Part shown: positions 1-64,000 of the stretch, in pieces | Position numbering within the stretch: position 1 is the stretch's first letter | Layout: the number at the start of each line of letters is the position of its first letter | Assembly (NCBI GenBank): GCA_016124845.1 | Contig: WGMW01000016.1 | Location: 1 to 64,000, forward strand | From: Flavobacteriales bacterium | GTDB taxonomy: Bacteria; Bacteroidota; Bacteroidia; UBA10329 | Direction: 5' to 3' | Length of the DNA stretch: 64,000 nt | The notes under the pieces: model-generated | The model's database searches: none | What the model was told of the DNA's origin: nothing | The model's input: the letters and a program-made list of their open reading frames with translations, nothing else | Made by a program: the position numbers and the translations under genes

Positions 1-1
1 C

Positions 2-3000
2 AACGAGACCCTCGGAGAGATCCTTTTCGATGCCGAGGACACCGACCCCTCTTCTGTGGACGCCAGTGCCGTCATCCGCGCGATCGCTGCTGAACCCACC
101 GTCTATGGGAACAGCGACAAGGGGGGACACCTCCTGTTCCTGACAAAGGCAAATGCAACTGATGGAAATGCCGCTGCAACTGAGAGAATGAGGGTAACTC
201 AGTCAGGCAACGTGGGTATCGGAACAAATTCTCCTCAAAGCAAGCTTCATGTGATTGGTGGACAAATTCTTGGTACAAATGGAAGTAGCTCCAACACGAG
301 AACACTTTCTATACTTTCAGATGGTCAGAGTCAGATAAACTTTGGTTCATACCCTGGTTCTTGGACCTCTGCCTTACAAATTCAAAACAATGACAACACA
401 GATTATATCTGGCTCTCCCCTCTTCAAAATGGTAATAACGCACGTTTGCTTACAAATGGATCGGGTCTTGATTTCTATGTTGGGGCCAACAGCTATAGTA
501 CCACAATATCAGAAGCAGGTAATGTGGGCATCGGCACAACTTCTCCCAGCACTAAATTGTACGTTAGTGGGGGTGCGTTAAGAGTTGGTACAAACTCTAC
601 AGATCCCGGTGGAGTTGACGGGGCAATCAGTTTAGGTAATACAGCAGCCAATTACAACCCTACCACGGGCAACTGGTCAACTTCAGGTTCTACAATGGTG
701 CTTTCTGCATTGGATTATTCTTCGATAGGTTTCCATGATTCTGGTTCAAGGGTTGACTACATCAGAGTAGGGGGAGGAGTTATGCAACTTGGATATAATG
801 CTGGCTGGGGTGCTGCTTCTATCCAGGTACCAAGCATCGCAGGTGGTGGAAACCGTATTGTAATGACGGACAATAACGGAACCCTCTACCCGATAGCAAA
901 CCTGAACGGTAGTGGATTGGGAGACAATCTGGGCAACCACATTGCAACTACGGGAATAAAGCGGAATGATCATGCTACTGGATTTCTGGAAGGAAGCTAC
1001 AATAACGTTGGGGCGAATGATGCCAAATCCAACCCAATTTATACAATCGGATCAAGTTACAACCCTTCCGCAACAGCGCTGAACAACATGTACGGCATAG
1101 GGTACTCCCACTCAAACTTCTTTGGTACTCCAGCCGGGGTAAATGGTTGGGGGTTATATGTAGCTGCTGCTGGCAGTATACGGGTTATTCTGGATGCAAA
1201 TAATGGTATCGGATGGGCTTCGAATAGTTTCAGGGCCCCGCTCTTCTATGATGCCAATGACACGGGATATTATCTGGATCCAAACAGTACGTCCAATAGT
1301 GCATTAAGAATTCGTGGTGGATCCCTGCACGGACCTAACCCAACTTGGGGAGCCTATATGCTTACTGGCGGTGATGGTCGCAATGGATACATAGACAATA
1401 CAACTGTAGCATCTGCTACCAGTACTAATGGCAATTTACATCTTGATGCGGCTTCAGGACATGACACCTACATAAACTATTATGATGGAAACACCGTTCG
1501 TTTTGGTAGGGGAAACAATAGTGAGAGAGCAGTTCTTGATGGAAATGGCCTTTATCTGTATGATGGGTGGTTCAGAAACTACAATCAGACCGGGCTTTAT
1601 AACCAAAGCTATGGGAACCATTTCTACGGAATAGATGCGAACTACTGGTTCTCAAGATCAAATCGTGGTATTATCATAGGCGATGTGGCCGGCACGTACC
1701 GAGGATATCTGTACCACGATGACGGTGACAGCTTCGGTCTTCTTGACAGATTAGGACGCTGGACCATCAGAACGCAGTTGAATGCTTATGTAGAATTCAG
1801 AGATAATGATGAAATCATGCTCCGCGTTGGTGCAGATGGTCAGACCGGGTATGGCGACTATGGGTCTATGTGGACCTATGGTGGCGGTAGAAACAGCTGG
1901 GAAGGTTATAACATAAATGGAAGGTATGCATTCATGTCTGCTGACGATAATGAGTTTGGACTTTACAACGATGTTGACAACCGATGGGTGATCTACTACC
2001 AGAGGAACAGTGCTCTTTACTTCTATCAACCAAATGGTGGGAACAATATCTACTTGAACACCAACACAGACCTTGTCATGAACGGCCATAGTATTTGGAA
2101 CGTCAATACAATGACAGTGAATACCATCTACGATTATCAGAATGATCTTGTTCATTTTGACCAGACCCGAGTTCGTTTTGATGTTGGAAGCTCTCAGGAC
2201 TTCTGGATTGAGAATTATGCAGGACACCCTCATTTCCGTTCAGGAAACCCTGGGTGGGGATTTGTAGGACGGCCACAGGTAGGCATGGGTTATTTCTACG
2301 GTTATAACTTTATCGGAACATCAAGACGTGACACAAAACGCAACATCAACCCTCTTGAAGAAAATCTTGCGTTGGAACGTTATATAGTTGACGACCTCAA
2401 GCAACTAAAACCAAGTCTGTATAAGTACAAACATGAAACGGACAACCTTGAAACTGGTAATGAGGGACTATATCGTCCCCAATTTCACTTAGGACTTATT
2501 TTGGAGGAAACACCAGATTATCTTCAGGATGCTGCGTTTAGTGGAATAGACCTTTACTCTCTGGCTTCGATTGGAATTGTAGGTGTTAAACACAACATGG
2601 AACAAATTGAGGCTATGCAAAAGGGTTATGGCACAATCAAAATCAATGACTTTGGCAGTTCTACCATGAGTAGTGAAACTCTTTGGGTAGAATATGATTC
2701 TGAATTTATTTCTCAAATGAAAAATGGAGAGATTCCAACTGTTCAGATAACCCCGAATAGCATGAATGTGGAATTTGCCGTGGTGGAAAAGAATACTAAC
2801 GGATTCCGAATAAAGAAATCTGGAAATGGTTCATTAAGTTTTGACTGGTTTGCCGCTGTAAAATTGACCGTACCAAAAACCAACGAGGCATCCGAGAAGA
2901 TTTCACCAGAATTGATGAGCAACCTGGTCATTCCTGAAGGCATAAAAGCAAAAACCCGTGACCTCTCTGTAAATGAAACCTCTGCTGATCCCGTCTTTCA

Positions 3001-3196
3001 ACCTGGCGATCCACAGTATGATCCGAGTGCCCGTGCAGAAGACCCAACCAACTTCCCGATGGACAGAGGCTCTGAACCGAAACAGAATGATTCAGTGAAG
3101 AAGCCAGATGTTCCAAGCGAAGTGCAACCAGTTCATCCTGCAGGTACTGCCGAACCAAGTAAGAATCCTTATCAGGAAACCAAGAGAACTCCTTGA
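2..3196 (+). CDS. Tail-fibre-like protein with C-terminal S74 chaperone domain (5' end outside window)
   Basis: The frame is open from the window edge, so the N-terminus is missing; about 1064 residues are visible. Two copies of a GNVGIGT-x-SP-x-(S/T)KL-(H/Y)V segment (nt ~209-250 and ~524-566) are followed by Gly/Asn/Tyr-rich beta-type sequence including a YDANDTGYYLDPNSTS stretch typical of phage tail-fibre-like proteins. Near nt 2321 the segment SRRDTKRNI fits the Peptidase_S74 (endosialidase chaperone) motif, with Ser (nt 2321) and Lys five residues later as the expected self-cleavage dyad. A further beta domain and a Pro-rich tail follow, with no obvious type IX sorting domain. Known S74 domains trimerise fibres and then cleave themselves off. 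Whether this is a cell-surface adhesin or a phage remnant is open. Nothing else in the window looks phage-structural. Confidence 0.8.
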   Translation, partial: NETLGEILFDAEDTDPSSVDASAVIRAIAAEPTVYGNSDKGGHLLFLTKANATDGNAAATERMRVTQSGNVGIGTNSPQSKLHVIGGQILGTNGSSSNTRTLSILSDGQSQINFGSYPGSWTSALQIQNNDNTDYIWLSPLQNGNNARLLTNGSGLDFYVGANSYSTTISEAGNVGIGTTSPSTKLYVSGGALRVGTNSTDPGGVDGAISLGNTAANYNPTTGNWSTSGSTMVLSALDYSSIGFHDSGSRVDYIRVGGGVMQLGYNAGWGAASIQVPSIAGGGNRIVMTDNNGTLYPIANLNGSGLGDNLGNHIATTGIKRNDHATGFLEGSYNNVGANDAKSNPIYTIGSSYNPSATALNNMYGIGYSHSNFFGTPAGVNGWGLYVAAAGSIRVILDANNGIGWASNSFRAPLFYDANDTGYYLDPNSTSNSALRIRGGSLHGPNPTWGAYMLTGGDGRNGYIDNTTVASATSTNGNLHLDAASGHDTYINYYDGNTVRFGRGNNSERAVLDGNGLYLYDGWFRNYNQTGLYNQSYGNHFYGIDANYWFSRSNRGIIIGDVAGTYRGYLYHDDGDSFGLLDRLGRWTIRTQLNAYVEFRDNDEIMLRVGADGQTGYGDYGSMWTYGGGRNSWEGYNINGRYAFMSADDNEFGLYNDVDNRWVIYYQRNSALYFYQPNGGNNIYLNTNTDLVMNGHSIWNVNTMTVNTIYDYQNDLVHFDQTRVRFDVGSSQDFWIENYAGHPHFRSGNPGWGFVGRPQVGMGYFYGYNFIGTSRRDTKRNINPLEENLALERYIVDDLKQLKPSLYKYKHETDNLETGNEGLYRPQFHLGLILEETPDYLQDAAFSGIDLYSLASIGIVGVKHNMEQIEAMQKGYGTIKINDFGSSTMSSETLWVEYDSEFISQMKNGEIPTVQITPNSMNVEFAVVEKNTNGFRIKKSGNGSLSFDWFAAVKLTVPKTNEASEKISPELMSNLVIPEGIKAKTRDLSVNETSADPVFQPGDPQYDPSARAEDPTNFPMDRGSEPKQNDSVKKPDVPSEVQPVHPAGTAEPSKNPYQETKRTP

Positions 3197-3248
3197 GTTG
3201 ACGGGTACGGTTAGAAGATAAATCCTCTATTGAAACGTTGAACCACAG

Positions 3249-3285
3249 ATCGGGTTTTGGCCAAAAGCTGAAACCCGATTTTTCT
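3249..3285 (+). terminator. Rho-independent terminator after the tail-fibre-like gene
   Basis: Perfect 9-bp stem ATCGGGTTT / AAACCCGAT (3249-3257 with 3271-3279), 13-nt loop, followed by a short T tract. It lies 52 bp after the stop of the + strand gene and touches the 3' end of the convergent oxidoreductase gene. Confidence 0.8.
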
Positions 3286-3922
3286 ATCCAAAAGCATACA
3301 ATTCCGCACCCTCAAGTACGTGAACTCCAGCAACTGACTCCGTACCAAGTCTAAGCATCGCCTTGGCAACGGTTTTTCCTTGTATGCCGCGGTACTTGGC
3401 CAAACTACCGATCATCAACGGGTTGATGACATTCATTACACCCTTGCCTATAAGTTCACCAAATCGGAATTCCTTTCGCTCTCCCATCAACATAGAAGGT
3501 CGGAGAATGACAAGTGAATGAAACCCGATGGATTCGAGATCGCGTTCTGTTTCTCCTTTTACTCTTAAATAGAAATTAGAAGTATTTGGAGTAGCTCCAA
3601 CAGAAGAAACCAGCACAAACATTTCGGCTCCAGCGGCTTTGGCATTTTTGGCAAAAGCAATCACCAGATCGTGGTCTACATGGTAGAAAGCCTCTTGTGA
3701 ACCTGCCGTTTTTATGGTAGTTCCCAGGGCACAAAAGGCAACATCCAACTGCTCAAAACTTTGCTTCGCGATGTCGTCATTTACCAAAACGTTGAACTTT
3801 TCGGGGAGGTCAAGCGGCCTACGAGTAACCACATCAACCCTTTCGAACGAATCTTCATCCTTGAGTAGATCGATCAGAATCGATCCGATAAATCCTGTGG
3901 AACCTACTACTGCTGCTTTCAT
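3284..3922 (-). CDS. Atypical SDR / NAD(P)-binding oxidoreductase, HTATIP2-like
   Basis: The 212-residue protein opens with a Rossmann fold (GSTGFIGSILI, residues 7-17), and continues with CALGTT and a VSSVGA strand, then the YLRVKGETE segment carrying the family Tyr and Lys. This matches the NAD(P)H-binding atypical short-chain dehydrogenases related to TIP30/HTATIP2. The substrate cannot be read from sequence. It is convergent with the tail-fibre-like gene and lies 12 bp downstream of the secreted protease gene on the same strand. A -7-like box TTCCTTTG lies 4 nt before the ATG and overlaps the protease stop, so it may have its own leaderless promoter. Confidence 0.8.
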   Translation of the reverse strand: MKAAVVGSTGFIGSILIDLLKDEDSFERVDVVTRRPLDLPEKFNVLVNDDIAKQSFEQLDVAFCALGTTIKTAGSQEAFYHVDHDLVIAFAKNAKAAGAEMFVLVSSVGATPNTSNFYLRVKGETERDLESIGFHSLVILRPSMLMGERKEFRFGELIGKGVMNVINPLMIGSLAKYRGIQGKTVAKAMLRLGTESVAGVHVLEGAELYAFG

Positions 3923-3934
3923 ACAGCAAAGGAA

Positions 3935-5683
3935 TCAGTTTTTGAGCAACCTCACGGTTTGGCGTTCTGCACCGTTTCCGATATACATCATGTAAATGCC
4001 AGCATCAAGATCGCTTGCATCAAGCACCTCTTGCGTCCCATTCAATACGCCTTGTAGAACCAAACGGCCAGTAGCATCAATAACCGTGTAAGTCGTTCCT
4101 GTATTCCAATTTCCTGAAACGGTGAACTGGTCTTTGAATGGATTCGGATAGACAGATAGCGGCTTTTCAACTGCATCTTCAACCCCATTTATTACGCTCA
4201 GGTCACATTGATTGAAATCATAGAGCTGATGTAGTTCTTCGCTGCATGTTGTGCCTGCTTGCGCACTCTGATAGCTCACATAATTTCCTCCATCAATGGA
4301 CGGGGCGTACAGGTTTCTGCGCATGGAGCCGGTTGTGAGCTGGAAATACATGGGCGACTCGAGATCATTGTTGTGCTGTAGCAAATGTGCATGACCCAAT
4401 TCGTGGAGGATGGATGTTTCGAGATCATAATGGTTCGGCATCGGCAGACCTTCTCCCGTCCACCAATTGATGTCGCGATTGAAGAGGATATCGATCTCGA
4501 TGAGGTTCCATTGAATTCCAGCAGGCGTACCACATCCGGAAAACGTGGTGATCGTCTTTCCCAACAGGTAGGAAGGAATCTGTCCAGGGTTTGAGAGTCC
4601 GATCAGGTTGACTCCATCGTGGCTCCAATCGGCAAGTGAAACACGCTCTTCATCCACCGTAAAATTGACACCAGTATTACAGGCCCATTTCATCACAGAA
4701 TTCTCCACCATTTGCGCACCTGCCAAATCGACCAGCTGCTGACTCAGGTTGAAGCGATAACCGCCATCCTGCATTCCTACCAGCATGGTACTGTTCAATT
4801 GGTCTGAGTAGATCACTTCGCTTTTGGCGTAATCGACCGTCAATTGCTGCGTGCTTTCGGTCGACTCACCAGCGTCTGTCACGACCTTGATGTTTCCGGT
4901 TCCTGCCACAATTGAGTTGTAAAGTGTGGAAGAAGGAACATACAGTTCAATCTGCGTGTCGGTCCAACTCAGATAATGCGGCCCGCTGTGCAAACCAACA
5001 AAACTCTGTCCGCCATCATCTGCGTTCTTGAAAGCAATGAAACCGTTTCCCTGCTCCGCACCGAACCCTTCGCCAGTAATGGTGACAACTGTCTGCGTAC
5101 CAGCGGTTACTTCCAACGGGAAAATGGATGAAACTATCGGTGCGCTTCGGTTGGCAGAAGAAGCAGGATGTAGCATGCCATCTGGAACACGCAGCATCTG
5201 AATGCTATTTGAACCTGTGATGCGCGCCACGGCATCATACAAAAGTTCGCGTTCCGCAATATTGCTCAAGCCGTAAACAGAACCTGTTCGTTCATCAATT
5301 GGGTAAAATGCGGTTGTGATACTTGATATCGAACGCTGCGCATCTTCCTCCAACACCAAGAGGCCGTAATCTCCTGTCTGCATTTGAGCACTTGGCGTCA
5401 CCACCTGCATCAGGTCTCCGAAAACCCCGCCTTCGGTCACCACATTCATGGTTATATCCGAAGTTCCTTTCAGCACACGATACACATCAATGCTATTTGA
5501 AGTGTAGATATTGCCATCCTGCCCGATGAACGTCTGCTGCGCCACAACTTTTCCTTCGATGATATTGTTTGCTGCAGAAAGTTGTTCTTGAAACGCACCT
5601 GGAACCATCAGGCATTGTGCCCGAAGCAGATTCCCCGAAAGCAGCAGGGACAGCAATACAAACACATACTTTTGATACCTCAA
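3935..5683 (-). CDS. Secreted zinc metalloprotease-like protein with TIG domain and type IX sorting tail
   Basis: 582 residues. A signal peptide (about 1-22, ending LLRA-Q) is followed by an N-terminal beta region, an IPT/TIG immunoglobulin-like domain (about 181-285), and a protease-like region with HELGHAHLLQH (about 427-437). That motif is HExxHxxxxxH, the zinc ligand spacing of metzincins, with Leu where matrixins have Gly. The C-terminal ~75 residues (SVYPNPFKDQFTVSG onward, ending in TVRLLKN) are a type A type IX secretion sorting domain, so the protein is predicted to cross the outer membrane and be surface-anchored or released. The start codon is TTG; no in-frame ATG lies nearby and the signal peptide begins right after it. 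Peptide specificity is unknown. Confidence 0.82.
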   Translation of the reverse strand: MRYQKYVFVLLSLLLSGNLLRAQCLMVPGAFQEQLSAANNIIEGKVVAQQTFIGQDGNIYTSNSIDVYRVLKGTSDITMNVVTEGGVFGDLMQVVTPSAQMQTGDYGLLVLEEDAQRSISSITTAFYPIDERTGSVYGLSNIAERELLYDAVARITGSNSIQMLRVPDGMLHPASSANRSAPIVSSIFPLEVTAGTQTVVTITGEGFGAEQGNGFIAFKNADDGGQSFVGLHSGPHYLSWTDTQIELYVPSSTLYNSIVAGTGNIKVVTDAGESTESTQQLTVDYAKSEVIYSDQLNSTMLVGMQDGGYRFNLSQQLVDLAGAQMVENSVMKWACNTGVNFTVDEERVSLADWSHDGVNLIGLSNPGQIPSYLLGKTITTFSGCGTPAGIQWNLIEIDILFNRDINWWTGEGLPMPNHYDLETSILHELGHAHLLQHNNDLESPMYFQLTTGSMRRNLYAPSIDGGNYVSYQSAQAGTTCSEELHQLYDFNQCDLSVINGVEDAVEKPLSVYPNPFKDQFTVSGNWNTGTTYTVIDATGRLVLQGVLNGTQEVLDASDLDAGIYMMYIGNGAERQTVRLLKN

Positions 5684-5778
5684 TGGAAAGATTTTCGGTC
5701 AGGTTTTGAAGTTTCAAGTTACTTTTTCCACTACGAGTATCACGTAATTTTAGACGAATCGGGAATTTCTCCCCACCA

Positions 5779-6450
5779 ATGAAATTTAACATGGAACAAT
5801 CCAAAGTGTCGTTTGTCGAAGTTCCCAGAACTGCCCGCTATTTCAGGATGAATTCTGTACAGAAAATGACAAAGAATGTTTGGGTTGTTTTCCACGGATA
5901 CGGGCAATCGGCCGAGTATTTCATCAAGCATTTCAGAGACCTTGATCCGTCAGAGAATTTCATCATCGCGCTGGAGGGTCTTTCCAAGTTTTATGTGGAA
6001 GGATTGACAGGCCGTGTGGGTGCCAGTTGGATGACCAAGCAGGACCGCGAGTTGGAGATCAAAGACCAATCGAATTACATCAATGCAGTGCTGAAAGACT
6101 GTGGCGTTGACGTGAAAAACATGAACCAACGACTGATCGTTCTCGGTTTCTCTCAAGGCACTGCAACCGCTGTGCGATGGTTGGCAAACAACAATATTCG
6201 GCCAAATGAACTCATTCTATGGGCGGGTTCGTTCCCACACGATGTGGACGCAACGGAACATGAAGATGTTTTCAAAAAGCTGAATATGCATTTCGCCTAC
6301 GGAAACAAAGATCAGTTTCTGGAGCACATTAATGTGGAAGAACGCGTGGCAGAATTCGAAAAGATGGGAATGAAACTGAAGGTTTGGTCCTTCGAGGGAA
6401 AACATGTGATGGACAAACCAACCCTTGCCAAGATTGTTGGTAGCTTTTAG
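5779..6450 (+). CDS. Alpha/beta hydrolase (carboxylesterase/phospholipase family)
   Basis: 223 residues with the serine-hydrolase layout: an oxyanion loop HGYGQ near residue 39, nucleophile elbow GFSQG near residue 117, a likely acidic residue in YGNKDQF, and the catalytic His in EGKHVM near the end. Length and motif order fit the small cytosolic YpfH/phospholipase-carboxylesterase family; no signal peptide is seen. A second in-frame ATG lies four codons in (MEQSK) and cannot be excluded as the start. It stands alone, divergent from the protease gene and followed by a repeat-like inverted element. Confidence 0.82.
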   Translation: MKFNMEQSKVSFVEVPRTARYFRMNSVQKMTKNVWVVFHGYGQSAEYFIKHFRDLDPSENFIIALEGLSKFYVEGLTGRVGASWMTKQDRELEIKDQSNYINAVLKDCGVDVKNMNQRLIVLGFSQGTATAVRWLANNNIRPNELILWAGSFPHDVDATEHEDVFKKLNMHFAYGNKDQFLEHINVEERVAEFEKMGMKLKVWSFEGKHVMDKPTLAKIVGSF

Positions 6451-6575
6451 GTTACGAATTACGAATGAATACGAATATTCGAATTGGACACGGATGCTGG
6501 CAATCGCTCCACAGAATGTTGCAGACAAGTAGGTTCGTATATTCGTACCGCGTAGCGGATCTGTAATTCGCAACC
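6450..6575. repeat. Intergenic inverted-repeat element with TACGAAT words
   Basis: The 13-bp ends ggttacgaattac (6450-6462) and gtaattcgcaacc (6563-6575) are inverted copies with one mismatch. Inside, tacgaatat (6470-6478) pairs with atattcgta (6539-6547). This nested layout over 126 bp looks like a small non-coding mobile or REP-type element. A degenerate left-end copy appears near 46684-46723. Confidence 0.5.
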
Positions 6576-6591
6576 GCTTAAACATTGAACC

Positions 6592-7038
6592 ATGAGTTTA
6601 ACAGACCAAATAAACAACGACCTGAAAGAGGCCATGAAGGCCAAAGACACCACTACGCTAACTGCCTTGCGCGCTATCAAATCGCAGTTGCTGTTGGCGG
6701 CAACAGACAAAGGCGGTGGAGAATCTACGGAGGAAGCTGAAATTAAAATGCTACAGAAGCAGGTGAAGCAGCGAAAAGAAAGTGCTGAGCTGTACAAGAC
6801 CCAAGGCCGTGAAGATCTGGCAGAAGCCGAGTTGGCAGAAGCTGCCATCATTGAAAAGTATCTTCCGAAACAACTTTCAGAGGATGAGCTGAAGCCTATT
6901 CTACAGGCCATTATTGAAAAGGTGGGTGCCGCTGGTCCGCAGGACATGGGAAAAGTGATGGGCGCTGCTTCCAAAGAATTGGCAGGAAAGGCTGACGGAA
7001 AGACGATTTCATCTGTGGTAAGACAGTTGCTTTCGTAG
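6592..7038 (+). CDS. GatB/YqeY domain protein
   Basis: 148 residues, matching the stand-alone YqeY family across its whole length: N-terminal SLTDQINNDLKEAMKAKD, central LAEAELAEAAIIEKYLPKQLS and the C-terminal helical GKVMGAASKELAGKADG tail. The fold is the tRNA-binding helical module also found at the C-terminus of GatB. A tRNA-linked role is inferred from that relationship and has not been shown for most members. Its stop codon lies inside a perfect palindrome shared with the convergent polyprenyl synthase gene. Confidence 0.92.
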   Translation: MSLTDQINNDLKEAMKAKDTTTLTALRAIKSQLLLAATDKGGGESTEEAEIKMLQKQVKQRKESAELYKTQGREDLAEAELAEAAIIEKYLPKQLSEDELKPILQAIIEKVGAAGPQDMGKVMGAASKELAGKADGKTISSVVRQLLS

Positions 7039-7062
7039 AGACGCGATGAACCGCGTCTCTAC
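7035..7062. repeat. Perfect GTAGAGACGCG palindrome at a convergent gene junction
   Basis: GTAGAGACGCG (7035-7045) pairs perfectly with CGCGTCTCTAC (7052-7062) around a 6-nt loop. The palindrome contains the TAG stop of the YqeY gene (7036-7038) and the TAG stop of the opposite-strand polyprenyl synthase gene (7059-7061). It probably acts as a shared transcript-end hairpin. The sequence belongs to a dispersed GTAGAGACGCG hairpin type that I recall from several bacterial genomes. Confidence 0.75.
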
Positions 7063-8033
7063 TTCGTTCTATCGATCACAAAATTGACCATCTGAATGAG
7101 TGATTCCTTGGCTGCATTGTCGGGGAATTCAGCCAGCATAGCAATCGCCTTGTCTCGGTACTCATTCATGCGTTCGGTGGTGTATCTGATACCTCCTTTT
7201 TTCCGCACCAGATCGATCACTTCTGCCACACGTTTTTCATCCGTGTTGTGGTTCTTGACCGTGTTGATGATAAAACGCTTCTCAGAACGGTCTGAATTGT
7301 TGAGCGCATAGATCAGCGGCAGCGTCATCTTCTTCTCTTTGATATCGATGCCCGTTGGTTTACCGATGGAATCGTCCGAACCATAATCGAACAGATCATC
7401 ACGGATCTGGAATGCAATACCAACTGTTTCTCCGAACAAACGCAGTTTTTCCACCACCGCATCATCTTCCGAAATACTTGCCGCGCCCGAAGCACAACAA
7501 CTTGAGATAAGCGATGCGGTCTTCTTCCGGATGATATTGAAATAGACCTCCTCAGTAATGTCGAGTTTCCGCGCTTTTTCCATCTGCAGCAACTCACCTT
7601 CGCTCATTTCTCGCACCGAATTGGATGTGATTTCCAACAGTCGATAATCCTTGTGCTTTACCGAAAGCAACAGTCCGCGACTGAGAAGATAATCGCCCAC
7701 AAGCACGGCAACTTTGTTCTTCCAAAGCGCATTGATGCTGAAAAAACCTCTTCGCTTGTTGGCATCATCCACCACATCATCGTGCACAAGCGTTGCTGTG
7801 TGCAGCAACTCGATCAGCGTAGCAGCACGATAGGTCATATCGTTCGTGTCGCCCAGCATTTTGGCAGTCAGAAAAACGAACATCGGGCGCATCTGCTTGC
7901 CCTTTCGCTTTACGATGTAATGCGTGATCTTGTCGAGAAGCGCCACCTCGCTACGCATGGAAGAACGGAACCGTCCTTCAAACTCCTCCATCTCAACACG
8001 GATGGGTGCCTTTATTTTATCGAGGGATGACAA
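7059..8033 (-). CDS. Polyprenyl diphosphate synthase
   Basis: 324 residues with both aspartate-rich motifs of trans-prenyltransferases: LVHDDVVDDANKRRG (DDxxD, about residues 80-95) and IRDDLFDYG (about 210). It condenses isopentenyl diphosphate onto allylic diphosphates; length and lack of other features fit an octaprenyl/solanesyl-type synthase making the quinone side chain. The same window carries mqnA and ispD, so a menaquinone link is plausible. The start is TTG, supported by the family N-terminus IKAPIRVEMEEFEGRF directly after it. A -7 box TAAATTCG ends 5 nt upstream, suggesting a leaderless mRNA. Confidence 0.92.
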   Translation of the reverse strand: MSSLDKIKAPIRVEMEEFEGRFRSSMRSEVALLDKITHYIVKRKGKQMRPMFVFLTAKMLGDTNDMTYRAATLIELLHTATLVHDDVVDDANKRRGFFSINALWKNKVAVLVGDYLLSRGLLLSVKHKDYRLLEITSNSVREMSEGELLQMEKARKLDITEEVYFNIIRKKTASLISSCCASGAASISEDDAVVEKLRLFGETVGIAFQIRDDLFDYGSDDSIGKPTGIDIKEKKMTLPLIYALNNSDRSEKRFIINTVKNHNTDEKRVAEVIDLVRKKGGIRYTTERMNEYRDKAIAMLAEFPDNAAKESLIQMVNFVIDRTK

Positions 8034-8038
8034 CGGCC

Positions 8039-8046
8039 CGAATTTA
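8039..8046 (-). promoter_or_regulatory. -7 promoter box of the polyprenyl synthase gene
   Basis: TAAATTCG on the minus strand, one base off TAnnTTTG, ending 5 nt before the TTG start. Transcription starting a few nt downstream would leave essentially no leader. Confidence 0.45.
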
Positions 8047-8050
8047 CGTA

Positions 8051-9103
8051 TTAGCCGTTCGGTAAGGAAAGTTTGTTGGCCAATTGTCCGCAGGCCGCAT
8101 CAATATCTTTTCCGCGGCTTCTGCGCACGTTCACGATCAGGTTTCGGTCTTCCAAAAACTGCTTGAAAGCCTCGATGCGTTCCTCACTCGCTTTTTGGAA
8201 TTCGCCACCATCTATCGGATTGTATTCGATGATGTTGATCTTGGTCGGGAAGTTCTTACAGAACTCGGCCAGTTCGCGCGCATCTTCCAAACTGTCGTTG
8301 AAATCCTTGAAGATGATGTACTCCAACGTTGGTCGCGTTCCCGTTTGGTCGTAGAAATAACGCATGGCTTCGGCCAATGCTTCGAGGTTGTTGGTCTCGT
8401 TGATCGGCATGATGTAATTCCGCTTCTCCTCATTGGCCGCATGCAGCGAAAGTGCCAAGTTGAACTTCACTTTTTCATCTCCCAGCTTTCGTATCATCTT
8501 GGCAATGCCAGCCGTGGAAACCGTGATGCGTTTGGGCGACATTCCCAAGCCATTCGGTGACGTGATGCGTTCAACGCTATCGATCACATTTCGGTAATTG
8601 AGCAGCGGCTCGCCCATTCCCATGTAAACGATATTGCTCAACGGAATGCCGTAATGTTCTTCGCTCTGGCGCGATATGTGAACGACCTGATCGAAGATCT
8701 CATCCGCATTCAGGTTGCGCAACCGATCCAAACGACCCGTTGCGCAGAACTTACAGCTCAGACTACAACCAACCTGAGATGAAATACAAGCGGTCATTCG
8801 GCTTGCTGTTGGGATCAGTACGCCTTCCACGAATTTTCCATCAGCTGTTTTGAACGAACTCTTGATCGTTCTATCTGAACTGACCTGTTTCTCATCAACT
8901 TCTACTGCGTTGATCGTGAAGTTCGCTTCCAGCAGATCGCGAGTAGGTTTAGAGAGATTCGTCATCTCATCGAACGAGTGGGCAGCCTTTTTCCAAAGCC
9001 ATTCATTCACTTGCTTGGCGCGGAAAGCCTTCTCGCCATTCTCGATTAAAAATGCTGTAATTTCAGCGTCAGACAACGCGCGTATGTCCCGTTTTTCGGT
9101 CAT
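8051..9103 (-). CDS. rlmN: 23S rRNA A2503 / tRNA A37 C2-methyltransferase RlmN (radical SAM)
   Basis: The 350-residue protein carries the radical SAM cluster motif CSLSCKFC (Cys about 113, 117, 120) and the C-terminal DIDAACGQL segment with the methyl-carrying cysteine of RlmN/Cfr enzymes. It methylates C2 of A2503 in 23S rRNA, and of A37 in some tRNAs. The start is placed at the ATG giving MTEKRDIRALS. An open frame continues 34 codons upstream, but that stretch lies over the promoter and the first codons of the divergent gene. A canonical -7 box TATCTTTG ends 4 nt before this ATG, so the mRNA is predicted to be leaderless. Confidence 0.95.
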   Translation of the reverse strand: MTEKRDIRALSDAEITAFLIENGEKAFRAKQVNEWLWKKAAHSFDEMTNLSKPTRDLLEANFTINAVEVDEKQVSSDRTIKSSFKTADGKFVEGVLIPTASRMTACISSQVGCSLSCKFCATGRLDRLRNLNADEIFDQVVHISRQSEEHYGIPLSNIVYMGMGEPLLNYRNVIDSVERITSPNGLGMSPKRITVSTAGIAKMIRKLGDEKVKFNLALSLHAANEEKRNYIMPINETNNLEALAEAMRYFYDQTGTRPTLEYIIFKDFNDSLEDARELAEFCKNFPTKINIIEYNPIDGGEFQKASEERIEAFKQFLEDRNLIVNVRRSRGKDIDAACGQLANKLSLPNG

Positions 9104-9107
9104 GGCG

Positions 9108-9115
9108 CAAAGATA
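9108..9115 (-). promoter_or_regulatory. -7 promoter box of rlmN
   Basis: TATCTTTG on the minus strand is a full match to the Bacteroidota -7 consensus TAnnTTTG. Only 4 nt (CGCC) separate it from the ATG. It lies in the 22-bp gap to the divergent amidohydrolase gene. Confidence 0.65.
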
Positions 9116-9125
9116 CGGGCTAACC

Positions 9126-10310
9126 ATGCGATTCCTTTCTGCCGACCTCATCTTTCCGATCCACACCAACCCGATACCGAACGGAATTCTGGCCGTGAGC
9201 GCCAACGGAACTATTATGGATCTGCTGTTGCCAGACGATCAGAATGCGCCCGAACCAAGCAGAATTGAGCGGTTTAAAGGCATTCTCTGTCCTGGTTTTG
9301 TGAACGCGCATTGCCATTTGGAGCTTTCGCACATGAAAGGCGTGGTGGCCGAGAAAACTGGGCTTCCAAAGTTCATCACCGAAATTGTGAGCAGACGTGA
9401 GGAGAATGGCCATGAGAAATTGGAGAAGATCGCGGAAGCCGATGCCGAAATGTGGGAGAACGGAATCCAAGCCGTAGGCGACATCTGCAACACGGCCGAC
9501 ACATTGGAAACCAAACTCAACAGCCGTATCGATTACCATTCGTTCGTTGAGGTTTTCTCATTCGACCCCGCCAAAGCACCAGCCGTTCTGGAAACTGGAA
9601 TCCAAGTGGCCGAAGCATATCAGAATGCCAATTTGAATGCGACCATCGTTCCGCATGCGCCTTATTCGGTAAGTGAGGAATTGTTCGGTGGCATTGCTGC
9701 ACAACAGACGCGTTTTGGTGGGCCGATAAGCATGCACAACCAAGAGACGGAAAGCGAGGATGAGATGTTTGTTTCGGGAACAGGTGAGTTGGTGGAAACA
9801 TTCAAAGGTTTCGGTGTGGATTTCACAGATTTCAACCCCCAGAAACGAAGTGCGTTGGATTTTGCGCTACCACAACTTCCAACGGACCAGAACGCACTAC
9901 TCATTCACAATACCTGTTCCACGAAAGAAGAAATGGAATTGGCACACGCACTCCGCGAACGTCTTTTCTGGTGTACCTGCGCCAACGCCAATCTTTACAT
10001 TGAAAACCGCATTCCGAATATTCCGATGTGGTTGGATTTGGGAGCAACCGTTTGTGTTGGCACGGACAGCCTCGCCAGCAATCATCAACTTTCCATTCTG
10101 GACGAACTGAAACTCATCCAGAAAAATCACCCTCAAATTCCACTTTCCATTTTATTGGAAATGGCCACGATGAACGGAGCTGAAGCGTTGAACATGGATA
10201 AAAAAATAGGCAGCTTCCAAAAAGGGAAACTGCCTGGAGTGCTTTGGCTGAAAAATGTGAATCTGCAAACGGAAAGCCTTGCCGATTCCAGCGTTCAGCG
10301 CATCTTTTGA
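9126..10310 (+). CDS. Amidohydrolase of the chlorohydrolase/deaminase family (candidate MqnX)
   Basis: The 394-residue protein has the metal-dependent deaminase pattern in order: GFVNAHCHLELSH (HxH), VPHAPYS, MHNQETESE, a conserved HNTC, and VGTDSLASN with the metal-binding Asp. This places it with the COG0402 enzymes that deaminate adenosine-like or guanine-like compounds. Aminodeoxyfutalosine deaminase (MqnX) is in this group, and mqnA is encoded 51 kb away, so a menaquinone role is possible; S-adenosylhomocysteine/adenosine deamination is equally possible. The start is the ATG giving MRFLSADLIFPI; an upstream extension would run through rlmN. Its stop is 1 nt from the stop of the convergent DUF4468 gene. 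Confidence 0.82.
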   Translation: MRFLSADLIFPIHTNPIPNGILAVSANGTIMDLLLPDDQNAPEPSRIERFKGILCPGFVNAHCHLELSHMKGVVAEKTGLPKFITEIVSRREENGHEKLEKIAEADAEMWENGIQAVGDICNTADTLETKLNSRIDYHSFVEVFSFDPAKAPAVLETGIQVAEAYQNANLNATIVPHAPYSVSEELFGGIAAQQTRFGGPISMHNQETESEDEMFVSGTGELVETFKGFGVDFTDFNPQKRSALDFALPQLPTDQNALLIHNTCSTKEEMELAHALRERLFWCTCANANLYIENRIPNIPMWLDLGATVCVGTDSLASNHQLSILDELKLIQKNHPQIPLSILLEMATMNGAEALNMDKKIGSFQKGKLPGVLWLKNVNLQTESLADSSVQRIF

Positions 10311-10311
10311 A

Positions 10312-10869
10312 TCACCAATCGTCTGAGGATTTCTCAGGTGCTTTGGACAATCCTTCTTTCATACTGGCAATGGTTGCTCGGATGTCCTCATCAATGTCTG
10401 TCAGGTAATGTGAGTGATTCGCGGCATCAACATCATCTCTGTCAAGCCATGGTTCCAATGGCTGATAGCTGCTGGCCTTTAGATTCAGATCGGTAACCGT
10501 GTACTTATACCGACCATCCTTGAACTGAATGGTGATGGTGTACTGCGCAAGACCTTGACGGCTCGTGGTCTTGTTTCCCTTGTTGTCGTAAGCATAAAAA
10601 GGAATACGGTTAAAAATCTCCAGCACGCCATTCTCTTTGTCCTGTTTGCGCACCTTCTCCGCAAAATTCTTGAAGTATTCGCCTCCCCATTTCATGGCGC
10701 GGTCGTACAGGTCCTGCGCAGAAACTCCTGCAACTTCGGGTACTTCGGTGTATGTGATCAGATTGGTCTTCGGATCCAAACTCATGGCTGGCCAACTCAA
10801 TTCGGCTTTTTTCTGAGCCATTAGGCTAAAGGGTAGTGATGCCAATAGCATCAGGGCAATGATTCTCAT
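10312..10869 (-). CDS. DUF4468 domain exported protein
   Basis: 185 residues. A signal peptide (MRIIALMLLASLPFSLMAQ) precedes a domain of the DUF4468 type, with ITYTEVPEVAGVSAQDLYDRAMKW, then a strand-rich core containing QYTITIQFKDGRYKYTVTDL, then helices. This family is common in Bacteroidota envelopes and has a TBP-like fold; its function is unknown. A -7-like TAAGTTTA lies about 25 nt upstream of the ATG. It sits between the convergent amidohydrolase and the D,D-carboxypeptidase. Confidence 0.8.
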   Translation of the reverse strand: MRIIALMLLASLPFSLMAQKKAELSWPAMSLDPKTNLITYTEVPEVAGVSAQDLYDRAMKWGGEYFKNFAEKVRKQDKENGVLEIFNRIPFYAYDNKGNKTTSRQGLAQYTITIQFKDGRYKYTVTDLNLKASSYQPLEPWLDRDDVDAANHSHYLTDIDEDIRATIASMKEGLSKAPEKSSDDW

Positions 10870-10893
10870 GTCAAATGGTTTTAGACTGTAAAC

Positions 10894-11907
10894 TTAGTTT
10901 GCGCTGGCCGTTTCCTCAATATCCTCGCCAAGTTTTCCAAGTCCAATGCTGGAATAGTAATTATTGAAGAGGTTGACGGCCACATTGTAGCGCAACCGCT
11001 TGGTTTCCATGCCCAGGAGAATGGTCACCACACGGTGGTCGCAACGCTTGGACGTAGCCACAATGCAGTATTTGGCCGCATTGGTGAAACCCGTTTTCAG
11101 TCCATCGATCTCCTCATATTTCTCAACCAACGTGTTACGGTTGCTGTAGGTGTAAAGCCCGTTCGCATTCTGAATTTTCTCGGTGCTGCGCGAGGTCATG
11201 TCCAGAATATCATCATACTTCACAAGTTCGCGGGCCAACAAAAGAAGATCACCTGCGGTGGATTGATTGTCTTCCACATCCTTTGCACGCTCAGGCATTC
11301 CGGTAGAATTAGAGTAGCACGTGTTGTCCATGCCCAGATCTTCGGCCTTCTTGTTCATGAGCATCACGAATTTCTCTTCGGTGCCACCGATATGTTCGGC
11401 CAACGCATAGGCAGCATCGTTGCCAGAACGGATCATGGCGGCTTGCAACAGATCAAGAACCGAAAGCTGCTGACCAGCCTTTACGTAGACCTTTGATCCT
11501 CCGACCCATGTTGCATTTTTGCTGATGGTAACTATGTCTTGCATTGAAACATTCCCCGCTTTGATCTGCTCCATGGTGATCAATGCCACCATCATTTTGG
11601 TAAGCGATGCAATTGGGAACTGCTCTTCGAGGTTCTTCTCCCAAACCAGTCTGTTCTCGGTATAGTCGTAAATAAGGCCAGCACGAATCAGACCTGGTTC
11701 ATACGCCAAGGTCGAATCAATGTCAATATTGATGTAATTGAACTGCTTTACCGATACCTCTTCCTTATTGGGATCGTTTGGGTCACTTGGATTTTGCCAT
11801 CCGAAAAGCGCGGTCGGCTCGGAAAAGAGCAAGGTCAAAAACAACAATACTGGACTGATCAACAGTCCAAATGACTTCAATTTTCTCAGAAAAAGTTGGT
11901 GAAACAT
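10894..11907 (-). CDS. D-alanyl-D-alanine carboxypeptidase (peptidase S11, PBP5-like)
   Basis: 337 residues with an N-terminal hydrophobic signal/anchor (about 13-35) and the three penicillin-binding active-site motifs: SLTK (SxxK, about residue 100), SGN (about 163) and KTG (about 271). It removes the terminal D-Ala from peptidoglycan stem peptides in the periplasm and trims crosslinking. The C-terminal PBP5 stalk domain seems absent or very short. It is followed on the same strand by the DUF4468 gene 24 bp away. Confidence 0.92.
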   Translation of the reverse strand: MFHQLFLRKLKSFGLLISPVLLFLTLLFSEPTALFGWQNPSDPNDPNKEEVSVKQFNYINIDIDSTLAYEPGLIRAGLIYDYTENRLVWEKNLEEQFPIASLTKMMVALITMEQIKAGNVSMQDIVTISKNATWVGGSKVYVKAGQQLSVLDLLQAAMIRSGNDAAYALAEHIGGTEEKFVMLMNKKAEDLGMDNTCYSNSTGMPERAKDVEDNQSTAGDLLLLARELVKYDDILDMTSRSTEKIQNANGLYTYSNRNTLVEKYEEIDGLKTGFTNAAKYCIVATSKRCDHRVVTILLGMETKRLRYNVAVNLFNNYYSSIGLGKLGEDIEETASAN

Positions 11908-12006
11908 TCAGCTACCCGATTCGATTCCTCACAATTATACTCATCCCCGCCCCCAAAGGTTAGCAACGAAGCCGTCTTCTATCAACACAAATTTGTTAAT
12001 TCCATG

Positions 12007-12678
12007 TCACTTTTTTCGTCTCGCAATGATCAATTGCGCCAATTCGAGGTCGATGGGCGATGTGATCTTGATGTTCTCGCTGTTCCCTTCGACCATCGCA
12101 ATCTGATGACCACTTGCCTCCACAACGGTGGCATCATCCGAATAGTCTGTACGGTCTGCCCGCGCAAACGCTTTTTTCAGTAGTTCCGTTTGGAAGCATT
12201 GCGGGGTTTGCACGGCACGGTAGCTGTTTCTATCCACCGCCACACTTCCATTTCCCTCCAATTTTCTGAGACTTTGCACGATCGGCACTACTGGAATGGC
12301 TGCACCGGTTTTTTCAGCTTCCGCGAAACAGGCTTCCACCACTTCTTCAGAAACAAACGGACGTACGCCATCATGCACACCCACCAATTTTCCTTCAGAC
12401 AACGCCAATCCACTTTTTACAGATAGAAATCTGGTAGCACCGCCATTTGCCAACAGATGCGGCACACGCCAACCATGCTTGTAGCATAGTTGCTCCCAAA
12501 AATCCATTTGGTCTTCGGGCAATACAAGAACCAATTGCATGTCTGCATCCATAGCATACAAATGCTGAAGCGTGTGCATCAGAATGGGCAATCCATCCAG
12601 TTCTATGAACTGCTTGGGAAGCTCGGCTCCCATGCGGGTTCCGCTGCCACCCGCCACGATGATCATGGTTCTTTCCAT
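12007..12678 (-). CDS. ispD: 2-C-methyl-D-erythritol 4-phosphate cytidylyltransferase
   Basis: 223 residues. The N-terminal nucleotide-binding loop AGGSGTRMG with a following KQF, the GVHDGVRPFV substrate segment and the AVQTPQCF strand are the IspD signature. It makes CDP-methylerythritol in the non-mevalonate isoprenoid pathway, which feeds the polyprenyl synthase and UppP substrates in this window. ATG at 12678 (MERTMIIV) is chosen; ATG at 12666 (MIIVAGG) is also possible. The T tract of the queA terminator ends 1 nt before the 12678 ATG, an unusual arrangement. Confidence 0.95.
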   Translation of the reverse strand: MERTMIIVAGGSGTRMGAELPKQFIELDGLPILMHTLQHLYAMDADMQLVLVLPEDQMDFWEQLCYKHGWRVPHLLANGGATRFLSVKSGLALSEGKLVGVHDGVRPFVSEEVVEACFAEAEKTGAAIPVVPIVQSLRKLEGNGSVAVDRNSYRAVQTPQCFQTELLKKAFARADRTDYSDDATVVEASGHQIAMVEGNSENIKITSPIDLELAQLIIARRKK

Positions 12679-12679
12679 C

Positions 12680-12714
12680 AAAAAAAATCCCGAACCATTT
12701 TATCGGTTCGGGAT
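12680..12714 (-). terminator. Terminator after queA, abutting the ispD start
   Basis: On the minus strand ATCCCGAACC and GGTTCGGGAT form a perfect 10-bp stem with an 8-nt loop, followed by eight T. The T tract ends one nt before the ispD ATG at 12678. Confidence 0.88.
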
Positions 12715-12737
12715 CGAAATTAAACTTTCTGTGCTGC

Positions 12738-13787
12738 TTACAGAATCAGCATTGCATCTCCGTAAGAGTAGAAACGGTATTTCTCTTTTACGGCCTGATC
12801 GTATGCCTCGCGCATGAAGTCGTAACCGGCAAATGCCGCTACCATCATCAACAGCGTTGACTGTGGCATGTGGAAATTGGTGATCATGCAGTTAGGAACT
12901 TGGAAATCGTACGGAGGAAAGATGAACTTGTTGGTCCAACCCTCAAACGGCTTCATGTGTCCTGTTGTGCTTACCGAGGTTTCCGAAGCACGAACTGTGG
13001 TTGTTCCAACCGCACACACCTTTTTCTTGGCATCCTTGGCAGCATTCACAATATCACATGCTTCCTGTGTGATGATCAGCTGCTCGCTGTCCATTTTGTG
13101 CTTGGTGAGGTCTTCCACCTCCACCGAGCGGAATGTTCCAAGACCAACGTGAAGTGTTACCTCCGCGAAGTTCACGCCTTTCAATTCCAAACGCTTCAGC
13201 AATTGCTTACTGAAGTGAAGTCCTGCCGTTGGGGCTGCAACAGCACCTTCGTGCTTGGCGAAAACGGTCTGATAACGCTCTTCATCCTCTGGCTCAGCCT
13301 CACGCTTAATGTACTTTGGAAGTGGCGTTTCGCCCATATCGAAGATGGTCTTCTTGAACTCTTCGTGCGTTCCATCAAAAAGGAAACGCAGCGTACGGCC
13401 ACGTGAAGTGGTGTTGTCGATGACCTCCGCCACAAGGCTGTCATCATCTCCGAAATACAATTTGTTTCCGATACGGATCTTACGGGCCGGATCCACCAAT
13501 ACATCCCAAAGGATGCTCTCGCGGTTCAACTCACGAAGTAGAAATACCTCGATCTTCGCTTCTGTTTTCTCTTTTTTGCCGATCAAACGTGCCGGGAAAA
13601 CACGTGTGTTGTTCAGGATCATTGCATCGCCATCATCAAAATAATCGAGCACATCTTTAAAAAGCTTGTGTTCGATGGTTCCGTCCTTGCGGTTGAGAAC
13701 CATCAAGCGGCTCTCTTCGCGGTCTGGCGTTGGGTGGTAGGCAATAAGTTCCTGAGGAATGTCGAATTTAAATTGTGATAGTTTCAT
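12738..13787 (-). CDS. queA: tRNA preQ1(34) S-adenosylmethionine ribosyltransferase-isomerase
   Basis: 349 residues, full family length. N-terminal [19 protein letters not shown], the central [13 protein letters not shown] and the C-terminal [18 protein letters not shown] segments are diagnostic of QueA. It transfers the ribosyl part of SAM onto preQ1 at tRNA position 34 to make epoxyqueuosine. It follows truB after a 79-bp gap, at the end of the ftsX-DUF3098-uppP-truB-queA cluster. A TAATTTCG box about 45 nt upstream may be its own promoter. A strong terminator follows. Confidence 0.96.
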
Positions 13788-13866
13788 TGTGTTTGTTTTG
13801 AGCTTACGGGCCCATTTTTATGGGGCTGCGAAATTAAGAAAACTGTTCGTGGATATTACCGCAATC

Positions 13867-14580
13867 CTAAGACTGTTCGTCTCCGTGTATCAGAAACTGG
13901 AATTGATCGGCCGTAATAGCATCATTTACATCATATTCTCCAATGCGCGTTCTACGCAATGAGGAAAGATGCGCGCCTGAATTCAAGGCTTTACCAAGAT
14001 CATGTGCCAAAGATCGGATGTACGTGCCTTTGGAACAGGAAACCCGAAAATCGATTTTCAGTCCACCTTCTCTGTCAATGTTCACTATTTCGAACTCACG
14101 GATGGTGATCCTTTTGGGTTCGAGTTTCACTTCCTTTCCCTTTCTGGCGAGATGATAGGCACGTTTGCCATCCACTTGTTTCGCGGAGAAAATGGGCGGC
14201 ATTTGATCGTATTCGCCTTCAAAACCAGCGGCAGCGGAGCGGATCATTTCATCCGTAATGTGTTCGATCGGGAATGTTTGATCGACCCCTGTTTCCAGAT
14301 CGAACGATGGCGTAGTTGCACCGATTGTGATCGTTCCCGTGTATTCCTTTTCCGCATCTTGAATGGTGGTGATGTTCTTGGTCATTTTGCCTGTGCAAAT
14401 GACCAACAATCCTGTTGCCAGCGGATCAAGTGTTCCAGCATGGCCAACCTTAATATTCTTGACCTTAAGCTTGCGCTTGATGATGCCGCGAACACGGTTC
14501 ACCACCGAAAAGGACGAATCACCGTAAGGCTTATCGAACAGTAATACTTCTCCGTTTTTGAAGTCGAATCCTTCGGTCAA
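13867..14580 (-). CDS. truB: tRNA pseudouridine(55) synthase
   Basis: 237 residues. The catalytic aspartate sits in HAGTLDPLATGLL (about residue 52). N-terminal VLLFDKPYGDSSFSVV and C-terminal SCSKGTYIRSLAHDLG match TruB, which makes pseudouridine 55 in the T loop of tRNAs. The start is TTG, 3 nt after the uppP stop codon in the same frame, so no upstream start is possible and no other start codon precedes the conserved core. Translation is probably coupled to uppP. Confidence 0.95.
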   Translation of the reverse strand: MTEGFDFKNGEVLLFDKPYGDSSFSVVNRVRGIIKRKLKVKNIKVGHAGTLDPLATGLLVICTGKMTKNITTIQDAEKEYTGTITIGATTPSFDLETGVDQTFPIEHITDEMIRSAAAGFEGEYDQMPPIFSAKQVDGKRAYHLARKGKEVKLEPKRITIREFEIVNIDREGGLKIDFRVSCSKGTYIRSLAHDLGKALNSGAHLSSLRRTRIGEYDVNDAITADQFQFLIHGDEQS

Positions 14581-14583
14581 ACC

Positions 14584-15378
14584 TTAGAGAAAAAGCGTAA
14601 TGAAAATGGCTCCAAAACCGACAGCGAAGCAATAGAATGAGAAGTAGCGCAACTGGCTTTTCTTCACCAGCGCGATCATCCATGTGCAAGCAAGCAACCC
14701 GCAGACGAAAGCGGCCAAAAAACCAACGATGAGCGGCAGCACATTTGTTGTTTCGGACGAAATGTTGCCATCCATCACATCCTTGGCCATCTTGCCCAGA
14801 ATAAGTGGGACGACCATCAGGAATGAGAACCGCGCGGCTTTTTCCCTGTCGATACCCAACAACACCGAAGTGGAAATGGTGGCGCCAGAACGACTGATAC
14901 CTGGCAGAATGGCAATGGCCTGCGAAATACCGATAATCAAAGAATGACCGAAACCGACATGCTTCTCGGTGCGTTTGGCGCGGTCGGCCAAAAACAGAAG
15001 CAGTCCAGTTATGATGAGCATGGCTCCGACCAGCAGAATCTGTTTATTGAATAGCGCCTCGATCTCGTCATTGAACAATACCCCGATAACTGCTGCAGGA
15101 ATCATGGAGATAATGATCTTGACCGAGAACTCGGTCTCTTCGTTCCACTTGAATTGGAACAGCCCTTTGAGGATTTCGAGAATGTCCTTCCTGAAAACGA
15201 CCACCGTGCTCAGGGCTGTGGCCGCATGAACCACCACGGTAAAAAGCAAACTTTCCTCTGGAACGCTGTTGTCTCCGAGCAGTGCTTTGGCCAACTCCAA
15301 ATGCCCGCTACTGCTTACTGGAAGGAACTCCGTAAGTCCTTGAATAATGCCCAGGATCAGGGCTTCCAAAAGACCCAT
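14584..15378 (-). CDS. uppP: Undecaprenyl-diphosphate phosphatase (BacA/UppP)
   Basis: 264 residues, multi-pass membrane protein. GIIQGLTEFLPVSSSGHL near the N-terminus and PGISRSGATIS in the second half are the two catalytic motifs of UppP, which regenerates the undecaprenyl phosphate carrier for peptidoglycan synthesis. The start is the ATG giving MGLLEALILG. The open frame continues upstream through the DUF3098 gene, but that extension matches nothing in the family. It lies 1 nt after DUF3098 and 3 nt before truB. Confidence 0.96.
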   Translation of the reverse strand: MGLLEALILGIIQGLTEFLPVSSSGHLELAKALLGDNSVPEESLLFTVVVHAATALSTVVVFRKDILEILKGLFQFKWNEETEFSVKIIISMIPAAVIGVLFNDEIEALFNKQILLVGAMLIITGLLLFLADRAKRTEKHVGFGHSLIIGISQAIAILPGISRSGATISTSVLLGIDREKAARFSFLMVVPLILGKMAKDVMDGNISSETTNVLPLIVGFLAAFVCGLLACTWMIALVKKSQLRYFSFYCFAVGFGAIFITLFL

Positions 15379-15379
15379 T

Positions 15380-15622
15380 TTAAGCCTTGGAAGGGTACAT
15401 GATACCAACGATCTCCAGCGCGAAACCGAGCAGAACCACCAACGGTGCAACCGTCAATCTCGTAGTATTGAAAATCTCATAGCTGAATACATTCGGATCA
15501 TCTGAGCCGCCACCTGCCATCAGAATAAATCCGATTCCGATGCAGAGCATTCCTACAATGCAGATGATGTAATTCTCCTTGCCGAATGCGAATTGCTTCT
15601 CGTTGTTTCCGTCCGTTGCCAT
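15380..15622 (-). CDS. DUF3098 small membrane protein
   Basis: 80 residues with two predicted transmembrane helices (about 18-38 and 56-76) separated by a short GGSDDPNVFSYEIF loop. This is the DUF3098 family, found next to ftsX and uppP across Bacteroidota. The function is unknown; the constant location suggests a role in cell division or envelope synthesis (inference). The ATG at 15622 is chosen, 2 nt after the ftsX stop. Confidence 0.9.
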   Translation of the reverse strand: MATDGNNEKQFAFGKENYIICIVGMLCIGIGFILMAGGGSDDPNVFSYEIFNTTRLTVAPLVVLLGFALEIVGIMYPSKA

Positions 15623-15624
15623 GT

Positions 15625-16503
15625 TCAATAATAAAGTTGATCTGCGTTGAGCCGCAGGTATTTCCTGACGGCAAATGTCGTACTTAAGAATGAAATGATG
15701 AGTCCGAGGCCGAGCACCGCTCCGAAAAGCGTGGCCACTATCTCCACGTTGTCCAAACCGAAGAGTTCGGGAATGTTCTGATTGGCCAGATAAATGACAC
15801 CTGCCAGCAGCACGTTGGCCACCACCGCACCGATCAATCCACGCACCACACCCTCTACCACAAATGGCTTACGGATGAACGATTGCGTGGCTCCGACCAG
15901 CTTCATTGAATTAATCAGAAACCGTTTGGAATACACCGAAAGTCGAATGTTGTTGTTCACCAAACTGATGGCGATAAGTGAGAGCAATCCGCAGAACACA
16001 AGGATCACAATTCCAGCCTTCCGCACGTTGCGATTGATGACACGGATAAGATCTACAGGATAATCCACCTCGTAGATCATCTCATTCTTCAGCAGATCCG
16101 ACTGAATATTGACGATTCCATCTTCGGTTGCAAACTCCGATTTGATCTTCACATCAATCGACCGTTTCAGCGGATTGTAACCCATAAAACCGATGAAGTC
16201 CTCCCCTAACATTTCCTTCAGCTGTTCGGCCGCTTCATCCTTAGAAATATAGTTGGTGCTCCGCACGAAATCGGAAGCGTCCAAGAACTTCTGCAACTGG
16301 AGAATATCCACCTCCTTGGCGTCATCCTTCATATAAATGGTAAACCCGATGTTCTCCTTCACATAACCCGAAAGTGCGTTAGCGTAAAGAATGACCAGTC
16401 CGAGCAGCCCGAGCATGAAAAGCACCAATGAGATACTGACCATGGCCGTGACATTGCTCGACCATATCTGCTTCTTGTGTGCCTTTTCCTCTGCTGTTGC
16501 CAT
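15625..16503 (-). CDS. ftsX: Cell division protein FtsX
   Basis: 292 residues with the FtsX layout: one N-terminal transmembrane helix (about 22-44), an extracytoplasmic domain (about 45-165, containing GFMGYNPLKRSIDVKIK), then three C-terminal helices of a FtsX-type permease domain. With FtsE, which is not encoded in this window, it activates peptidoglycan hydrolases at the septum. It is first in the ftsX-DUF3098-uppP-truB-queA cluster. A -7-like TAATTTAG lies about 16 nt before the ATG. Confidence 0.93.
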   Translation of the reverse strand: MATAEEKAHKKQIWSSNVTAMVSISLVLFMLGLLGLVILYANALSGYVKENIGFTIYMKDDAKEVDILQLQKFLDASDFVRSTNYISKDEAAEQLKEMLGEDFIGFMGYNPLKRSIDVKIKSEFATEDGIVNIQSDLLKNEMIYEVDYPVDLIRVINRNVRKAGIVILVFCGLLSLIAISLVNNNIRLSVYSKRFLINSMKLVGATQSFIRKPFVVEGVVRGLIGAVVANVLLAGVIYLANQNIPELFGLDNVEIVATLFGAVLGLGLIISFLSTTFAVRKYLRLNADQLYY

Positions 16504-16648
16504 CGTTTTGAAGTCGGGCTAAATTACACTTTTTGCTTGCGGACAAAGACCGATCTAACACGATTTAAGAACTGCGTGATTGTTGAAAAGCTTTATGGTC
16601 GGATTGAAAAAGAACTGGGGTGAATCAATGCCAGCCAACCGAGGTTTC

Positions 16649-16656
16649 TACCTTTG
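16649..16656 (+). promoter_or_regulatory. -7 promoter box of the CBS-domain PLP enzyme gene
   Basis: TACCTTTG matches TAnnTTTG exactly. CGGCC separates it from the ATG at 16662, so the start codon falls at or beside the expected transcription start. No clear -33 TTG was found at standard spacing. Confidence 0.6.
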
Positions 16657-16661
16657 CGGCC

Positions 16662-18020
16662 ATGTATTACAACAACATTTTAGAGACCATCGGCCATACG
16701 CCATTGGTCAAGCTGAACAAAGTCGTAAAAGACCTGCCATGTACAGTTCTTGCCAAGGTCGAGACGTTCAACCCAGGACATTCCATCAAAGATCGGATGG
16801 CGCTACAGATGATCGAGGATGCGGAAGCGGATGGCCGACTGAAACCAGGCGGAACCATCATTGAAGGAACTTCGGGCAACACGGGAATGGGATTGGCATT
16901 GGCAGCCATTGTAAAAGGCTATCGCCTGATCTGCACCATGCCGGACAAGCAGAGTAAAGAGAAGATGGACATCCTTCGCGCCATGGGCGCTGAAGTTGTT
17001 GTAACACCCACGAATGTGGAGGCTGATGATCCGCGTTCATACTATTCTGTGGCCAAAAGACTGAATGAGGAGATTCCAAATTCGTTCTACCCGAACCAAT
17101 ACGACAACCCAAGCAATCCAAAAGCGAATTACCTGCAAACAGGACCAGAAATTTGGGAACAGACCGAAGGAAAGATCACACATTTGGTGGTCGGGGTCGG
17201 TACGGGTGGCACCATCTCCGGAACGGGGAAATATCTGAAGGAAAAGAATCCGAACATTCAGGTTTGGGGGATTGACACGTACGGCTCTGCACTCAAAGCC
17301 TATCATGAAACGGGCAAGATCGTGGACAGTGAGATCTACTCCTACATCACCGAGGGTATCGGTGAAGACATCATCCCCAAATGTGTTGACTTCAGCGTGA
17401 TCGACCTTTTTGAGAAAGTGACTGATAAGGACGGTATGCTCATGACCCGCGAATTGGCCAAGAAAGAAGGCCTGTTGGTGGGAAACAGCGCTGGGTGCGC
17501 GGTTCAGGGATTGCTACAATTGAAAGACAAACTGAAGCCTGAAGACGTGGTGGTGGTCATCTTTCACGACCATGGAACACGCTACGTGGGCAAGATCTTC
17601 AATGACGACTGGATGCGCGACCGTGGTTTCTTGGACAAAGGCCGCATCAGCGTGGTGGAAGTGCATGGCGCCAAGCAGCCCGAACTGATGTCCGTGCAGG
17701 CCAGCGATTCCGTTGGCGATGTAGTGAAATTGCTCACCGAGAACGGCATTTCACAGGTTCCCGTGTTCGAGGACGGTAAGCCTGTTGGTTCGGTGACGGA
17801 AGGAAAGCTGTTCAGTCATCTGTTCAACAAACCCGAAGACCGCAACTGCCATGTGCGCGACATCATGCAGAAGCCTTTCCCCGAAGTGGATGGCGGCAAA
17901 AGCGTGACCGAGATCGCGGAAGTGTTCGATAAGGAAACGCCTGCCGTACTTTACAAGGATGGTTCTGGTACGTACCGTATTCTCACCAAGCACGACATCA
18001 TCAAGGCAATTGCCGATTGA
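16662..18020 (+). CDS. PLP-dependent cystathionine beta-synthase / cysteine synthase with CBS domains
   Basis: 452 residues. The N-terminal ~320 residues are a fold-type II PLP enzyme: the Schiff-base Lys in NPGHSIKDRM (about 44), the phosphate loop GTSGNTG (about 75), and GTGGTISGTGKYLKE. The C-terminal part holds two CBS domains (about 335-450; MSVQASDSVGDVV, HVRDIMQKPFPEV). The architecture is that of cystathionine beta-synthase; an O-acetylserine-using cysteine synthase is the alternative. ATG at 16662 (MYYNNILETIGHTPLVKL) fits the family start. An upstream in-frame ATG at 16620 would lie over the promoter. The stop overlaps the next gene by one base (TGATG). Confidence 0.92.
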   Translation: MYYNNILETIGHTPLVKLNKVVKDLPCTVLAKVETFNPGHSIKDRMALQMIEDAEADGRLKPGGTIIEGTSGNTGMGLALAAIVKGYRLICTMPDKQSKEKMDILRAMGAEVVVTPTNVEADDPRSYYSVAKRLNEEIPNSFYPNQYDNPSNPKANYLQTGPEIWEQTEGKITHLVVGVGTGGTISGTGKYLKEKNPNIQVWGIDTYGSALKAYHETGKIVDSEIYSYITEGIGEDIIPKCVDFSVIDLFEKVTDKDGMLMTRELAKKEGLLVGNSAGCAVQGLLQLKDKLKPEDVVVVIFHDHGTRYVGKIFNDDWMRDRGFLDKGRISVVEVHGAKQPELMSVQASDSVGDVVKLLTENGISQVPVFEDGKPVGSVTEGKLFSHLFNKPEDRNCHVRDIMQKPFPEVDGGKSVTEIAEVFDKETPAVLYKDGSGTYRILTKHDIIKAIAD

Positions 18021-18805
18021 TGGAATACCGAACCGTAACGGATCAACTCGGTCGAACTGTTCGCATTCCAAAATTCCCTCAGCGAATCATTTCGTTGGTT
18101 CCAAGCCAAACTGAACTGCTGTTCGACCTTGGTTTGGGCGAACGCGTGGTCGGCATCACTAAATTCTGTGTGCATCCAGAAGAATGGTTCCGAACCAAAA
18201 CACGCGTTGGCGGCACCAAGCGGCTGCATTTGGAGGCGATACGTGAACTGCATCCCGACCTCATCATCGCCAATAAAGAAGAGAATAACCGAGAGGATAT
18301 TGAGAGGCTTGAAACGGATTACCCTGTCTGGGTAAGTGATGTAAATGACCTGAGCTCAGCATTGGAGATGATCGCGTCCGTTGAAGCGATCACAGACACG
18401 GATTCATCAAACCTTATCAATGAAATCAACCACGGTTTCTCCAAACTGAAACCGCTGAACCCACCGAAAAGGGTTCTCTATCTCATTTGGAACAAACCTT
18501 ACATGGCGGCAGGTTCGGGCACCTTCATTAACGATATGCTGCAACGCTGCGGTTTCGAAAATGTGGTTGGCAAAACCCGCTATCCACAACTTACCGAAAA
18601 GGATATCATTGAACTGAATCCCGAAATGGTCTTGCTTTCCTCCGAGCCATTTCCGTTCAGGGAGAAGCATATTCACGAATTGCAGACCTTGCTTCCTCAA
18701 GCTACCATCAAACTGGTAGATGGAGAAATGTTCAGTTGGTACGGAAGTCGGCTCAAATACGCTCCCGCCTACTTCGCGGGTTTGCTGGAATCCATGAACA
18801 AGTAG
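18020..18805 (+). CDS. Helical-backbone metal receptor protein (BtuF/ABC substrate-binding-like)
   Basis: 261 residues of the class III periplasmic-binding fold: an N-terminal lobe starting RTVTDQLGRTVRIPKFPQRIISLVPSQTE, the GTKRLHLEAIRELHPDLIIANKEEN segment, a linking helix, and a second lobe with YMAAGSGTFINDML. This is the family of BtuF-like cobalamin- and metal-complex-binding proteins. There is no signal peptide, so it may act in the cytoplasm or as a sensor; the ligand is unknown. The ATG overlaps the stop of the CBS-domain enzyme by 1 nt, so the two are co-translated. The 3' end overlaps the convergent VanZ-like gene by 37 bp. Confidence 0.82.
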   Translation: MEYRTVTDQLGRTVRIPKFPQRIISLVPSQTELLFDLGLGERVVGITKFCVHPEEWFRTKTRVGGTKRLHLEAIRELHPDLIIANKEENNREDIERLETDYPVWVSDVNDLSSALEMIASVEAITDTDSSNLINEINHGFSKLKPLNPPKRVLYLIWNKPYMAAGSGTFINDMLQRCGFENVVGKTRYPQLTEKDIIELNPEMVLLSSEPFPFREKHIHELQTLLPQATIKLVDGEMFSWYGSRLKYAPAYFAGLLESMNK

Positions 18806-19608
18806 ATCGTACCGATCGCGAAGACTGCGATCAGTCCAGAGATCGGTTCCAACACATGATACGTGGAACCGATAAGCGGATGCACGCGCCAAAATCCGTG
18901 AGGCTCTTTGATGGCATTCAGCACCAGCCATGTATTTTCTGACGCTGTTTCCTCGTAGGGGACGACCCATCCGAACATCATAGCTGCAACGACACCGATG
19001 ATCAAAACCAACAGCAGGTAAACCTCCGCGCGTTGGAAGAATGCAGTTGAGGCAGAGTTCACCCCTTGGTTGAACATTTTCAACAATGAAACGAACAATC
19101 CTGCACCCAACAGGTCAAGCACCACATCATTGAGTTCAAAATACTCCACATAATCGAACAACACTTGGTACTGATGCCATTCATCGAACAACATTACTGG
19201 CAGCGAAAAGGCAATGGCACCACCAAACCTTCCTACCAACGGATAAATCAGCATCGCCAGCAGACCAAACTCAATGGCGTGAATGAATTCGATGTTCATT
19301 TCCGTCAGCACGAAAAAATGAATGACCAATCCCACCAACGTGAGGGCGAGAAAGCCAAGTCCGACCTTGTCGATAGCCGTGCGCTGCCTAAAGCCGCGAT
19401 ACATCAGATAGACCACGAACAGCAACGCAACAACCGCAATACTCGCCACCACCTTATTGTAAACGGGTAGCGAAAGACTGTTCATCACCTCCACCGACAG
19501 GTTGACGAACCACTCGTGCGCAAATACAATGAATACGGCATAGCCGACAACCAACGCGAGATTGACCGACCGATGTTCTGACAACCAATGAATGATGCGA
19601 CCGATCAT
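18769..19608 (-). CDS. VanZ-like multi-pass membrane protein
   Basis: 279 residues with about seven hydrophobic segments. The middle part (EFIHAIEFGLLAMLIYPLVG, then a FDEWHQYQ segment and LNDVVLDLLGAG) follows the VanZ pattern of E..H, DE..Q and D..N/D..G; VanZ is the teicoplanin-resistance family. The function is otherwise unknown. It overlaps the upstream aminotransferase gene by 4 nt (ATGA), so they form an operon. It also overlaps the convergent metal-receptor gene at the 3' end, so its last 12 codons are antisense to that gene. Confidence 0.7.
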   Translation of the reverse strand: MIGRIIHWLSEHRSVNLALVVGYAVFIVFAHEWFVNLSVEVMNSLSLPVYNKVVASIAVVALLFVVYLMYRGFRQRTAIDKVGLGFLALTLVGLVIHFFVLTEMNIEFIHAIEFGLLAMLIYPLVGRFGGAIAFSLPVMLFDEWHQYQVLFDYVEYFELNDVVLDLLGAGLFVSLLKMFNQGVNSASTAFFQRAEVYLLLVLIIGVVAAMMFGWVVPYEETASENTWLVLNAIKEPHGFWRVHPLIGSTYHVLEPISGLIAVFAIGTIYLFMDSSKPAK

Positions 19609-20879
19609 TTTCCTGCCAGTTTCTTGACGGACACGACCAGTCGGTCCAATTCATCCAGAGAAGTATAAATGTGCGGACTGATGCGCACCGCGTCCATCCC
19701 ATTCCAAACGATAAAACCGACATCGAAGTTTGCGCTTTTTCGTAGCGCTGTGGCGATGTCACCAGCTGTGAGACCATCGATGGAGATGGTGGCCATGGCT
19801 CCACCGAATTCAGGTTTCAGCGAAGTATGAAGCGTCAAGCCCTCAAGGTCTTTCACCCGCTCCGCCCAGTAATTCTTGATGAAATGCAACCGCTTATGCA
19901 CGTTCTCCGCGCCCAGCTTCTGGTGAAAAGCAATGGCATCCAAAGCCGCCATCTCGGCAGGAATGGAACGCGTTCCGAGAAACTCAAACTTCCTGATGTC
20001 ATCGCTCTGAGGTTCGTAGGGCGACATGAGCGGCCATAGTGCGGCCTTCTTCTCCTTTTTGACAACCAAAGCACCCGTACCGAACGGAGCCCCAAGCCAT
20101 TTGTGCAGCGAAGTGGCCAAATAATCGCAACCAATTTCTTTGAACGATAGCGGAACATGCGCCAAGGCATGCGCGGAATCCACCACCACTTCGCAGCCCT
20201 TGGCCTTGGCCATTGCCGTGATCTCCTTCACAGGCATTACCTGCCCCGTCCAATTGATCACATGCGTAATATGAACCACTTTGGTTTTAGGTGTGATGGC
20301 CTTTTCATAAAGTTCCACTGCAAGACTCACATCTTCAATCGGTAATGGAAGTTTGACTTCTTTCAGAATGATTCCATCACGCATTTGGCGCTGTCGCCAC
20401 GCATTGAGCATGAACGGATAATCGAAATCGGACACCACCACCTCATCGCCTTCTCTCAGGTTCAGGCCGAAGATGACCGTGTTCAACCCTTCGGTCGTGT
20501 TTCGGTTGATGGCCACTTCCTCCGATTCCGCATCCATCAGGTTGGCCAATGCTTCGCGAAGCGGCTCTCGCTTGTCGTTCAGTTCGTGCCACATGTAGTG
20601 CGCAGGTGCCTTATTGCTGAGACGGTACATATCGATGTGCGAATCCTGCACCGACAGCGGTTGCGGCCCCACCGAACCGTTGTTGAGGTTGATCACCTTC
20701 TCATCCAACAGATAATGCTGCCGAACCTCACTCCAAAAATCTTCATCACCTATAAGATCATCTCCTTCGGGAACGACCAGCGGTTTTGCCTCGCATCCGC
20801 TCAGGGAAGGGACAAACGGCAGCGCAGCAGATGCCATCAGCGAACGTTTGAGAAAATCTTTCCGCGAGAGTTTGTCCAT
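19605..20879 (-). CDS. Exported class V aminotransferase-fold PLP enzyme (CefD-like)
   Basis: 424 residues. The core matches the isopenicillin-N-epimerase/cysteine-desulfurase-like branch: NRNTTEGLNTVIFGL for cofactor phosphate binding, VDSAHALAHVPL with the PLP-ring Asp, and ATSLHKWLGAPFGTG with the Schiff-base Lys. The N-terminus has a Tat-like SRKDFLKRS motif, a hydrophobic stretch and a lipobox LSGC near residue 29, suggesting export as a lipoprotein after folding with its cofactor. The substrate is unknown. ATG at 20879 (MDKLSRKDF) is chosen; TACCTTTG ends 4 nt upstream, implying a leaderless mRNA. Confidence 0.85.
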   Translation of the reverse strand: MDKLSRKDFLKRSLMASAALPFVPSLSGCEAKPLVVPEGDDLIGDEDFWSEVRQHYLLDEKVINLNNGSVGPQPLSVQDSHIDMYRLSNKAPAHYMWHELNDKREPLREALANLMDAESEEVAINRNTTEGLNTVIFGLNLREGDEVVVSDFDYPFMLNAWRQRQMRDGIILKEVKLPLPIEDVSLAVELYEKAITPKTKVVHITHVINWTGQVMPVKEITAMAKAKGCEVVVDSAHALAHVPLSFKEIGCDYLATSLHKWLGAPFGTGALVVKKEKKAALWPLMSPYEPQSDDIRKFEFLGTRSIPAEMAALDAIAFHQKLGAENVHKRLHFIKNYWAERVKDLEGLTLHTSLKPEFGGAMATISIDGLTAGDIATALRKSANFDVGFIVWNGMDAVRISPHIYTSLDELDRLVVSVKKLAGK

Positions 20880-20883
20880 CGAG

Positions 20884-20891
20884 CAAAGGTA
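20884..20891 (-). promoter_or_regulatory. -7 promoter box of the class V aminotransferase gene
   Basis: TACCTTTG on the minus strand matches TAnnTTTG exactly and is followed by CTCG and the ATG at 20879. Confidence 0.6.
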
Positions 20892-20935
20892 ATTGGCATC
20901 GCCAAAACATAGCAGCGCAGTGCTCGGTGCCGACC

Positions 20936-21267
20936 ACAGTTTCAACTAAGTGTAGTCGAAATCCGGAGGCTCGGATTGGCATCCTACAACTGTGGGACGT
21001 GAATCCGTTAGTCCGGATTCCTATCCTACAACTGTTCGGTGGCAATCCTTTGCTCCAAATTGGCATCCTACAACTGTGGGACACGAATCTGTTAGTCCGG
21101 ATTCCTATCCTACAACTGTTGGGTAGCAATCCTTTGCTCCGAATTGGCATCCTACAACTGTGGGGCACGAATCCATAAGCTCAGAATCCTATCCTACAAC
21201 TGTTGGGTAGCAATTCTTTGTCCCGAATTGGCATCCTACAACTGTGGGACGCAAATCCGTAAGCTCA
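20936..21267. repeat. Tandem array of 42-bp repeats, two alternating unit types
   Basis: The 13-bp core ATCCTACAACTGT occurs at 20981, 21023, 21065, 21107, 21149, 21191 and 21233, always exactly 42 bp apart, with degenerate copies at both ends. Units alternate between type A (core then GGG, ending AATCCGTTAGTCCGGATTCCT or a variant) and type B (core then TCGG/TGGG, ending AATCCTTTGCTCC), giving an 84-bp higher-order period. Type A tails contain a 7-bp stem (GAATCCG at 21001 with CGGATTC at 21014), which decays in later copies. Because 42 is a multiple of 3, short frames with 14-residue repeats appear on both strands, but nothing suggests they are translated. Confidence 0.92.
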
Positions 21268-21288
21268 GGATCCTATTCTATAGGATCC
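21268..21288. repeat. Perfect hairpin closing the 42-bp array
   Basis: GGATCCTAT and ATAGGATCC form a 9-bp stem around a 3-nt loop (TCT). It replaces the core of what would be the eighth unit. No T tract follows on either strand, so it is not a classical terminator. Confidence 0.7.
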
Positions 21289-21625
21289 GTTCAACGAACT
21301 GTGTCAGCCCTGACCAGCCCCCCCGGCCCAGATCGGGGTGCCGTAGGTTGATCTCGGAACATGAAAAGTTGAACTCAACCCGGGGTCATGTTGAAGGTGA
21401 AAAGACCGGAAATGGCATACGGAAATATGTTTCCTGTTCGGGATTTTACCGATTTCAGCCCTAAACGTGAGATTGAAGTGGTAGGTTGAATTTTATGCCC
21501 CCGCGTCAACGGTTCATTGTCTTACAAACTCAAGGAAAAGTGCCTTTGTTCCCGATCTTATTACCAAGAACGGCCTCCCCAATTGCGACTCCCAAGGCGG
21601 CCTGTGTTATGCTATCCATCCCGGC
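21289..21625. other. Unassigned non-coding stretch between repeat array and copper cassette
   Basis: About 340 bp without a recognisable gene, RNA family or transposon end. It contains a C-rich patch (21318-21330) next to an ATCGGGGTG segment and short open frames with no family resemblance. It may be remnant DNA at the edge of the efflux cassette or a leftover of a lost gene. Confidence 0.5.
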
Positions 21626-21874
21626 TTATTCCTCCACTTTGGTCAGTTCCATTTCACAAACGGGGCATTTACCAGGCTGCTCGTATGTTTTTCCGTCCTC
21701 ACAGTCCATCGGGCACTGATACTTGGCCTCGGCATGTTGTACTTGATTGGTTGTATCGCTGTTCATTTCATGATGATGTTCTCCATCGTGGTGACCTCCA
21801 CCGCAACCGATGAATGCACCGATGGTCAAGCTCATTACAACTACTTTGACTGTTTTCATTATGCTGTTTTTCAT
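21626..21874 (-). CDS. Heavy-metal-binding-domain lipoprotein
   Basis: 82 residues. A lipoprotein signal (MKNSIMKTVKVVVMSL, lipobox FIGC) is followed by a His-rich segment (HHDGEHHHE) and a metal-binding domain YQCPMDCEDGKTYEQPGKCPVC with CPxxC...CPxC cysteines, the HMBD type also seen in copper ATPases and CusB proteins. It probably binds Cu or Ag in the periplasm and hands it to the efflux complex encoded upstream. It is last in the copper cassette. ATG at 21874 gives a complete lipoprotein signal; a start 15 nt further in (MKTVKV) is also possible. Confidence 0.82.
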   Translation of the reverse strand: MKNSIMKTVKVVVMSLTIGAFIGCGGGHHDGEHHHEMNSDTTNQVQHAEAKYQCPMDCEDGKTYEQPGKCPVCEMELTKVEE

Positions 21875-21910
21875 GTTTAGGGTCAATAATTCTTTTGCCA
21901 AATATTTTTA

Positions 21911-21997
21911 GGCCACAGAGACACAGATTTTCACAGAGGTTTTCACAGAAAAAATCATGTCCAGATAAGTTCTGTGTCTCTCTGTGCTTCTGTGGCT
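21911..21997. repeat. CCACAGAGACACAGA-type inverted repeat
   Basis: CCACAGAGACACAGA (21913-21927) is repeated in inverted form in the right half (about 21970-21996, reading GCCACAGAAGCACAGAGAG on the other strand). It lies between DUF302 and the lipoprotein gene. A degenerate relative is near 49995-50070. I recall similar sequence as a dispersed non-coding repeat in several bacterial groups. Confidence 0.55.
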
Positions 21998-22021
21998 ATT
22001 CCATTTTTCCAATGCATATCG

Positions 22022-22408
22022 CTAAAGGTCATTGATGACTTTTTTGAGACGCGATTGTACTTCTGAGGCAATGCTGCCAAGGCTGTCATTTTTAACGGCT
22101 GTCATGGAGGCCACAGGGTCTACCGCAGCCACTTCCACGGAGCCGTCCTCGTGTTCCTGCACAATGACGTTGCAGGGCAACATCAGCCCTATGTTCGGTT
22201 CTGCACCAACTGCTTTGTAAGCGAAATTCGGGTTGCATGCACCGAGAATGCGGTACTTTCTGAAATCCACATCCAGTTTCTTTTTGAACGTGGCTTTCAT
22301 ATCAATGTCTGTCAAAACACCGAAACCCTCTTCCTTTAGGGCAGCGGTCACGTTTTCGATGGCTTCATCAAAGCCGACATTCACCTTTTTACTGAAATAA
22401 TAACTCAT
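22022..22408 (-). CDS. DUF302 domain protein
   Basis: 128 residues matching the DUF302 fold: N-terminal SKKVNVGFDEAIENVTAALKEEGFGVLTDIDM, then YRILGACNPNFAYKAVGAEPNIGLMLPCNVIV, which includes the two conserved cysteines. No signal peptide is visible. The family is often found in metal-resistance and sulfur gene clusters; its biochemical role is not established. It is co-directional with cusB (58 bp downstream of it) in the copper cassette. Confidence 0.9.
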   Translation of the reverse strand: MSYYFSKKVNVGFDEAIENVTAALKEEGFGVLTDIDMKATFKKKLDVDFRKYRILGACNPNFAYKAVGAEPNIGLMLPCNVIVQEHEDGSVEVAAVDPVASMTAVKNDSLGSIASEVQSRLKKVINDL

Positions 22409-22466
22409 GGTCTATTTGTTATTGATTGTATAATTCTCTGCTTGATTCATTCTGTGGGACAATTGC

Positions 22467-24269
22467 TTACTGATAGGTTTCCTCTACGGAGCCGCACTTC
22501 AACATTTTGGCACCGAAGTAGGGGTTCCGTATCTGTTCTTCCGAACTGAACCAATACCCGCCTTTGTTGTCATTGACCATCGGGCAGAACTCGAGGAACA
22601 TCGGATGCCCAGGCTCCATTTTCACTCCGAACTTGGAAACAGCATCCTTCAGCGTTTCGCTGATCCGACCGAACGCTGCCCGTTCATCTTCAATGTTCTG
22701 TGTGCCGTCAAGCAGTTTGAGGTCTTTGGTAACGGAATTCAGATCCTTCATCCAAGCGTTGTGCGCATCTCCCAAAAGAAGGCTCATGTCAACTGAAGCG
22801 ATGGCCTTATTCAAGTTTCTGACCTCATTTTTCAGGTCGGCATCATCATCCGCCAGCTTGTCTTTCAATGGTAGATAGGCCATCAGCACCTTTCCAAGCT
22901 GTTGCTTGAACACTTCAGGAACCTTGGCCTTGTCAATCACCGCGTCTTTCTTCGCTTCAGGCATATCCATGCCTTCCATCTTCATACCGCCATGATGGTG
23001 TCCCGTGGATGTTTTTCCACCTGTTGGATTCATCATGCTTTTCTTGCCAGCCAGTTGCGCGGCCGCATCGATCTTGAACACCCCGTTCACCGCGATTTCC
23101 TCCCCTTCTTCCAACCCGTCTTTCACCACATAGAAATCGCCTGCGTCCTCACCAAGAATAATCTCACGGTAGATGAACGTGTTGTGTTCCCGATTCGGCA
23201 CTTTCACATACACCACAGCCCGTTTGCCCGTCCAGAGAACGGCAGACTTTGGCACCAACAGCTCGGCCTTGGAAACATTGAGTTTGGAAGTGATGATACC
23301 GTTGGCAAACATATCGGGCTTCAGTACGGTTTTCGGATTGGAAAGCTCCACACGCACATAGGCAACGCGTGTTTGAGGGTCGATGAACGGGTCGATGAAA
23401 GTGACGTTTCCCTTGTAGGTGTGTCCAGGCACCGATGACACCTCAATATCAATGCGGTCTCCGACCTTGATCCACGGCAGGTCGCTTTCGTATGCTTCAA
23501 ACAGCACCCAAACAGTGCTCAGATCCACAATTTGGAACAACTGCTGTCCTTCATGCACATGCTCACCTTCAATGGCGTTCAACTGCATTACATAACCAGA
23601 ATAATCTGACAGTACATCGAAGTCCGTTTCTATTTCTTTGGTCCGTTCGAGTTCCGCGATCTGCTCATCGGTCAACTTCCATTGGCGCAGTTTATACCGC
23701 GCGGCATTCACAAACTCAGGGTTCGTGGCCTTGTCTTTCAATACCTCAAAAAGTTCCTTCTGTGCGGTGACCAGCTCAGGCGAATAGATGGACGCCAACC
23801 GCTGTCCTTTTTCCACTTTTTCCCCCGTAAAATTCACATACAACTTTTCGATACGCCCTGGAATATGGATCGTTTGCGAGAGTTTCAACCGTTCATCGGG
23901 TTTTACTTTTCCGAGCAGACGGATCTCCTTTACGGGATCTTCCTTCTTCACCGTCATGGTCTGTATCTCCGCCAGTTTCATGGCCGATTCAGACATCGGA
24001 ACTTCATCAGGCAACACGTCTTCCTTGCTCTCCAAATTCTTCAATGGAATGAGGTCCATTCCACAGATCGGACACTTACCTGGTCCGTCCTGTCTTATCT
24101 GCGGATGCATGGAGCACGTCCATATCTGATGCTCTGGTTGATTGACTTCTTGATTTGCCGATGTGTCGGTTTCTTGATGAGATGACGGGATGATGAATTT
24201 GCCGATGAGAATTCCCACCACCAAAACCAAGATCAAGCGCAACCAATTGTTTTTCAATAGCTCTTTCAT
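22467..24269 (-). CDS. CusB-type periplasmic adaptor with metal-binding and DUF3347 domains
   Basis: 600 residues. An N-terminal membrane anchor (about 10-28) is followed by a heavy-metal-binding domain (WTCSMHPQIRQDGPGKCPIC, about 50-70), then the membrane-fusion core: barrel-sandwich halves around a coiled-coil hairpin with NFTGEKVEKGQRLASIYSPELV, and beta-barrel segments. The C-terminal ~160 residues, after a His/Met-rich linker (GHHHGGMKMEGMDM), form a DUF3347 domain ending in FCPMVNDNKGGYW. It links the RND pump to the outer-membrane channel. It is 6 bp downstream of the TolC-like gene. Confidence 0.93.
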   Translation of the reverse strand: MKELLKNNWLRLILVLVVGILIGKFIIPSSHQETDTSANQEVNQPEHQIWTCSMHPQIRQDGPGKCPICGMDLIPLKNLESKEDVLPDEVPMSESAMKLAEIQTMTVKKEDPVKEIRLLGKVKPDERLKLSQTIHIPGRIEKLYVNFTGEKVEKGQRLASIYSPELVTAQKELFEVLKDKATNPEFVNAARYKLRQWKLTDEQIAELERTKEIETDFDVLSDYSGYVMQLNAIEGEHVHEGQQLFQIVDLSTVWVLFEAYESDLPWIKVGDRIDIEVSSVPGHTYKGNVTFIDPFIDPQTRVAYVRVELSNPKTVLKPDMFANGIITSKLNVSKAELLVPKSAVLWTGKRAVVYVKVPNREHNTFIYREIILGEDAGDFYVVKDGLEEGEEIAVNGVFKIDAAAQLAGKKSMMNPTGGKTSTGHHHGGMKMEGMDMPEAKKDAVIDKAKVPEVFKQQLGKVLMAYLPLKDKLADDDADLKNEVRNLNKAIASVDMSLLLGDAHNAWMKDLNSVTKDLKLLDGTQNIEDERAAFGRISETLKDAVSKFGVKMEPGHPMFLEFCPMVNDNKGGYWFSSEEQIRNPYFGAKMLKCGSVEETYQ

Positions 24270-24275
24270 GTTCCG

Positions 24276-25520
24276 TTACTTTCCAGTTAAGTATTCAATA
24301 AATGCCGTGGCCGAATTCTTATCCGTCCTCGCCTTGTCCAGTTCCAATGCGTACTTCAGTACTTTCCGTTCCATCCGAAGCACTTCCTCAAAGCTTCTCC
24401 CATCATTCGAATAATCGGTGATGAGGATGTTGAGCGACTTCTTCGCCAATTTGAGCTGTGAGCGATAAAGCGTCAGCCGCCTGTCCGCATCGCTGTAATC
24501 ACGGAATGCCGCTTCGAACAGGGATGAAAGCTGGTTCTCCTTTTCCTGCCGTTCAAACTGGGCAGCCTCCATGTTCAATGATGCCTCTTTCACCATGGCG
24601 TTATACTTCTTCCTGTAAAGCGGAATGGTGATGCCCACGTTCGGGAACATGAGGATGTCGCGGCCGTTCTCGCTACTGTTCAACGCAGGATTGCTGCTCT
24701 TACCGACCATCGTGTAATCCACGCCCACAGAAAACGAAGGAAGCCCCATGCGCTTGGCCGCTGTCTGCTGTTTTTCCCACGTCATGATGCGATGCTCCAA
24801 TTGCTTGAGCTGATGGTTCTGCACCTTGATGCTGTCCAGCACAGATTGCTTGCTAATGGTCAGCGGGTCATCCCAAAGGGTGTCGGGGATGAGAATAGTG
24901 GCGTCATCGGCCACATCAAGCAGATTATTGAACTTGACCTCCAGCACCCGCTTGTTGTCGTGCAGCAGCGCAAGTTGATTTTCAAGATCTGCCAATTCCA
25001 TGCTCACCCGCATCTCATCAACGGCAGAACCCGTTCCCGCTTCAAAGCGGATAAGCGCCAACCGATTGAGCGTACCGATTATGTCAATATTCTCCTTGGT
25101 GATGTCGATGGCCTTCTGCACCAGATAGATGTCATAGTAAGCGGAACTCACATCGTAGTACAACCCCGAACGCGCCTCCTCAAACTGCTCGTAGCGTTGC
25201 TTGGCAGCTTCGGTGGCCACATCTTTCTTGGCTCCCAGCGTTCCGAACCACGGGAACATCTGCTTGGCCGAAAACTTGGCCAGTTGCGGCCCGACCCGCG
25301 TTTCCACAGGCAGAATGAAATACCCGAACGCGATGCTCGGATCGGGCAAGCCACCAACCTGAGGTACTTTTTCCAATGCCGCCAGATATTCATTGAACTT
25401 GGCCTTCAGGCCAGGATTGTTCTTAGCGGCCGTCACCAGATAGCTGTCCAATTCTTGCTGTGCGAAGACGGAACAACCCAAAAGCAACAGCGGCACTATG
25501 GATGATATGATACGTTTCAT
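24276..25520 (-). CDS. TolC/CusC-family outer-membrane efflux protein
   Basis: 414 residues. A signal peptide (residues 1-20, ending VFA-Q) precedes two related alpha-helical halves typical of outer-membrane efflux proteins, with long heptad-like helices (for example LEHRIMTWEKQQTAAKR and LSSLFEAAFRDYSDADRRL). It is shorter than E. coli TolC, as usual for Bacteroidota CusC-like members. It overlaps cusA by 4 nt (ATGA), so the tripartite pump genes are translationally coupled. Confidence 0.9.
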   Translation of the reverse strand: MKRIISSIVPLLLLGCSVFAQQELDSYLVTAAKNNPGLKAKFNEYLAALEKVPQVGGLPDPSIAFGYFILPVETRVGPQLAKFSAKQMFPWFGTLGAKKDVATEAAKQRYEQFEEARSGLYYDVSSAYYDIYLVQKAIDITKENIDIIGTLNRLALIRFEAGTGSAVDEMRVSMELADLENQLALLHDNKRVLEVKFNNLLDVADDATILIPDTLWDDPLTISKQSVLDSIKVQNHQLKQLEHRIMTWEKQQTAAKRMGLPSFSVGVDYTMVGKSSNPALNSSENGRDILMFPNVGITIPLYRKKYNAMVKEASLNMEAAQFERQEKENQLSSLFEAAFRDYSDADRRLTLYRSQLKLAKKSLNILITDYSNDGRSFEEVLRMERKVLKYALELDKARTDKNSATAFIEYLTGK

Positions 25521-28500
25521 GACGTTGCTTTTTTATCTGTTCGTTTCACGATACGTTCCTGCCACATACTGTATAGCACAGGCACAATGAACATGGTCAT
25601 CACCTGTATAAGCATGCCCCCGAAAAGCGGAATGGACATCGGTCCCATGATGTCGGAACCCTTGCCTTGCGAGGTGAGTACGGGGATGAGCGCAATGATG
25701 GCCGTAGCTGCGGTGAGCATGGCTGGCCGAACACGCTTGGAAGCGGCATCAAGCACATCTTTCCTCACTGCCGCAAGATCCTTTGGTGGGAACTTCTCGA
25801 ACTGCTGTTTGAGGTAGGTTCCCATAATGACCCCATCATCCGTGGCAACTCCGAACAGCGCAATGAACCCGACCCAAACGGCCACACTCAAATTGACCGT
25901 ATGTACTTGGAACAGTTCGCGCATGTCAATGCCCGCCACATGGAAATGAAGGAACCATCCCTGACCGTAGCACCACAGCATGATGAACCCGCCCGACAGC
26001 GCCACAAACAGTCCGCTGAAAACCATACTTGTCATCGTTACCGAACGGAACTGGAAATAAAGAATGAGAAAGATGATGAGCAGCGAGATGGGCATTACCA
26101 CCATCAATCGGTTGGTGGCGCGCAGTTGGTTCTCATAGTTGCCCGTAAAGTGATAGCTGACACCTGACGGAAGCACCAACTCTCCCGATTTCAGCTTGGC
26201 ATCGATTACGTTCTGGGCATCTTCCACCACATCCACCTCCGCGTTCCCGTCCTTCATGTCAAAGATCACATAGCCGACAAGGAACGTGTCCTCACTCTTT
26301 ATCGCCTGCGGCCCGCGAACGTAATTGATGGACGCCAGTTCCTCCAGCGGAACCTGTACACCTGCCGGAGTTGGGATGAGCACATTCTTCAGATCATCCG
26401 GGTTATCTCGGAACTCACGCGCATACCGCACACGCACCGGAAAACGCTCCCGCCCTTCAACCGTGGTCGTCAGTTTCATACCACCGATGGCCACGCTGAT
26501 GGTCTTTTGCATGTCCTCAATGGTGAGGCCGTAACGCGCAATGGCCTTGCGGTCAATATCGATCTCCAGATATGGCTTGCCCACCACGCGGTCGGCAAAC
26601 ACGGCCGATGCTTCCACCGTTGGCACTTGCTTCAACACATTCTCCAGTTCGTAACCCGCCTTTTCAATGCTTTCGAGGTCGGGGCCGAACACCTTGATGC
26701 CCATCGGGGCGCGCATGCCCGTTTGCAGCATCACCAGCCGCGTCTGTATCGGTTGCAGTTTGGGAGCCGAGGTCAGACCGGGAATCTCTGCGTTCTTCAA
26801 TATCTCATTCCAGATATCGTCTGGCGAATGGATGTGTTCCCGCCATTGGCGGAAATACTCTCCGTCCTTGTCTTCAATAAGTTCCGCGTTCTCAATTACT
26901 CGGAACGCATCCTCACCGTATTTATACGTAGTGCTGTCTTTCAGAATGAACGCCCCATCCTCATTCACTTTGAACCGCATGCGTTCGCCATCCTCGTTCA
27001 ATTTGAACTCAGGTACATAATTGATCAGGTTCTCATACATGGAGACCGGAGCCGGGTCGAGGGCGGAATTCACCCGTCCCCATTTGCCAACGGTCACATC
27101 CACTTCGGGAATCGCATTCAGATTGCGGTCCACCTTTCGGATCACATCCAAATTCTCGGCAATACCCGAATGCGGCATGGTCGTGGGCATCAGCAGGAAC
27201 GAGCCTTCATCCAAGGAAGGCATGAACTCCTTGCCCAATCCAGGAAAGGTGGTTTGCATGCTTTGCCAACCCGAGGTTGAACGGATGTCCCAACCAAGCT
27301 TATCGACACCCTTGGCAATCGGCCCGAAAACCGTATCGAACCCGAGCCAACTGTTCGCTCCAAACACGATGACCACAATCGGAAGGGCGAGGAACTTCCA
27401 TTTGTTGGCGAGGCACCAGATCAGTATCGGTCGGTAAAAATGAATGACCGAAAGCAGCAGCCCAAGAATGACCCCATTCACAACAAGCACAAAAAGCATG
27501 TTGGAGAAGAAACTGTTCTGCGCGCCCAATGGCATCCATTGCACCGCAATGAAGTAACCGACAACAAGCACCGAAAGCACCACATCGATCACATTCACGT
27601 ACTTCCGTTTGTCTTCGGGCCAAAGCGGTTCCAACAGGTTATTGATACCGAACAGCACCAAGGCCAACGCCAGCCATTTTCCGAAGACCACCGCCAGCAA
27701 CAGACCGACCACGATCAGCGAGATGTTCCAGACCTTACCCACGCGCCCCTTGTCCAATCGCAAACCGAAAACGATATGCGCAAACATGGGAATGAAGATG
27801 AGTCCGATGACCAAAGCAGCGAGCATCGCAAAGGTCTTGGTGTAGGCCAGCGGAGTGAAGAGTTTTCCCTCGGCCGCCTGCATGGCGAACACAGGCAGAA
27901 AACTGACGATGGTGGTCATCAAAGCGGTAATGACGGCCGTGGCCACCTCCGCAGCACCTTCATAAATAACCTCCAGCAATTCTTTTCCTCGCTTACCCTC
28001 ATTCTCAGGCATTTCCTTGTGCCGGACGATATTCTCCGTGAAGACGATACCCACATCCACCATCACCCCGATGGCAATGGCAATACCCGAAAGCGCCACG
28101 ATATTCGCATCGATACCGAACTGCTTCATCATAATAAACGCCATCAGCACCCCGATGGGCAACAGGCTGGCAATGAGCAGAGAGGCCCGCAGGTTCATCA
28201 CCATCACGATGATCACCAGCAACGCGATCAGCATTTCCAAGGTCAGCGCATCCTCCAGCGTGCCGAGCGTTTCCTTTATCAGTCCCGTGCGGTCGTAAAA
28301 CGGAACGATGGTCACTTTAGAGGTGGTGCCATTCGCCAACTTCTTGCTCGGCAGACCCGGTTCAATTTCCTTGATCTTCTCCTTCAGGTTATTGATCACC
28401 TGCAGCGGATTGGCACCATAGCGCGCCACCACAACGGCACCTACAGCTTCCGAACCGCCCTTGTCCAACCCACCTCTGCGTGTGGCCGGACCGAAATTGA

Positions 28501-29344
28501 CCTTCGCCACATCCTTGATCTTAATGGGCACATTATCCTTCGAGATGATGACGCTCTCCTCCAGATCCTGAAGGTTTTCGATGTAGCCCAATCCTCGTAT
28601 CAGATACTCCACACGGTTGAACTCGATCGTCCGCGCACCGATATCGAGGTTGCTCTTCTTCACCGCGTTCATGATCTGCGCCACCGTTACGTGGTGGGCC
28701 TTCATGGCATTCGGATCGATATCCACCTGATACTCCTTCACAAAGCCACCGATGGAGGCCACTTCCGAAACGCCATCCACCGCGGTAAGCGCATAGCCCA
28801 CCTGAAAATCCTGAATGGTCCGCAACTCCTGCGGGTCCCAACCTCCTGTGGGGTTGCCGTTCTCATCCCGCCCTTCAAGCGTGTACCAGTAGATCTGTCC
28901 CAAGGCCGTGGCATCTGGCCCCAGCGCAGGCGAAACACCATCGGGCAGTGTTCCATCTGGCAACGAACTCAACTTCTCCAGCACCCGCGAGCGGCTCCAA
29001 TAGAACTCCACATCATCATTGAAAATGATATAGATGCTCGAAAGCCCGAAAATGGAATTGCTGCGGATGGTCTTCACCCCCGGAATTCCGAGCAGGGATG
29101 TGGTCAGCGGATACGTGATCTGATCCTCCACATCCTGTGGCGACATGCCCGGCCATTCCGTATAGACGATCTGCTGGTTCTCACCGATGTCCGGAATCGC
29201 ATCCACAGGCACCGGGTCGCGCGGAAACCAAGTGCTCTTCCAATTGAAAGGCGCATTGGCCACGCCCCATGCCACAAGCGCGCACAGCAGCAGAAGCGTT
29301 ACAAGTTTGTTCTCAAGAAAGAACCGTATGAATTTATTAAGCAT
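25517..29344 (-). CDS. CusA/CzcA-type heavy-metal RND efflux pump
   Basis: 1275 residues from the ATG at 29344 (MLNKFIRFFLENK). Typical HME-RND features are visible: the N-terminal helix, DIGENQQIVYTEWPG, the transmembrane IAIAIGVMVDVGIVFTENIV segment with proton-relay acidic residue, QTRLVMLQTGMRAPMGIKVFG in the porter domain, and GVATDDGVIMGTYL near the C-terminus. Unlike the ~1040-residue E. coli CusA, it has about 200 extra residues, with additional hydrophobic segments near the middle (about 530-700), as in many Bacteroidota homologues. With its adaptor and channel partners it is expected to export Cu(I)/Ag(I); zinc/cobalt specificity cannot be excluded. Confidence 0.93.
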   Translation of the reverse strand: MLNKFIRFFLENKLVTLLLLCALVAWGVANAPFNWKSTWFPRDPVPVDAIPDIGENQQIVYTEWPGMSPQDVEDQITYPLTTSLLGIPGVKTIRSNSIFGLSSIYIIFNDDVEFYWSRSRVLEKLSSLPDGTLPDGVSPALGPDATALGQIYWYTLEGRDENGNPTGGWDPQELRTIQDFQVGYALTAVDGVSEVASIGGFVKEYQVDIDPNAMKAHHVTVAQIMNAVKKSNLDIGARTIEFNRVEYLIRGLGYIENLQDLEESVIISKDNVPIKIKDVAKVNFGPATRRGGLDKGGSEAVGAVVVARYGANPLQVINNLKEKIKEIEPGLPSKKLANGTTSKVTIVPFYDRTGLIKETLGTLEDALTLEMLIALLVIIVMVMNLRASLLIASLLPIGVLMAFIMMKQFGIDANIVALSGIAIAIGVMVDVGIVFTENIVRHKEMPENEGKRGKELLEVIYEGAAEVATAVITALMTTIVSFLPVFAMQAAEGKLFTPLAYTKTFAMLAALVIGLIFIPMFAHIVFGLRLDKGRVGKVWNISLIVVGLLLAVVFGKWLALALVLFGINNLLEPLWPEDKRKYVNVIDVVLSVLVVGYFIAVQWMPLGAQNSFFSNMLFVLVVNGVILGLLLSVIHFYRPILIWCLANKWKFLALPIVVIVFGANSWLGFDTVFGPIAKGVDKLGWDIRSTSGWQSMQTTFPGLGKEFMPSLDEGSFLLMPTTMPHSGIAENLDVIRKVDRNLNAIPEVDVTVGKWGRVNSALDPAPVSMYENLINYVPEFKLNEDGERMRFKVNEDGAFILKDSTTYKYGEDAFRVIENAELIEDKDGEYFRQWREHIHSPDDIWNEILKNAEIPGLTSAPKLQPIQTRLVMLQTGMRAPMGIKVFGPDLESIEKAGYELENVLKQVPTVEASAVFADRVVGKPYLEIDIDRKAIARYGLTIEDMQKTISVAIGGMKLTTTVEGRERFPVRVRYAREFRDNPDDLKNVLIPTPAGVQVPLEELASINYVRGPQAIKSEDTFLVGYVIFDMKDGNAEVDVVEDAQNVIDAKLKSGELVLPSGVSYHFTGNYENQLRATNRLMVVMPISLLIIFLILYFQFRSVTMTSMVFSGLFVALSGGFIMLWCYGQGWFLHFHVAGIDMRELFQVHTVNLSVAVWVGFIALFGVATDDGVIMGTYLKQQFEKFPPKDLAAVRKDVLDAASKRVRPAMLTAATAIIALIPVLTSQGKGSDIMGPMSIPLFGGMLIQVMTMFIVPVLYSMWQERIVKRTDKKATS

Positions 29345-29347
29345 TTT

Positions 29348-29480
29348 ACCCCTCTTTGTCTCCCCCAAGGAGAGAATTCGCTATGATGAATAGAGTTGGT
29401 GAGACGCAACGTCTCTTGCATCTGCAACTATCGCATGCAGACGCGCCAAAGCCTCTCCGCCTTAGGCGGATTGGAGGGGT
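29348..29480. repeat. MITE-like inverted repeat ahead of cusA
   Basis: Ends ACCCCTC (29348-29354) and GAGGGGT (29474-29480) are inverted. The interior has two perfect hairpins, GAGACG-CAA-CGTCTC (29401-29415) and CCGCC-TTA-GGCGG (29457-29469). It resembles the element at 63236-63337 in having ACCCCTC ends and internal C-rich palindromes, so both may belong to one non-autonomous family. Confidence 0.5.
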
Positions 29481-29482
29481 TT

Positions 29483-29863
29483 CTAAATAAGAAAGGATTG
29501 AATGAGAACAGGGATGTCCCTGTCAGGTATAGGTGGCCTGTAATGCAGATAGGATGCATGGTCGGCTACATACAAAAGGTCAAAGGATGGATGACCGATA
29601 AGGATTGAAATAAGCGTGGCAACCTCAAGGCTCACCGTATGTACAGGAGCAACCGAAAAATCCTCATCGAACTGATAGACCTTCTGCTCGTGCTTGCAGC
29701 AGCCCATTTCCATGGCCTCGTCTTCATCGCAGTTTCCACAGGTGGCCATCACATACAGTTTCATGCCCGAAAGCCGACCACGGCAATAATGCTTGTTCAC
29801 CGTCACACCGAACGTGGACAGCAACAGCACCACCGACATCAATATGGAAACTACCCTGCTCAT
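29483..29863 (-). CDS. HYC_CC_PP family protein
   Basis: 126 residues. An N-terminal signal or anchor helix (about 4-22) is followed by NKHYCRGRL (the HYC motif), a CGNCDEDE...GCCKHEQ cysteine cluster (the CC motif), a hydrophobic middle segment and the YRPPIPDRD tail (the PP motif). These are the naming features of a small Bacteroidota family often placed beside copper-efflux genes. Metal sensing or binding is a fair inference from the cysteines and location but is not shown. It is first in the copper cassette, separated from cusA by a MITE-like repeat. Confidence 0.85.
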   Translation of the reverse strand: MSRVVSILMSVVLLLSTFGVTVNKHYCRGRLSGMKLYVMATCGNCDEDEAMEMGCCKHEQKVYQFDEDFSVAPVHTVSLEVATLISILIGHPSFDLLYVADHASYLHYRPPIPDRDIPVLIQSFLI

Positions 29864-29942
29864 TTTGCAACGCTAAGGTAAAAAATGCTTTTTCAAATGA
29901 ACATGAGAACCGTCTGGATGAGAACGACAAATTGCTTCACCC

Positions 29943-29983
29943 AAAAAGAAAAGTCCTTGACATTCAATTGAACATCAAGGACC
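29943..29983 (-). terminator. Terminator of tRNA-Arg
   Basis: On the minus strand GTCCTTGA and TCAAGGAC form an 8-bp stem (29953-29960 with 29975-29982) around a loop holding the palindrome TTCAATTGAA, followed by TTTTCTTTTT. It begins 16 bp after the mature tRNA end. Confidence 0.85.
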
Positions 29984-29998
29984 TCACAAACCTAAATG

Positions 29999-30072
29999 TG
30001 ACCCCGGAGAGATTCGAACTCCCAACCCTCAGAGCCGAAATCTGATATTCTATCCAGTTGAACTACGGAGCC
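29999..30072 (-). tRNA. tRNA-Arg(TCG)
   Basis: 74-nt cloverleaf on the minus strand with acceptor GGCTCCG, anticodon stem TCAGA/TCTGA around loop TTTCGGC (anticodon TCG, decoding CGA) and T arm GGGAGTTCGAATCTCTC. CCA is not encoded. Its 3' end faces the copper cassette. Confidence 0.93.
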
Positions 30073-30083
30073 AAATAGGGCTG

Positions 30084-30091
30084 CAAATGTA
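30084..30091 (-). promoter_or_regulatory. -7 promoter box of tRNA-Arg
   Basis: TACATTTG on the minus strand (exact TAnnTTTG), 11 nt before the mature tRNA 5' end. The same TTACATTTGCAG string precedes the tRNA-Thr(TGT) cluster. Confidence 0.6.
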
Positions 30092-30127
30092 ACTTTCTGC
30101 CGCGAAAGATGAACGCGCTTTGGCGGT

Positions 30128-30451
30128 TTATGCCTGCGCTGTAGGACCTCCGAAATTCATCGGTAGCGGTGGCGGACCATCGGTATGCTTGATGGTGCCA
30201 TGCTCCGATTCGTACTTGGCCACATTGTCCTGCAATGCTTTCATAAAGCGCTTGGCGTGTTCCGGTGTAAGCACTACACGCGATTTCACTTTTGCTTTGG
30301 GAACTCCCGGCATCACTTTAATGAAATCGACCACGAACTCTGCTGTGGAATGCGTGATGATGGCCAAGTTGGAGTAAACGCCATCGGCCACTTCCTCACT
30401 CAATTCTATACTCAGTTGTCCCTGTTGGGGCTGTTGATTATCGTCTGCCAT
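30128..30451 (-). CDS. DUF3467 domain protein
   Basis: 107 residues, soluble, of the DUF3467 family. The core LSIELSEEVADGVYSNLAIITHSTAEFVVDFIKVMPGVPKA and RVVLTPEHAKRFMKALQDN segments match the family over its full length; the tail is Pro/Gly-rich. The function is unknown. It lies just downstream of rpoC on the same strand in this and other Bacteroidota genomes, so it may be co-regulated with the polymerase operon despite the intervening terminator. Confidence 0.9.
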   Translation of the reverse strand: MADDNQQPQQGQLSIELSEEVADGVYSNLAIITHSTAEFVVDFIKVMPGVPKAKVKSRVVLTPEHAKRFMKALQDNVAKYESEHGTIKHTDGPPPLPMNFGGPTAQA

Positions 30452-30454
30452 TTT

Positions 30455-30500
30455 TTAGCTGTTAGCTGCTGGCCGTTGGCCATTAGCGGTTTATGTATCG
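30455..30500. repeat. Decayed GTTAGCTGCTGGCCGTTGGCCATTAGC-type repeat
   Basis: A low-complexity stretch built from TTAGC, GGCC and GCCATTAGC words lies between rpoC and the DUF3467 gene. The rpoC terminator arms next to it reuse the words GCCATTAGC and GGCTAACTGC, suggesting one original element. Confidence 0.4.
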
Positions 30501-30513
30501 ATCAACGAATGAA

Positions 30514-30565
30514 CAAAAAAGAAAGCCATTAGCAATAACCTGTCGGCTAACTGCTAATGGCTTTC
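30514..30565 (-). terminator. Terminator of the rpoBC operon
   Basis: On the minus strand GAAAGCCATTAGC and GCTAATGGCTTTC form a perfect 13-bp stem (30521-30533 with 30553-30565) followed by TTTTTTG. It lies 17 bp after the rpoC stop. Confidence 0.85.
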
Positions 30566-30581
30566 TTCAAAATAGCTATGC

Positions 30582-33500
30582 TTACGCTTCGGCCTCTTCT
30601 TCCTTAGCTGCCATAAGCGCTTCGTACTCTTCTTTGGAACCGACAACCAGTTTGTCGTACTCACGAAGACCTGTACCTGCTGGGATAAGGTGACCAACGA
30701 TCACGTTCTCTTTCAAGCCGTGAAGTTCATCCATCTTACCGCTTACAGCTGCTTCGTTCAACACTTTGGTCGTTTCCTGGAACGATGCCGCAGAGATGAA
30801 GCTGTCCGTCTGAAGCGATGCTCTGGTGATACCCTGAAGCATTGGCTCTGAAGTGGCCGGGATCGCCTCACGGGCAACAACAGGCTTCAAGTCCTTACGC
30901 TTCAGTACCGAGTTCTCATCGCGAAGCTTACGGGCAGTAATGATCTGACCAGACTTCAATGATTCCGAATCACCTGGATCTTCCACATACATCTTACCGA
31001 AGATCCAATCGTTCTCCTCACGGAATTCGTAACGGTTGGCCAATTCTTTCTCCAAGAATCTTGTATCACCTGGATCGAGGATGTTCACTTTACGCATCAT
31101 CTGACGCACGATAACTTCGAAGTGCTTATCATTGATCTTCACACCCTGAAGTCGGTAAACTTCCTGAATCTCGTTCACCAAGTACTCCTGAACGGCCGTT
31201 GGTCCTTTGATCAACAGGATGTCAGATGGCGTGATGGCACCTTCAGAAAGTGGCTGTCCCGCACGAACGAAGTCGTTCTCCTGAACCAGAATGTGCTTAG
31301 AAAGCGACACAAGGTACTTCTTCACATCACCCGTTCTGGTTTCGATGATGATCTCGCGGTTACCTCGCTTGATCTTACCGAATGAAGCCACACCGTCAAC
31401 CTCAGATACAACCGCTGGGTTTGATGGGTTACGAGCCTCGAACAACTCGGTAACACGTGGAAGACCACCCGTAATATCACCGGACTTACCAGAAACACGC
31501 GGAATCTTCACAAGCGTTTCACCTGCTTTCACTTCCTGACCGTCTTGAACCGCAATGTGCGCACCTACCGGTGTGTTGTAGTTCTTGATCTCCTTGGTCT
31601 TACCACCAGACACAACGTGAATGGCCGGGATCATCTTCTTGTCCTTGGTGTCGATGACCACCATTTCGTTGAAACCTGTCTGTTCGTCAGATTCCACGCG
31701 GTAAGTGATACCATCGGCAAGGTTTTCGAACATGACCTTACCATCAACCTCAGACACGATGACCGCGTTGAATGGATCCCAATCGCAGATCAGTTCATCC
31801 TTCTTCACTTTCGCGCCATCCTTGATGTACAGTTTAGAACCGTAAGGAATGTTGTGTGTGGCTACAAGAACACCTGTGCTCTTGTTCACCAAACGAAGCT
31901 CCGCTGAACGTCCGATAACCACTTCGTAGTCACCTTCAGAACTCTTAACGGTTCTCAGTTCGTCAAATTCAGCAGTAGCCTCAGACTTGGCACGGATCTG
32001 TGATTCAGATGCAATGTGCGAAGCAACACCACCCACGTGGAACGTACGAAGCGTCAACTGTGTACCGGGCTCACCGATCGATTGTGCAGCGATTACACCA
32101 ACAGCCGAACCTTTCTTGATCTCACGACCACTTGAAAGGTCACGTCCGTAGCACTTGGCGCAGCATCCACGCTTGGTTTCACATGTCAGTACCGAACGGA
32201 TCTCAACTGAATCGATTCCAGCGGCCTCAATGGCTTTGCCTTCATCTTCGTTGATCAGCTCGCCAGAAGCAACGATCACCTCACCCGTTTCTGGGTTCAA
32301 CACATCGTGCAGCGAAGTTCTTCCAATGATTCGATCGTAAAGCGATTCGATAATATCCTCGTTTTTCTTCAACGCAGTTGCAACAAGACCACGGAGTGTT
32401 CCACAGTCGTCTTCGTTGATGACCACGTCCTGCGCAACGTCAACAAGACGTCTTGTAAGGTAACCCGCGTCAGCCGTTTTCAAGGCCGTATCCGCAAGAC
32501 CCTTACGGGCACCGTGCGTAGAGATGAAGTACTCAAGGATCGAAAGTCCTTCCTTAAAGTTTGAAAGGATCGGGTTCTCGATAATTTCCTGCGTGGTAGC
32601 ACCAGATTTCTGTGGCTTGGCCATCAGACCTCGCATACCAGAAAGCTGACGGATCTGCTCCTTAGAACCCCTCGCACCAGAATCAAGCATCATGTAAACA
32701 GAGTTGAAGCCTTGCTTATCCTCTGCCATCTGCTTCATCAAGGTCTGCGTCAAACGAGAGTTGGTGTGCGTCCAGATGTCGATGATCTGGTTGTAACGCT
32801 CGTTATTGGTGATGAATCCCATGTTGAAGTTCGCCATCACCTCATCTACTTGCGCCTGCGCCTTATCAATCATCTCTTCCTTAGCAGCAGGAATAAGCAC
32901 ATCTCCCAAGTTGAACGAAAGTCCACCACGGAATGCGCTCATGAAACCAAGACCTTTGATCCTGTCGAGGAATCGCGCTGACTCGGCCATACCTACACGG
33001 TAGATGATGTCACCAATAATATCGCGAAGTGCCTTTTTGGTCAATACTTCGTTGATATAAGCAATGCCTTTAGGAACAACCTGATTGAAAAGTACACGAC
33101 CTACCGTTGTCTCGATCACAGATGGTTTCTCTCCCTCAATATGAGATGGAACACGCACCTTGATGATCGCATGCAGATCGACTTTCTTCTCATTGTGAGC
33201 AATGATCACTTCTTCCGCAGAGTAGAAGGTCATTCCTTCACCTTTCACTTTCTCATCAGCTGTGCTGCGCTTCTCTTTGGTCATGTAGTACAGACCAAGA
33301 ACCATGTCCTGCGATGGTACGGCAATAGGCGCACCGTTCGCTGGGTTCAAAATGTTGTGCGAAGCAAGCATCAACAGCTGCGCTTCCAAAATGGCCGCGT
33401 TGCCCAATGGCAAGTGAACCGCCATCTGGTCACCGTCAAAGTCAGCGTTAAAGGCCGTACAGACCAATGGGTGAAGCTGAATCGCCTTCCCTTCGATCAA

Positions 33501-34871
33501 TCTTGGCTGGAACGCTTGGATACCCAAACGGTGTAGCGTTGGAGCACGGTTTAGGAGAACTGGGTGGTTTGTCAACACATTCTCCAAGATGTCCCAAACA
33601 ACAGCGTCTTTCTTATCAACCAATTTCTTGGCAGACTTCACGGTCTTCACAATACCTCGCTCAATCATCTTACGGATGATGAACGGCTTGTAAAGCTCCG
33701 CAGCCATTCCTTTTGGAAGACCACACTGATGCATTTCCAATTCTGGACCTACAACAATTACCGAACGTGCAGAATAGTCAACACGCTTACCGAGAAGGTT
33801 CTGACGGAAACGTCCTTGCTTTCCTTTCAACGAGTCTGAAAGTGACTTCAGCGCTCGGTTCGATTCGGTCTTGACAGCCGAAGATTTTCTTGAGTTATCG
33901 AACAGCGAATCAACAGATTCCTGAAGCATACGCTTCTCGTTACGCAAGATCACCTCTGGAGCTTTGATCTCGATCAGACGCTTCAGACGGTTGTTACGGA
34001 TGATCACCCTTCTGTAAAGGTCATTCAGATCCGATGTTGCGAAACGACCACCATCCAACGGTACCAACGGACGAAGGTCTGGTGGAATTACTGGGATCAC
34101 CTTCACAACCATCCATTCTGGGCGGTTTTCGATGTTTGCCTGCGCTCCACGGAAAGCCTCAACTACTTGAAGTCTCTTAAGCGCTTCGTTCTTACGTTGC
34201 TGGCTTGTTTCCGTATTTGCCTTGTGGCGAAGTTCAAATGAAAGCTCATCCAACTTCAAGCCCATCAGCAAAGACTCCAATGCCTCGGCACCCATCTTCG
34301 CAACGAACTTGTTCGGATCGCTGTCATCCAAGTACTGGTTTTCCTTTGGAAGTCTTTCCAACGCGTCCAAATACTCATCTTCCGTAAGGAAATCCATGTA
34401 ATTCAATGGTTCTCCTTCGTTGTTTACGGCATCACCTGGATTGATTACCACGTAACGCTCGTAATAGATGATCATGTCCAACTTCTTGGTTGGAAGACCA
34501 AGCAGGTAACCGATCTTGTTCGGCAACGAACGGAAGTACCAGATGTGTGCTACAGGAACAACCAATTGGATGTGTCCCATTCGCTCACGTCTTACCTTCT
34601 TCTCAGTTACTTCAACACCACAACGGTCGCAAATGATTCCCTTGTAACGGATTCGCTTATACTTTCCGCAATGACATTCGTAATCCTTTACAGGTCCGAA
34701 AATCCTTTCGCAGAAAAGTCCATCACGCTCAGGCTTATAGGTCCTGTAGTTGATGGTTTCAGGCTTCAACACCTCACCTCTCGAAGCTTCCAATATCTTC
34801 TCTGGTGAAGTAAGGCTGATGATAACCTTCTTAAAATTGCTTTTGATCTTATTCTCTCTTTTGAGGGCCAT
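30582..34871 (-). CDS. rpoC: DNA-directed RNA polymerase subunit beta'
   Basis: 1429 residues, full length for Bacteroidota. Visible landmarks are the N-terminal zinc site ([20 protein letters not shown], about 70-90), the catalytic magnesium loop NADFDGDQ (about 474-481), the bridge-helix/trigger-loop region, and the second zinc site [13 protein letters not shown] (about 893-905). It forms the active-site cleft of RNA polymerase with the beta subunit. It lies 76 bp downstream of rpoB, with a strong GC hairpin in between, and is followed by a terminator. Confidence 0.99.
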
Positions 34872-34914
34872 TTGAGAACTTTTAACTTTTAATATTCTGT
34901 TGAGTTAAAATTCC

Positions 34915-34937
34915 CCTCCCGAGCGTGGCTCGGGAGG
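34915..34937. other. Perfect GC-rich hairpin between rpoB and rpoC
   Basis: CCTCCCGAGC and GCTCGGGAGG form a perfect 10-bp stem with a 3-nt loop in the 76-bp rpoB-rpoC gap. No T tract directly follows on the transcribed strand, so an RNA-processing or mRNA-stability element is more likely than a terminator. Confidence 0.7.
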
Positions 34938-34947
34938 AAAACCGTTA

Positions 34948-37900
34948 TCAGTCAAGTGTTACATTCAGACACAGACCGCGTAGTTCGTGCATCAATACGT
35001 TGAAGGATTCTGGGATGCCAGGAGTTGGCATCGGATCTCCTTTAACAATGGCTTCGTAAGCCTTGGCACGACCCACAACGTCATCCGACTTGATGGTAAG
35101 CATTTCCTGAAGGATGTTGGCAGCACCGAAACCTTCGAGTGCCCAAACCTCCATCTCTCCCAAACGCTGACCACCGAACTGCGCCTTACCACCAAGCGGC
35201 TGCTGAGTGATGAGTGAGTATGGTCCGATTGAACGTGCGTGCATCTTATCGTCAACCATGTGGCCAAGCTTCAGCATGTAAATGATACCTACTGTTGCCG
35301 GCTGGTCGAAACGCTCACCAGTTCCGCCATCATACAGATAAGCTCTACCCAACGATGGAACACCTGCTTCAGCAATTTCGGCTTCGATCTCATCCAAAGT
35401 AGCACCATCGAAAATCGGTGTTGCGTACTTACGTCCGAGTTTTTCACCTGCCCAAGCAAGAATGGTTTCGTAGATCTGTCCGAGGTTCATCCTTGATGGT
35501 ACACCCAATGGATTCAATACGATATCTACTGGAGTTCCGTCTTCAAGGAATGGCATGTCCTCCTCACGAACGATACGGGCAACAATACCCTTGTTTCCGT
35601 GACGACCTGCCATCTTATCACCCACTTTCAGCTTACGCTTCTTAGCGATGAATACCTTGGCCAACTGAACGATTCCTGTTGGAAGCTCATCACCGATAGA
35701 CACGGCAAACTTCTTACGCTTAGATGCTCCAAGAACGTCATTCGCCTTGATGGTGAAGTTGTGAAGCAACTCCTTGATAAGGTCATTCTTGTCCTCATCA
35801 GTTGTCCATCCAGCTGGGTTGATGTTGTCGTAGTCAATAGACGAAAGCGCCTTCTGTGTGAACTTGGTTCCTTTCGGAATCAATACTTCACGCAAGTTGT
35901 TCTCCACGCCTTGAGACGTCTTACCGTTCACAAGAACGAAAAGCTTGTCAACAAGCACGTTTTTCAACTCCGCAAGGTTCTTTTCGTATTCTTCATCCAA
36001 ACGGGCAAGCACCTTCTTCTCTTCAGCCTTGGTTTTCTTGTCCTTGATGTTTCGAGAGAACAGCTTCTTATCGAGAACAACACCATTCAATGATGGAGGT
36101 GCTTTCAATGAAGCATCTTTCACATCACCTGCCTTATCACCGAAGATCGCTCTCAAGAGTTTCTCTTCTGGAGAAGGATCGGTCTCTCCTTTCGGAGTGA
36201 TCTTACCAATAAGAATGTCACCAGGACCAACCTCAGCACCGATACGGATGAGACCGTTCTCGTCAAGGTCTTTCGTTGCTTCCTCACTCACGTTCGGAAT
36301 ATCAGCGGTCAATTCCTCCAGACCACGCTTGGTATCGCGAACCTCCAAAGAGTACTCATCGATATGGATCGAAGTGAAGATGTCTTCTTTGGCAACGCGC
36401 TCAGAGATTACGATCGCATCCTCGAAGTTGTAACCTTTCCAAGGCATGAACGCCACTTTCAGGTTACGTCCGATCGCCAATTCGCCATCTTCCGTACCGA
36501 AGCCTTCGCAAAGCACCTGACCTTCCTTCACTTTCTCGCCCTTGCGAACGATCGGTTTCAGGTTCATAGTAGTACTCTGGTTGGTCTTCTGGAACTTCAC
36601 CAAGTTGTACGTCTTCAGGTCATCCTCAAAACTTACCAGTTTCTCAAGATCGTTGCGCTCGTAACGGATCTGGATCTTGTTCGCATCAACGTACTCAACA
36701 ACTCCATCCTTCTCAGCATTGATCAACACGCGAGAGTCGCGCGCAACCAATGGCTCCAGGCCTGTTCCCACAATTGGAGCCTCAGCTCTCAACAATGGAA
36801 CTGCCTGACGCATCATGTTCGAGCCCATCAACGCACGGTTCGCATCATCATGCTCCAAGAATGGAATCAATGATGCAGCAATAGATGCGATCTGGTTAGG
36901 AGCAACGTCCATCAAGTTCAAGTTGCTTGGGTTTTCCACAGGGAAATCACCTTCCAAACGCGCCTTGATACGATCGCTCTCAAATTCTCCTTTCTCATTT
37001 ACAGGAGCGTTTGCCTGCGCAATTACGTTCTGCTCTTCGTCCTCAGCACTCAAGTAAACAACATCGTCTTTCAGGCTCACCTTACCATCTTGTACCTTAC
37101 GGTATGGTGTTTCGATGAATCCAAGCTTGTTCACCTTCGCGTAAACGCAAAGAGATGAGATAAGACCGATGTTCGGTCCTTCTGGTGTTTCAATGGTACA
37201 AAGACGTCCGTAGTGCGTGTAGTGAACGTCACGAACCTCGAAACCAGCTCTTTCACGAGAAAGGCCACCAGGCCCGAGTGCCGACATTCTACGCTTGTGA
37301 GTTACCTCAGAAAGTGGATTCGTCTGATCCATGAACTGAGATAGCTGGTTGGTTCCGAAGAATGAGTTGATAACAGAAGAAAGGGTCTTCGCGTTGATCA
37401 GATCGATCGGTGTGAAAACCTCGTTATCACGAACGTTCATACGCTCACGGATGGTTCTTGCCATACGTGCAAGACCAACTCCGAACTGTGCATACAACTG
37501 CTCACCAACGGTACGTACACGTCTGTTGCTCAAGTGGTCAATATCATCCACATCGGTCTTCGAATTGATCAGCTCGATCAAATGCTTGATGATGGAAATG
37601 ATATCCTGCTTGGTCAGAACCTTCTCGGTTTCTGGTATGTCAAGACCAAGTTTTTTGTTGATACGGAAACGACCTACTTCTCCAAGATCATAACGCTTGT
37701 CAGAGAAGAACAGCTTGTCGATGATACCACGCGCTGTTTCCTCATCTGGTGGTTCTGCATTACGCAGCTGACGGTAGATGTGCTCCACCGCTTCTTTCTC
37801 GGAGTTCGAAGTATCCTTGGCAAGTGTGTTGTAAATGATGGCGAAATCTGCCGCATTCACTTCCTCGCGGTGAAGAATGATGCTCTTCACGCCTGCCTCG

Positions 37901-38757
37901 AGGATAAGGTCGATGTGTTCTTTTTCAATGATGGTCTCACGATCAAGGATCACCTCATTTCGTTCGATGGATACAACCTCTCCAGTATCCTCATCTACGA
38001 AATCCTCAACCCATGAACGGAGAACCCTTGCGGCCAGCTTGCGGCCTTTTACCCTTGCCAATCCGGCCTTGCTCACTTTTACTTCATCAGCAAGCCCAAA
38101 GATCTCAAGGATGTCTTTATCGCTCTCGTAACCGATCGCTCTCAATAGCGTGGTAACAGGAAGCTTTTTCTTACGGTCGATATACGCATACATCGCACCG
38201 TGAATGTCTGTTGCAAACTCTATCCAAGAACCTTTGAACGGAATGACACGCGCAGAGTACAATTTGGTACCGTTTGCGTGGTAGCTCTGTCCGAAGAACA
38301 CACCTGGAGAACGGTGAAGCTGCGATACGATCACACGCTCGGCACCGTTTACCACAAATGAACCTTTCGGTGTCATGTATGGGATGGTTCCCAAATACAC
38401 ATCCTGAACAATGGTCTCAAAGTCCTCGTGTTCGGGATCTGTACAGTAAAGTTTCAGTTTGGCTTTTAGAGGAACGCTGTACGTCAGTCCTCTTTCAATG
38501 CACTCTTCTATCGAGTAGCGTGGTGGGTCTATAAAGTAATCCAAGAACTCCAACACGAAGTTGTTGCGTGTATCAGTGATCGGGAAGTTCTCCGCAAACA
38601 CCTTGAACAGACCTTCGTTGTGTCGGTTCTCTGGAGTTGTCTCCAGCTGGAAAAAATCTTTAAAAGACTTGAGCTGTATCTCTAAGAAGTCAGGATAATC
38701 TACCTGGTTTTTTGTGGAAGCGAAATTCTTTCGTCCGGATTTTGTGTTCAGCGCCAA
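34948..38757 (-). CDS. rpoB: DNA-directed RNA polymerase subunit beta
   Basis: 1269 residues. Landmarks include the rifampicin-pocket region ([42 protein letters not shown], about 460-500), [10 protein letters not shown], the [10 protein letters not shown] region and the C-terminal ELRGLCLNV. The start codon is TTG at 38757 giving [15 protein letters not shown], which fits the family N-terminus. The next in-frame codon boundaries upstream contain a stop before any ATG. The spacing to rplL includes a long hairpin. Confidence 0.98.
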
Positions 38758-38810
38758 GGTCTTGAATTTAGAGGTTTGTGAAATGTGTTATCTGTAAACA
38801 GGAATAGGCC

Positions 38811-38843
38811 GAGGCCAAACCGCGCTTTTACGCGGCTGGCCTC
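38811..38843. other. Hairpin between rplL and rpoB
   Basis: GAGGCCA (38811-38817) pairs with TGGCCTC (38837-38843) and CCGCG (38820-38824) with CGCGG (38831-38835) around a TTTTA-type loop. Its position matches the partial attenuator/processing hairpin known between rplL and rpoB in other bacteria. No T tract follows. Confidence 0.7.
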
Positions 38844-38868
38844 AACCTGAAAGGTCTAAGAAGTGAGA

Positions 38869-39249
38869 TTACTTAAGCTCAACTTCAGCTCCGGCCTCAG
38901 TAAGTTGAGTTTTAAGAGCTTCAGCCTCTTCCTTAGAAACGCCTTCCTTAACTGGCTTAGGAGCTCCATCAACAAGTTCCTTAGCCTCTTTAAGACCAAG
39001 ACCTGTAAGCTCTTTCACCAATTTCACAACTGCAAGCTTAGAAGCTCCAGCTGATGTAAGGATAACATCGAATTCAGTTTTCTCGTCACCACCACCAGCT
39101 TCACCACCACCGGCCGCTGGGCCAGCAACAGCTACTGCAGCAGCAGCAGGCTCGATACCGTATTCGTCTTTAAGTATCTGCGCAAGTTCGTTCACTTCCT
39201 TTACAGAAAGGCTAACGAGCTGTTCTGCGAATTCTTTAAGATCTGCCAT
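38869..39249 (-). CDS. rplL: 50S ribosomal protein L7/L12
   Basis: 126 residues. An N-terminal dimerisation domain ([25 protein letters not shown]), an Ala/Gly hinge (about 38-53) and the C-terminal factor-binding domain ([38 protein letters not shown]) are complete. It forms the ribosomal stalk that recruits EF-Tu and EF-G. It lies 60 bp after rplJ, in the usual order. Confidence 0.98.
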
Positions 39250-39309
39250 TTTATTTAATTGTTATTCGTGTTTGACTTTAGATTAATTGATTGGTAACCG
39301 ATGTGGCGA

Positions 39310-39831
39310 TTATTCGCCTTTTTCGGCAAGTGTCTGTAGTATTCCGGCAATGTTTCTTCCAGGTGTTTGAAGCGCGGAGATAACGTTCTTCGCAGGAGAC
39401 TGCAGAAGTCCGATGATGTCTCCGATAACTTCTTCTTTCGACTTGATGTTCTCAAGTGCAGAAAGACTTCCATCACCCAAATAGATGCTTTCGCCTACCC
39501 AAGCTCCTTTCAATACAGGACGATCGCTCTTCTTTCTGAATTCTGTGATGAGTTTTGCCGGAGCATTTCCCGTCTCAGAAAGCAGAATTGAAGTGTTGCC
39601 TTTCAGTATATCATAAAGCGGAGAGAAGTCGCCTTCAACTCTTTCAAGAGCTTTTTTCAGAAGGGTGTTCTTAACCACTTTGATACCTACTTGGCGCTTG
39701 AATGCCGCTGCACGAAGCTTGTACGTATTCTCTGCATCAAGATCTGATATGTCAGCCAAGTAAAAATTAGGCGTGGCAGTAAGATCTGCTACCAGAGCAT
39801 CAATCGCTTGATTTTTCTCGTCTTTGGTCAT
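39310..39831 (-). CDS. rplJ: 50S ribosomal protein L10
   Basis: 173 residues of the L10 family, with KNTLLKKALE and KGAWVGESIY segments and a C-terminal helix that binds L7/L12 dimers. L10 with L7/L12 represses its own operon in bacteria where this was studied. The space to rplA is only 22 bp, so there is no room here for a long L10 leader hairpin of the E. coli type. Confidence 0.97.
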   Translation of the reverse strand: MTKDEKNQAIDALVADLTATPNFYLADISDLDAENTYKLRAAAFKRQVGIKVVKNTLLKKALERVEGDFSPLYDILKGNTSILLSETGNAPAKLITEFRKKSDRPVLKGAWVGESIYLGDGSLSALENIKSKEEVIGDIIGLLQSPAKNVISALQTPGRNIAGILQTLAEKGE

Positions 39832-39853
39832 TGTTCTTAGTTGCTTACCTTAA

Positions 39854-40543
39854 TTAACTTACTGATTTCACATCGACCTTAACACCTGGGGTCATTGTCC
39901 CAGAAAGAGCGATACTTTTAATGTAGGTTCCTTTGGCCGCAGATGGCTTCAGTTTGAGAAGCGTCTGGATCAACTCAGTTGCATTGTCAACGATCTTGTC
40001 TTCCGAGAAAGACATTTTACCGATGGCTGCATGAACGATTCCATACTTATCAACTTTGAAGTCGATCTTTCCGGCCTTTACATCCGAAACCGCCTTACCA
40101 ATGTCCATGGTCACTGTTCCCGCCTTTGGGTTTGGCATAAGGCCACGGGGACCCAATACTCTACCCAACGGACCCAGCTTGGCCATAACTGTTGGCATGG
40201 TTACTATAACATCTACATCGGTCCATCCCCCTTTGATCTTGTCGAGATATTCGTCAAGTCCAACGAAGTCAGCACCGGCAGCCTTCGCTTCTTCCTCCTT
40301 GTCTGGAGTACAAAGCGCAAGAACTCTTACTGATTTTCCTGTACCATGTGGCAGGCTGCAAACACCACGCACCATTTGGTTCGCTTTTCTTGGATCGACA
40401 CCGAGCCTTACGGCCAGATCGACCGAAGCATCGAACTTCGGAGCGGGCATTTGTTTCAACAGTCCTGCTGCATCGTTGAGTGTGTAAGTCTTGTCCGCTT
40501 CCACAAGCTCAAGGGCTTTCTTTCTATTCTTAGTAAGTGCCAT
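39854..40543 (-). CDS. rplA: 50S ribosomal protein L1
   Basis: 229 residues. The L1 signature is visible as [28 protein letters not shown]-like sequence ([15 protein letters not shown] then [12 protein letters not shown], about 118-145), with complete flanking domains. It binds 23S rRNA helix 77 and in many bacteria represses the L11-L1 operon by binding a similar mRNA structure. It lies 4 bp after rplK. Confidence 0.98.
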
Positions 40544-40547
40544 TTTC

Positions 40548-40991
40548 TTAAACTTTTTCTGGAAGTTTTCCGTTCACAGTCACTCCCATGCTACGCGCTG
40601 TTCCAGCGATCATATGCATGGCAGATTCAACAGTAAAACAGTTCATGTCAGGCAGTTTTTCTTCAGCGATAGCTTTGATCTGGTCTACTGTGATCTTACC
40701 GACTTTCGCACGGTTAGGCTCAGCAGAACCTGACTTGAGCTTGATCGCCTCTTTGATTGAGACAGCTACAGGGGGTTTTTTGACCACGAACTCGAACGAC
40801 TTGTCCGCGAACACCGTGATCACCACCGGCAAAACCTTTCCCGGAGTATCCTGAGTACGAGCATTGAACTGCTTACAGAAGTCCATAATATTGACTCCCT
40901 TGGCACCCAATGCAGGTCCTACAGGCGGAGAAGGATTAGCCGCACCACCCCGAATCTGGAGCTTGATCAATGCGCTTATCTCTTTTGCCAT
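40548..40991 (-). CDS. rplK: 50S ribosomal protein L11
   Basis: 147 residues, full-length L11: N-terminal domain with [29 protein letters not shown] and C-terminal rRNA-binding domain ending [13 protein letters not shown]. It is part of the GTPase-associated centre. It is first in the L11-L1-L10-L7/L12-rpoBC transcript order after nusG; a hairpin lies in its 86-bp upstream gap. Confidence 0.98.
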
Positions 40992-41027
40992 GTTTAACTT
41001 TTGTTGTTTGAACTATTTATATGATAG

Positions 41028-41065
41028 ACAGCGTTGGGGGAAGCATTCTAAAGTCAAAACGCTGT
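41028..41065 (-). promoter_or_regulatory. Hairpin in the rplK leader, candidate L1-binding site
   Basis: On the minus strand ACAGCGTT and AACGCTGT form a perfect 8-bp stem around a 22-nt purine/pyrimidine-asymmetric loop, 37 nt upstream of the rplK ATG. L1 control of the L11-L1 operon is well established elsewhere and acts at this place. The stem does not obviously copy the E. coli target, so the assignment is tentative. Confidence 0.45.
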
Positions 41066-41077
41066 AATATCCTTGGT

Positions 41078-41626
41078 TTACTCTTTTTCTACTTGCATGT
41101 AGCTCAGTTCCAATGGTGTCTTCCTTCCGAAGATCTTCACCATAACCTTGAGCTTCTTCTTCTCTTCATTGATCTCTTCGATGATTCCGCTGAAACTGTT
41201 GAACGGACCATCGATCACTTTTACAGATTCGCCAATGATGAAAGGAATATTCATTTCCTCATCGCTCTCGGCCAACTCATCCACTTTTCCGAGGATTCGG
41301 TTTACCTCTGACTGACGCAATGGAACCGGAGCACCGCCTTTGGTCTCACCAAGAAACCCGATCACTCCTGTTATGTTTTTAATGATGTGAGGAATCTCTC
41401 CAATAAGATCGGCCTCTATAAGAATGTAACCGGGGAAGAAACTTCTCTCCTTACTTACCTTCTTGCCGTTTCTTATCTGAAACACCTTCTCTTTGGGAAT
41501 AAGCACCTGCGCAACATGGTCGGACATTCCAGCATGCTGAATTTCTGCCTCGATGTAATCCTTCACCTTGTTCTCCTGACCGCTAACGGCCCGTACCACG
41601 TACCACTTTTTGCTGCTCTCGCTCAT
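41078..41626 (-). CDS. nusG: Transcription termination/antitermination factor NusG
   Basis: 182 residues from ATG 41626 (MSESSKKWYVVRAVSGQENKV). The NGN domain (KWYVVRAVSGQE, then SFFPGYILIEA) and the C-terminal KOW domain (GESVKVIDGPFNSFSGIIEEINEEK) are complete. It links RNA polymerase to ribosomes and Rho. A start at 41662 would add 12 residues and overlap secE by 14 bp; the later ATG leaves a 22-bp gap and matches family N-termini better. Confidence 0.96.
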   Translation of the reverse strand: MSESSKKWYVVRAVSGQENKVKDYIEAEIQHAGMSDHVAQVLIPKEKVFQIRNGKKVSKERSFFPGYILIEADLIGEIPHIIKNITGVIGFLGETKGGAPVPLRQSEVNRILGKVDELAESDEEMNIPFIIGESVKVIDGPFNSFSGIIEEINEEKKKLKVMVKIFGRKTPLELSYMQVEKE

Positions 41627-41648
41627 CCTTGTCTTTACTTCAGTTTGA

Positions 41649-41870
41649 TCAGAATAGCTCATAGAAGAATCCTAACACTCCTTTCCAAACGGAGTCTTGT
41701 CCACCATTGATACCGAAAATGAAATCCATCAAGAAGATCATTACTGCAATGATCACCGATGCAACCGCCACGATCAAAGTGCTGTTCTGCAACTCGGCCC
41801 AAGTTGGCCAAGACACCTTGGTCATCAGCTCATTGTAAGACTCTTCTACGTATGTAATGATGTTTGCCAT
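41649..41870 (-). CDS. secE: Preprotein translocase subunit SecE
   Basis: 73 residues. The amphipathic helix SYNELMTKVSWPTWAELQNSTLIV and a single C-terminal transmembrane helix (about 32-55) are the minimal SecE of most bacteria. It stabilises SecY in the membrane. It lies between tRNA-Trp and nusG, as in many bacteria. Confidence 0.95.
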   Translation of the reverse strand: MANIITYVEESYNELMTKVSWPTWAELQNSTLIVAVASVIIAVMIFLMDFIFGINGGQDSVWKGVLGFFYELF

Positions 41871-41932
41871 TTCCTTTCTTTCCTAAAAACGGGAGATCAA
41901 CTTCTTGATATTCTCACGCCAATACTATTCCC

Positions 41933-41953
41933 CTTCGCACGGGAGGAGAGACT
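41933..41953. repeat. Duplicated copy of the tRNA-Trp 3' end
   Basis: A 21-bp sequence here (starting cttcgcacggg, ending gagagact) is identical to 42010-42030, which covers the 3' end of the tRNA-Trp gene and flanking bases. The spacing is 77 bp, close to one tRNA length. Confidence 0.8.
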
Positions 41954-42012
41954 TCCTTCGACTTCGCTCAGGATAAACTTCTCGTCTTTCTCGTGCATTG
42001 TTCTTTCTTCTT

Positions 42013-42087
42013 CGCACGGGAGGAGAGACTCGAACTCCCGACACCTGGTTTTGGAGACCAGTGCTCTACCAACTGAGCTACACCCGT
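42013..42087 (-). tRNA. tRNA-Trp(CCA)
   Basis: Cloverleaf on the minus strand: D arm GTAGCTCAGTTGGTAGAGC, anticodon stem CTGGT/ACCAG around CTCCAAA (anticodon CCA), T arm with GAGTTCGAGTCTC. The acceptor has one T-T mismatch. It sits between tuf and secE, the usual location in bacteria with this cluster. Confidence 0.93.
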
Positions 42088-42102
42088 TTATTGACGGCTA
42101 AA

Positions 42103-42126
42103 GGCATCCCGACAAGTCGGGACACC
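42103..42126. other. Hairpin between tuf and tRNA-Trp
   Basis: TCCCGAC and GTCGGGA form a perfect 7-bp stem with a 2-nt loop, extended by flanking GG/CC pairs; on the minus strand only TTT follows. It is probably a weak terminator or processing site at the end of the tuf mRNA, 16 bp before tRNA-Trp. Confidence 0.5.
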
Positions 42127-42153
42127 TTTTCACCATCAGTTATTATCTGCTCC

Positions 42154-43341
42154 TTACTTAAGGATCTCAGTGATCTGACCTGCACCTACAGTTCTACCAC
42201 CCTCACGGATAGCGAAACGTAGACCCACGTTCATAGCTACTGGCACGATCAACTTAACAGTGATTGTCAAGTTATCTCCAGGCATTACCATCTCCTGTCC
42301 TTCTGGAAGGAAGATCTCTCCAGTTACGTCAGTTGTACGCACGTAGAACTGAGGACGGTATTTGTTGTGGAACGGAGTGTGACGACCACCTTCTTCTTTC
42401 TTAAGAACGTAGATCTCAGCCTTGAACTCTGTATGTGGAGTGATAGAACCTGGCTTAGCGATAACCATACCTCGCTTGATGTCAGTTTTATCAATACCTC
42501 TAAGAAGAAGACCAACGTTGTCTCCAGCCTCTCCTCTGTCAAGGATCTTACGGAACATCTCAACACCAGTAATGGTAGAGGTCAACTTCTCCTCACCCAT
42601 TCCAAGGATCTCAACAGCATCACCTGTATTGATAACACCTGTTTCGATTCTTCCTGTTGCAACAGTACCACGACCAGTAATTGAGAACACGTCCTCAACT
42701 GGCATCAAGAATGGCTTATCAACTTCACGCTCTGGAATCTCGATCCAAGAATCAACAGCTTCCATCAACTTCATTACAGTATCAACCCACTTAGGCTCAC
42801 CGTTCAGTGCACCCAAAGCAGAACCTTGGATAACTGGAGTGTTGTCGCCATCGTACTCGTAGAAAGAAAGAAGTTCACGAACTTCCATATCCACAAGCTC
42901 CAAAAGCTCTTCATCATCCACCATGTCGCACTTGTTCAAGAACACAACGATTCTTGGAACGTTTACCTGACGGGCAAGAAGGATGTGCTCGCGGGTCTGT
43001 GGCATTGGACCATCAGTAGCAGCACAAACAAGGATGGCACCGTCCATCTGTGCAGCACCAGTAACCATGTTCTTAACGTAGTCAGCGTGACCTGGACAGT
43101 CAACGTGAGCATAGTGACGATTAGCAGTAGAGTATTCTACGTGCGAAGTATTGATGGTGATACCACGCTCTTTTTCTTCAGGAGCGTTATCAATAGAATC
43201 AAAACTTCTTGCCTCAGACAGACCGGCATCAGCCAATACTTTGGTGATGGCAGCTGTCAAGGTTGTTTTACCGTGGTCAACGTGGCCGATAGTACCAATG
43301 TTAACATGCGGCTTAGAACGATCAAAGGTTTCTTTGGCCAT
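42154..43341 (-). CDS. tuf: Elongation factor Tu
   Basis: 395 residues, full length. GTPase motifs [10 protein letters not shown] (about 19-28), the effector region [15 protein letters not shown] (G3) and NKCD (G4) are intact, followed by domains 2 and 3 ending [10 protein letters not shown]. It delivers aminoacyl-tRNA to the ribosome. It is embedded in the tRNA cluster: four tRNAs upstream and tRNA-Trp downstream. Confidence 0.99.
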
Positions 43342-43425
43342 GGTTAAAGATTAATTTGGGTTATTTATTTATGTTACTGATTACTTACTAAAACTATTTC
43401 TCTCTCGCCTCTTCCGAATTATGCA

Positions 43426-43499
43426 GAGCCAATGAGGGGAATTGAACCCCTGACCTCTTCCTTACCAAGGAAGCGCTCTACCCCTGAGCTACATCGGCT
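43426..43499 (-). tRNA. tRNA-Thr(GGT)
   Basis: Cloverleaf on the minus strand with acceptor AGCCGAT/ATTGGCT, D arm GTAGCTCAGGGGTAGAGC, anticodon stem CTTCC/GGAAG around TTGGTAA (anticodon GGT) and T arm GGGGTTCAATTCCCC. It is the closest tRNA to tuf. Confidence 0.93.
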
Positions 43500-43536
43500 T
43501 TCACACCCCCACAGCTTCGGGGTTTTTCGAAAAATG

Positions 43537-43609
43537 AGCGGGAGACGAGATTCGAACTCGCGACCCTTAGCTTGGAAGGCTAATGCTCTACCAACTGAGC
43601 TACTCCCGC
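43537..43609 (-). tRNA. tRNA-Gly(TCC)
   Basis: Cloverleaf on the minus strand with acceptor GCGGGAG/CTCCCGC, D arm GTAGCTCAGTTGGTAGAGC, anticodon stem TTAGC/GCTAA around CTTCCAA (anticodon TCC) and T arm GCGAGTTCGAATCTCGT. Confidence 0.94.
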
Positions 43610-43620
43610 TTTTTTCTTTC

Positions 43621-43706
43621 TGGTGGGGAGAGAAGGATTCGAACCTTCGAAGGTAAAAACCAACAGATTTACAGTCTGTCCTCGTTGGCCGCTTGAGTAT
43701 CTCCCC
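43621..43706 (-). tRNA. tRNA-Tyr(GTA)
   Basis: 86-nt class II tRNA on the minus strand with a long variable arm, acceptor GGGGAGA/TCTCCCC, anticodon stem CAGA/TCTG around CTGTAAA (anticodon GTA), and an encoded CCA at the 3' end, unlike its neighbours. Confidence 0.94.
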
Positions 43707-43727
43707 AGCCTAATTTTTCAAAGAACG

Positions 43728-43801
43728 AGCCGGTGGAGGGATTCGAACCCCCGACCAGCTGATTACAAATCAGCTGCTCTGGCCAGCTGAGCTACACCGG
43801 C
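43728..43801 (-). tRNA. tRNA-Thr(TGT)
   Basis: Cloverleaf on the minus strand with acceptor GCCGGTG/CACCGGC, D arm GTAGCTCAGCTGGCCAGAGC, anticodon stem GCTGA/TCAGC around TTTGTAA (anticodon TGT) and T arm GGGGGTTCGAATCCCTC. It is first in the tRNA-tuf transcript. Confidence 0.94.
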
Positions 43802-43874
43802 TTTTGGCCTCTTTTCCTTTATTCATGCGGGTTACAGCGTTTTTAGCACATACAACCCCCTCGAAAAAGGACTG

Positions 43875-43906
43875 CAAATGTAAGCATTTTCTACATCGAA
43901 CAACAA
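43875..43906 (-). promoter_or_regulatory. Promoter of the tRNA-tuf operon
   Basis: On the minus strand a TTGTTG -33 region (43906-43901) lies 18 nt before the -7 box TACATTTG (43882-43875), the Bacteroidota promoter layout. Predicted transcription starts about 67 nt upstream of tRNA-Thr(TGT). The -33 region touches the A/T tract of the hpf terminator. Confidence 0.7.
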
Positions 43907-43945
43907 AAAAATCCGATGCGAAAAATTTACGCATCGGATTTTTCT
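43905..43945. terminator. Bidirectional-type terminator after hpf
   Basis: AAATCCGATGCG and CGCATCGGATTT form a 12-bp stem (43909-43920 with 43930-43941) around a 9-nt loop, with seven T following on the minus strand (the hpf/xerC direction) and a T run on the other side too. Confidence 0.85.
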
Positions 43946-43976
43946 AACAATGGCTTGTCAGCCATTGCCGAGTAGC

Positions 43977-44273
43977 TCAATGAACCTCCTTGGCCTTTTG
44001 CTTCTTAAGCTGCCTTCTCAAGGCCTCAACGGCCAGATCCGTGGCCTCTTCAAATGTTTTGCATTGGCGCTTGGCAAACAGGTCATTACCTGGCACCAAT
44101 AGCTTTATCTCCGCGATCTTGTTCTCGTGCGAACTGCTTTTATCCAAACGGAGGAACACTTCTCCATCGATGATCGAATTACTGTAGGTGTTCAACTTCC
44201 CTACTTTGCTCTCAATGAAGTTCAACAATTTGACGTCTGCATCAAAATGAATGGATTGGATCTTAACTTTCAT
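43977..44273 (-). CDS. hpf: Short ribosome hibernation-promoting factor
   Basis: 98 residues from ATG 44273 (MKVKIQSIHFDADVK). It has the HPF/YfiA domain pattern: strand-helix with FIESKVGKLNTYSNSIIDGEVFLRL, KIAEIKLLVPGNDLFAKRQCKTFEEATDLAVEALRRQLKKQK. No C-terminal dimerisation domain is present, so it is the short form. It binds in the decoding centre of idle ribosomes. An upstream in-frame ATG at 44285 is possible. It follows xerC almost directly, an order conserved in this phylum. Confidence 0.92.
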   Translation of the reverse strand: MKVKIQSIHFDADVKLLNFIESKVGKLNTYSNSIIDGEVFLRLDKSSSHENKIAEIKLLVPGNDLFAKRQCKTFEEATDLAVEALRRQLKKQKAKEVH

Positions 44274-44285
44274 GACATTCTTCAT

Positions 44286-45182
44286 TTATGCCCGTGGATG
44301 GGCGAGTTTATAAATCTGCGTTAACTTCTCAATTGTATTGTGTGTGTACACCTGTGTTGCGGAAAGATTGGCGTGGCCGAGCAACTCTTTAATGGCATTG
44401 AGGTCTGCCCCATTATTGAGCATGTGGGTTGCAAACGTGTGCCTGAGAATATGTGGACTCTTCTTTCCAATGGTGGTTACTAATCGAAGGTACTTATTCA
44501 CTTTTCGATAAACAAATCCTTCCGACATCTGATTTCCGTGGTCGTCAATCAACAGATACTTGCTTGAATCTGAAGTCGAAAACTGCTGTTCGACAAGTTG
44601 ACGATATGCATGTACAAGGTCGATCATTTGCGAGGTTAACGGGATGATCCGTTCCTTATTTCGCTTTCCGAGAACCTTCAGCTCGTTTTTAGATTTATTA
44701 ACATTTGCCAGCTGTAGACCGATTAGTTCTGCCCGTCTCATTCCCGTGCAATAGAGCAACTCGATCAGCAACTTGTCGCGTACGCCTTCCACGCCCTCCC
44801 CGAATTCCATGCGATCGAGCAGATTCTCCATCTGCGCCTGCTCCAGAAAAAGTGGGAGTTTCTTTTTGGTTTTGAGAGATGTGATGCGCGCCATCGGGTT
44901 TTTGACCACAATGCCATTTCGCACCATATACTTATAAAATGACCGCAGACAGGAAATTTTGCGGTTTACCGTTGTTGCCTGAAGTTTCTCATCCTCCAAA
45001 ATGGAAACGATCCAGGAGCGGATGTCGTGATGATCGACCTCCTCAATGGAAGTGATCTGAAGATTCTCTGAGATGTGGTGGAGGAACTGCTCAAGGTCCT
45101 TTTGATAAGCAAGAACCGTGTGCTGGGAAAATCGTTTTTCCTTCTGGATGTAATCTATGAACCCCGCTACGATCTTCTCCAT
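44286..45182 (-). CDS. Tyrosine recombinase XerC-like
   Basis: 298 residues. The N-terminal SAM-like core-binding domain (FIDYIQKEKRFSQHTVLAYQKDLEQFL) and catalytic domain are complete: Arg in CTGMRRAEL (about 149), HILRHTFATH (about 243-252), GHANLSATQVYTH with the nucleophilic Tyr (about 278). It belongs to the XerC/D family that resolves chromosome dimers at dif. Being in the conserved xerC-hpf-tuf context, it is a housekeeping recombinase and not a mobile-element integrase. The rpsU terminator T tract runs directly into its ATG. Confidence 0.92.
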   Translation of the reverse strand: MEKIVAGFIDYIQKEKRFSQHTVLAYQKDLEQFLHHISENLQITSIEEVDHHDIRSWIVSILEDEKLQATTVNRKISCLRSFYKYMVRNGIVVKNPMARITSLKTKKKLPLFLEQAQMENLLDRMEFGEGVEGVRDKLLIELLYCTGMRRAELIGLQLANVNKSKNELKVLGKRNKERIIPLTSQMIDLVHAYRQLVEQQFSTSDSSKYLLIDDHGNQMSEGFVYRKVNKYLRLVTTIGKKSPHILRHTFATHMLNNGADLNAIKELLGHANLSATQVYTHNTIEKLTQIYKLAHPRA

Positions 45183-45219
45183 AAAAAAATTCCAGTCAGT
45201 ACTTGTCTAACTGGAATTT
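45183..45219 (-). terminator. Terminator of rpsU, abutting the xerC start
   Basis: On the minus strand AAATTCCAGT and ACTGGAATTT form a perfect 10-bp stem (45210-45219 with 45187-45196), 13-nt loop, then a T tract that ends at the A of the xerC ATG (45182). Confidence 0.85.
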
Positions 45220-45254
45220 GTATGATTTGTTTCAGCGTTGGCTGAAAATGAAGA

Positions 45255-45446
45255 CTACTCTTCTTCTTTTCTCAAAGACTGAACGTATGCAGCTTTTTTG
45301 ATCTCTGTTCTGCGGGCCACAGAAGGTTTCGTGTATTCCTTTCTGTTTCGCAGTTCGCGCATAGCACCTGTTTTGTCAAACTTACGCTTGAATTTCTTCA
45401 AACTTCTTTCGATGCTCTCGCCTTCTTTAACTGGAATGATCAACAT
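45255..45446 (-). CDS. rpsU: 30S ribosomal protein S21
   Basis: 63 residues, full S21: VKEGESIERSLKKFKRKFDKTGAMRELRNRKEYTKPSVAR. In Bacteroidota ribosomes, bS21 with bS18 and bS6 holds the 3' end of 16S rRNA and hides the anti-Shine-Dalgarno sequence. The gene has a strong Shine-Dalgarno (AAAGGAGGT) ending 7 nt before the ATG, the only one I noticed in the window. The published model is that S21-deficient ribosomes preferentially translate rpsU, giving autoregulation. It has its own promoter and terminator. Confidence 0.97.
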   Translation of the reverse strand: MLIIPVKEGESIERSLKKFKRKFDKTGAMRELRNRKEYTKPSVARRTEIKKAAYVQSLRKEEE

Positions 45447-45453
45447 GTCTTTT

Positions 45454-45462
45454 ACCTCCTTT
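45454..45462 (-). promoter_or_regulatory. Strong Shine-Dalgarno of rpsU
   Basis: AAAGGAGGT on the minus strand, complementary to the 16S rRNA 3' end, 7 nt before the rpsU ATG. Confidence 0.9.
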
Positions 45463-45478
45463 TGTTCAAAATGGGCTG

Positions 45479-45486
45479 CAAAGATA
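45479..45486 (-). promoter_or_regulatory. -7 promoter box of rpsU
   Basis: TATCTTTG on the minus strand (exact TAnnTTTG), about 33 nt before the ATG, leaving a leader long enough to carry the Shine-Dalgarno. Confidence 0.65.
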
Positions 45487-45505
45487 ACTTTTTCAATGAA
45501 TCGAA

Positions 45506-46648
45506 CTACCCTTTCAGAATATTCTTTGCGATAACGAGTTTCTGAATCTCAGACGTTCCTTCACCGATCGTGCAAAGCTTGCTGTCACGATAGTATTTCT
45601 CTGCTGGAAAATCCTTGGTGTAGCCATAGCCACCGAAGATCTGAACCGCCTCATTTCCTGCTCTTACAGCAACCTCCGAAGCGTAGTATTTCGCTATCGC
45701 GGATTTGGTGGTCACTTTTTCACCTCGGTTCTTGAGGTCAGCAGCTTGAAAGGTCAACAACTCAGCTGCTTCATATTCTGTATAAAGGTCTGCAAGTTTG
45801 AATCCGATGGCTTGGAAATTCGCGATCGGTTGTCCGAACTGCTCGCGCTCCTTGGCATACTTGGTTGCTGCGTGGATTGCACCGCGTGCAATTCCGAGTG
45901 AAAGAGCGGCAATAGAGATTCGGCCTCCATCCAGCACTTTCATTGCTTGGATGAATCCTTCACCTTCCTGACCGATCATGTTGCTTTCGTGTACGCGGCA
46001 ATCTTGGAAGATCAGCTCTGCGGTTTCTGATGCACGCATTCCCAACTTGTTCTCTTTCTTACCTGAAGAGAAACCCGGTGTTCCTTTTTCTACTGCGAAT
46101 GCGGTCATTCCGTGCGAATCTCCTTTCTCTCCCGTTCTGGTCATCACTACTGCGATGTCTCCAGAAATCGCATGCGTGATGAAGTTTTTGGCTCCATTGA
46201 TCACCCAGTATTCCCCATCCTTCACGGCCGTGGTGGCCATGCCTCCAGAATCTGAACCTGTGTTGTGCTCGGTAAGACCCCAAGCACCGATCCACTCGGC
46301 CGTGGCCAATTTTGGTAGCCATCTTTTCTTCTGTTCCTCGTTGGCATGCTGAAGTATGTGGCCAGTACATAGTGAGTTGTGTGCAGCCACCGAAAGGCCG
46401 ATACTTCCGCAAACGCTACTGATCTCGGTCAATGCAGTTACGTACTCGAAATAGCTAAGGCCCGCGCCACCATATTCCTCTGGAACCAAAATGCCCATTA
46501 GCCCCAACTTGCCCATTTCTTTGAAAAGAGGAACGGGGAATTCCTGCGATTCATCCCATTCCATCATTTTTGGACGGATGTTCTTCTCGGCAAAATCGCG
46601 ACACATGTCTGCGATCATCTTTTGGCTTTCGCTCTGTGAAAAATCCAT
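45506..46648 (-). CDS. Acyl-CoA dehydrogenase
   Basis: 380 residues, complete acyl-CoA dehydrogenase fold: N-terminal helices (DMCRDFAEKNIRPKMMEWDE), middle beta domain with AWGLTEHNTGSDSGGM and YWVINGAKNFITHA, and C-terminal helices ending LCTIGEGTSEIQKLVIAK, where the conserved Glu-Gly-Thr lies. It is an FAD enzyme that oxidises acyl-CoA to enoyl-CoA in fatty-acid or branched-chain amino-acid breakdown; chain-length preference is not readable. It stands alone with a -7-like TAAATTTA upstream. Confidence 0.95.
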   Translation of the reverse strand: MDFSQSESQKMIADMCRDFAEKNIRPKMMEWDESQEFPVPLFKEMGKLGLMGILVPEEYGGAGLSYFEYVTALTEISSVCGSIGLSVAAHNSLCTGHILQHANEEQKKRWLPKLATAEWIGAWGLTEHNTGSDSGGMATTAVKDGEYWVINGAKNFITHAISGDIAVVMTRTGEKGDSHGMTAFAVEKGTPGFSSGKKENKLGMRASETAELIFQDCRVHESNMIGQEGEGFIQAMKVLDGGRISIAALSLGIARGAIHAATKYAKEREQFGQPIANFQAIGFKLADLYTEYEAAELLTFQAADLKNRGEKVTTKSAIAKYYASEVAVRAGNEAVQIFGGYGYTKDFPAEKYYRDSKLCTIGEGTSEIQKLVIAKNILKG

Positions 46649-46683
46649 GTTAGGTTCAGTTCTAAATTTAGCCTTGTTGTACT

Positions 46684-46723
46684 GTTACGAATTTCGAATT
46701 GATTGCGAATATGACGAATACCG
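46684..46723. repeat. Degenerate TACGAAT-type repeat fragment
   Basis: gttacgaatttcgaattg followed by gcgaatatgacgaatacc resembles the left end of the inverted-repeat element at 6450-6575. It lies between the acyl-CoA dehydrogenase and apt genes. Confidence 0.35.
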
Positions 46724-46728
46724 AAACA

Positions 46729-47256
46729 TCAGTAGTTGACAAGGCTGTTAAAGTTATTTGAGTAGCGATTCAATTCTTCCCTGCCATTGAGGAAATCGAG
46801 GGTTACGATGAAGGCAAAGCCTGCCACCGTTCCGTTCTGTTTCTGAATGAGTTCTGCAGCTGCGCAGGCTGTTCCACCCGTAGCCAAGAGGTCATCATGG
46901 ATGAGCACATTCCAACCTGGTTGGATGGCATCGGTGTGCATTTCCACTTTGGCCGTTCCGTACTCCAATTCGTATTCATGCGAGATGGTCTGGTAAGGGA
47001 GTTTTCCCGCTTTGCGGACCGGAATGAAAGGTACTTTGAGCGCTTGCGCCACCATCATCCCAAAAAGGAAACCGCGACTTTCGACCCCAACAATGGCATC
47101 AACTTTCCAATCGGCCACTTGCGTGGCGATGCTTTCCGCAATCTCTGCACACAATTGATAATCCAGTAATATAGGAGTGATGTCCTTGAACAGAATTCCC
47201 GGTTTGGGGAAATCCGGAACATCGCGAATGGCGTCTTTAATGCGGGTTTGGAGCAT
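46729..47256 (-). CDS. apt: Adenine phosphoribosyltransferase
   Basis: 175 residues, full-length Apt. The PRPP-binding loop VLIHDDLLATGGTACAA (about 118-134), N-terminal FPKPGILFKDITPILLD and GVESRGFLFG segments are diagnostic. It salvages adenine to AMP using PRPP. A TAAAATTG box lies about 25 nt upstream of the ATG as a possible -7 element. Confidence 0.97.
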   Translation of the reverse strand: MLQTRIKDAIRDVPDFPKPGILFKDITPILLDYQLCAEIAESIATQVADWKVDAIVGVESRGFLFGMMVAQALKVPFIPVRKAGKLPYQTISHEYELEYGTAKVEMHTDAIQPGWNVLIHDDLLATGGTACAAAELIQKQNGTVAGFAFIVTLDFLNGREELNRYSNNFNSLVNY

Positions 47257-47340
47257 GCGTGTTTTACAGCAGGCTGCAATTTTACAATAACTTGAGGGAA
47301 TAGCGAAGGGCCATCAGCGAATAGCACAGCCAAGGCCAAA

Positions 47341-48243
47341 TTACTCTACCGTCAAGTATGGTTTCAGTCTGCCAAATACTTCCTCGTTTATGAGATGGAT
47401 CTTTTTGATCTGGTTGAGATCGGTGTAATTGCCATGCTGCTTCCTGTAGTTGGCGATGGCCTTGGCCTGATTCCAATCGATGTATGGATGATGCGCAAGT
47501 TCTTTGGCTTCGGCCGTGTTGATGTTGATTCGTTGGCGGATGGTTGTATCCAACTGAAGGCTTTCCAGAATTGGGAGGAAACGGGCAGAATCCATTCCAT
47601 AAACTTCGAGCAACTGCTCCTTTGAAACGTAGCCACCAAGCATATCGCGGTACTTGATGATGCGCTTGGAATAGGATGGACCAATGCCTTTCAGTTTCAC
47701 CAACTCGGTAGAATCTGCCGAATTGAGTTCCACCACGATCGGTTCGTATTTGGGTTTCTGCCATTTAGGTGGCGTTTCGAACTTGGGTGATTCTTCTGGA
47801 AGTTCTTGGATCTCGACATAGGGTTTGAGTTCTTCGTAACGTTCGTCATCCACCACAAAGAGTTTCTTGAGATCTTCCGGTTTTAGGAAAATAGCTCCTG
47901 CATTCCTATAGTTGATGATGGAAGCGGCCTGTTTGGGGCTGAAACCCAACGCTACCCAACCTATACTGTCCAATGTATTGGGATCGAAAGCAAACAGCTC
48001 CCTTGTTTCTGGAATCCAAGGCTTGTGATCGTCCTCTTTTTCCTCCAACGAATCGGTTTTCTCAACAAACGCCAATATCTGAGGGCCGAACTTGAGACGT
48101 ACTTCCTGCCAATCGTCTTTATAGAATAAACGTTGGCACATGTTGAAACCGATCAATCCAATAAGAAAAACTATCAGAACGATAATGGCGTTCCGCTCGC
48201 TTTTGTGAAAGGAAAGGTATTCCTTGAACCAGTCTGGTACCAT
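47341..48243 (-). CDS. ComEA-like helix-hairpin-helix membrane protein
   Basis: 300 residues. A transmembrane helix (about 18-37) is followed by three helix-hairpin-helix repeats: FDPNTLDSIGWVALGFSPKQAASIINYR (about 90-118), LNSADSTELVKLKGIGPSYSKRIIKYRDMLGGY (about 173-205) and INTAEAKELAHHPYIDWNQAKAIANYRKQHG (about 238-270). ComEA-type domains bind DNA without sequence specificity; in competent bacteria they pull DNA across the envelope. Whether this lineage takes up DNA is unknown. The gene is single, between apt and the alanine symporter. Confidence 0.88.
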   Translation of the reverse strand: MVPDWFKEYLSFHKSERNAIIVLIVFLIGLIGFNMCQRLFYKDDWQEVRLKFGPQILAFVEKTDSLEEKEDDHKPWIPETRELFAFDPNTLDSIGWVALGFSPKQAASIINYRNAGAIFLKPEDLKKLFVVDDERYEELKPYVEIQELPEESPKFETPPKWQKPKYEPIVVELNSADSTELVKLKGIGPSYSKRIIKYRDMLGGYVSKEQLLEVYGMDSARFLPILESLQLDTTIRQRININTAEAKELAHHPYIDWNQAKAIANYRKQHGNYTDLNQIKKIHLINEEVFGRLKPYLTVE

Positions 48244-48296
48244 GTTCCTGATTTAACAGAAACAAAGTTTATGAATTATTCAATAATGTGGAAACG

Positions 48297-49889
48297 TTAT
48301 TTCCCTTTTATTGCCTCGAGGTACCTGCCCAACTCTTGCTTGACGTATGGGGCGAGGAGGAAGAGACCGATCATGTTAGGGACCATCATGGCAAAGATCA
48401 TGGCATCGGAGAAGCCGAGCACGTTGCCCATGTTGGATGCTGCACCGACAATGACAAAGAGGCAGAAAAGGACCTTGTACACGATCTCGTTGGTGCGGGT
48501 CTTTCCAAAGAGGAATGTCCAGGATTGTAGGCCGTAATACGACCATGAGATCATAGTAGAGAAGGCGAACAGCACCACGGCCACCGTAAGCACATAAGAG
48601 AAATGTGGGATGGCACTATCGAAAATGTGAGTCGTCAGATCGACCCCTGAGAGTGTTCCCACCCCATCGATAACCGCATTTCCATCTGCATTTCCGTACT
48701 CAAACAACCCATTAATGTTGTAAATCACGATGACAAGGGCTGTCATGGTACAGATGACCACGGTGTCTATAAATGGTTCGAGCAAGGCCACGATGCCCTC
48801 GGAAGCCGCATGCTTGGTCTTAACGGCCGAGTGAGCAATGGCGGCCGAGCCGATTCCGGCCTCATTGGAGAAGGCCGCCCTGCGGAAGCCTTGAATGAGC
48901 ACTCCGACCGCACCACCTGCAATACCAACTCCTGTAAAAGCTCCGCTGAAAATGGCCGAAAATGCGGCTGGAATGTGCTCGGCATTCATGAAGATGATAA
49001 CGAGCGCGGCACCCACGTAAATGACCGCCATGAACGGTACGATCTTCTCGGTAACCGATGCGATACGCTGAATACCACCCAAGATGACCACGGCCACCAG
49101 TGCTGCGAGGATTATTCCGAAGACAGTTCCTCCGTAAGCTGACTCAACTCCAATGGAATTGAGGAAAATGCTTGCCGCCTGATTGGACTGGAACATGTTA
49201 CCGCCACCGAACGAACCGCCCACGCACATGATGGCGAAAAGAGTTGCCAACACTTTTCCAAGACCCGCCATGTTCTTCAGAGAGAGTCCTTTGGAGAGGT
49301 AATACATCGGACCTCCGTACACACGGCCGTTGGCATCTACCTCACGGAATTTGACACCAAGGGTACATTCTACAAACTTGGACGACATGCCGAGAAGTCC
49401 AGCAAGAATCATCCAAAACGTGGCACCCGGACCTCCGATGGCCACGGCCACGGCCACTCCAGCAATGTTTCCAAGGCCAACCGTTGCTGACAATGCTGCC
49501 GTAAGCGCCTGAAAGTGATTCACTTCGCCATCGGCACCTTCCACACGGATGGTATCGGGTTCGTCTCCTCCAACTATGTTCAGGTCAGACGGCAATTCTT
49601 CCACGTGCTCGTACTTGCCACGAACGGTGTTCACGGCCACTCCGAACAAGCGAAGCCCAGGAACTTTGAAAACCACAGTGAAATACAACGCCCCCAAAAT
49701 GAGCGGAAACAGAACCCAGAACACTTTAATGTCGTCTGTGAATGGAATCTGGTAGAAGATGGCTTCGACAAACCAACCTGTGGCGACACCGAAGTAGTAG
49801 TCGATCTTTTCGTCCAAACCCATTGCGTCCTGCGCAAAGGTGAACATGGGTGCCAAGGTTGCTGTAAAAAGTGCAAATAGTTGCTTCAT
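48297..49889 (-). CDS. AGCS-family sodium:alanine symporter
   Basis: 530 residues with about ten membrane segments. The family signatures GATFWMILAGLLGMSSKFVECTLGVKFRE and the AAFSNEAGIGSAAIAHSA motif are clear. It imports alanine or glycine with Na+. An extra N-terminal hydrophobic segment (MKQLFALFTATLAPMFTFAQ) looks like a signal peptide, a trait of Bacteroidota members. ATG at 49889 is chosen over 49931. Confidence 0.92.
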   Translation of the reverse strand: MKQLFALFTATLAPMFTFAQDAMGLDEKIDYYFGVATGWFVEAIFYQIPFTDDIKVFWVLFPLILGALYFTVVFKVPGLRLFGVAVNTVRGKYEHVEELPSDLNIVGGDEPDTIRVEGADGEVNHFQALTAALSATVGLGNIAGVAVAVAIGGPGATFWMILAGLLGMSSKFVECTLGVKFREVDANGRVYGGPMYYLSKGLSLKNMAGLGKVLATLFAIMCVGGSFGGGNMFQSNQAASIFLNSIGVESAYGGTVFGIILAALVAVVILGGIQRIASVTEKIVPFMAVIYVGAALVIIFMNAEHIPAAFSAIFSGAFTGVGIAGGAVGVLIQGFRRAAFSNEAGIGSAAIAHSAVKTKHAASEGIVALLEPFIDTVVICTMTALVIVIYNINGLFEYGNADGNAVIDGVGTLSGVDLTTHIFDSAIPHFSYVLTVAVVLFAFSTMISWSYYGLQSWTFLFGKTRTNEIVYKVLFCLFVIVGAASNMGNVLGFSDAMIFAMMVPNMIGLFLLAPYVKQELGRYLEAIKGK

Positions 49890-49989
49890 AAAGTTTGTGT
49901 TATTCTTGGTTGAAAAGATGGTTAAGGACAAATGTAACGGTTTGGTCGGATGCCTTGCGGTTATTGCACCGAGATGATGATGGAGATGG

Positions 49990-50070
49990 TGAGATGCGCA
50001 GAGACGTCTTGGTGTAAAATGCTTGGCAAACCCTCTGTGTCACTCTCTTTCTCAAGAAATCTCTGTGAAA
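49990..50070. repeat. Degenerate CAGAGAC/CTCTGTG repeat
   Basis: GCGCAGAGACG, CCTCTGTGTCACTCTC and AATCTCTGTG words lie in the gap between the symporter and RmlD-like genes, echoing the inverted repeat at 21911-21997. Confidence 0.35.
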
Positions 50071-50075
50071 CAAAC

Positions 50076-50987
50076 TCAGCCCTTCATGGCCTCCATCTGC
50101 TTTTCCATCAAAGCAATGCCTTCCACAAAACTGTGCGGATCGTAACCGAGTTCGCGTCTTGCCTTATCAAGAATGAATCCCGTGACAGGTGGTCGCCTGG
50201 CGGGTTGATTGAGCGTTTCGGATGAAACTGGATTGATGAGGCTTTTATCCAAACCATAATAATCGGCCACAGTACGCACCAATTCCACAATTGACATTTG
50301 ATCCTTCCCTGAAACGTTGTAAATTCCTGTGGCATTCTTCTCAACAGCTAAAATACATCCATCTGCAAGGTCTTCTGCCAGGGTCGGTGAGCGGAACTGG
50401 TCATCAACCACATTGATGGGATTCCCTTTCTCCAACGCGCCCTTTGCCCAAAGCACAATATTGGAACGGCTCATATTATCCACGATTCCATAAACGAGAA
50501 CGGTACGAAGAATGGCCCAACGCAGCTTGCTTTTCTGAACGATCTGCTCGCCTTTCCATTTTGCCATTCCATAATAGCTGAGCGGATCGGCAACGCCTTC
50601 CTCATCATACGGACCTTCTTTGCCATTGAAAATGAAATCGGTGGAAATGTGTACCAAATGGCAATCGTTGCGCTCAGCCGCATCCACGATGTACCGAACG
50701 GCATCCACATTTGCACGGTCGCATGCCTCATGGTCGAGTTCGCAGTCGTCCACCTGCGTCATAGCGGCTGTGTGAATGATATGGTCGGGTTTTACCTGGT
50801 CGATGACCCTGTCAACATCCGCTCGCTCACAAATATCCATGGAAAAATAGGTGTAGCCCGATTGATCGAGCAGTCGATTCTCACCACGAGCGGTGGCAAT
50901 GAGTTCTACGTCATCGCGGACTTTGAGTTTGTAAACGAGTTTCTGCCCCAACAATCCGTTGGAACCTGTAACCAGAATCTTCTTCAC
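50076..50987 (-). CDS. RmlD-like dTDP-4-dehydrorhamnose reductase / SDR
   Basis: 303 residues, extended SDR of the RmlD substrate-binding family: TGSNGLLGQKLV Rossmann loop (about 7-18), HISTDFIFNG with the catalytic Thr/Ser, and the YGMAKWKGE motif (YxxxK, about 148-156). RmlD makes dTDP-rhamnose, but no other rhamnose genes are present, so the sugar substrate is uncertain. The start codon is GTG, 1 nt after the K+ channel stop. It is last in the DUF2851-PspC-K+ channel operon. Confidence 0.85.
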   Translation of the reverse strand: MKKILVTGSNGLLGQKLVYKLKVRDDVELIATARGENRLLDQSGYTYFSMDICERADVDRVIDQVKPDHIIHTAAMTQVDDCELDHEACDRANVDAVRYIVDAAERNDCHLVHISTDFIFNGKEGPYDEEGVADPLSYYGMAKWKGEQIVQKSKLRWAILRTVLVYGIVDNMSRSNIVLWAKGALEKGNPINVVDDQFRSPTLAEDLADGCILAVEKNATGIYNVSGKDQMSIVELVRTVADYYGLDKSLINPVSSETLNQPARRPPVTGFILDKARRELGYDPHSFVEGIALMEKQMEAMKG

Positions 50988-50988
50988 G

Positions 50989-51996
50989 TCAATTTTTGGT
51001 TATATCGTTTTTCATGTTCTTGATCTCTTCGAACGTACCGAGAACAAACAGTTTTGACCCTTTCTGAATGAGGGTGTCAGGGGTTGGATTGAACACATAT
51101 TCGCCATCCTCGGTCTTGAATCCAACGATGTTTGCTCCCCACTTTTTACGCACATCCAGATCCATGATGCTCTTACCGAAATAACTTTTCGGCAAGGCCT
51201 GACACGGAATCTCTTCAATATGCGTCTCGACCGTTGATTGACCGATGAGCAGGTCAATGAACTCCACCACATCGGGTTTTACCACCAGCTGCGCCATGTG
51301 CGCACCTCCGACACGGTCGGGCATGATGACGTTATTTACTCCCGCATGTCGGAGCTTGGTATCTGAATTGTCCTCCGATGCTCGGCTGATGATCTTGATG
51401 TTCGGATTATTGACCCGCGCTGTAAGCACCACAAACAAATTATCCGCATCGTTCGGAAGTGCCGAGATCAGCGCACGCGCATCTTTGATTCCCGCACGCA
51501 TCAACACCTCATCCTGCGTAGCATCGCCTTCCACATAAAGGATCTTATCTGCTTCCATCAGATCGGAGATGATGGCCTTGTCCTTTTCCACCACTACGCA
51601 ATGCTCTCCATGTTCGGCCAAGGTCTGATACGCCTGTTTACCGTTGCGCCCGTAGCCGCAAATGATCGTATGATTTTTCAATTTATTGATGGATCGGTCC
51701 ACGCGAATGTGTAATAGCAGTCTTCTGAATTCGCCATCGATCACATATCTGGTGACCTCCGTGATGGTGTACGCGAATGTACCGAAACTGCCCAGTATGA
51801 GAAATATGGTGAAGATCCGTCCTTCATGCGTCAGCGGCCTTACCTCATTGAAACCCACCGTGCTAATGGTAATGACGGTCATGTAAAGCGCCTCGAAAAA
51901 ATCGTAGTGCTCCAGAAACATGAACCCCACCACGCCTGTAACGAAGAGCGCCAGAATGATGGCAAACGGGAAGTAGATGGACCGCATTCGTTTCAT
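50989..51996 (-). CDS. Two-helix K+ channel with RCK domains
   Basis: 335 residues. Two membrane helices (about 8-28 and 62-88) flank a pore loop with filter TISTVGFNEV in place of the usual TVGYGD. RCK_N follows (HTIICGYGRNGKQAYQTL, GDATQDEVLMRAGI, about 110-230) and RCK_C (about 245-335). This is the MthK/Kch-type architecture; Phe for Tyr and Asn-Glu for Gly-Asp in the filter recur in some prokaryotic channels. It probably passes K+ under control of a cytoplasmic ligand. Confidence 0.88.
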   Translation of the reverse strand: MKRMRSIYFPFAIILALFVTGVVGFMFLEHYDFFEALYMTVITISTVGFNEVRPLTHEGRIFTIFLILGSFGTFAYTITEVTRYVIDGEFRRLLLHIRVDRSINKLKNHTIICGYGRNGKQAYQTLAEHGEHCVVVEKDKAIISDLMEADKILYVEGDATQDEVLMRAGIKDARALISALPNDADNLFVVLTARVNNPNIKIISRASEDNSDTKLRHAGVNNVIMPDRVGGAHMAQLVVKPDVVEFIDLLIGQSTVETHIEEIPCQALPKSYFGKSIMDLDVRKKWGANIVGFKTEDGEYVFNPTPDTLIQKGSKLFVLGTFEEIKNMKNDITKN

Positions 51997-52020
51997 AGCG
52001 GCACTAAAGAAACGGATTCG

Positions 52021-52263
52021 TCAGAGATCCCAAACACTACTTCGCTTATGCAAGGTAGGTTTGAAATAGTGCTTGTGTTCGAGGATGAACGAAGCGATGA
52101 AATAAACGATGATCGGACTGCCGAACGTGAAGAACGACAGATAAATGAAATACATGCGGATGCTGGTGGCCTTGATACCGAGCTTGTCGCCCAGCCACGA
52201 GCACACCCCGAAAAGTTGAAATTCGAACAGCGAAACAACCTTGTTTTTCTCCTCAGAACTCAT
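52021..52263 (-). CDS. PspC-domain small membrane protein
   Basis: 80 residues with the PspC pattern LFGVCSWLGDKLGIKATSIRMYFIYLSF then a second hydrophobic segment ending FILEHKHYFK. The family is linked to envelope stress but many members are uncharacterised. It overlaps the DUF2851 gene by 4 nt (ATGA) and lies 24 bp before the K+ channel gene. Confidence 0.8.
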   Translation of the reverse strand: MSSEEKNKVVSLFEFQLFGVCSWLGDKLGIKATSIRMYFIYLSFFTFGSPIIVYFIASFILEHKHYFKPTLHKRSSVWDL

Positions 52264-53531
52264 AATTCCCTCTTAAGAATATTGGCACCGATGCTGCAAA
52301 TTAAACATTTTTTGAGGTCGCAGAAATTGGTTTTGAGTTCAATAAGCGCCTGCGATTCGGCCGCGTTATCCACCTGTAAACCCTGATCTGCGAACGCATT
52401 TACCTTGACGTTCCTTTCGGCTGGGAGTTGCTGCAAGATGGCCAATGCACGGTCTTGCAGTTCAGGTTTTGCTTCGCGATGAGCAGACACGAACAGGAAC
52501 GGAGCAACCGCGTTGATAAGAATATGCTGCGCCATGGTGTTGCCCAATGGTTTCGGTTTTACGCTGGATTCTGAACCGAAATTGTAGTGCGTTCGCCAAT
52601 ATTCGGATGGATTCACTTTTAGCAATTGCGGATTCACTTTCTCTTCTTGTTGAGAGAACCATCTGTAAAACGCCCCTGTCTGATGGAACAGCGCTGCCAA
52701 CTGCGCTATCCGAACGGTCGGGAAATTGGCAGGACGCAAGCGCAGAAACTTCCAGCGACTTTTATCCATCGGTTGCAAACCGTATTTGTGTCTCAGAAAG
52801 TCGAATTCCTTTTTCAGCTGTCGCTGATGATCATCCTTAGGAGATTCCAAAAAACCCGCATTGCCGAATAGAATAGCCTCCAATTGAAATGGGTTGTCCT
52901 GATGTTTTGCCAGCACTTTCCAAGAAGTCCGTTTGCCAAGTTCTTCAAACGGTTCGGCATTCACTTTCATCCCAAACGCGCGGAACAGCACGATCATAAA
53001 CGCCTGTTCCAGATCACCCTTGCATTCATCCACCAACGCATGCATCCACTCCGATTTGCGTTGCAACCGACCGATCAGCAACGAATCGAACCATGCATTG
53101 CGAACCAGTTCGGATACCTCCAAAAACTGTTTTCCACAAGGGAGTTCGTCCGAAGAACTGCTCAGGTTCTCATACCGTCTCAGAATCTGATCGGAAACAA
53201 GTGGTTTCAACGCTAAGGTTGAGAACGGACCCAACGGCTCTTTCAGGTCATCCTCAAAAACCACATGTAAGATGATGTTGGCGTAATTGGCATCGTGCTG
53301 ATGGTTGTGCCGCAACCAATCCGAACTGCGGATGTGAACCTCCACATTTCCGACCCATTCCGTACCACCAACCTTTATTCTGGCATTTCGGAAATCAGGC
53401 CCCGCATCAGCGTTCAATTCCCCAGGACGAAGAATTTCCAACGGCTGTCCCTCGGTTGTTCTAAGGTCTTTCTGGCTGAACAGCCGATGTTGCCAAATGT
53501 GATGTAGAAGTTCTTCCTTGGGAAAAGGCAT
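52260..53531 (-). CDS. DUF2851 family protein
   Basis: 423 residues, full length for DUF2851. The N-terminal FPKEELLHHIWQHRLF and the GELNADAGPDFRNARIKVGGTEWVGNVEVHIRSSDW segment are hallmarks; the latter resembles a nuclease-like DxD-x-E/VE pattern, but no activity is known. The rest is alpha-helical. It is the first gene of the four-gene minus-strand operon running to the RmlD-like gene. Confidence 0.92.
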   Translation of the reverse strand: MPFPKEELLHHIWQHRLFSQKDLRTTEGQPLEILRPGELNADAGPDFRNARIKVGGTEWVGNVEVHIRSSDWLRHNHQHDANYANIILHVVFEDDLKEPLGPFSTLALKPLVSDQILRRYENLSSSSDELPCGKQFLEVSELVRNAWFDSLLIGRLQRKSEWMHALVDECKGDLEQAFMIVLFRAFGMKVNAEPFEELGKRTSWKVLAKHQDNPFQLEAILFGNAGFLESPKDDHQRQLKKEFDFLRHKYGLQPMDKSRWKFLRLRPANFPTVRIAQLAALFHQTGAFYRWFSQQEEKVNPQLLKVNPSEYWRTHYNFGSESSVKPKPLGNTMAQHILINAVAPFLFVSAHREAKPELQDRALAILQQLPAERNVKVNAFADQGLQVDNAAESQALIELKTNFCDLKKCLICSIGANILKREL

Positions 53532-53641
53532 GGAGTAAAGATGGAGAATTCATGTCACGTTTCTGTGTTCAGCATCTTTACAGATTCAAAGGGCGCTTCT
53601 CCGTTTACAGCGATTCTTTCAACCCGGACCGAAGCAAATGA

Positions 53642-54199
53642 CTATTCGCCATCGTTGCGTCTGTAACCGATCTTTCTTCGGTTCTGTTGAATTGTTTCCT
53701 GTTGTTTGCTCTCTTCAAACTGTTTGAGGTATTCGAAAATCAGGTCAATGCGCTCATCCTGTCCAGCCATTCTTTCGCGCATGTGTTCCAGTTGAGCAAG
53801 AATGTCCTGATTATTCAGTATCAGTTTTCGCATTCTGGTAAATAGACGGATGATCTGAATGTTCACGGCAATGGCCCGTTCGCTGTTCAACACACTTGAC
53901 AACTGGGCCACACCCTGTTCTGTAAATGCAAACGGTGCATACCGCAATCCCATAGTATCGGGAGAATTGGAGGTGACAAATTGACTCCTCCATTCCTTAA
54001 ACTCATCTTCATCCAACTGAAACATAAAGTCCACAGGGAATCGATTCTCATTTCTCCTCACTTGTCGTTTAAGGTACTTGGTCTCTACACCGTAAAGCTC
54101 AGCCAGATCCCTATCAAGCATCACCTTCTCTCCTCTTATGAGGTAAATCTTGTTCAGCACAATCTCATCTGGCACAGATATTCCCAAATCGTTTACCAT
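53642..54199 (-). CDS. ORF6N domain protein (phage-type DNA-binding)
   Basis: 185 residues. The N-terminal ORF6N domain is clear: KIYLIRGEKVMLDRDLAELYGVETKYLKRQVRRNENRFP, then FAFTEQGVAQLSSVLNSERAIAVNIQIIRLF. The C-terminal part is a predicted coiled coil (MRERMAGQDERIDLIFEYLKQFEESKQQ). The family, named from a phage protein, is common as isolated genes in Bacteroidota chromosomes; a role as an antirepressor-like regulator is suspected. An alternative GTG start at 54217 adds six residues. No phage genes surround it. Confidence 0.9.
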   Translation of the reverse strand: MVNDLGISVPDEIVLNKIYLIRGEKVMLDRDLAELYGVETKYLKRQVRRNENRFPVDFMFQLDEDEFKEWRSQFVTSNSPDTMGLRYAPFAFTEQGVAQLSSVLNSERAIAVNIQIIRLFTRMRKLILNNQDILAQLEHMRERMAGQDERIDLIFEYLKQFEESKQQETIQQNRRKIGYRRNDGE

Positions 54200-54276
54200 T
54201 TTCGAATTAGACAACACAAAACTAAAATTTCATGCTGTTATAAGCGTGGCTTCGTGGAGAATACGCGTCTCGGTGC

Positions 54277-55095
54277 TTACAAAAGCCCCGCTTCTTCCAA
54301 GATCACTTCCATCTGCTGCTGAAGAATGAGTGCTTCGGCACGGGCGGCCTCTGCGAAATCCTCGCCTTTGCTGGCGTAGATGATGGCACGTGATGAGTTG
54401 ACCAACAGACCGCAATGGTCGTTCAGGCCGTACTTGGCAACTTGCGTCAGGCTTCCACCCTGCGCGCCAACACCTGGCACCAATAGAAAATGGTCGGGAA
54501 CGATCTTTCTGATCTTTTTGAGCATGGTTGCTTTGGTGGCACCCACCACAAACATGGTATTGTCCACCGTTCCCCATTCTTTCCCCTGCCGCAATACCGA
54601 CTCAAAGAGTTGTCCGTTCTCGGTATTCAGGTACTGAAGATCGGCCGCGCCCTCGTTGGATGTAAGCGCCAACAGCACCACCCACTTACCCTCGTACTGA
54701 AAATACGGCAACACACTATCCGAACCCATGTAAGGTGATAGTGTGATCGCATCGAAATTCATCTGGTTGAAAAAGCCGCGGGCGTACATTCTGGTCGTGT
54801 TGCCGATATCGCCCCGCTTGGCATCGGCCAATTTCAGAACCTTGTCGGGAATATGCTGCACGGTCTTTTCCAGCGAAAGCCAACCTTCAAAACCGAACGC
54901 TTCATAGAAAGCCGTATTCGGTTTATAGGCAACGCAAAGGTCATGCGTTGCATCAATAACCCGTTTATTGAACTCATAAATGGGATCCTGATAACCCATC
55001 AGATGGTCAGGGATCTTGGCAATATCAGTATCAAGTCCGATGCACAGAAAACTGCGCTTTTTCCGGATCTGCTGAAATAATTGTTGACGGTTCAT
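54277..55095 (-). CDS. pyrF: Orotidine 5'-phosphate decarboxylase (type 2)
   Basis: 272 residues of the longer PyrF branch. [10 protein letters not shown] near the N-terminus, the catalytic [14 protein letters not shown] (Asp-Lys-x-x-Asp type, about 87-100) and [12 protein letters not shown] (phosphate loop) are intact. It makes UMP from OMP. It is divergent from pyrG across 140 bp, so two consecutive pyrimidine steps share one control region. Confidence 0.96.
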
Positions 55096-55134
55096 GGTGG
55101 GGCTAAACTAAGAATCTATTCCGCCCGCAGGGCT

Positions 55135-55169
55135 GTTGAAAATCATTGATAATCAACCGGATTTTCAAC
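55135..55169. promoter_or_regulatory. Nested palindrome in the pyrF-pyrG divergent region
   Basis: GTTGAAAATC (55135-55144) and GATTTTCAAC (55160-55169) are perfect inverted repeats, enclosing a second palindrome TTGAT-A-ATCAA. The position between two divergent pyrimidine genes fits an operator, but no regulator is known for it. Confidence 0.45.
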
Positions 55170-55232
55170 CATTCCGGGCATCAGATATTCGTATGTTTGT
55201 CCCCCGGACATCAACCAAACGAACCACCTTAA

Positions 55233-56840
<1,608 letters not shown>

Positions 56841-56873
56841 ACCAACAGGGACATTCCTCACGCATCAAAAGTT

Positions 56874-56904
56874 AAGTTGGGTTTGAAGCATCAAACCCTA
56901 ACTT
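56874..56904. repeat. Palindrome overlapping the yidC -7 box
   Basis: AAGTTGGGTTTGA (56874-56886) and TCAAACCCTAACTT (56891-56904) pair with a single bulge around AGCA. It starts 33 bp after the pyrG stop, and its right arm contains most of the yidC -7 box. It lacks a T tract. Confidence 0.65.
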
Positions 56905-56906
56905 TG
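56899..56906 (+). promoter_or_regulatory. -7 promoter box of yidC
   Basis: TAACTTTG matches TAnnTTTG exactly, 21 nt before the yidC ATG. The predicted leader is about 15 nt. Confidence 0.65.
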
Positions 56907-56927
56907 CCGCCCAATTAAAAAGTCGGA

Positions 56928-58802
56928 ATGGATAAGAATTCAGCCATTGGGCTAACCCTCATCCTGCTCATTTTCATCGGTTTTCAATGGTGGCAAATGC
57001 CTTCGGAAGAAGAGCGTGCCGAAGCGAAACGTGTGCAGGATTCCATCGTTGCTGCCGAAGAGGCGCAACAGCGTTTGGACGCACCTGTGATTGATGAAGC
57101 CGTTGCAGAGGCGAAAAAAGATTCCGTTGCCTTTATGGCGTTGGATGACTCGACCAAGAGCGTACGCCTGCAAGAGCAGTTCGGGGCATTTGGTGATGCT
57201 GCTACTGGCGAAGATGGAACCGTTGTTATCGAGAATGAACTGCTGGCGATCACGCTTAGCAAAAAAGGAGGCTATCCGCTTTCGGTTCAACTGAAAAAAT
57301 ATCAGACCTACGATTCGCTACCGCTACTGCTTTTTGAAGGCGAACAGAACCGTTTCTCCCTCGATTTCTTTGCACAGAATAGAAGAATAAGTACACAGGA
57401 ACTCTACTTCGAACCTACCACAAAAGGCTTTTCTGTAACAGGTGATGAAAAGAAGAGTCTGGGCATGCGTCTTTACGCTGGCGACAACAAGTACATCGAA
57501 TACCTGTACACGCTTACCGGGAATTCCTACATGATCGACTTCGACATGAATTTTGTGGGTGTTGACGATGTCATCGAGCGTACGGCCACAACCTTGGATC
57601 TCCATTGGAAAGATGATCTCCCTCACCAGGAAAAGAGCCTGAAAACCGAAAGGTCCAAGAGTACCATTTACTATCGGCACATGGATGAGGATGTGGATAA
57701 CCTTTCCGAGCGTTCGGACGATGAAGAAACAATCTCGACCGATTTGCAATGGGTGGCATTCAAGCAGCAGTTCTTCAGCACGGTACTTATTGCTAAGGAT
57801 GGCTGGGCTCCCTCCACAGACCTGAGTACAGTTCAAGACGAGGCATCGGAAGATGTGGTCAAGACCTGCGAAGCAAAGTTGACGGTTCCATACGGACATC
57901 GTCCCGTTGAGAATTTCGCCATGCAGGTTTACTACGGCCCCAACCAGTACAACATGTTGAAGAAATTCGACCTCGGGTTGGAAAAGATGATCCCGCTCGG
58001 TTGGGGCATCTTCGGTTGGGTGAACCGCTTTGCCGTAATTCCAGTTTTCAACCTCCTGAAAGACACGGGACTGGGCTATGGAATCATCATCCTCATTCTC
58101 ACATTGGCCATCAAACTCCTGCTGATGCCTTTCACCTACAAGGCTTTCATGAGTACGGCCAAGATGCGCGTGCTGAAGCCCGAGATCGATGAGATCAACA
58201 AGAAATTTGAAGGAAAGGACGACCCGATGGCCAAGCAGCAGGCCACCATGGCGCTGTACAGCAAAGCGGGTGTAAATCCGCTGGGCGGATGTTTGCCAAT
58301 GCTGTTCCAGATGCCAATCCTTATTGCGATGTTCCGGTTCTTCCCAGCATCCATTGAGTTGCGTCAGCAGAGTTTCCTTTGGGCCGATGACCTCAGTAGC
58401 TACGACAGCATTTTCAACCTGCCATTTGAAATTCCATTCTATGGCGATCACGTAAGTCTATTTACGCTACTGATGACCATTTCTACCATCTTCTACACGC
58501 GTTTCAATATGAGCATGCAGGCGGCCAACCCGCAGATGGATCAGATGAAATGGATGATGTATCTGATGCCGGTAATGATGCTCGGTTGGTTCAACAATTA
58601 CGCTTCGGGGTTGAGCTACTATTACTTCCTCGCCAACATGATCACGTTTGCACAGAACTTCGCGTTCAAGAAGTTTGTGGATGAGGACGCGCTTCATAAA
58701 AAGCTTCAAGAGAACAAGAAGAAACCACAGAAGAAATCCGGGTTCCAAAAGCGTTTGGAAGACATGGCAAAAGAGCGCGGCTATCAGGCTCCGAAGAAAT
58801 AA
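56928..58802 (+). CDS. yidC: Membrane protein insertase YidC
   Basis: 624 residues. An N-terminal membrane helix (about 6-22), a long periplasmic domain (about 60-355), and the conserved five-helix insertase core (about 360-590) with ILTLAIKLLLMPFTYKAFMSTAKMRVLKPEIDEINKKF and GGCLPMLFQMPILIAMFRFF, then a Lys-rich tail. It inserts and folds inner-membrane proteins with or without SecYEG. It is downstream of pyrG with its own promoter. Confidence 0.97.
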   Translation: MDKNSAIGLTLILLIFIGFQWWQMPSEEERAEAKRVQDSIVAAEEAQQRLDAPVIDEAVAEAKKDSVAFMALDDSTKSVRLQEQFGAFGDAATGEDGTVVIENELLAITLSKKGGYPLSVQLKKYQTYDSLPLLLFEGEQNRFSLDFFAQNRRISTQELYFEPTTKGFSVTGDEKKSLGMRLYAGDNKYIEYLYTLTGNSYMIDFDMNFVGVDDVIERTATTLDLHWKDDLPHQEKSLKTERSKSTIYYRHMDEDVDNLSERSDDEETISTDLQWVAFKQQFFSTVLIAKDGWAPSTDLSTVQDEASEDVVKTCEAKLTVPYGHRPVENFAMQVYYGPNQYNMLKKFDLGLEKMIPLGWGIFGWVNRFAVIPVFNLLKDTGLGYGIIILILTLAIKLLLMPFTYKAFMSTAKMRVLKPEIDEINKKFEGKDDPMAKQQATMALYSKAGVNPLGGCLPMLFQMPILIAMFRFFPASIELRQQSFLWADDLSSYDSIFNLPFEIPFYGDHVSLFTLLMTISTIFYTRFNMSMQAANPQMDQMKWMMYLMPVMMLGWFNNYASGLSYYYFLANMITFAQNFAFKKFVDEDALHKKLQENKKKPQKKSGFQKRLEDMAKERGYQAPKK

Positions 58803-58850
58803 TTCGGGATCGGTCAGGTTTTTGCCTGTTGCCCGGACAAAATTGATGTT

Positions 58851-59384
58851 ATGAGACCACTACTGATGAGTTTGTCGATAGCTGCGCTGACCTTCGCGGC
58901 CATCGGCTGCAAGAGCAACAAGGACACCACCACGAGTACAGGTACAACAAAGGAAAATCCGGCCACCATGCAGACCGAACCACAGCTTTTGGCATCCATT
59001 GAGCGCACCGCGTGCTATGGTCAGTGCCCCATGTACAAGGCAACCTTCTTCGACAATGGCGAAGTGAAATATGTGGGAAAACGATTTGTGGAGAACGTAG
59101 GAACGTATAGAACCTTGATAAGCGCAGAAGATGTTCAGGACATCAAGAAGAAGATCACAGAATCGGATTACTTCGGTCTGGACAGCCTCTATCCTACTCC
59201 GATCGCAGATTTCCCATCGTGCATCACCGAGGCAAACCTTAATGGAACCCGAAAAAAGGTGATCGACCGAAGAAGCCCACCTGACAACCTTTTGGGTTTC
59301 GAACGCTTTCTGGACAGTCTATTGAAAGACCGCGAGTGGGAAAAGGTTTCTGACAATACCGATTACGATCCGGCAGCCAAATAA
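58851..59384 (+). CDS. DUF6438 domain lipoprotein
   Basis: 177 residues. A lipoprotein signal with lipobox AIGC (Cys about 20) precedes a Ser/Thr-rich linker and a domain beginning ERTACYGQCPMYKATFFDNGEVKYVG, the DUF6438 hallmark with its CxxxCP pair. The function is unknown; the motif occurs in many Bacteroidota lipoproteins. It follows yidC after 48 bp and ends 1 nt from the convergent small membrane protein gene. Confidence 0.85.
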   Translation: MRPLLMSLSIAALTFAAIGCKSNKDTTTSTGTTKENPATMQTEPQLLASIERTACYGQCPMYKATFFDNGEVKYVGKRFVENVGTYRTLISAEDVQDIKKKITESDYFGLDSLYPTPIADFPSCITEANLNGTRKKVIDRRSPPDNLLGFERFLDSLLKDREWEKVSDNTDYDPAAK

Positions 59385-59385
59385 A

Positions 59386-59616
59386 TTATTGGCCGTTCTT
59401 TTTCTCCTTCCTCTTATTGAAGAAATAATTGACCAAGGCAAACACCAAACCCGCTGGTATCCAAAGGATTGCCTCGTGCAGCAAGGAAGAAGCAGTTATC
59501 GGCTTGTTGTGGTAAAGAGGTTCACCAACACCCATGAACAAGATCATGAGCGTGGACCAGAAGATCCATTGAAAGATCCAGCTGTATTTACTAATCTTGG
59601 GTTCTTCTTCTGGCAT
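59386..59616 (-). CDS. Small two-helix membrane protein, unknown function
   Basis: 76 residues with two hydrophobic segments (about 13-30 and 48-64) and a basic C-terminus (NKRKEKKNGQ). I recognise no family. Its ATG overlaps the stop of the upstream TPR/PD40 gene by 1 nt (TAATG), and its stop is 1 nt from the convergent DUF6438 gene; this tight packing supports it being real. Confidence 0.6.
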   Translation of the reverse strand: MPEEEPKISKYSWIFQWIFWSTLMILFMGVGEPLYHNKPITASSLLHEAILWIPAGLVFALVNYFFNKRKEKKNGQ

Positions 59617-61004
59617 TATTCATCAACCTTAGCAGGTGCCATCAAGTTGTAGTTGCTCAGATCGATCTTCATGATGTCGTACTTGCCGTTGGCGCTGCTC
59701 TTGGTGCTGTAGTAGGCCGTTTTGCCATCCGCTGTCACGGTTATTTCCGATTCATCTCCAGGCGTGTTGATCGGGTAACCCAAGTTCATCGGTTCGCTCC
59801 ATGTGCCATCGTCCTGCCGTACCGACTTGAACAGGTCATAGCCGCCCATGTTCTTGTGACCCTTACTACTGAAAAACAGGGTTTTGCCATCTGGGGCGAC
59901 AAACACGCTTTTCTCATCTTCAATGGTGTTCAGCGGACTGACGTTCACGGCTTTTCCCCATTCTGTTGTAGAAATGGCTTCGGCCATCCAAATGTCACCG
60001 TTACCTTTTCCTCCACTCGGTCTTTCGGAAATGAAGTAAATGGTTTTGCCGTCTGCCGTCAGCGAAGCGCCACCATCAAAGTAACCGCTGTTCACGTTCT
60101 TACCCAGCGAATAGGCCTTTGACCATCGGTTCAAACTCATCAATCTGGCCGCATCGGGCGAACCGTCAGCAATCGCATCGCTCGCATTCTTGTTCATCCG
60201 TGTCTTCGCCACGAAAATATCTCCCGAATTCTCATTCTTGAAAATGAACAACTGCCGCCCATCAGGTGAAATGCTCAGGTTGGCATCATGCCCATCATTG
60301 TTGATGGCTCCAGGAATCGGAACGGCTGGCGCCCAACCGTCCAGACTGTCACTCCAATAACTGATATACACATCCTCATACCAATCATTGTCGCCCTCGT
60401 AACGCGTGCCTCCCTCCGTATCGGACCTTCGTGAGGTGAACACCATCAATCGGCCATCGGCAGTAACGGATGGATGATATTCGTGGTTATCGGCCGTGTT
60501 GATGCCATCGCCCGCAGAAGTGATCTTCACATCAACAGGATTTGCCATCAGGTCAATGGTCGTTTGGCATTTTGCTTTCAGCTCATTCGCCTTCTCAATA
60601 TCTGCTTTCGAGAGCTTGTCATTGGCCAAATAAGCATCCAAATGCTTGAGCGCCTCTTCCTGCTCTCTTTCCATGCGGTGGGCCAAAGCCGTGTTGTATT
60701 CAAGGTCTTTATCAATGTTCGGGTCGGCCTCACGTGCTTTTTGTAGGTATGCCAGCGCATCCTTGCCTTGATTGAGGGCGAGATAGCATTCGGCCATGCG
60801 CCAGTTGAGCATGCCATCCGTCCCGTTATCGGTGTAGAGCTCGCGGTAAATGCGGATGGCTCCGTTGTAGTCGCCCTCGGTCATGCTGGATTTGGCCTGC
60901 ATCATCTTGATCTTGTCGGGGCCACCGAGCAGTTGTGCATTAGCTGAAAAATCTGCTGCCAGCATGCAAATGGCCACAGCAACAAGCGTGAAGATCGTTC
61001 TCAT
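59616..61004 (-). CDS. Exported TPR and PD40 (beta-propeller) protein
   Basis: 462 residues from ATG 61004. A signal peptide (MRTIFTLVAVAICMLAADFSANA) precedes two or three TPR helices (about 35-135: GDYNGAIRIYRELYTDNG, MAECYLALNQGKDALAYLQKAREADP) and a WD40-like PD40 propeller (about 165-450) with repeated DGR/DGK-x-L-x-F-x-S units. The layout equals the N-terminal part of PorE-type proteins but no OmpA-like peptidoglycan domain follows, so it is not full PorE. It probably scaffolds in the periplasm; the role is unknown. Confidence 0.8.
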   Translation of the reverse strand: MRTIFTLVAVAICMLAADFSANAQLLGGPDKIKMMQAKSSMTEGDYNGAIRIYRELYTDNGTDGMLNWRMAECYLALNQGKDALAYLQKAREADPNIDKDLEYNTALAHRMEREQEEALKHLDAYLANDKLSKADIEKANELKAKCQTTIDLMANPVDVKITSAGDGINTADNHEYHPSVTADGRLMVFTSRRSDTEGGTRYEGDNDWYEDVYISYWSDSLDGWAPAVPIPGAINNDGHDANLSISPDGRQLFIFKNENSGDIFVAKTRMNKNASDAIADGSPDAARLMSLNRWSKAYSLGKNVNSGYFDGGASLTADGKTIYFISERPSGGKGNGDIWMAEAISTTEWGKAVNVSPLNTIEDEKSVFVAPDGKTLFFSSKGHKNMGGYDLFKSVRQDDGTWSEPMNLGYPINTPGDESEITVTADGKTAYYSTKSSANGKYDIMKIDLSNYNLMAPAKVDE

Positions 61005-61079
61005 GTTCAATACGTTTGGGACTAAAATACTCATTCAATCTGAGCCAGAATCGGTATTGGTTGTTGGTGTTTCAACACC

Positions 61080-61829
61080 TTATGATGACTTACTCAGCCA
61101 GTGGTGAAAAAGTTTCATCGCCTCGCGTTTTTTGTCATCCAAATCATAGCTGATCACCTCTTGCACATAACGTACCAGAATTCCGTGGTCGGCATTGGCC
61201 ATTTGGCGGATGGCCTCTTCTCGGTTTTTAAGCCCAGATTCGAGCGCCTCATCAAAGGCGGAAATAAAATCTTCTGGCAGCGCGCGGTTGCTGACCCAAC
61301 AGGCAAAAACGAACGGCAATCCGGTGTGTTCCTTCCATTCTTCGGCCAGATCATAGACATACGGAAACTTCCCGCGGAGCGGAAACGTGCGGTCGCCAAT
61401 GACCACACCCGCGGTCTTTCCCTTTATCTGCGAAATGAAATCGGCATCCGCAGCTTTCCATTGCGGTGCAATCTTCCACTTATTCTCCGCCAAGTATTGA
61501 ACGAGCTGTACGGAGGTTCTGGACTGATAATCCAACAGAATGGTATCGATCTCATCCAGCGGAACCTCGCTGAACAGGCACACGGTTTCCACCGCGCCAT
61601 CGGCACCGATGCATTTGGTGGAGATGATGTGCGATTCCTTGAGAAGCGGGATGATCGCCACAGGCACGAGCCCCAGATCCACCTCACCGTCCAATAGTTT
61701 CCGCGCGCAATCGGAAGGCATATCGAGCTGCAGATCGATGGAGTTGAGAACGGGATGATGCTGCAGCCCATGAATGAAGGGATACGAATTGGCGTATGAT
61801 ACTGCTGATACCTTGATTCTCTCTTCCAC
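61080..61829 (-). CDS. mqnA: Menaquinone biosynthesis protein MqnA (chorismate dehydratase)
   Basis: 249 residues with the MqnA pattern: IKVSAVSYANSYPFIHGL at the N-terminus, CARKLLDGEVDLGLVPVAIIP, VVIGDRTFPLRGKFPYVYDLAEEW, FVFACWVSN. It removes water from chorismate at the start of the futalosine menaquinone route; most cultured flavobacteria use the classical Men route instead. The start codon is GTG, with no ATG ahead of the conserved core. It is divergent from purB with a 54-bp gap. Confidence 0.9.
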   Translation of the reverse strand: MEERIKVSAVSYANSYPFIHGLQHHPVLNSIDLQLDMPSDCARKLLDGEVDLGLVPVAIIPLLKESHIISTKCIGADGAVETVCLFSEVPLDEIDTILLDYQSRTSVQLVQYLAENKWKIAPQWKAADADFISQIKGKTAGVVIGDRTFPLRGKFPYVYDLAEEWKEHTGLPFVFACWVSNRALPEDFISAFDEALESGLKNREEAIRQMANADHGILVRYVQEVISYDLDDKKREAMKLFHHWLSKSS

Positions 61830-61857
61830 AGGCCAGAATGTTGCGCCCCAAAAATGC

Positions 61858-61865
61858 TAAATTCG
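61858..61865 (+). promoter_or_regulatory. Possible -7 box of purB
   Basis: TAAATTCG, one base off TAnnTTTG, ends 18 nt before the purB ATG; no clear -33 TTG was found at standard spacing. Confidence 0.35.
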
Positions 61866-61883
61866 CGCTTTAACTAACCACGT

Positions 61884-63227
61884 ATGGAACTGAATGTTCT
61901 TACGGCCGTTTCTCCGATAGATGGCCGCTATCGAAAACACACCGAATCTCTTTCCGATTTCTTCTCTGAAGCTGCCCTGATACGCTACCGCGTACGGGTG
62001 GAGATCGAGTACTTCATTGCCCTCTGCGAACTGCCGCTGCCGCAACTGAACGGTTTCAACCATTCGCTGTTCGGCACGCTGCGAAAGATCTACATCGACC
62101 TATCGGATGCGGATGCGCTGCGCGTGAAGGAAATTGAGAAGACCACCAACCACGATGTGAAGGCGGTGGAATACCTCATCAAGGAGAAGATGGATGACCT
62201 CGGCATCGGGGAGCAGAAGGAATTCGTGCATTTCGGGCTTACCAGTCAGGACATCAATAACACAGCCACGCCTTTGATGATGAAAGAGGCCACCGAGCAG
62301 GTGTATCTGCCGCTGTTGGACGAACTCATCGCGAAGCTGAGATCGTTGGCCGAGGAGTGGAAGGACATTCCGCTGTTGGCGCGAACACACGGACAGCCCG
62401 CATCGCCAACCCGCATGGGCAAGGAAATGATGGTTTTTGTGGAGCGACTGGAAGTGCAGAAGGCACAGTTGCTGGCCGTTCCGTATTCCGCGAAATTCGG
62501 TGGCGCCACCGGTAACTTCAATGCGCACAAGGTGGCGTACCCGACCATCGATTGGGTCTCCTTCGCCAACAACTTCGTGAACGGAACCCTCGGACTGAAG
62601 CGTTCGCAGACCACCACACAGATCGAACACTACGACAACATTGCCGCTTGGTGCGATGCGCTGCGCAGGATCAACACCATTGTGCTCGACCTGGACCGCG
62701 ACATCTGGACCTACGTGGCCAACGATCACTTCAAGCAACGGATAAAGGAAGGCGAGGTCGGTTCTTCGGCCATGCCGCATAAGGTCAATCCCATCGATTT
62801 CGAGAATTCGGAGGGGAACATCGGACTGGCCAATGCCGTGTTCACGCACTTGGCAGAGAAACTGCCCGTTTCGCGCCTCCAGCGCGACCTGACCGACAGC
62901 ACCGTTCTGCGCAACATCGGGGTGCCGTTGGGTTACACGCTCATCGCATTCCGTTCCACGCTGCGCGGATTGGGCAAGTTGCTCATCAACGAGGAGAACA
63001 TCCGTCAGGAACTGCAGGATCATTGGGTGGTGGTGGCCGAGGCCATCCAGACCATTTTGAGACGCGAAGGCTATCCGAAGCCGTACGAAGCGCTGAAAGC
63101 CTTTAGCCGCACCAACGCCAAGTTGGATGAGGCGGCCATGCTGGCCTTCATTGATTCATTGAATGTTTCGGAGGAGGTGAAGGCTGAGATGCGCGCCATT
63201 ACGCCTTTCAACTATACGGGTATCTGA
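61884..63227 (+). CDS. purB: Adenylosuccinate lyase
   Basis: 447 residues, full length. The superfamily signature GSSAMPHKVNPIDFEN (about 292-307) and the upstream HTHGQPASPT-type segment (ARTHGQPASPTRMG, with catalytic His) are intact. It cleaves adenylosuccinate to AMP and SAICAR to AICAR, releasing fumarate. It is divergent from mqnA and followed by a MITE-like repeat. Confidence 0.98.
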   Translation: MELNVLTAVSPIDGRYRKHTESLSDFFSEAALIRYRVRVEIEYFIALCELPLPQLNGFNHSLFGTLRKIYIDLSDADALRVKEIEKTTNHDVKAVEYLIKEKMDDLGIGEQKEFVHFGLTSQDINNTATPLMMKEATEQVYLPLLDELIAKLRSLAEEWKDIPLLARTHGQPASPTRMGKEMMVFVERLEVQKAQLLAVPYSAKFGGATGNFNAHKVAYPTIDWVSFANNFVNGTLGLKRSQTTTQIEHYDNIAAWCDALRRINTIVLDLDRDIWTYVANDHFKQRIKEGEVGSSAMPHKVNPIDFENSEGNIGLANAVFTHLAEKLPVSRLQRDLTDSTVLRNIGVPLGYTLIAFRSTLRGLGKLLINEENIRQELQDHWVVVAEAIQTILRREGYPKPYEALKAFSRTNAKLDEAAMLAFIDSLNVSEEVKAEMRAITPFNYTGI

Positions 63228-63235
63228 CCTCCCCC

Positions 63236-63337
63236 GACCCCTCCTTTCCAGGAGGGGAGTTGGGTTTCACGCAAACCTCGGATCAACGCACCAGTTCCTC
63301 CCCTGGAAAGGGGAGGTGGCCGCAGGCCGGAGGGGTC
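63236..63337. repeat. MITE-like inverted-repeat element after purB
   Basis: Ends GACCCCTCC (63236-63244) and GGAGGGGTC (63329-63337) are perfect inverted repeats. Next to them CTTTCCAGG (63244-63252) pairs with CCTGGAAAG (63302-63310), and GGCC-GCA-GGCC (63318-63328) is a small hairpin. This GACCCCTCC...GGAGGGGTC type is a common non-coding repeat in Bacteroidota genomes and may end the purB transcript. Confidence 0.7.
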
Positions 63338-63359
63338 ATTCTCGATCACATGGGGTCGT

Positions 63360-64000
63360 TCAATACTCGCTTCGCTTGCGCTTGCGTAGCCAAATGCGCT
63401 GCCCCACCACGGGTTCTTCGCCCGGATTCAGATCATTGAATTTGTAGAGTTTACTGAGCTTGACGCCATACTCCTGCGATATCCAGCGCAGCGACTCGCC
63501 CTCTTTCACCTCATGGTAGTCGTGATCCCAACTGCGGCCGCGTTTCGGTTGTAGGTAGATGAGTTCTCCCGGAACGAGTTTGGCGCCCTTGGCCTTGTCG
63601 TTGTATTTCAGGATCTGCCACTCGCGCACTTGAAGTGCCTTCTCCAGTTTTTTGAAGTCATCGCCTTCCTTTACCCGAACGTAACGGATGTTGTTGCGCA
63701 GATACATCTGTCGGCCCGTGGAAACGATGGCCTCTTTCGGATTCTCGGAGTTCTGTTTGTCGCGGTTTCGGTCCTTGTCTTTGCCCTTGTCCTTGCCTTC
63801 CTTTCCTTTCGATTCGGGTGGCGACTTCATCAGATCATATTTATGCAAGCTGTTCTCCTCTATGATCTTGATGAGCAGGCTCGGATACTTGGGATTGGTG
63901 GCATAGCCTGCCTGTTTCAATCCATGCGCCCAGCCTTTGTAATCGGTGCGCTTGAGTTTGAAGAGGTCGGCATAACGGTCTCTTCCGGCCAAGAAGTCAG
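63360..64000 (-). CDS. Glucosaminidase with LysM domain (5' end outside window)
   Basis: 213 residues visible; the frame stays open to the window edge, so the N-terminus is missing. The visible start (FLAGRDRYADLFKLKRTDYKGWAHGLKQAGYATNPKYPSLLIKII) is the end of a FlgJ/LytG-type glucosaminidase domain. A Lys/Asp/Glu-rich linker (GKEGKDKGKDKDRNRDKQ) and one or two LysM motifs (RYVRVKEGDDFKKLEKAL; YHEVKEGESLRWISQEYGVKLSKLYKFN) follow. It is expected to cut peptidoglycan glycan chains while held by LysM. Confidence 0.88.
   Translation of the reverse strand, partial: DFLAGRDRYADLFKLKRTDYKGWAHGLKQAGYATNPKYPSLLIKIIEENSLHKYDLMKSPPESKGKEGKDKGKDKDRNRDKQNSENPKEAIVSTGRQMYLRNNIRYVRVKEGDDFKKLEKALQVREWQILKYNDKAKGAKLVPGELIYLQPKRGRSWDHDYHEVKEGESLRWISQEYGVKLSKLYKFNDLNPGEEPVVGQRIWLRKRKRSEY

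Follow-up and report, generated by a model that had tools for sequence, protein, structure and literature searches.

The question raised by this locus in the genome of a Flavobacteriales bacterium is the identity of a strictly periodic tandem array, i.e., whether it belongs to a gene, to a known class of bacterial repeats or to an element of another kind. The window considered, namely the whole stretch of 64,000 nucleotides that was analysed, holds the array proper on the plus strand at 20975-21268, where seven 42-bp palindromic units follow one another in the order A-B-A-B-A-B-A with a dyad every 21 bp. The core of these units (ATCCTACAACTGT) starts at positions 20981, 21023, 21065, 21107, 21149, 21191, and 21233, with a spacing of exactly 42 bp, and TRF returns a period of 42 bp (7.4 copies) as well as a period of 84 bp (3.6 copies, 87% matches, 0 indels, score 449). 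The self-identity of the array reaches 0.90 at a lag of 84 and 0.63 at a lag of 42, where other lags average 0.24, and its periodicity is thus far above chance. As such, the description given in an earlier note on this DNA, i.e., seven cores exactly 42 bp apart and two alternating unit types giving an 84-bp period, is borne out by core positions, TRF and the lag-84 identity, as is the decay of the type-A stem along the array, where pairs of the tail stem GAATCCG/CGGATTC are lost toward the right end. The two unit types share a constant core and diverge at about one third of their positions, and the same alternation is found in a sibling array on contig C8.

A feature absent from that description is that each 42-bp unit is, over its whole length, an imperfect palindrome. 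The dyad centres lie at columns 14.5 and 35.5 of the unit, 21 bp apart, tandem palindromes giving two dyad centres per period, and Watson-Crick pairing at these two dyads amounts to 67% and 56% compared with a background of 25%. The core forms the centre of the first dyad, with CAACTG sitting at one dyad centre. Over 12 double units from two species, pairing at the first dyad is 88.6%, against 27-46% with slid partners. Compensatory differences are further observed from B to A units (e.g., C-G to G-C) and also between species, in an alignment that includes related sequences and makes them supportive rather than independent evidence.

Considering first the possibility of a coding repeat, all frames but one either contain stops in the window array or are devoid of synonymous signal, and the synonymous excess is significant in no frame (best p 0.06, uncorrected over six frames); besides, 20 of 53 related arrays presented below have a period of 41 bp, with which a reading frame cannot be kept. 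A CRISPR array is equally discarded, there being no unique spacers between constant repeats. On both points, the interpretation of the earlier note holds, a note that proposed no identity for the array. No match of the array to Rfam 15 is found above the gathering threshold, tRNAs being the sole matches in the window; five tRNA genes are clustered at 42015-43801 on the minus strand and a sixth lies at 29999. A plasmid or phage origin was also rejected, the array DNA being absent from the plasmid and phage sequences searched.

The edges of the array are of two different natures. On the left, at its distal edge, a 31-bp leader (AACTAAGTGTAGTCGAAATCCGGAGGCTCGG) occupies 20944-20974 on the plus strand, and an 11-mer within it (AAGTGTAGTCG) recurs at the left edge of five arrays belonging to three species, namely those of the window, of contigs C8 and C34 in the same genome, and of the congeners G002 and G004; it occurs nowhere else in 0.9 Mb of scanned loci, where 0.43 chance matches would be expected. 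On the right, a truncated eighth unit of B type, broken inside its core according to the unit tables, covers 21269-21282 on the plus strand, and an IS256-type terminal sequence (TCCGTTCAACGAACTGTGTC; 21286-21305, plus strand; 1 mismatch in 20 to TCTGTTCARYRAACTGTGTC) has its outer end toward the array, interrupting unit 8 without being array sequence itself. A full-length element with such ends encodes Transposase_mut, a Mutator-family transposase (E 4.5e-106), and no second IS256-type end is present left of the window array within 5 mismatches. The hairpin GGATCCTAT/ATAGGATCC at 21268-21288, which the earlier note took for the close of the array, is indeed perfect (9-bp arms, 3-nt loop), but only its left arm derives from the array, while its right arm comes from the IS256-type end; it is therefore a junction feature and not the array's own terminator.

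The check proposed in the earlier note, i.e., searching the unit against the rest of the genome and relatives, uncovers sibling arrays on two other contigs (C8 and C31) and a stub on C34, as well as related arrays in congeners. Contig C8 terminates in a seven-unit array 84% identical to that of the window, and contig C31 starts with one unit followed by decayed units; with these two copies at contig ends, the true number of arrays may be higher. The stub on C34 is interrupted by a 79-bp MITE (L010:1020-1098) with IS256-type ends, at nearly the same core position as the break in the window. At least five IS256-family copies (L152-L156) are present in this genome, with ends GAGTCTGTTCAATAAACTGTGTC as in the 79-bp MITE. 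Beside the arrays on C8 and C31, the 3' end of a gene for a DoxX-like membrane protein is duplicated, and the loci concerned by co-duplication of this 3' end with the array are L008:6940-7582, L009:1-320, and L010:1099-1300.

Such a landscape would suit a neutral or selfish minisatellite, shaped like BrickBuilt and PgRS/464 of Porphyromonas by slippage, duplication and IS rearrangement and without any function toward a neighbouring gene, since the arrays of this genome stand at unrelated loci with decayed edges, are co-duplicated with the DoxX-like 3' end and are cut by IS256-type ends. In Porphyromonas gingivalis, the BrickBuilt (23 nt) and MITE464/PgRS (41 nt, in tandem) repeats lie inside MITEs with IS5-type TIRs (PMC4596501). 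Like them, the arrays described here are intergenic, spacer-less and in tandem in Bacteroidota, with similar unit lengths (41 nt for PgRS), conserved edge segments and assembly breaks at the arrays. Unlike them, the window array has no terminal inverted repeat pair and its units are palindromic; moreover, no tie to a gene family is described for BrickBuilt/PgRS, whereas arrays of the wider class precede one protein family, as detailed below. Overall, a neutral minisatellite is considered unlikely, the facts weighing against it coming from these gene-associated arrays.

REPs are also imperfect palindromes, some of which occur in tandem arrays (PMC3733652, PMC3116915), and the window array could in principle consist of tandem GTAG-type REP elements mobilised by a RAYT transposase, as GTAG adjoins the palindrome in the window unit, the minus strand reading GTAG then imperfect palindrome, and as this genome encodes Y1 (IS200-like) transposases. 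Against this, the only array match in the vicinity of a Y1 gene is the C34 stub, which lies about 1 kb away from a Y1 fragment at a contig edge; the palindrome that flanks C54, the strongest RAYT candidate, is a perfect one of another sequence; GTAG is missing from the related arrays; and the copy number is low, with about four loci in the genome. With no RAYT gene flanked by, or linked to, the window repeat, this explanation is largely refuted and must be regarded as highly improbable. Separately, at L165:1289-2002, an IS200-like (RAYT-type) transposase gene lies between perfect 12-13-bp palindromes (ATAGCCCACGG...CCGTGGGCTAT) and probably represents a distinct REP system.

Beyond this genome, the exact core is found in tandem in none of 84,980 genomes nor in IMG/VR, indicating that the core itself is species-specific; single-core matches in genomes of the class were not in tandem, looked coincidental and were dismissed. 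A looser, arm-based pattern retrieves one 42-bp array from a congener (G008, Flavobacteriales bacterium Tobar13m-G24) as well as palindromic arrays with a 41-bp period from Hoylesella enoeca and from a Saprospiraceae MAG. As the pairwise-alignment similarity of the G008 unit (about 1% by shuffling) was not relied on, homology is taken from a covariance model trained on the window genome and G008. This model matches the held-out congeners G002 (E 4.6e-12), G003 (E 2.0e-11), and G004 (E 1.4e-5) as well as the distant genome G070 (E 1.8e-5), and the arrays of these four genomes have a period of exactly 42 bp. Weak matches outside the genus (G060, G013, G095) corresponded to coding-like sequence with no tandem array and were excluded from the counts. 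In the Saprospiraceae genome (UBA6168, L173:1301-1400), the palindromic array has 2.4 copies with GATTGCC/GGCAAT arms and no gene of the family introduced hereafter nearby, and in H. enoeca JCM 12259 (L171:1592-1782) it has 4.7 copies and is followed about 70 bp further on by a DUF6261 gene. Sequence similarity reveals no kinship between DUF6261 and that family, and it may be that arrays of the 41/42-bp type serve further protein families as well.

In G002, G003, G008, and G070, the genes that directly follow the arrays all encode one protein family, of about 320 aa; most members measure 313-333 aa, and W-Y-N-F-T motifs open the sequence. The first 220 residues are predicted, with low confidence, to be mainly helical and are apparently followed by a small C-terminal beta domain, variable between members; an AlphaFold2 model of one member made without alignment, with a mean pLDDT of 38.9, was set aside as unusable. 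No whole-protein match to the family is found in Pfam, PHROG, PADLOC or PDB, a CarboxypepD_reg-like tail being seen in three members, and no known DNA-binding domain is detected among the 45 members scanned. Of 395 Bacteroidia genomes, 21 contain the family (nine matches at most in a single genome), which was not found in plasmids (72,556 searched), phages or IMG/VR.

The strength of this association was assessed with TRF, applied to the surroundings of each of 64 family genes drawn from 18 Bacteroidia genomes. Of these genes, 53 have upstream a palindromic array with a period of 41 bp (20 genes) or 42 bp (33 genes), and only two have one downstream; without the four discovery loci, 49 of 60 genes still have an upstream array. 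As for the remainder, three further genes have a contig edge at 320 bp or less upstream, and eight show neither a detectable upstream array nor a close contig edge. The family genes L266, L289, and L308 start at 320 bp or less from a contig end, which suggests that upstream arrays break short-read assemblies and thereby hide the pairing. Draft assemblies make up the greater part of the genomes analysed. As a control, 400 kb of other DNA, taken for the most part from these genomes, yielded four arrays of 42-43 bp with no family gene; from this figure, i.e., about one array per 100 kb, about one of 64 upstream windows of 1.5 kb would be expected to carry an array by chance. The 42-bp tandem arrays recorded in such regions include L321:17882-18114, L326:12464-12664, and L330:18882-19068. 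In the array-gene cassettes, the end of the array lies at a median of 121 bp (36-560) from the start codon, every paralogue carries its own array, the copy number is mostly 5-7 (range 2.6-15.8), and within most arrays the units are near-identical, typically with 0.6-0.98 of columns conserved.

These figures return to the neutral minisatellite explanation. It does account for near-identical loci differing in copy number (6.1 versus 8.0; 6.8 versus 15.8), but an upstream rather than downstream position at a single family is unexpected for neutral repeats, and so is a fixed 41/42-bp period with palindromy despite the turnover of the sequence. Across arrays, paired consensus columns are Watson-Crick in 56% of cases versus 23-29% when slid, and period and palindromy persist while units change in sequence far more rapidly than the protein; unit similarity is 0.76 at 70-90% protein identity and falls to 0.44-0.46, i.e., the shuffled level, when protein identity is below 50%. 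Within arrays, deviations at paired columns covary no more often than chance predicts (34 versus 30.3), and the symmetry thus does not appear to be repaired unit by unit. Only one sequence signal is found across the class, AAcTG, a weak motif that marks one dyad centre of the 42-bp arrays (information content 8.6, the null reaching at most 6.9). The window core matches it exactly with CAACTG, and so do the arrays of G002, G004, G022, and G093. A search for arrays matching their own downstream gene gave 4 marginal matches out of 53 and was not retained.

Would such symmetry act at the level of RNA? In that case, the array would form in the 5' UTR a chain of hairpins controlling translation, decay or termination of the downstream message. 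For the window array, strong RNA folding is predicted for either strand (z -6.4 and -6.1), and the compensatory differences noted above, both from A to B units and among species, go in the same direction; in many cassettes, moreover, the array ends at 36-57 bp from the start codon, which makes it likely that it is either transcribed or the site of the promoter. If RNA pairing were selected, G-U would nonetheless be tolerated; the gene-sense strand shows 725 G.T cells versus 912 A.C cells, i.e., no excess of G.T and no sign of selection on sense RNA pairing. Nor is there any enrichment of TAnnTTTG, the Bacteroidetes -7 promoter motif, in the DNA before the arrays, which also speaks against RNA hairpins; the Bacteroidetes promoter motif shows only a weak excess between array and gene. 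Taken together, a role as RNA hairpins appears distinctly unlikely.

Plasmid partition operons offer another point of comparison, with upstream centromere or iteron arrays that are helically phased and whose architecture is conserved while their sequence diverges. The arrays described here similarly place helically phased repeats before a gene, with an architecture outlasting the sequence, and the protein, or a partner, could form a sequence-specific nucleoprotein array on its own repeats, as with centromere or iteron arrays upstream of the operon of their binder. The spacing of the dyads by two helical turns, the weak AAcTG centre motif and the presence of one array per paralogue agree with this. 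Sequence-specific recognition is, on the other hand, hard to reconcile with units at the shuffled level while the proteins are still 35-50% identical, and with the lack of a known DNA-binding domain in the 45 members; unlike plasmid partition arrays, the cassettes are chromosomal, many per genome, with no partition genes recognised and none found in the 72,556 plasmids. Such a sequence-specific complex is accordingly held to be quite improbable.

Returning to the window, the reading preferred here, and judged somewhat probable on the basis of sequence comparison, is that the array would be an orphan copy of a Bacteroidia array-gene cassette, in which the array most likely acts in cis and is under selection for symmetry and spacing rather than for sequence. 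The window array shows the exact 42-bp period, the palindromic unit and the dyads half a period apart, and it is homologous to the arrays of intact cassettes by model matches, leader and centre motif. What it does not have is a family gene downstream. No family member is detected in this genome, the arrays of which are thus read as orphans, and no credible tblastn match to the family lies near the window array. In G002, the leader is distal and is followed by the array then by the gene; from this polarity, the gene would be expected in the window right of 21288 on the plus strand. At this site, the IS256-type end is followed by a metal-resistance cluster on the minus strand, where the right neighbour of the array is a gene for a heavy-metal-binding-domain protein (21626-21901) and a plus-strand cassette gene is absent. 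The left neighbour, a class-V aminotransferase gene on the minus strand (19605-20878), is not a cassette gene either. On the right, the minus-strand metal-efflux cluster extends over 21626-29368, with the heavy-metal-binding protein, DUF302, a CusB-like protein and probable CusC/CusA-like proteins. We infer from the polarity, no remnant of the gene being visible, that the gene was lost from the window copy through an IS-linked rearrangement. The window array would then be a decaying relic and, with no cassette gene beside it, its function in situ is doubtful.

In intact cassettes, the array may work as a cis-acting DNA element located in the promoter or 5' region of the downstream gene, the expression of which it would tune. 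Recognition would proceed via the form of the DNA, namely symmetric sites two helical turns apart, where either a dimeric protein would bind repeatedly on one face of the DNA or cruciforms would extrude. The arrays would grow and shrink by slippage or unequal crossing-over, and copy number may vary expression. Position in the promoter/5' region, double-strand symmetry, two-turn spacing and fast turnover all favour recognition of DNA form; as a mechanistic step taken alone, and reasoned from sequence features, this tuning of the downstream gene is plausible while falling somewhat short of probable.

A further proposal is that each protein of about 320 aa forms with its own fast-evolving palindromic array a new two-part system, of which the window copy would have lost the protein, the array acting through RNA hairpins, through cruciforms or as a phased nucleoprotein filament. 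This proposal is put forward tentatively, as rather doubtful. The closest analogue in layout is TIGR-Tas, in which each unit includes variable 9-nt spacers and the associated protein is of the Nop-domain type (PMC12045711). Shared between the two are 5-15 units in tandem, each with a pair of alternating symmetric elements, a position beside one gene, and repeats that are conserved within a locus and differ from one locus to another. In contrast to TIGR-Tas, the units are near-identical within most cassette arrays with no variable 9-nt spacers, no Nop family match exists among 45 family members, and the window array has no associated protein. As such, BrickBuilt/PgRS, TIGR-Tas, and REP/RAYT each fail to account for the arrays in at least one tested defining feature.

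In the open-access literature searched, no earlier description of the pairing of array and gene was found. The term "categorically new" applies in this sense, i.e., not found here, to the array-gene cassette and not to the window copy, which is a relic; it is nevertheless this relic that led to the cassette class. If the two-part system holds true, it would constitute a new module made of repeats and a protein, of the same general kind as CRISPR or TIGR loci though with a different task. More generally, symmetry and period being kept while the sequence is replaced suggests selection on the form of the DNA over its sequence, and, if the array does control the gene, changes in copy number would provide a tunable switch over a multi-gene family in Bacteroidota.

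Follow-up and report, generated by a model that had tools for sequence, protein, structure and literature searches.

A borderline-strong Shine-Dalgarno sequence before rpsU in a Flavobacteriales bacterium whose readable congeners lack the full pairing

The rpsU locus and the published model

The window, i.e., the whole stretch of 64,000 nucleotides analysed here (Flavobacteriales bacterium, assembly GCA_016124845.1, contig WGMW01000016.1, positions 1 to 64,000), contains a gene for ribosomal protein bS21, rpsU, which gave the only bS21 match in its assembly (Table 1). In the sense of the minus strand, the leader runs from TATCTTTG through CAGCCCATTTTGAACA to the extended Shine-Dalgarno (SD) sequence AAAGGAGGT, followed by AAAAGAC and the ATG (45446-45444). 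The motif TAnnTTTG, by which TATCTTTG was identified, is taken by us to be the -7 promoter box of Bacteroidota. The initial annotation had described a strong SD at a distance of 7 nt from the rpsU ATG, with a -7 box upstream of it, and the re-read sequence agrees with this description exactly. A terminator-like hairpin lies between rpsU and the next gene, which we presume to be XerC-type from its own sequence and from the usual gene order. By eye, a close form of the AATTCCAGT/ACTGGAATT hairpin is present in 6/7 genus genomes, and another stem is found in G006.

Table 1. Features of the rpsU locus in the window
Feature	Position	Strand	Basis
rpsU, bS21, 63 aa, Tyr54 present	45255..45446	-	ORF; PF01165 match, E 3.4e-16
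Spacer AAAAGAC, 7 nt, SD to start codon	45447..45453	-	sequence read
Extended SD of rpsU, AAAGGAGGT	45454..45462	-	9-nt complement of the 16S 3' tail in class relatives
TATCTTTG, match to -7 promoter box	45479..45486	-	compared with presumed Bacteroidota consensus TAnnTTTG
Terminator-like hairpin AATTCCAGT...ACTGGAATT, then T run abutting the next ATG	45183..45218	-	by eye
XerC-type recombinase ORF (presumed), next gene downstream of rpsU	44286..45182	-	sequence

Autoregulation of bS21 via an extended rpsU SD was shown in F. johnsoniae, where the 16S tail of normal ribosomes is masked by bS21, bS18, and bS6 (McNutt et al., 2023, PMC9976891), and this interpretation of the rpsU SD is therefore already published. 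The strong rpsU SD is presented there as a clear case in which a specialised ribosome controls a single bacterial gene, an exceptionally strong SD is argued to be required, and the criteria are a pairing of at least 9 bp and a predicted energy below -13 kcal/mol, which about 20% of Flavobacteriales, mostly Blattabacteriaceae, fail. The window species shares with F. johnsoniae the gene, the position of the site, the AGGAGG core, Tyr54 of bS21, and the lack of general SD usage in the genome. In contrast, its pairing amounts to 9 bp and about -13 kcal/mol, compared with about -20 kcal/mol in F. johnsoniae. Set against the published limits, the site has 9 bp and an energy of -13.0 (contiguous helix) or -13.6 kcal/mol (duplexfold), neither of which is the published free_scan measure, and the tail used is that of relatives. 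The site stands at the very edge of the published strength, which is new here. Because 16S rRNA was found in 0/9 assemblies of the genus, both by a tail pattern with 3 mismatches and by RF00177, we infer the anti-Shine-Dalgarno (ASD) sequence, its sequestration, and autoregulation in the genus, the window species included, from relatives and from McNutt et al. (2023).

Strength and rarity of the rpsU pairing

The ASD pairing of predicted starts was scored by duplexfold, in which loops are allowed (783 starts, 864,000 bases), and as contiguous-helix energy (the same 783 starts, then 1,523 starts from 1,664,000 bases, or 38.2% of the 4,359,145-base assembly). A simple hexamer-based gene finder supplied the starts, so some of those scored are misplaced. 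By duplexfold, rpsU was first of the 59 scored window genes with -13.6 kcal/mol, followed by a runner-up at -10.3 kcal/mol. Such scoring had been proposed in the initial annotation; extended to the 1,523 starts, it placed the contiguous pairing of rpsU (-13.0 kcal/mol) in a tie for first, and only 2/1,523 starts, rpsU included, are that strong, which is unusual for a gene named in advance. The tied start is L212:10168-12879 (L009/L212), whose scored ATG is probably misplaced because a TATTTTTG box lies 69 nt downstream of the SD-like site and a sequence resembling a lipoprotein signal, judged by eye, follows further in.

The helix formed by rpsU depends on the tail assumed, being 9 bp with AACACCUCCUUUCU and 11 bp with AAUACCUCCUUUUU, both of which were taken from relatives in the class and the latter of which occurs in several of them. 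The chance maximum for one gene per genome, extrapolated in the manner of McNutt et al. (2023), is about -15.7 kcal/mol, and the mock value is -16.0 kcal/mol. Since -13.0 kcal/mol falls short of the extrapolated -15.7 kcal/mol, rpsU lies inside the chance range for a genome-wide maximum. If the 16S tail were AAUACCUCCUUUUU, the 11 bp helix would reach -15.3 kcal/mol, compared with an extrapolated -16.0 kcal/mol. In F. johnsoniae, by comparison, rpsU exceeds chance by about 8 kcal/mol (PMC9976891), whereas rpsU of the window species is no clear genome-wide outlier.

By comparing real starts with a mock region 23-42 nt upstream of the start, SD-like sites were not clearly commoner than mock overall in this genome. 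With the contiguous helix, there were fewer real than mock sites at -4 to -6 kcal/mol (56 vs 60 at -6 kcal/mol or stronger), somewhat more at -7, -8, and -9 kcal/mol (real/mock 42/37, 25/16, and 18/12), and 7/7, 4/5, 2/3, and 2/1 at -10 to -13 kcal/mol. One mock site among the 1,523 starts reaches -14 kcal/mol or stronger, which counts against the explanation that we favour below. With duplexfold, mock sites outnumbered SD-like sites throughout the range of -3 to -11 kcal/mol (783 starts).

Searched genome-wide, the pattern AAAGGAGGT-N3-11-ATG gave 10 matches, compared with 8 for the reversed control, and rpsU is the only credible start among the 10. The other nine were rejected as SD genes: 5/9 precede frames only 6 to 32 codons long, 3/9 lie inside longer frames (one of these three, L012, inside an ATP-synthase-beta-like frame, named by eye), and the ninth (L009/L212) has the TATTTTTG box downstream of the site. 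The looser AAGGAGG-N3-12-ATG gave 111 matches vs 91 for its control, compared as raw counts. As a second SD gene, rpsR was considered and rejected: no AGGAGG-type site precedes bS18 in 8/8 genus genomes with a match (G007 has none), and their rpsR leaders carry at most AAGGA or AAAG near the ATG. The remark of the initial annotation that no comparable site was noticed before the other genes is supported in that rpsU tops the scored starts and no clear general SD enrichment is seen; there is the one tie, and the energy lies within the chance range.

rpsU leaders in the genus and across the class

The genus, the only one compared for its order, was sampled with nine genomes, of which seven, the window species included, have a bS21 match. 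Where the window has AAAGGAGGT, one change is found in G004 (AAAGGAGTT), G001 (AAAGGAAGT), and G007 (AAACGAGGT), two in G002 (AAAAGAGGA) and G005 (AATAGAGGT), and three in G006 (AAAGGAATA), in which the alignment is less sure; the fourth base of the 9-mer is changed in three congeners. Loss of the site in close relatives was one of two results named as refuting in the initial annotation, a yardstick that McNutt et al. (2023) did not set, and it was observed: the 9-mer is broken in 6/6 congeners with a readable rpsU and intact in the window species alone among the seven. Judged from the aligned leaders, the rpsU SD is thus not conserved among its own congeners, which is new here and is a further difference from F. 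johnsoniae; no account of rpsU SD erosion within one genus was found in the available portions of the literature (including PMC9976891, PMC8710568, PMC10783764, and PMC9723584). The congener pairing is -5.4 to -7.5 kcal/mol as a contiguous helix; the alternative tail gives -5.5 to -8.5 kcal/mol, and duplexfold gives -6.0 to -8.8 kcal/mol. The -7 box reads TATCTTTG in five of the seven leaders and TATTTTTG in two, and the tail-binding residue Tyr54 of bS21 is present in 7/7 sequences, in the window species and in 6/6 congeners (by eye).

A plurality consensus built from the six congener leaders, with the window excluded, is identical to the window leader across the 40 columns that reach from the -7 box to the start codon; a single column, which lies outside the nine bases, is a tie. 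The intact 9-mer is therefore most likely the ancestral state in the genus. In the RF2 tree, the five closest congeners group together (support 86/83, not starred, bootstrap not settled), with the window species (G000) as their sister; the GGAGG core is substituted in each of these five, and a hand count on the tree requires at least five core changes among them. A faster or slower evolution of the core relative to its flanks was considered and set aside, the difference not being significant (7/30 changed cells in the core vs 23/162 in the flanks, p = 0.27; without G006, 5/25 vs 15/135, p = 0.32).

One way to read these leaders is that the genus keeps a moderate regulatory SD, for which 5 to 8 paired bases suffice, and that the window 9-mer is one point around the consensus. 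A purine-rich SD-like stretch does occur in 7/7 leaders at a roughly constant distance from the ATG, with energies of -5.4 to -13.0 kcal/mol, and rpsR SDs of -7 to -14 kcal/mol have been described in the class (PMC9976891). We consider this improbable, in view of the exceptionally strong SD for which McNutt et al. (2023) argue, of the 17 to 46 of 783 starts in the window species that match congener strength (8 to 37 if the alternative tail is used), and of the core, in which no extra conservation is detectable.

Beyond the genus, a scan for bS21 was evaluated for the best 80 of 525 loci, and an AGGAGG leader stands at the same place in 75 of these 80; 54 of the 75 have at least nine consecutive Watson-Crick pairs and 21 have seven or eight, the AACACCUCCUUUCU tail being assumed. 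The five of the best 80 loci without such a leader are L088, L092, and three that belong to the window genus (L015, L017, and L018, i.e., congeners G002, G007, and G001). The comparison for the rest of the class took in 48 leaders, most families being represented by one genome, and 7/48 (G012, G017, G028, G031, G047, G051, and G053) have at least nine pairs including GGAG or a co-changed form, three of them scored against their own tail and four against an assumed one. A Flagellimonas leader pairs over 11 bp with -17.5 kcal/mol, compared with 9 bp and about -13 kcal/mol in the window. In G011 and G057, which have a very similar leader layout, the rpsU SD is absent and the prfB frameshift is kept, and this too counts against the explanation that we favour. 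In G048 (L144), two equally scoring bS21 matches are separated by about 1.1 kb, which may reflect a tandem duplication or an assembly artefact.

The canonical form of the 16S tail is ACCUCCUUU, and leader and tail have changed together in G028 (tail AACATCTCATTTTA, leader AAAATGAGATGT) and G047 (tail AATACCTCC, leader GAAAGGAGGTAT). In Chryseobacterium and its kin, the rpsU SD co-varies with an altered ASD, UCUCA (Jha et al., 2021, via PMC8710568 and PMC9976891); that system shows that rpsU SD-ASD pairing is selected, and G028 looks like such a case. The apparent erosion could accordingly be co-evolution, the leaders of the genus following a changed 16S tail of their own, and variant tails of this kind do exist in the class (G016 AACATCTCC, G028 AACATCTCA), in two genomes that both lack the prfB frameshift. 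This is nevertheless very improbable: the changes in the congener leaders fall at several positions, so that one new tail could not restore them all, and an altered ASD in the window species was rejected because its rpsU pairs less well with both natural variants (-11.3 kcal/mol with the G016-type tail, -3.2 kcal/mol with the G028-type tail). G016 was also rejected as a sister lineage, since the RF2 tree, with bootstrap not settled, places it apart from the genus.

The prfB frameshift and the fate of the bS21 loop

The programmed frameshift of prfB, with its internal SD, is the other element of the class that needs ASD pairing (McNutt, 2021, PMC8710568), and it is absent from the window genus: prfB is one uninterrupted frame in 8/8 genus genomes with a full-length match (L156-L163), the window species included, while G003, which has no such match, was left out of the count. 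Among the class relatives with RF2, a CTTTGA or CTTTAA slip-site sequence near the prfB start is found in 42/49 (G043, in which no RF2 was found, is outside the 49) and is absent from 7/49, namely G016, G023, G026, G028, G032, G055, and G058. The published class-wide count of prfB frameshifts is 523 of 726. By eye, GGAGG or GGGGG precedes the slip site in 37/42. Slip-site-like sequences with neither motif before them occur in G018, G024, G009, G020, and G041 (L231, L243, L261, L232, and L220); in the last three of these genomes the RF2 frame is open further upstream, so they may not be frameshift sites. The absence of the frameshift in the genus fits a loss of ASD function and alone does not show it, because the frameshift is absent from G058 although its tail keeps the canonical core ACCTCC. 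A link between rpsU SD and prfB frameshift across the class was also looked for and dropped, since no clear pattern emerged: rpsU was labelled strong in 9/41 genomes with a slip-site label and in 1/7 without, where strong means any eight consecutive pairs including A-rich runs (G019, G020), 35/48 leaders were scored with assumed tails, G043 carried the frameshift label although it yielded no prfB, and G009 was represented by one of its two copies.

The main rival to the reading that we favour is a relic: the whole genus would have lost bS21 autoregulation, the window 9-mer would simply not have been substituted so far, and rpsU would be translated like any other A-rich SD-less mRNA of the class. 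This would fit the six broken 9-mers, the position of the window species beside five congeners that are each substituted in the GGAGG core, the similar rates of change in core and flanks, and the missing prfB frameshift. However, the window species retains every one of the nine positions, and each of the five closest congeners has changed just one or two of them, which would fit weak selection for a moderate SD as well. We regard the relic as rather unlikely. It counts against the reading that we favour that the window species may differ from the six congeners by luck alone.

We hypothesize, with somewhat more confidence than doubt, that the site is the ancestral autoregulatory SD of Bacteroidota rpsU in its weakest still intact form, belonging to a loop that is perhaps in use here and is eroding in the genus. 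In normal ribosomes of the window species, to judge from F. johnsoniae, bS21, bS18, and bS6 would hide the 16S tail; in a ribosome without bS21, the tail would be free and would pair with nine or more bases of the rpsU site, and bS21 would then be made until the ribosomes are replete. In the genus, the rpsU element would be under little constraint; with the full 9-mer retained, the loop may still be in use in the window species, and the six readable congeners have lost full pairing. The claim of the initial annotation that the site fits the published autoregulation model is supported in part, by the site itself, its top rank, Tyr54, and the published experiments, and is weakened by the 9-mer broken in 6/6 congeners, the energy at the edge of the cut-off, and the missing prfB frameshift. 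Moreover, a genus that keeps or weakens this SD, with much the same leader layout, offers natural variants by which the pairing needed and the dispensability of the loop can be gauged.

A more tentative proposal, which we think somewhat more likely to be wrong than right, is that the genus is abandoning rRNA-mRNA pairing as a whole, with the prfB frameshift gone from every member that has a full-length gene, the rpsU SD broken separately in several species, and the window species left as the last intact carrier seen. If true, the genus would provide a natural series in which the extent of pairing required by the bS21 loop could be gauged.

On viral contigs (L265-L326), 60 bS21 genes were scored, and 18 of the 78 loci were omitted, in which the match does not begin at the first residue. 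With the canonical tail, the SD reaches -13 kcal/mol in 0/60, the best value being -9.7 kcal/mol, so viral bS21 may escape the host loop. Many of these loci are near-identical, the L324 match lacks a start codon, and L265, whose leader matches the one in G028, resembles a host copy.
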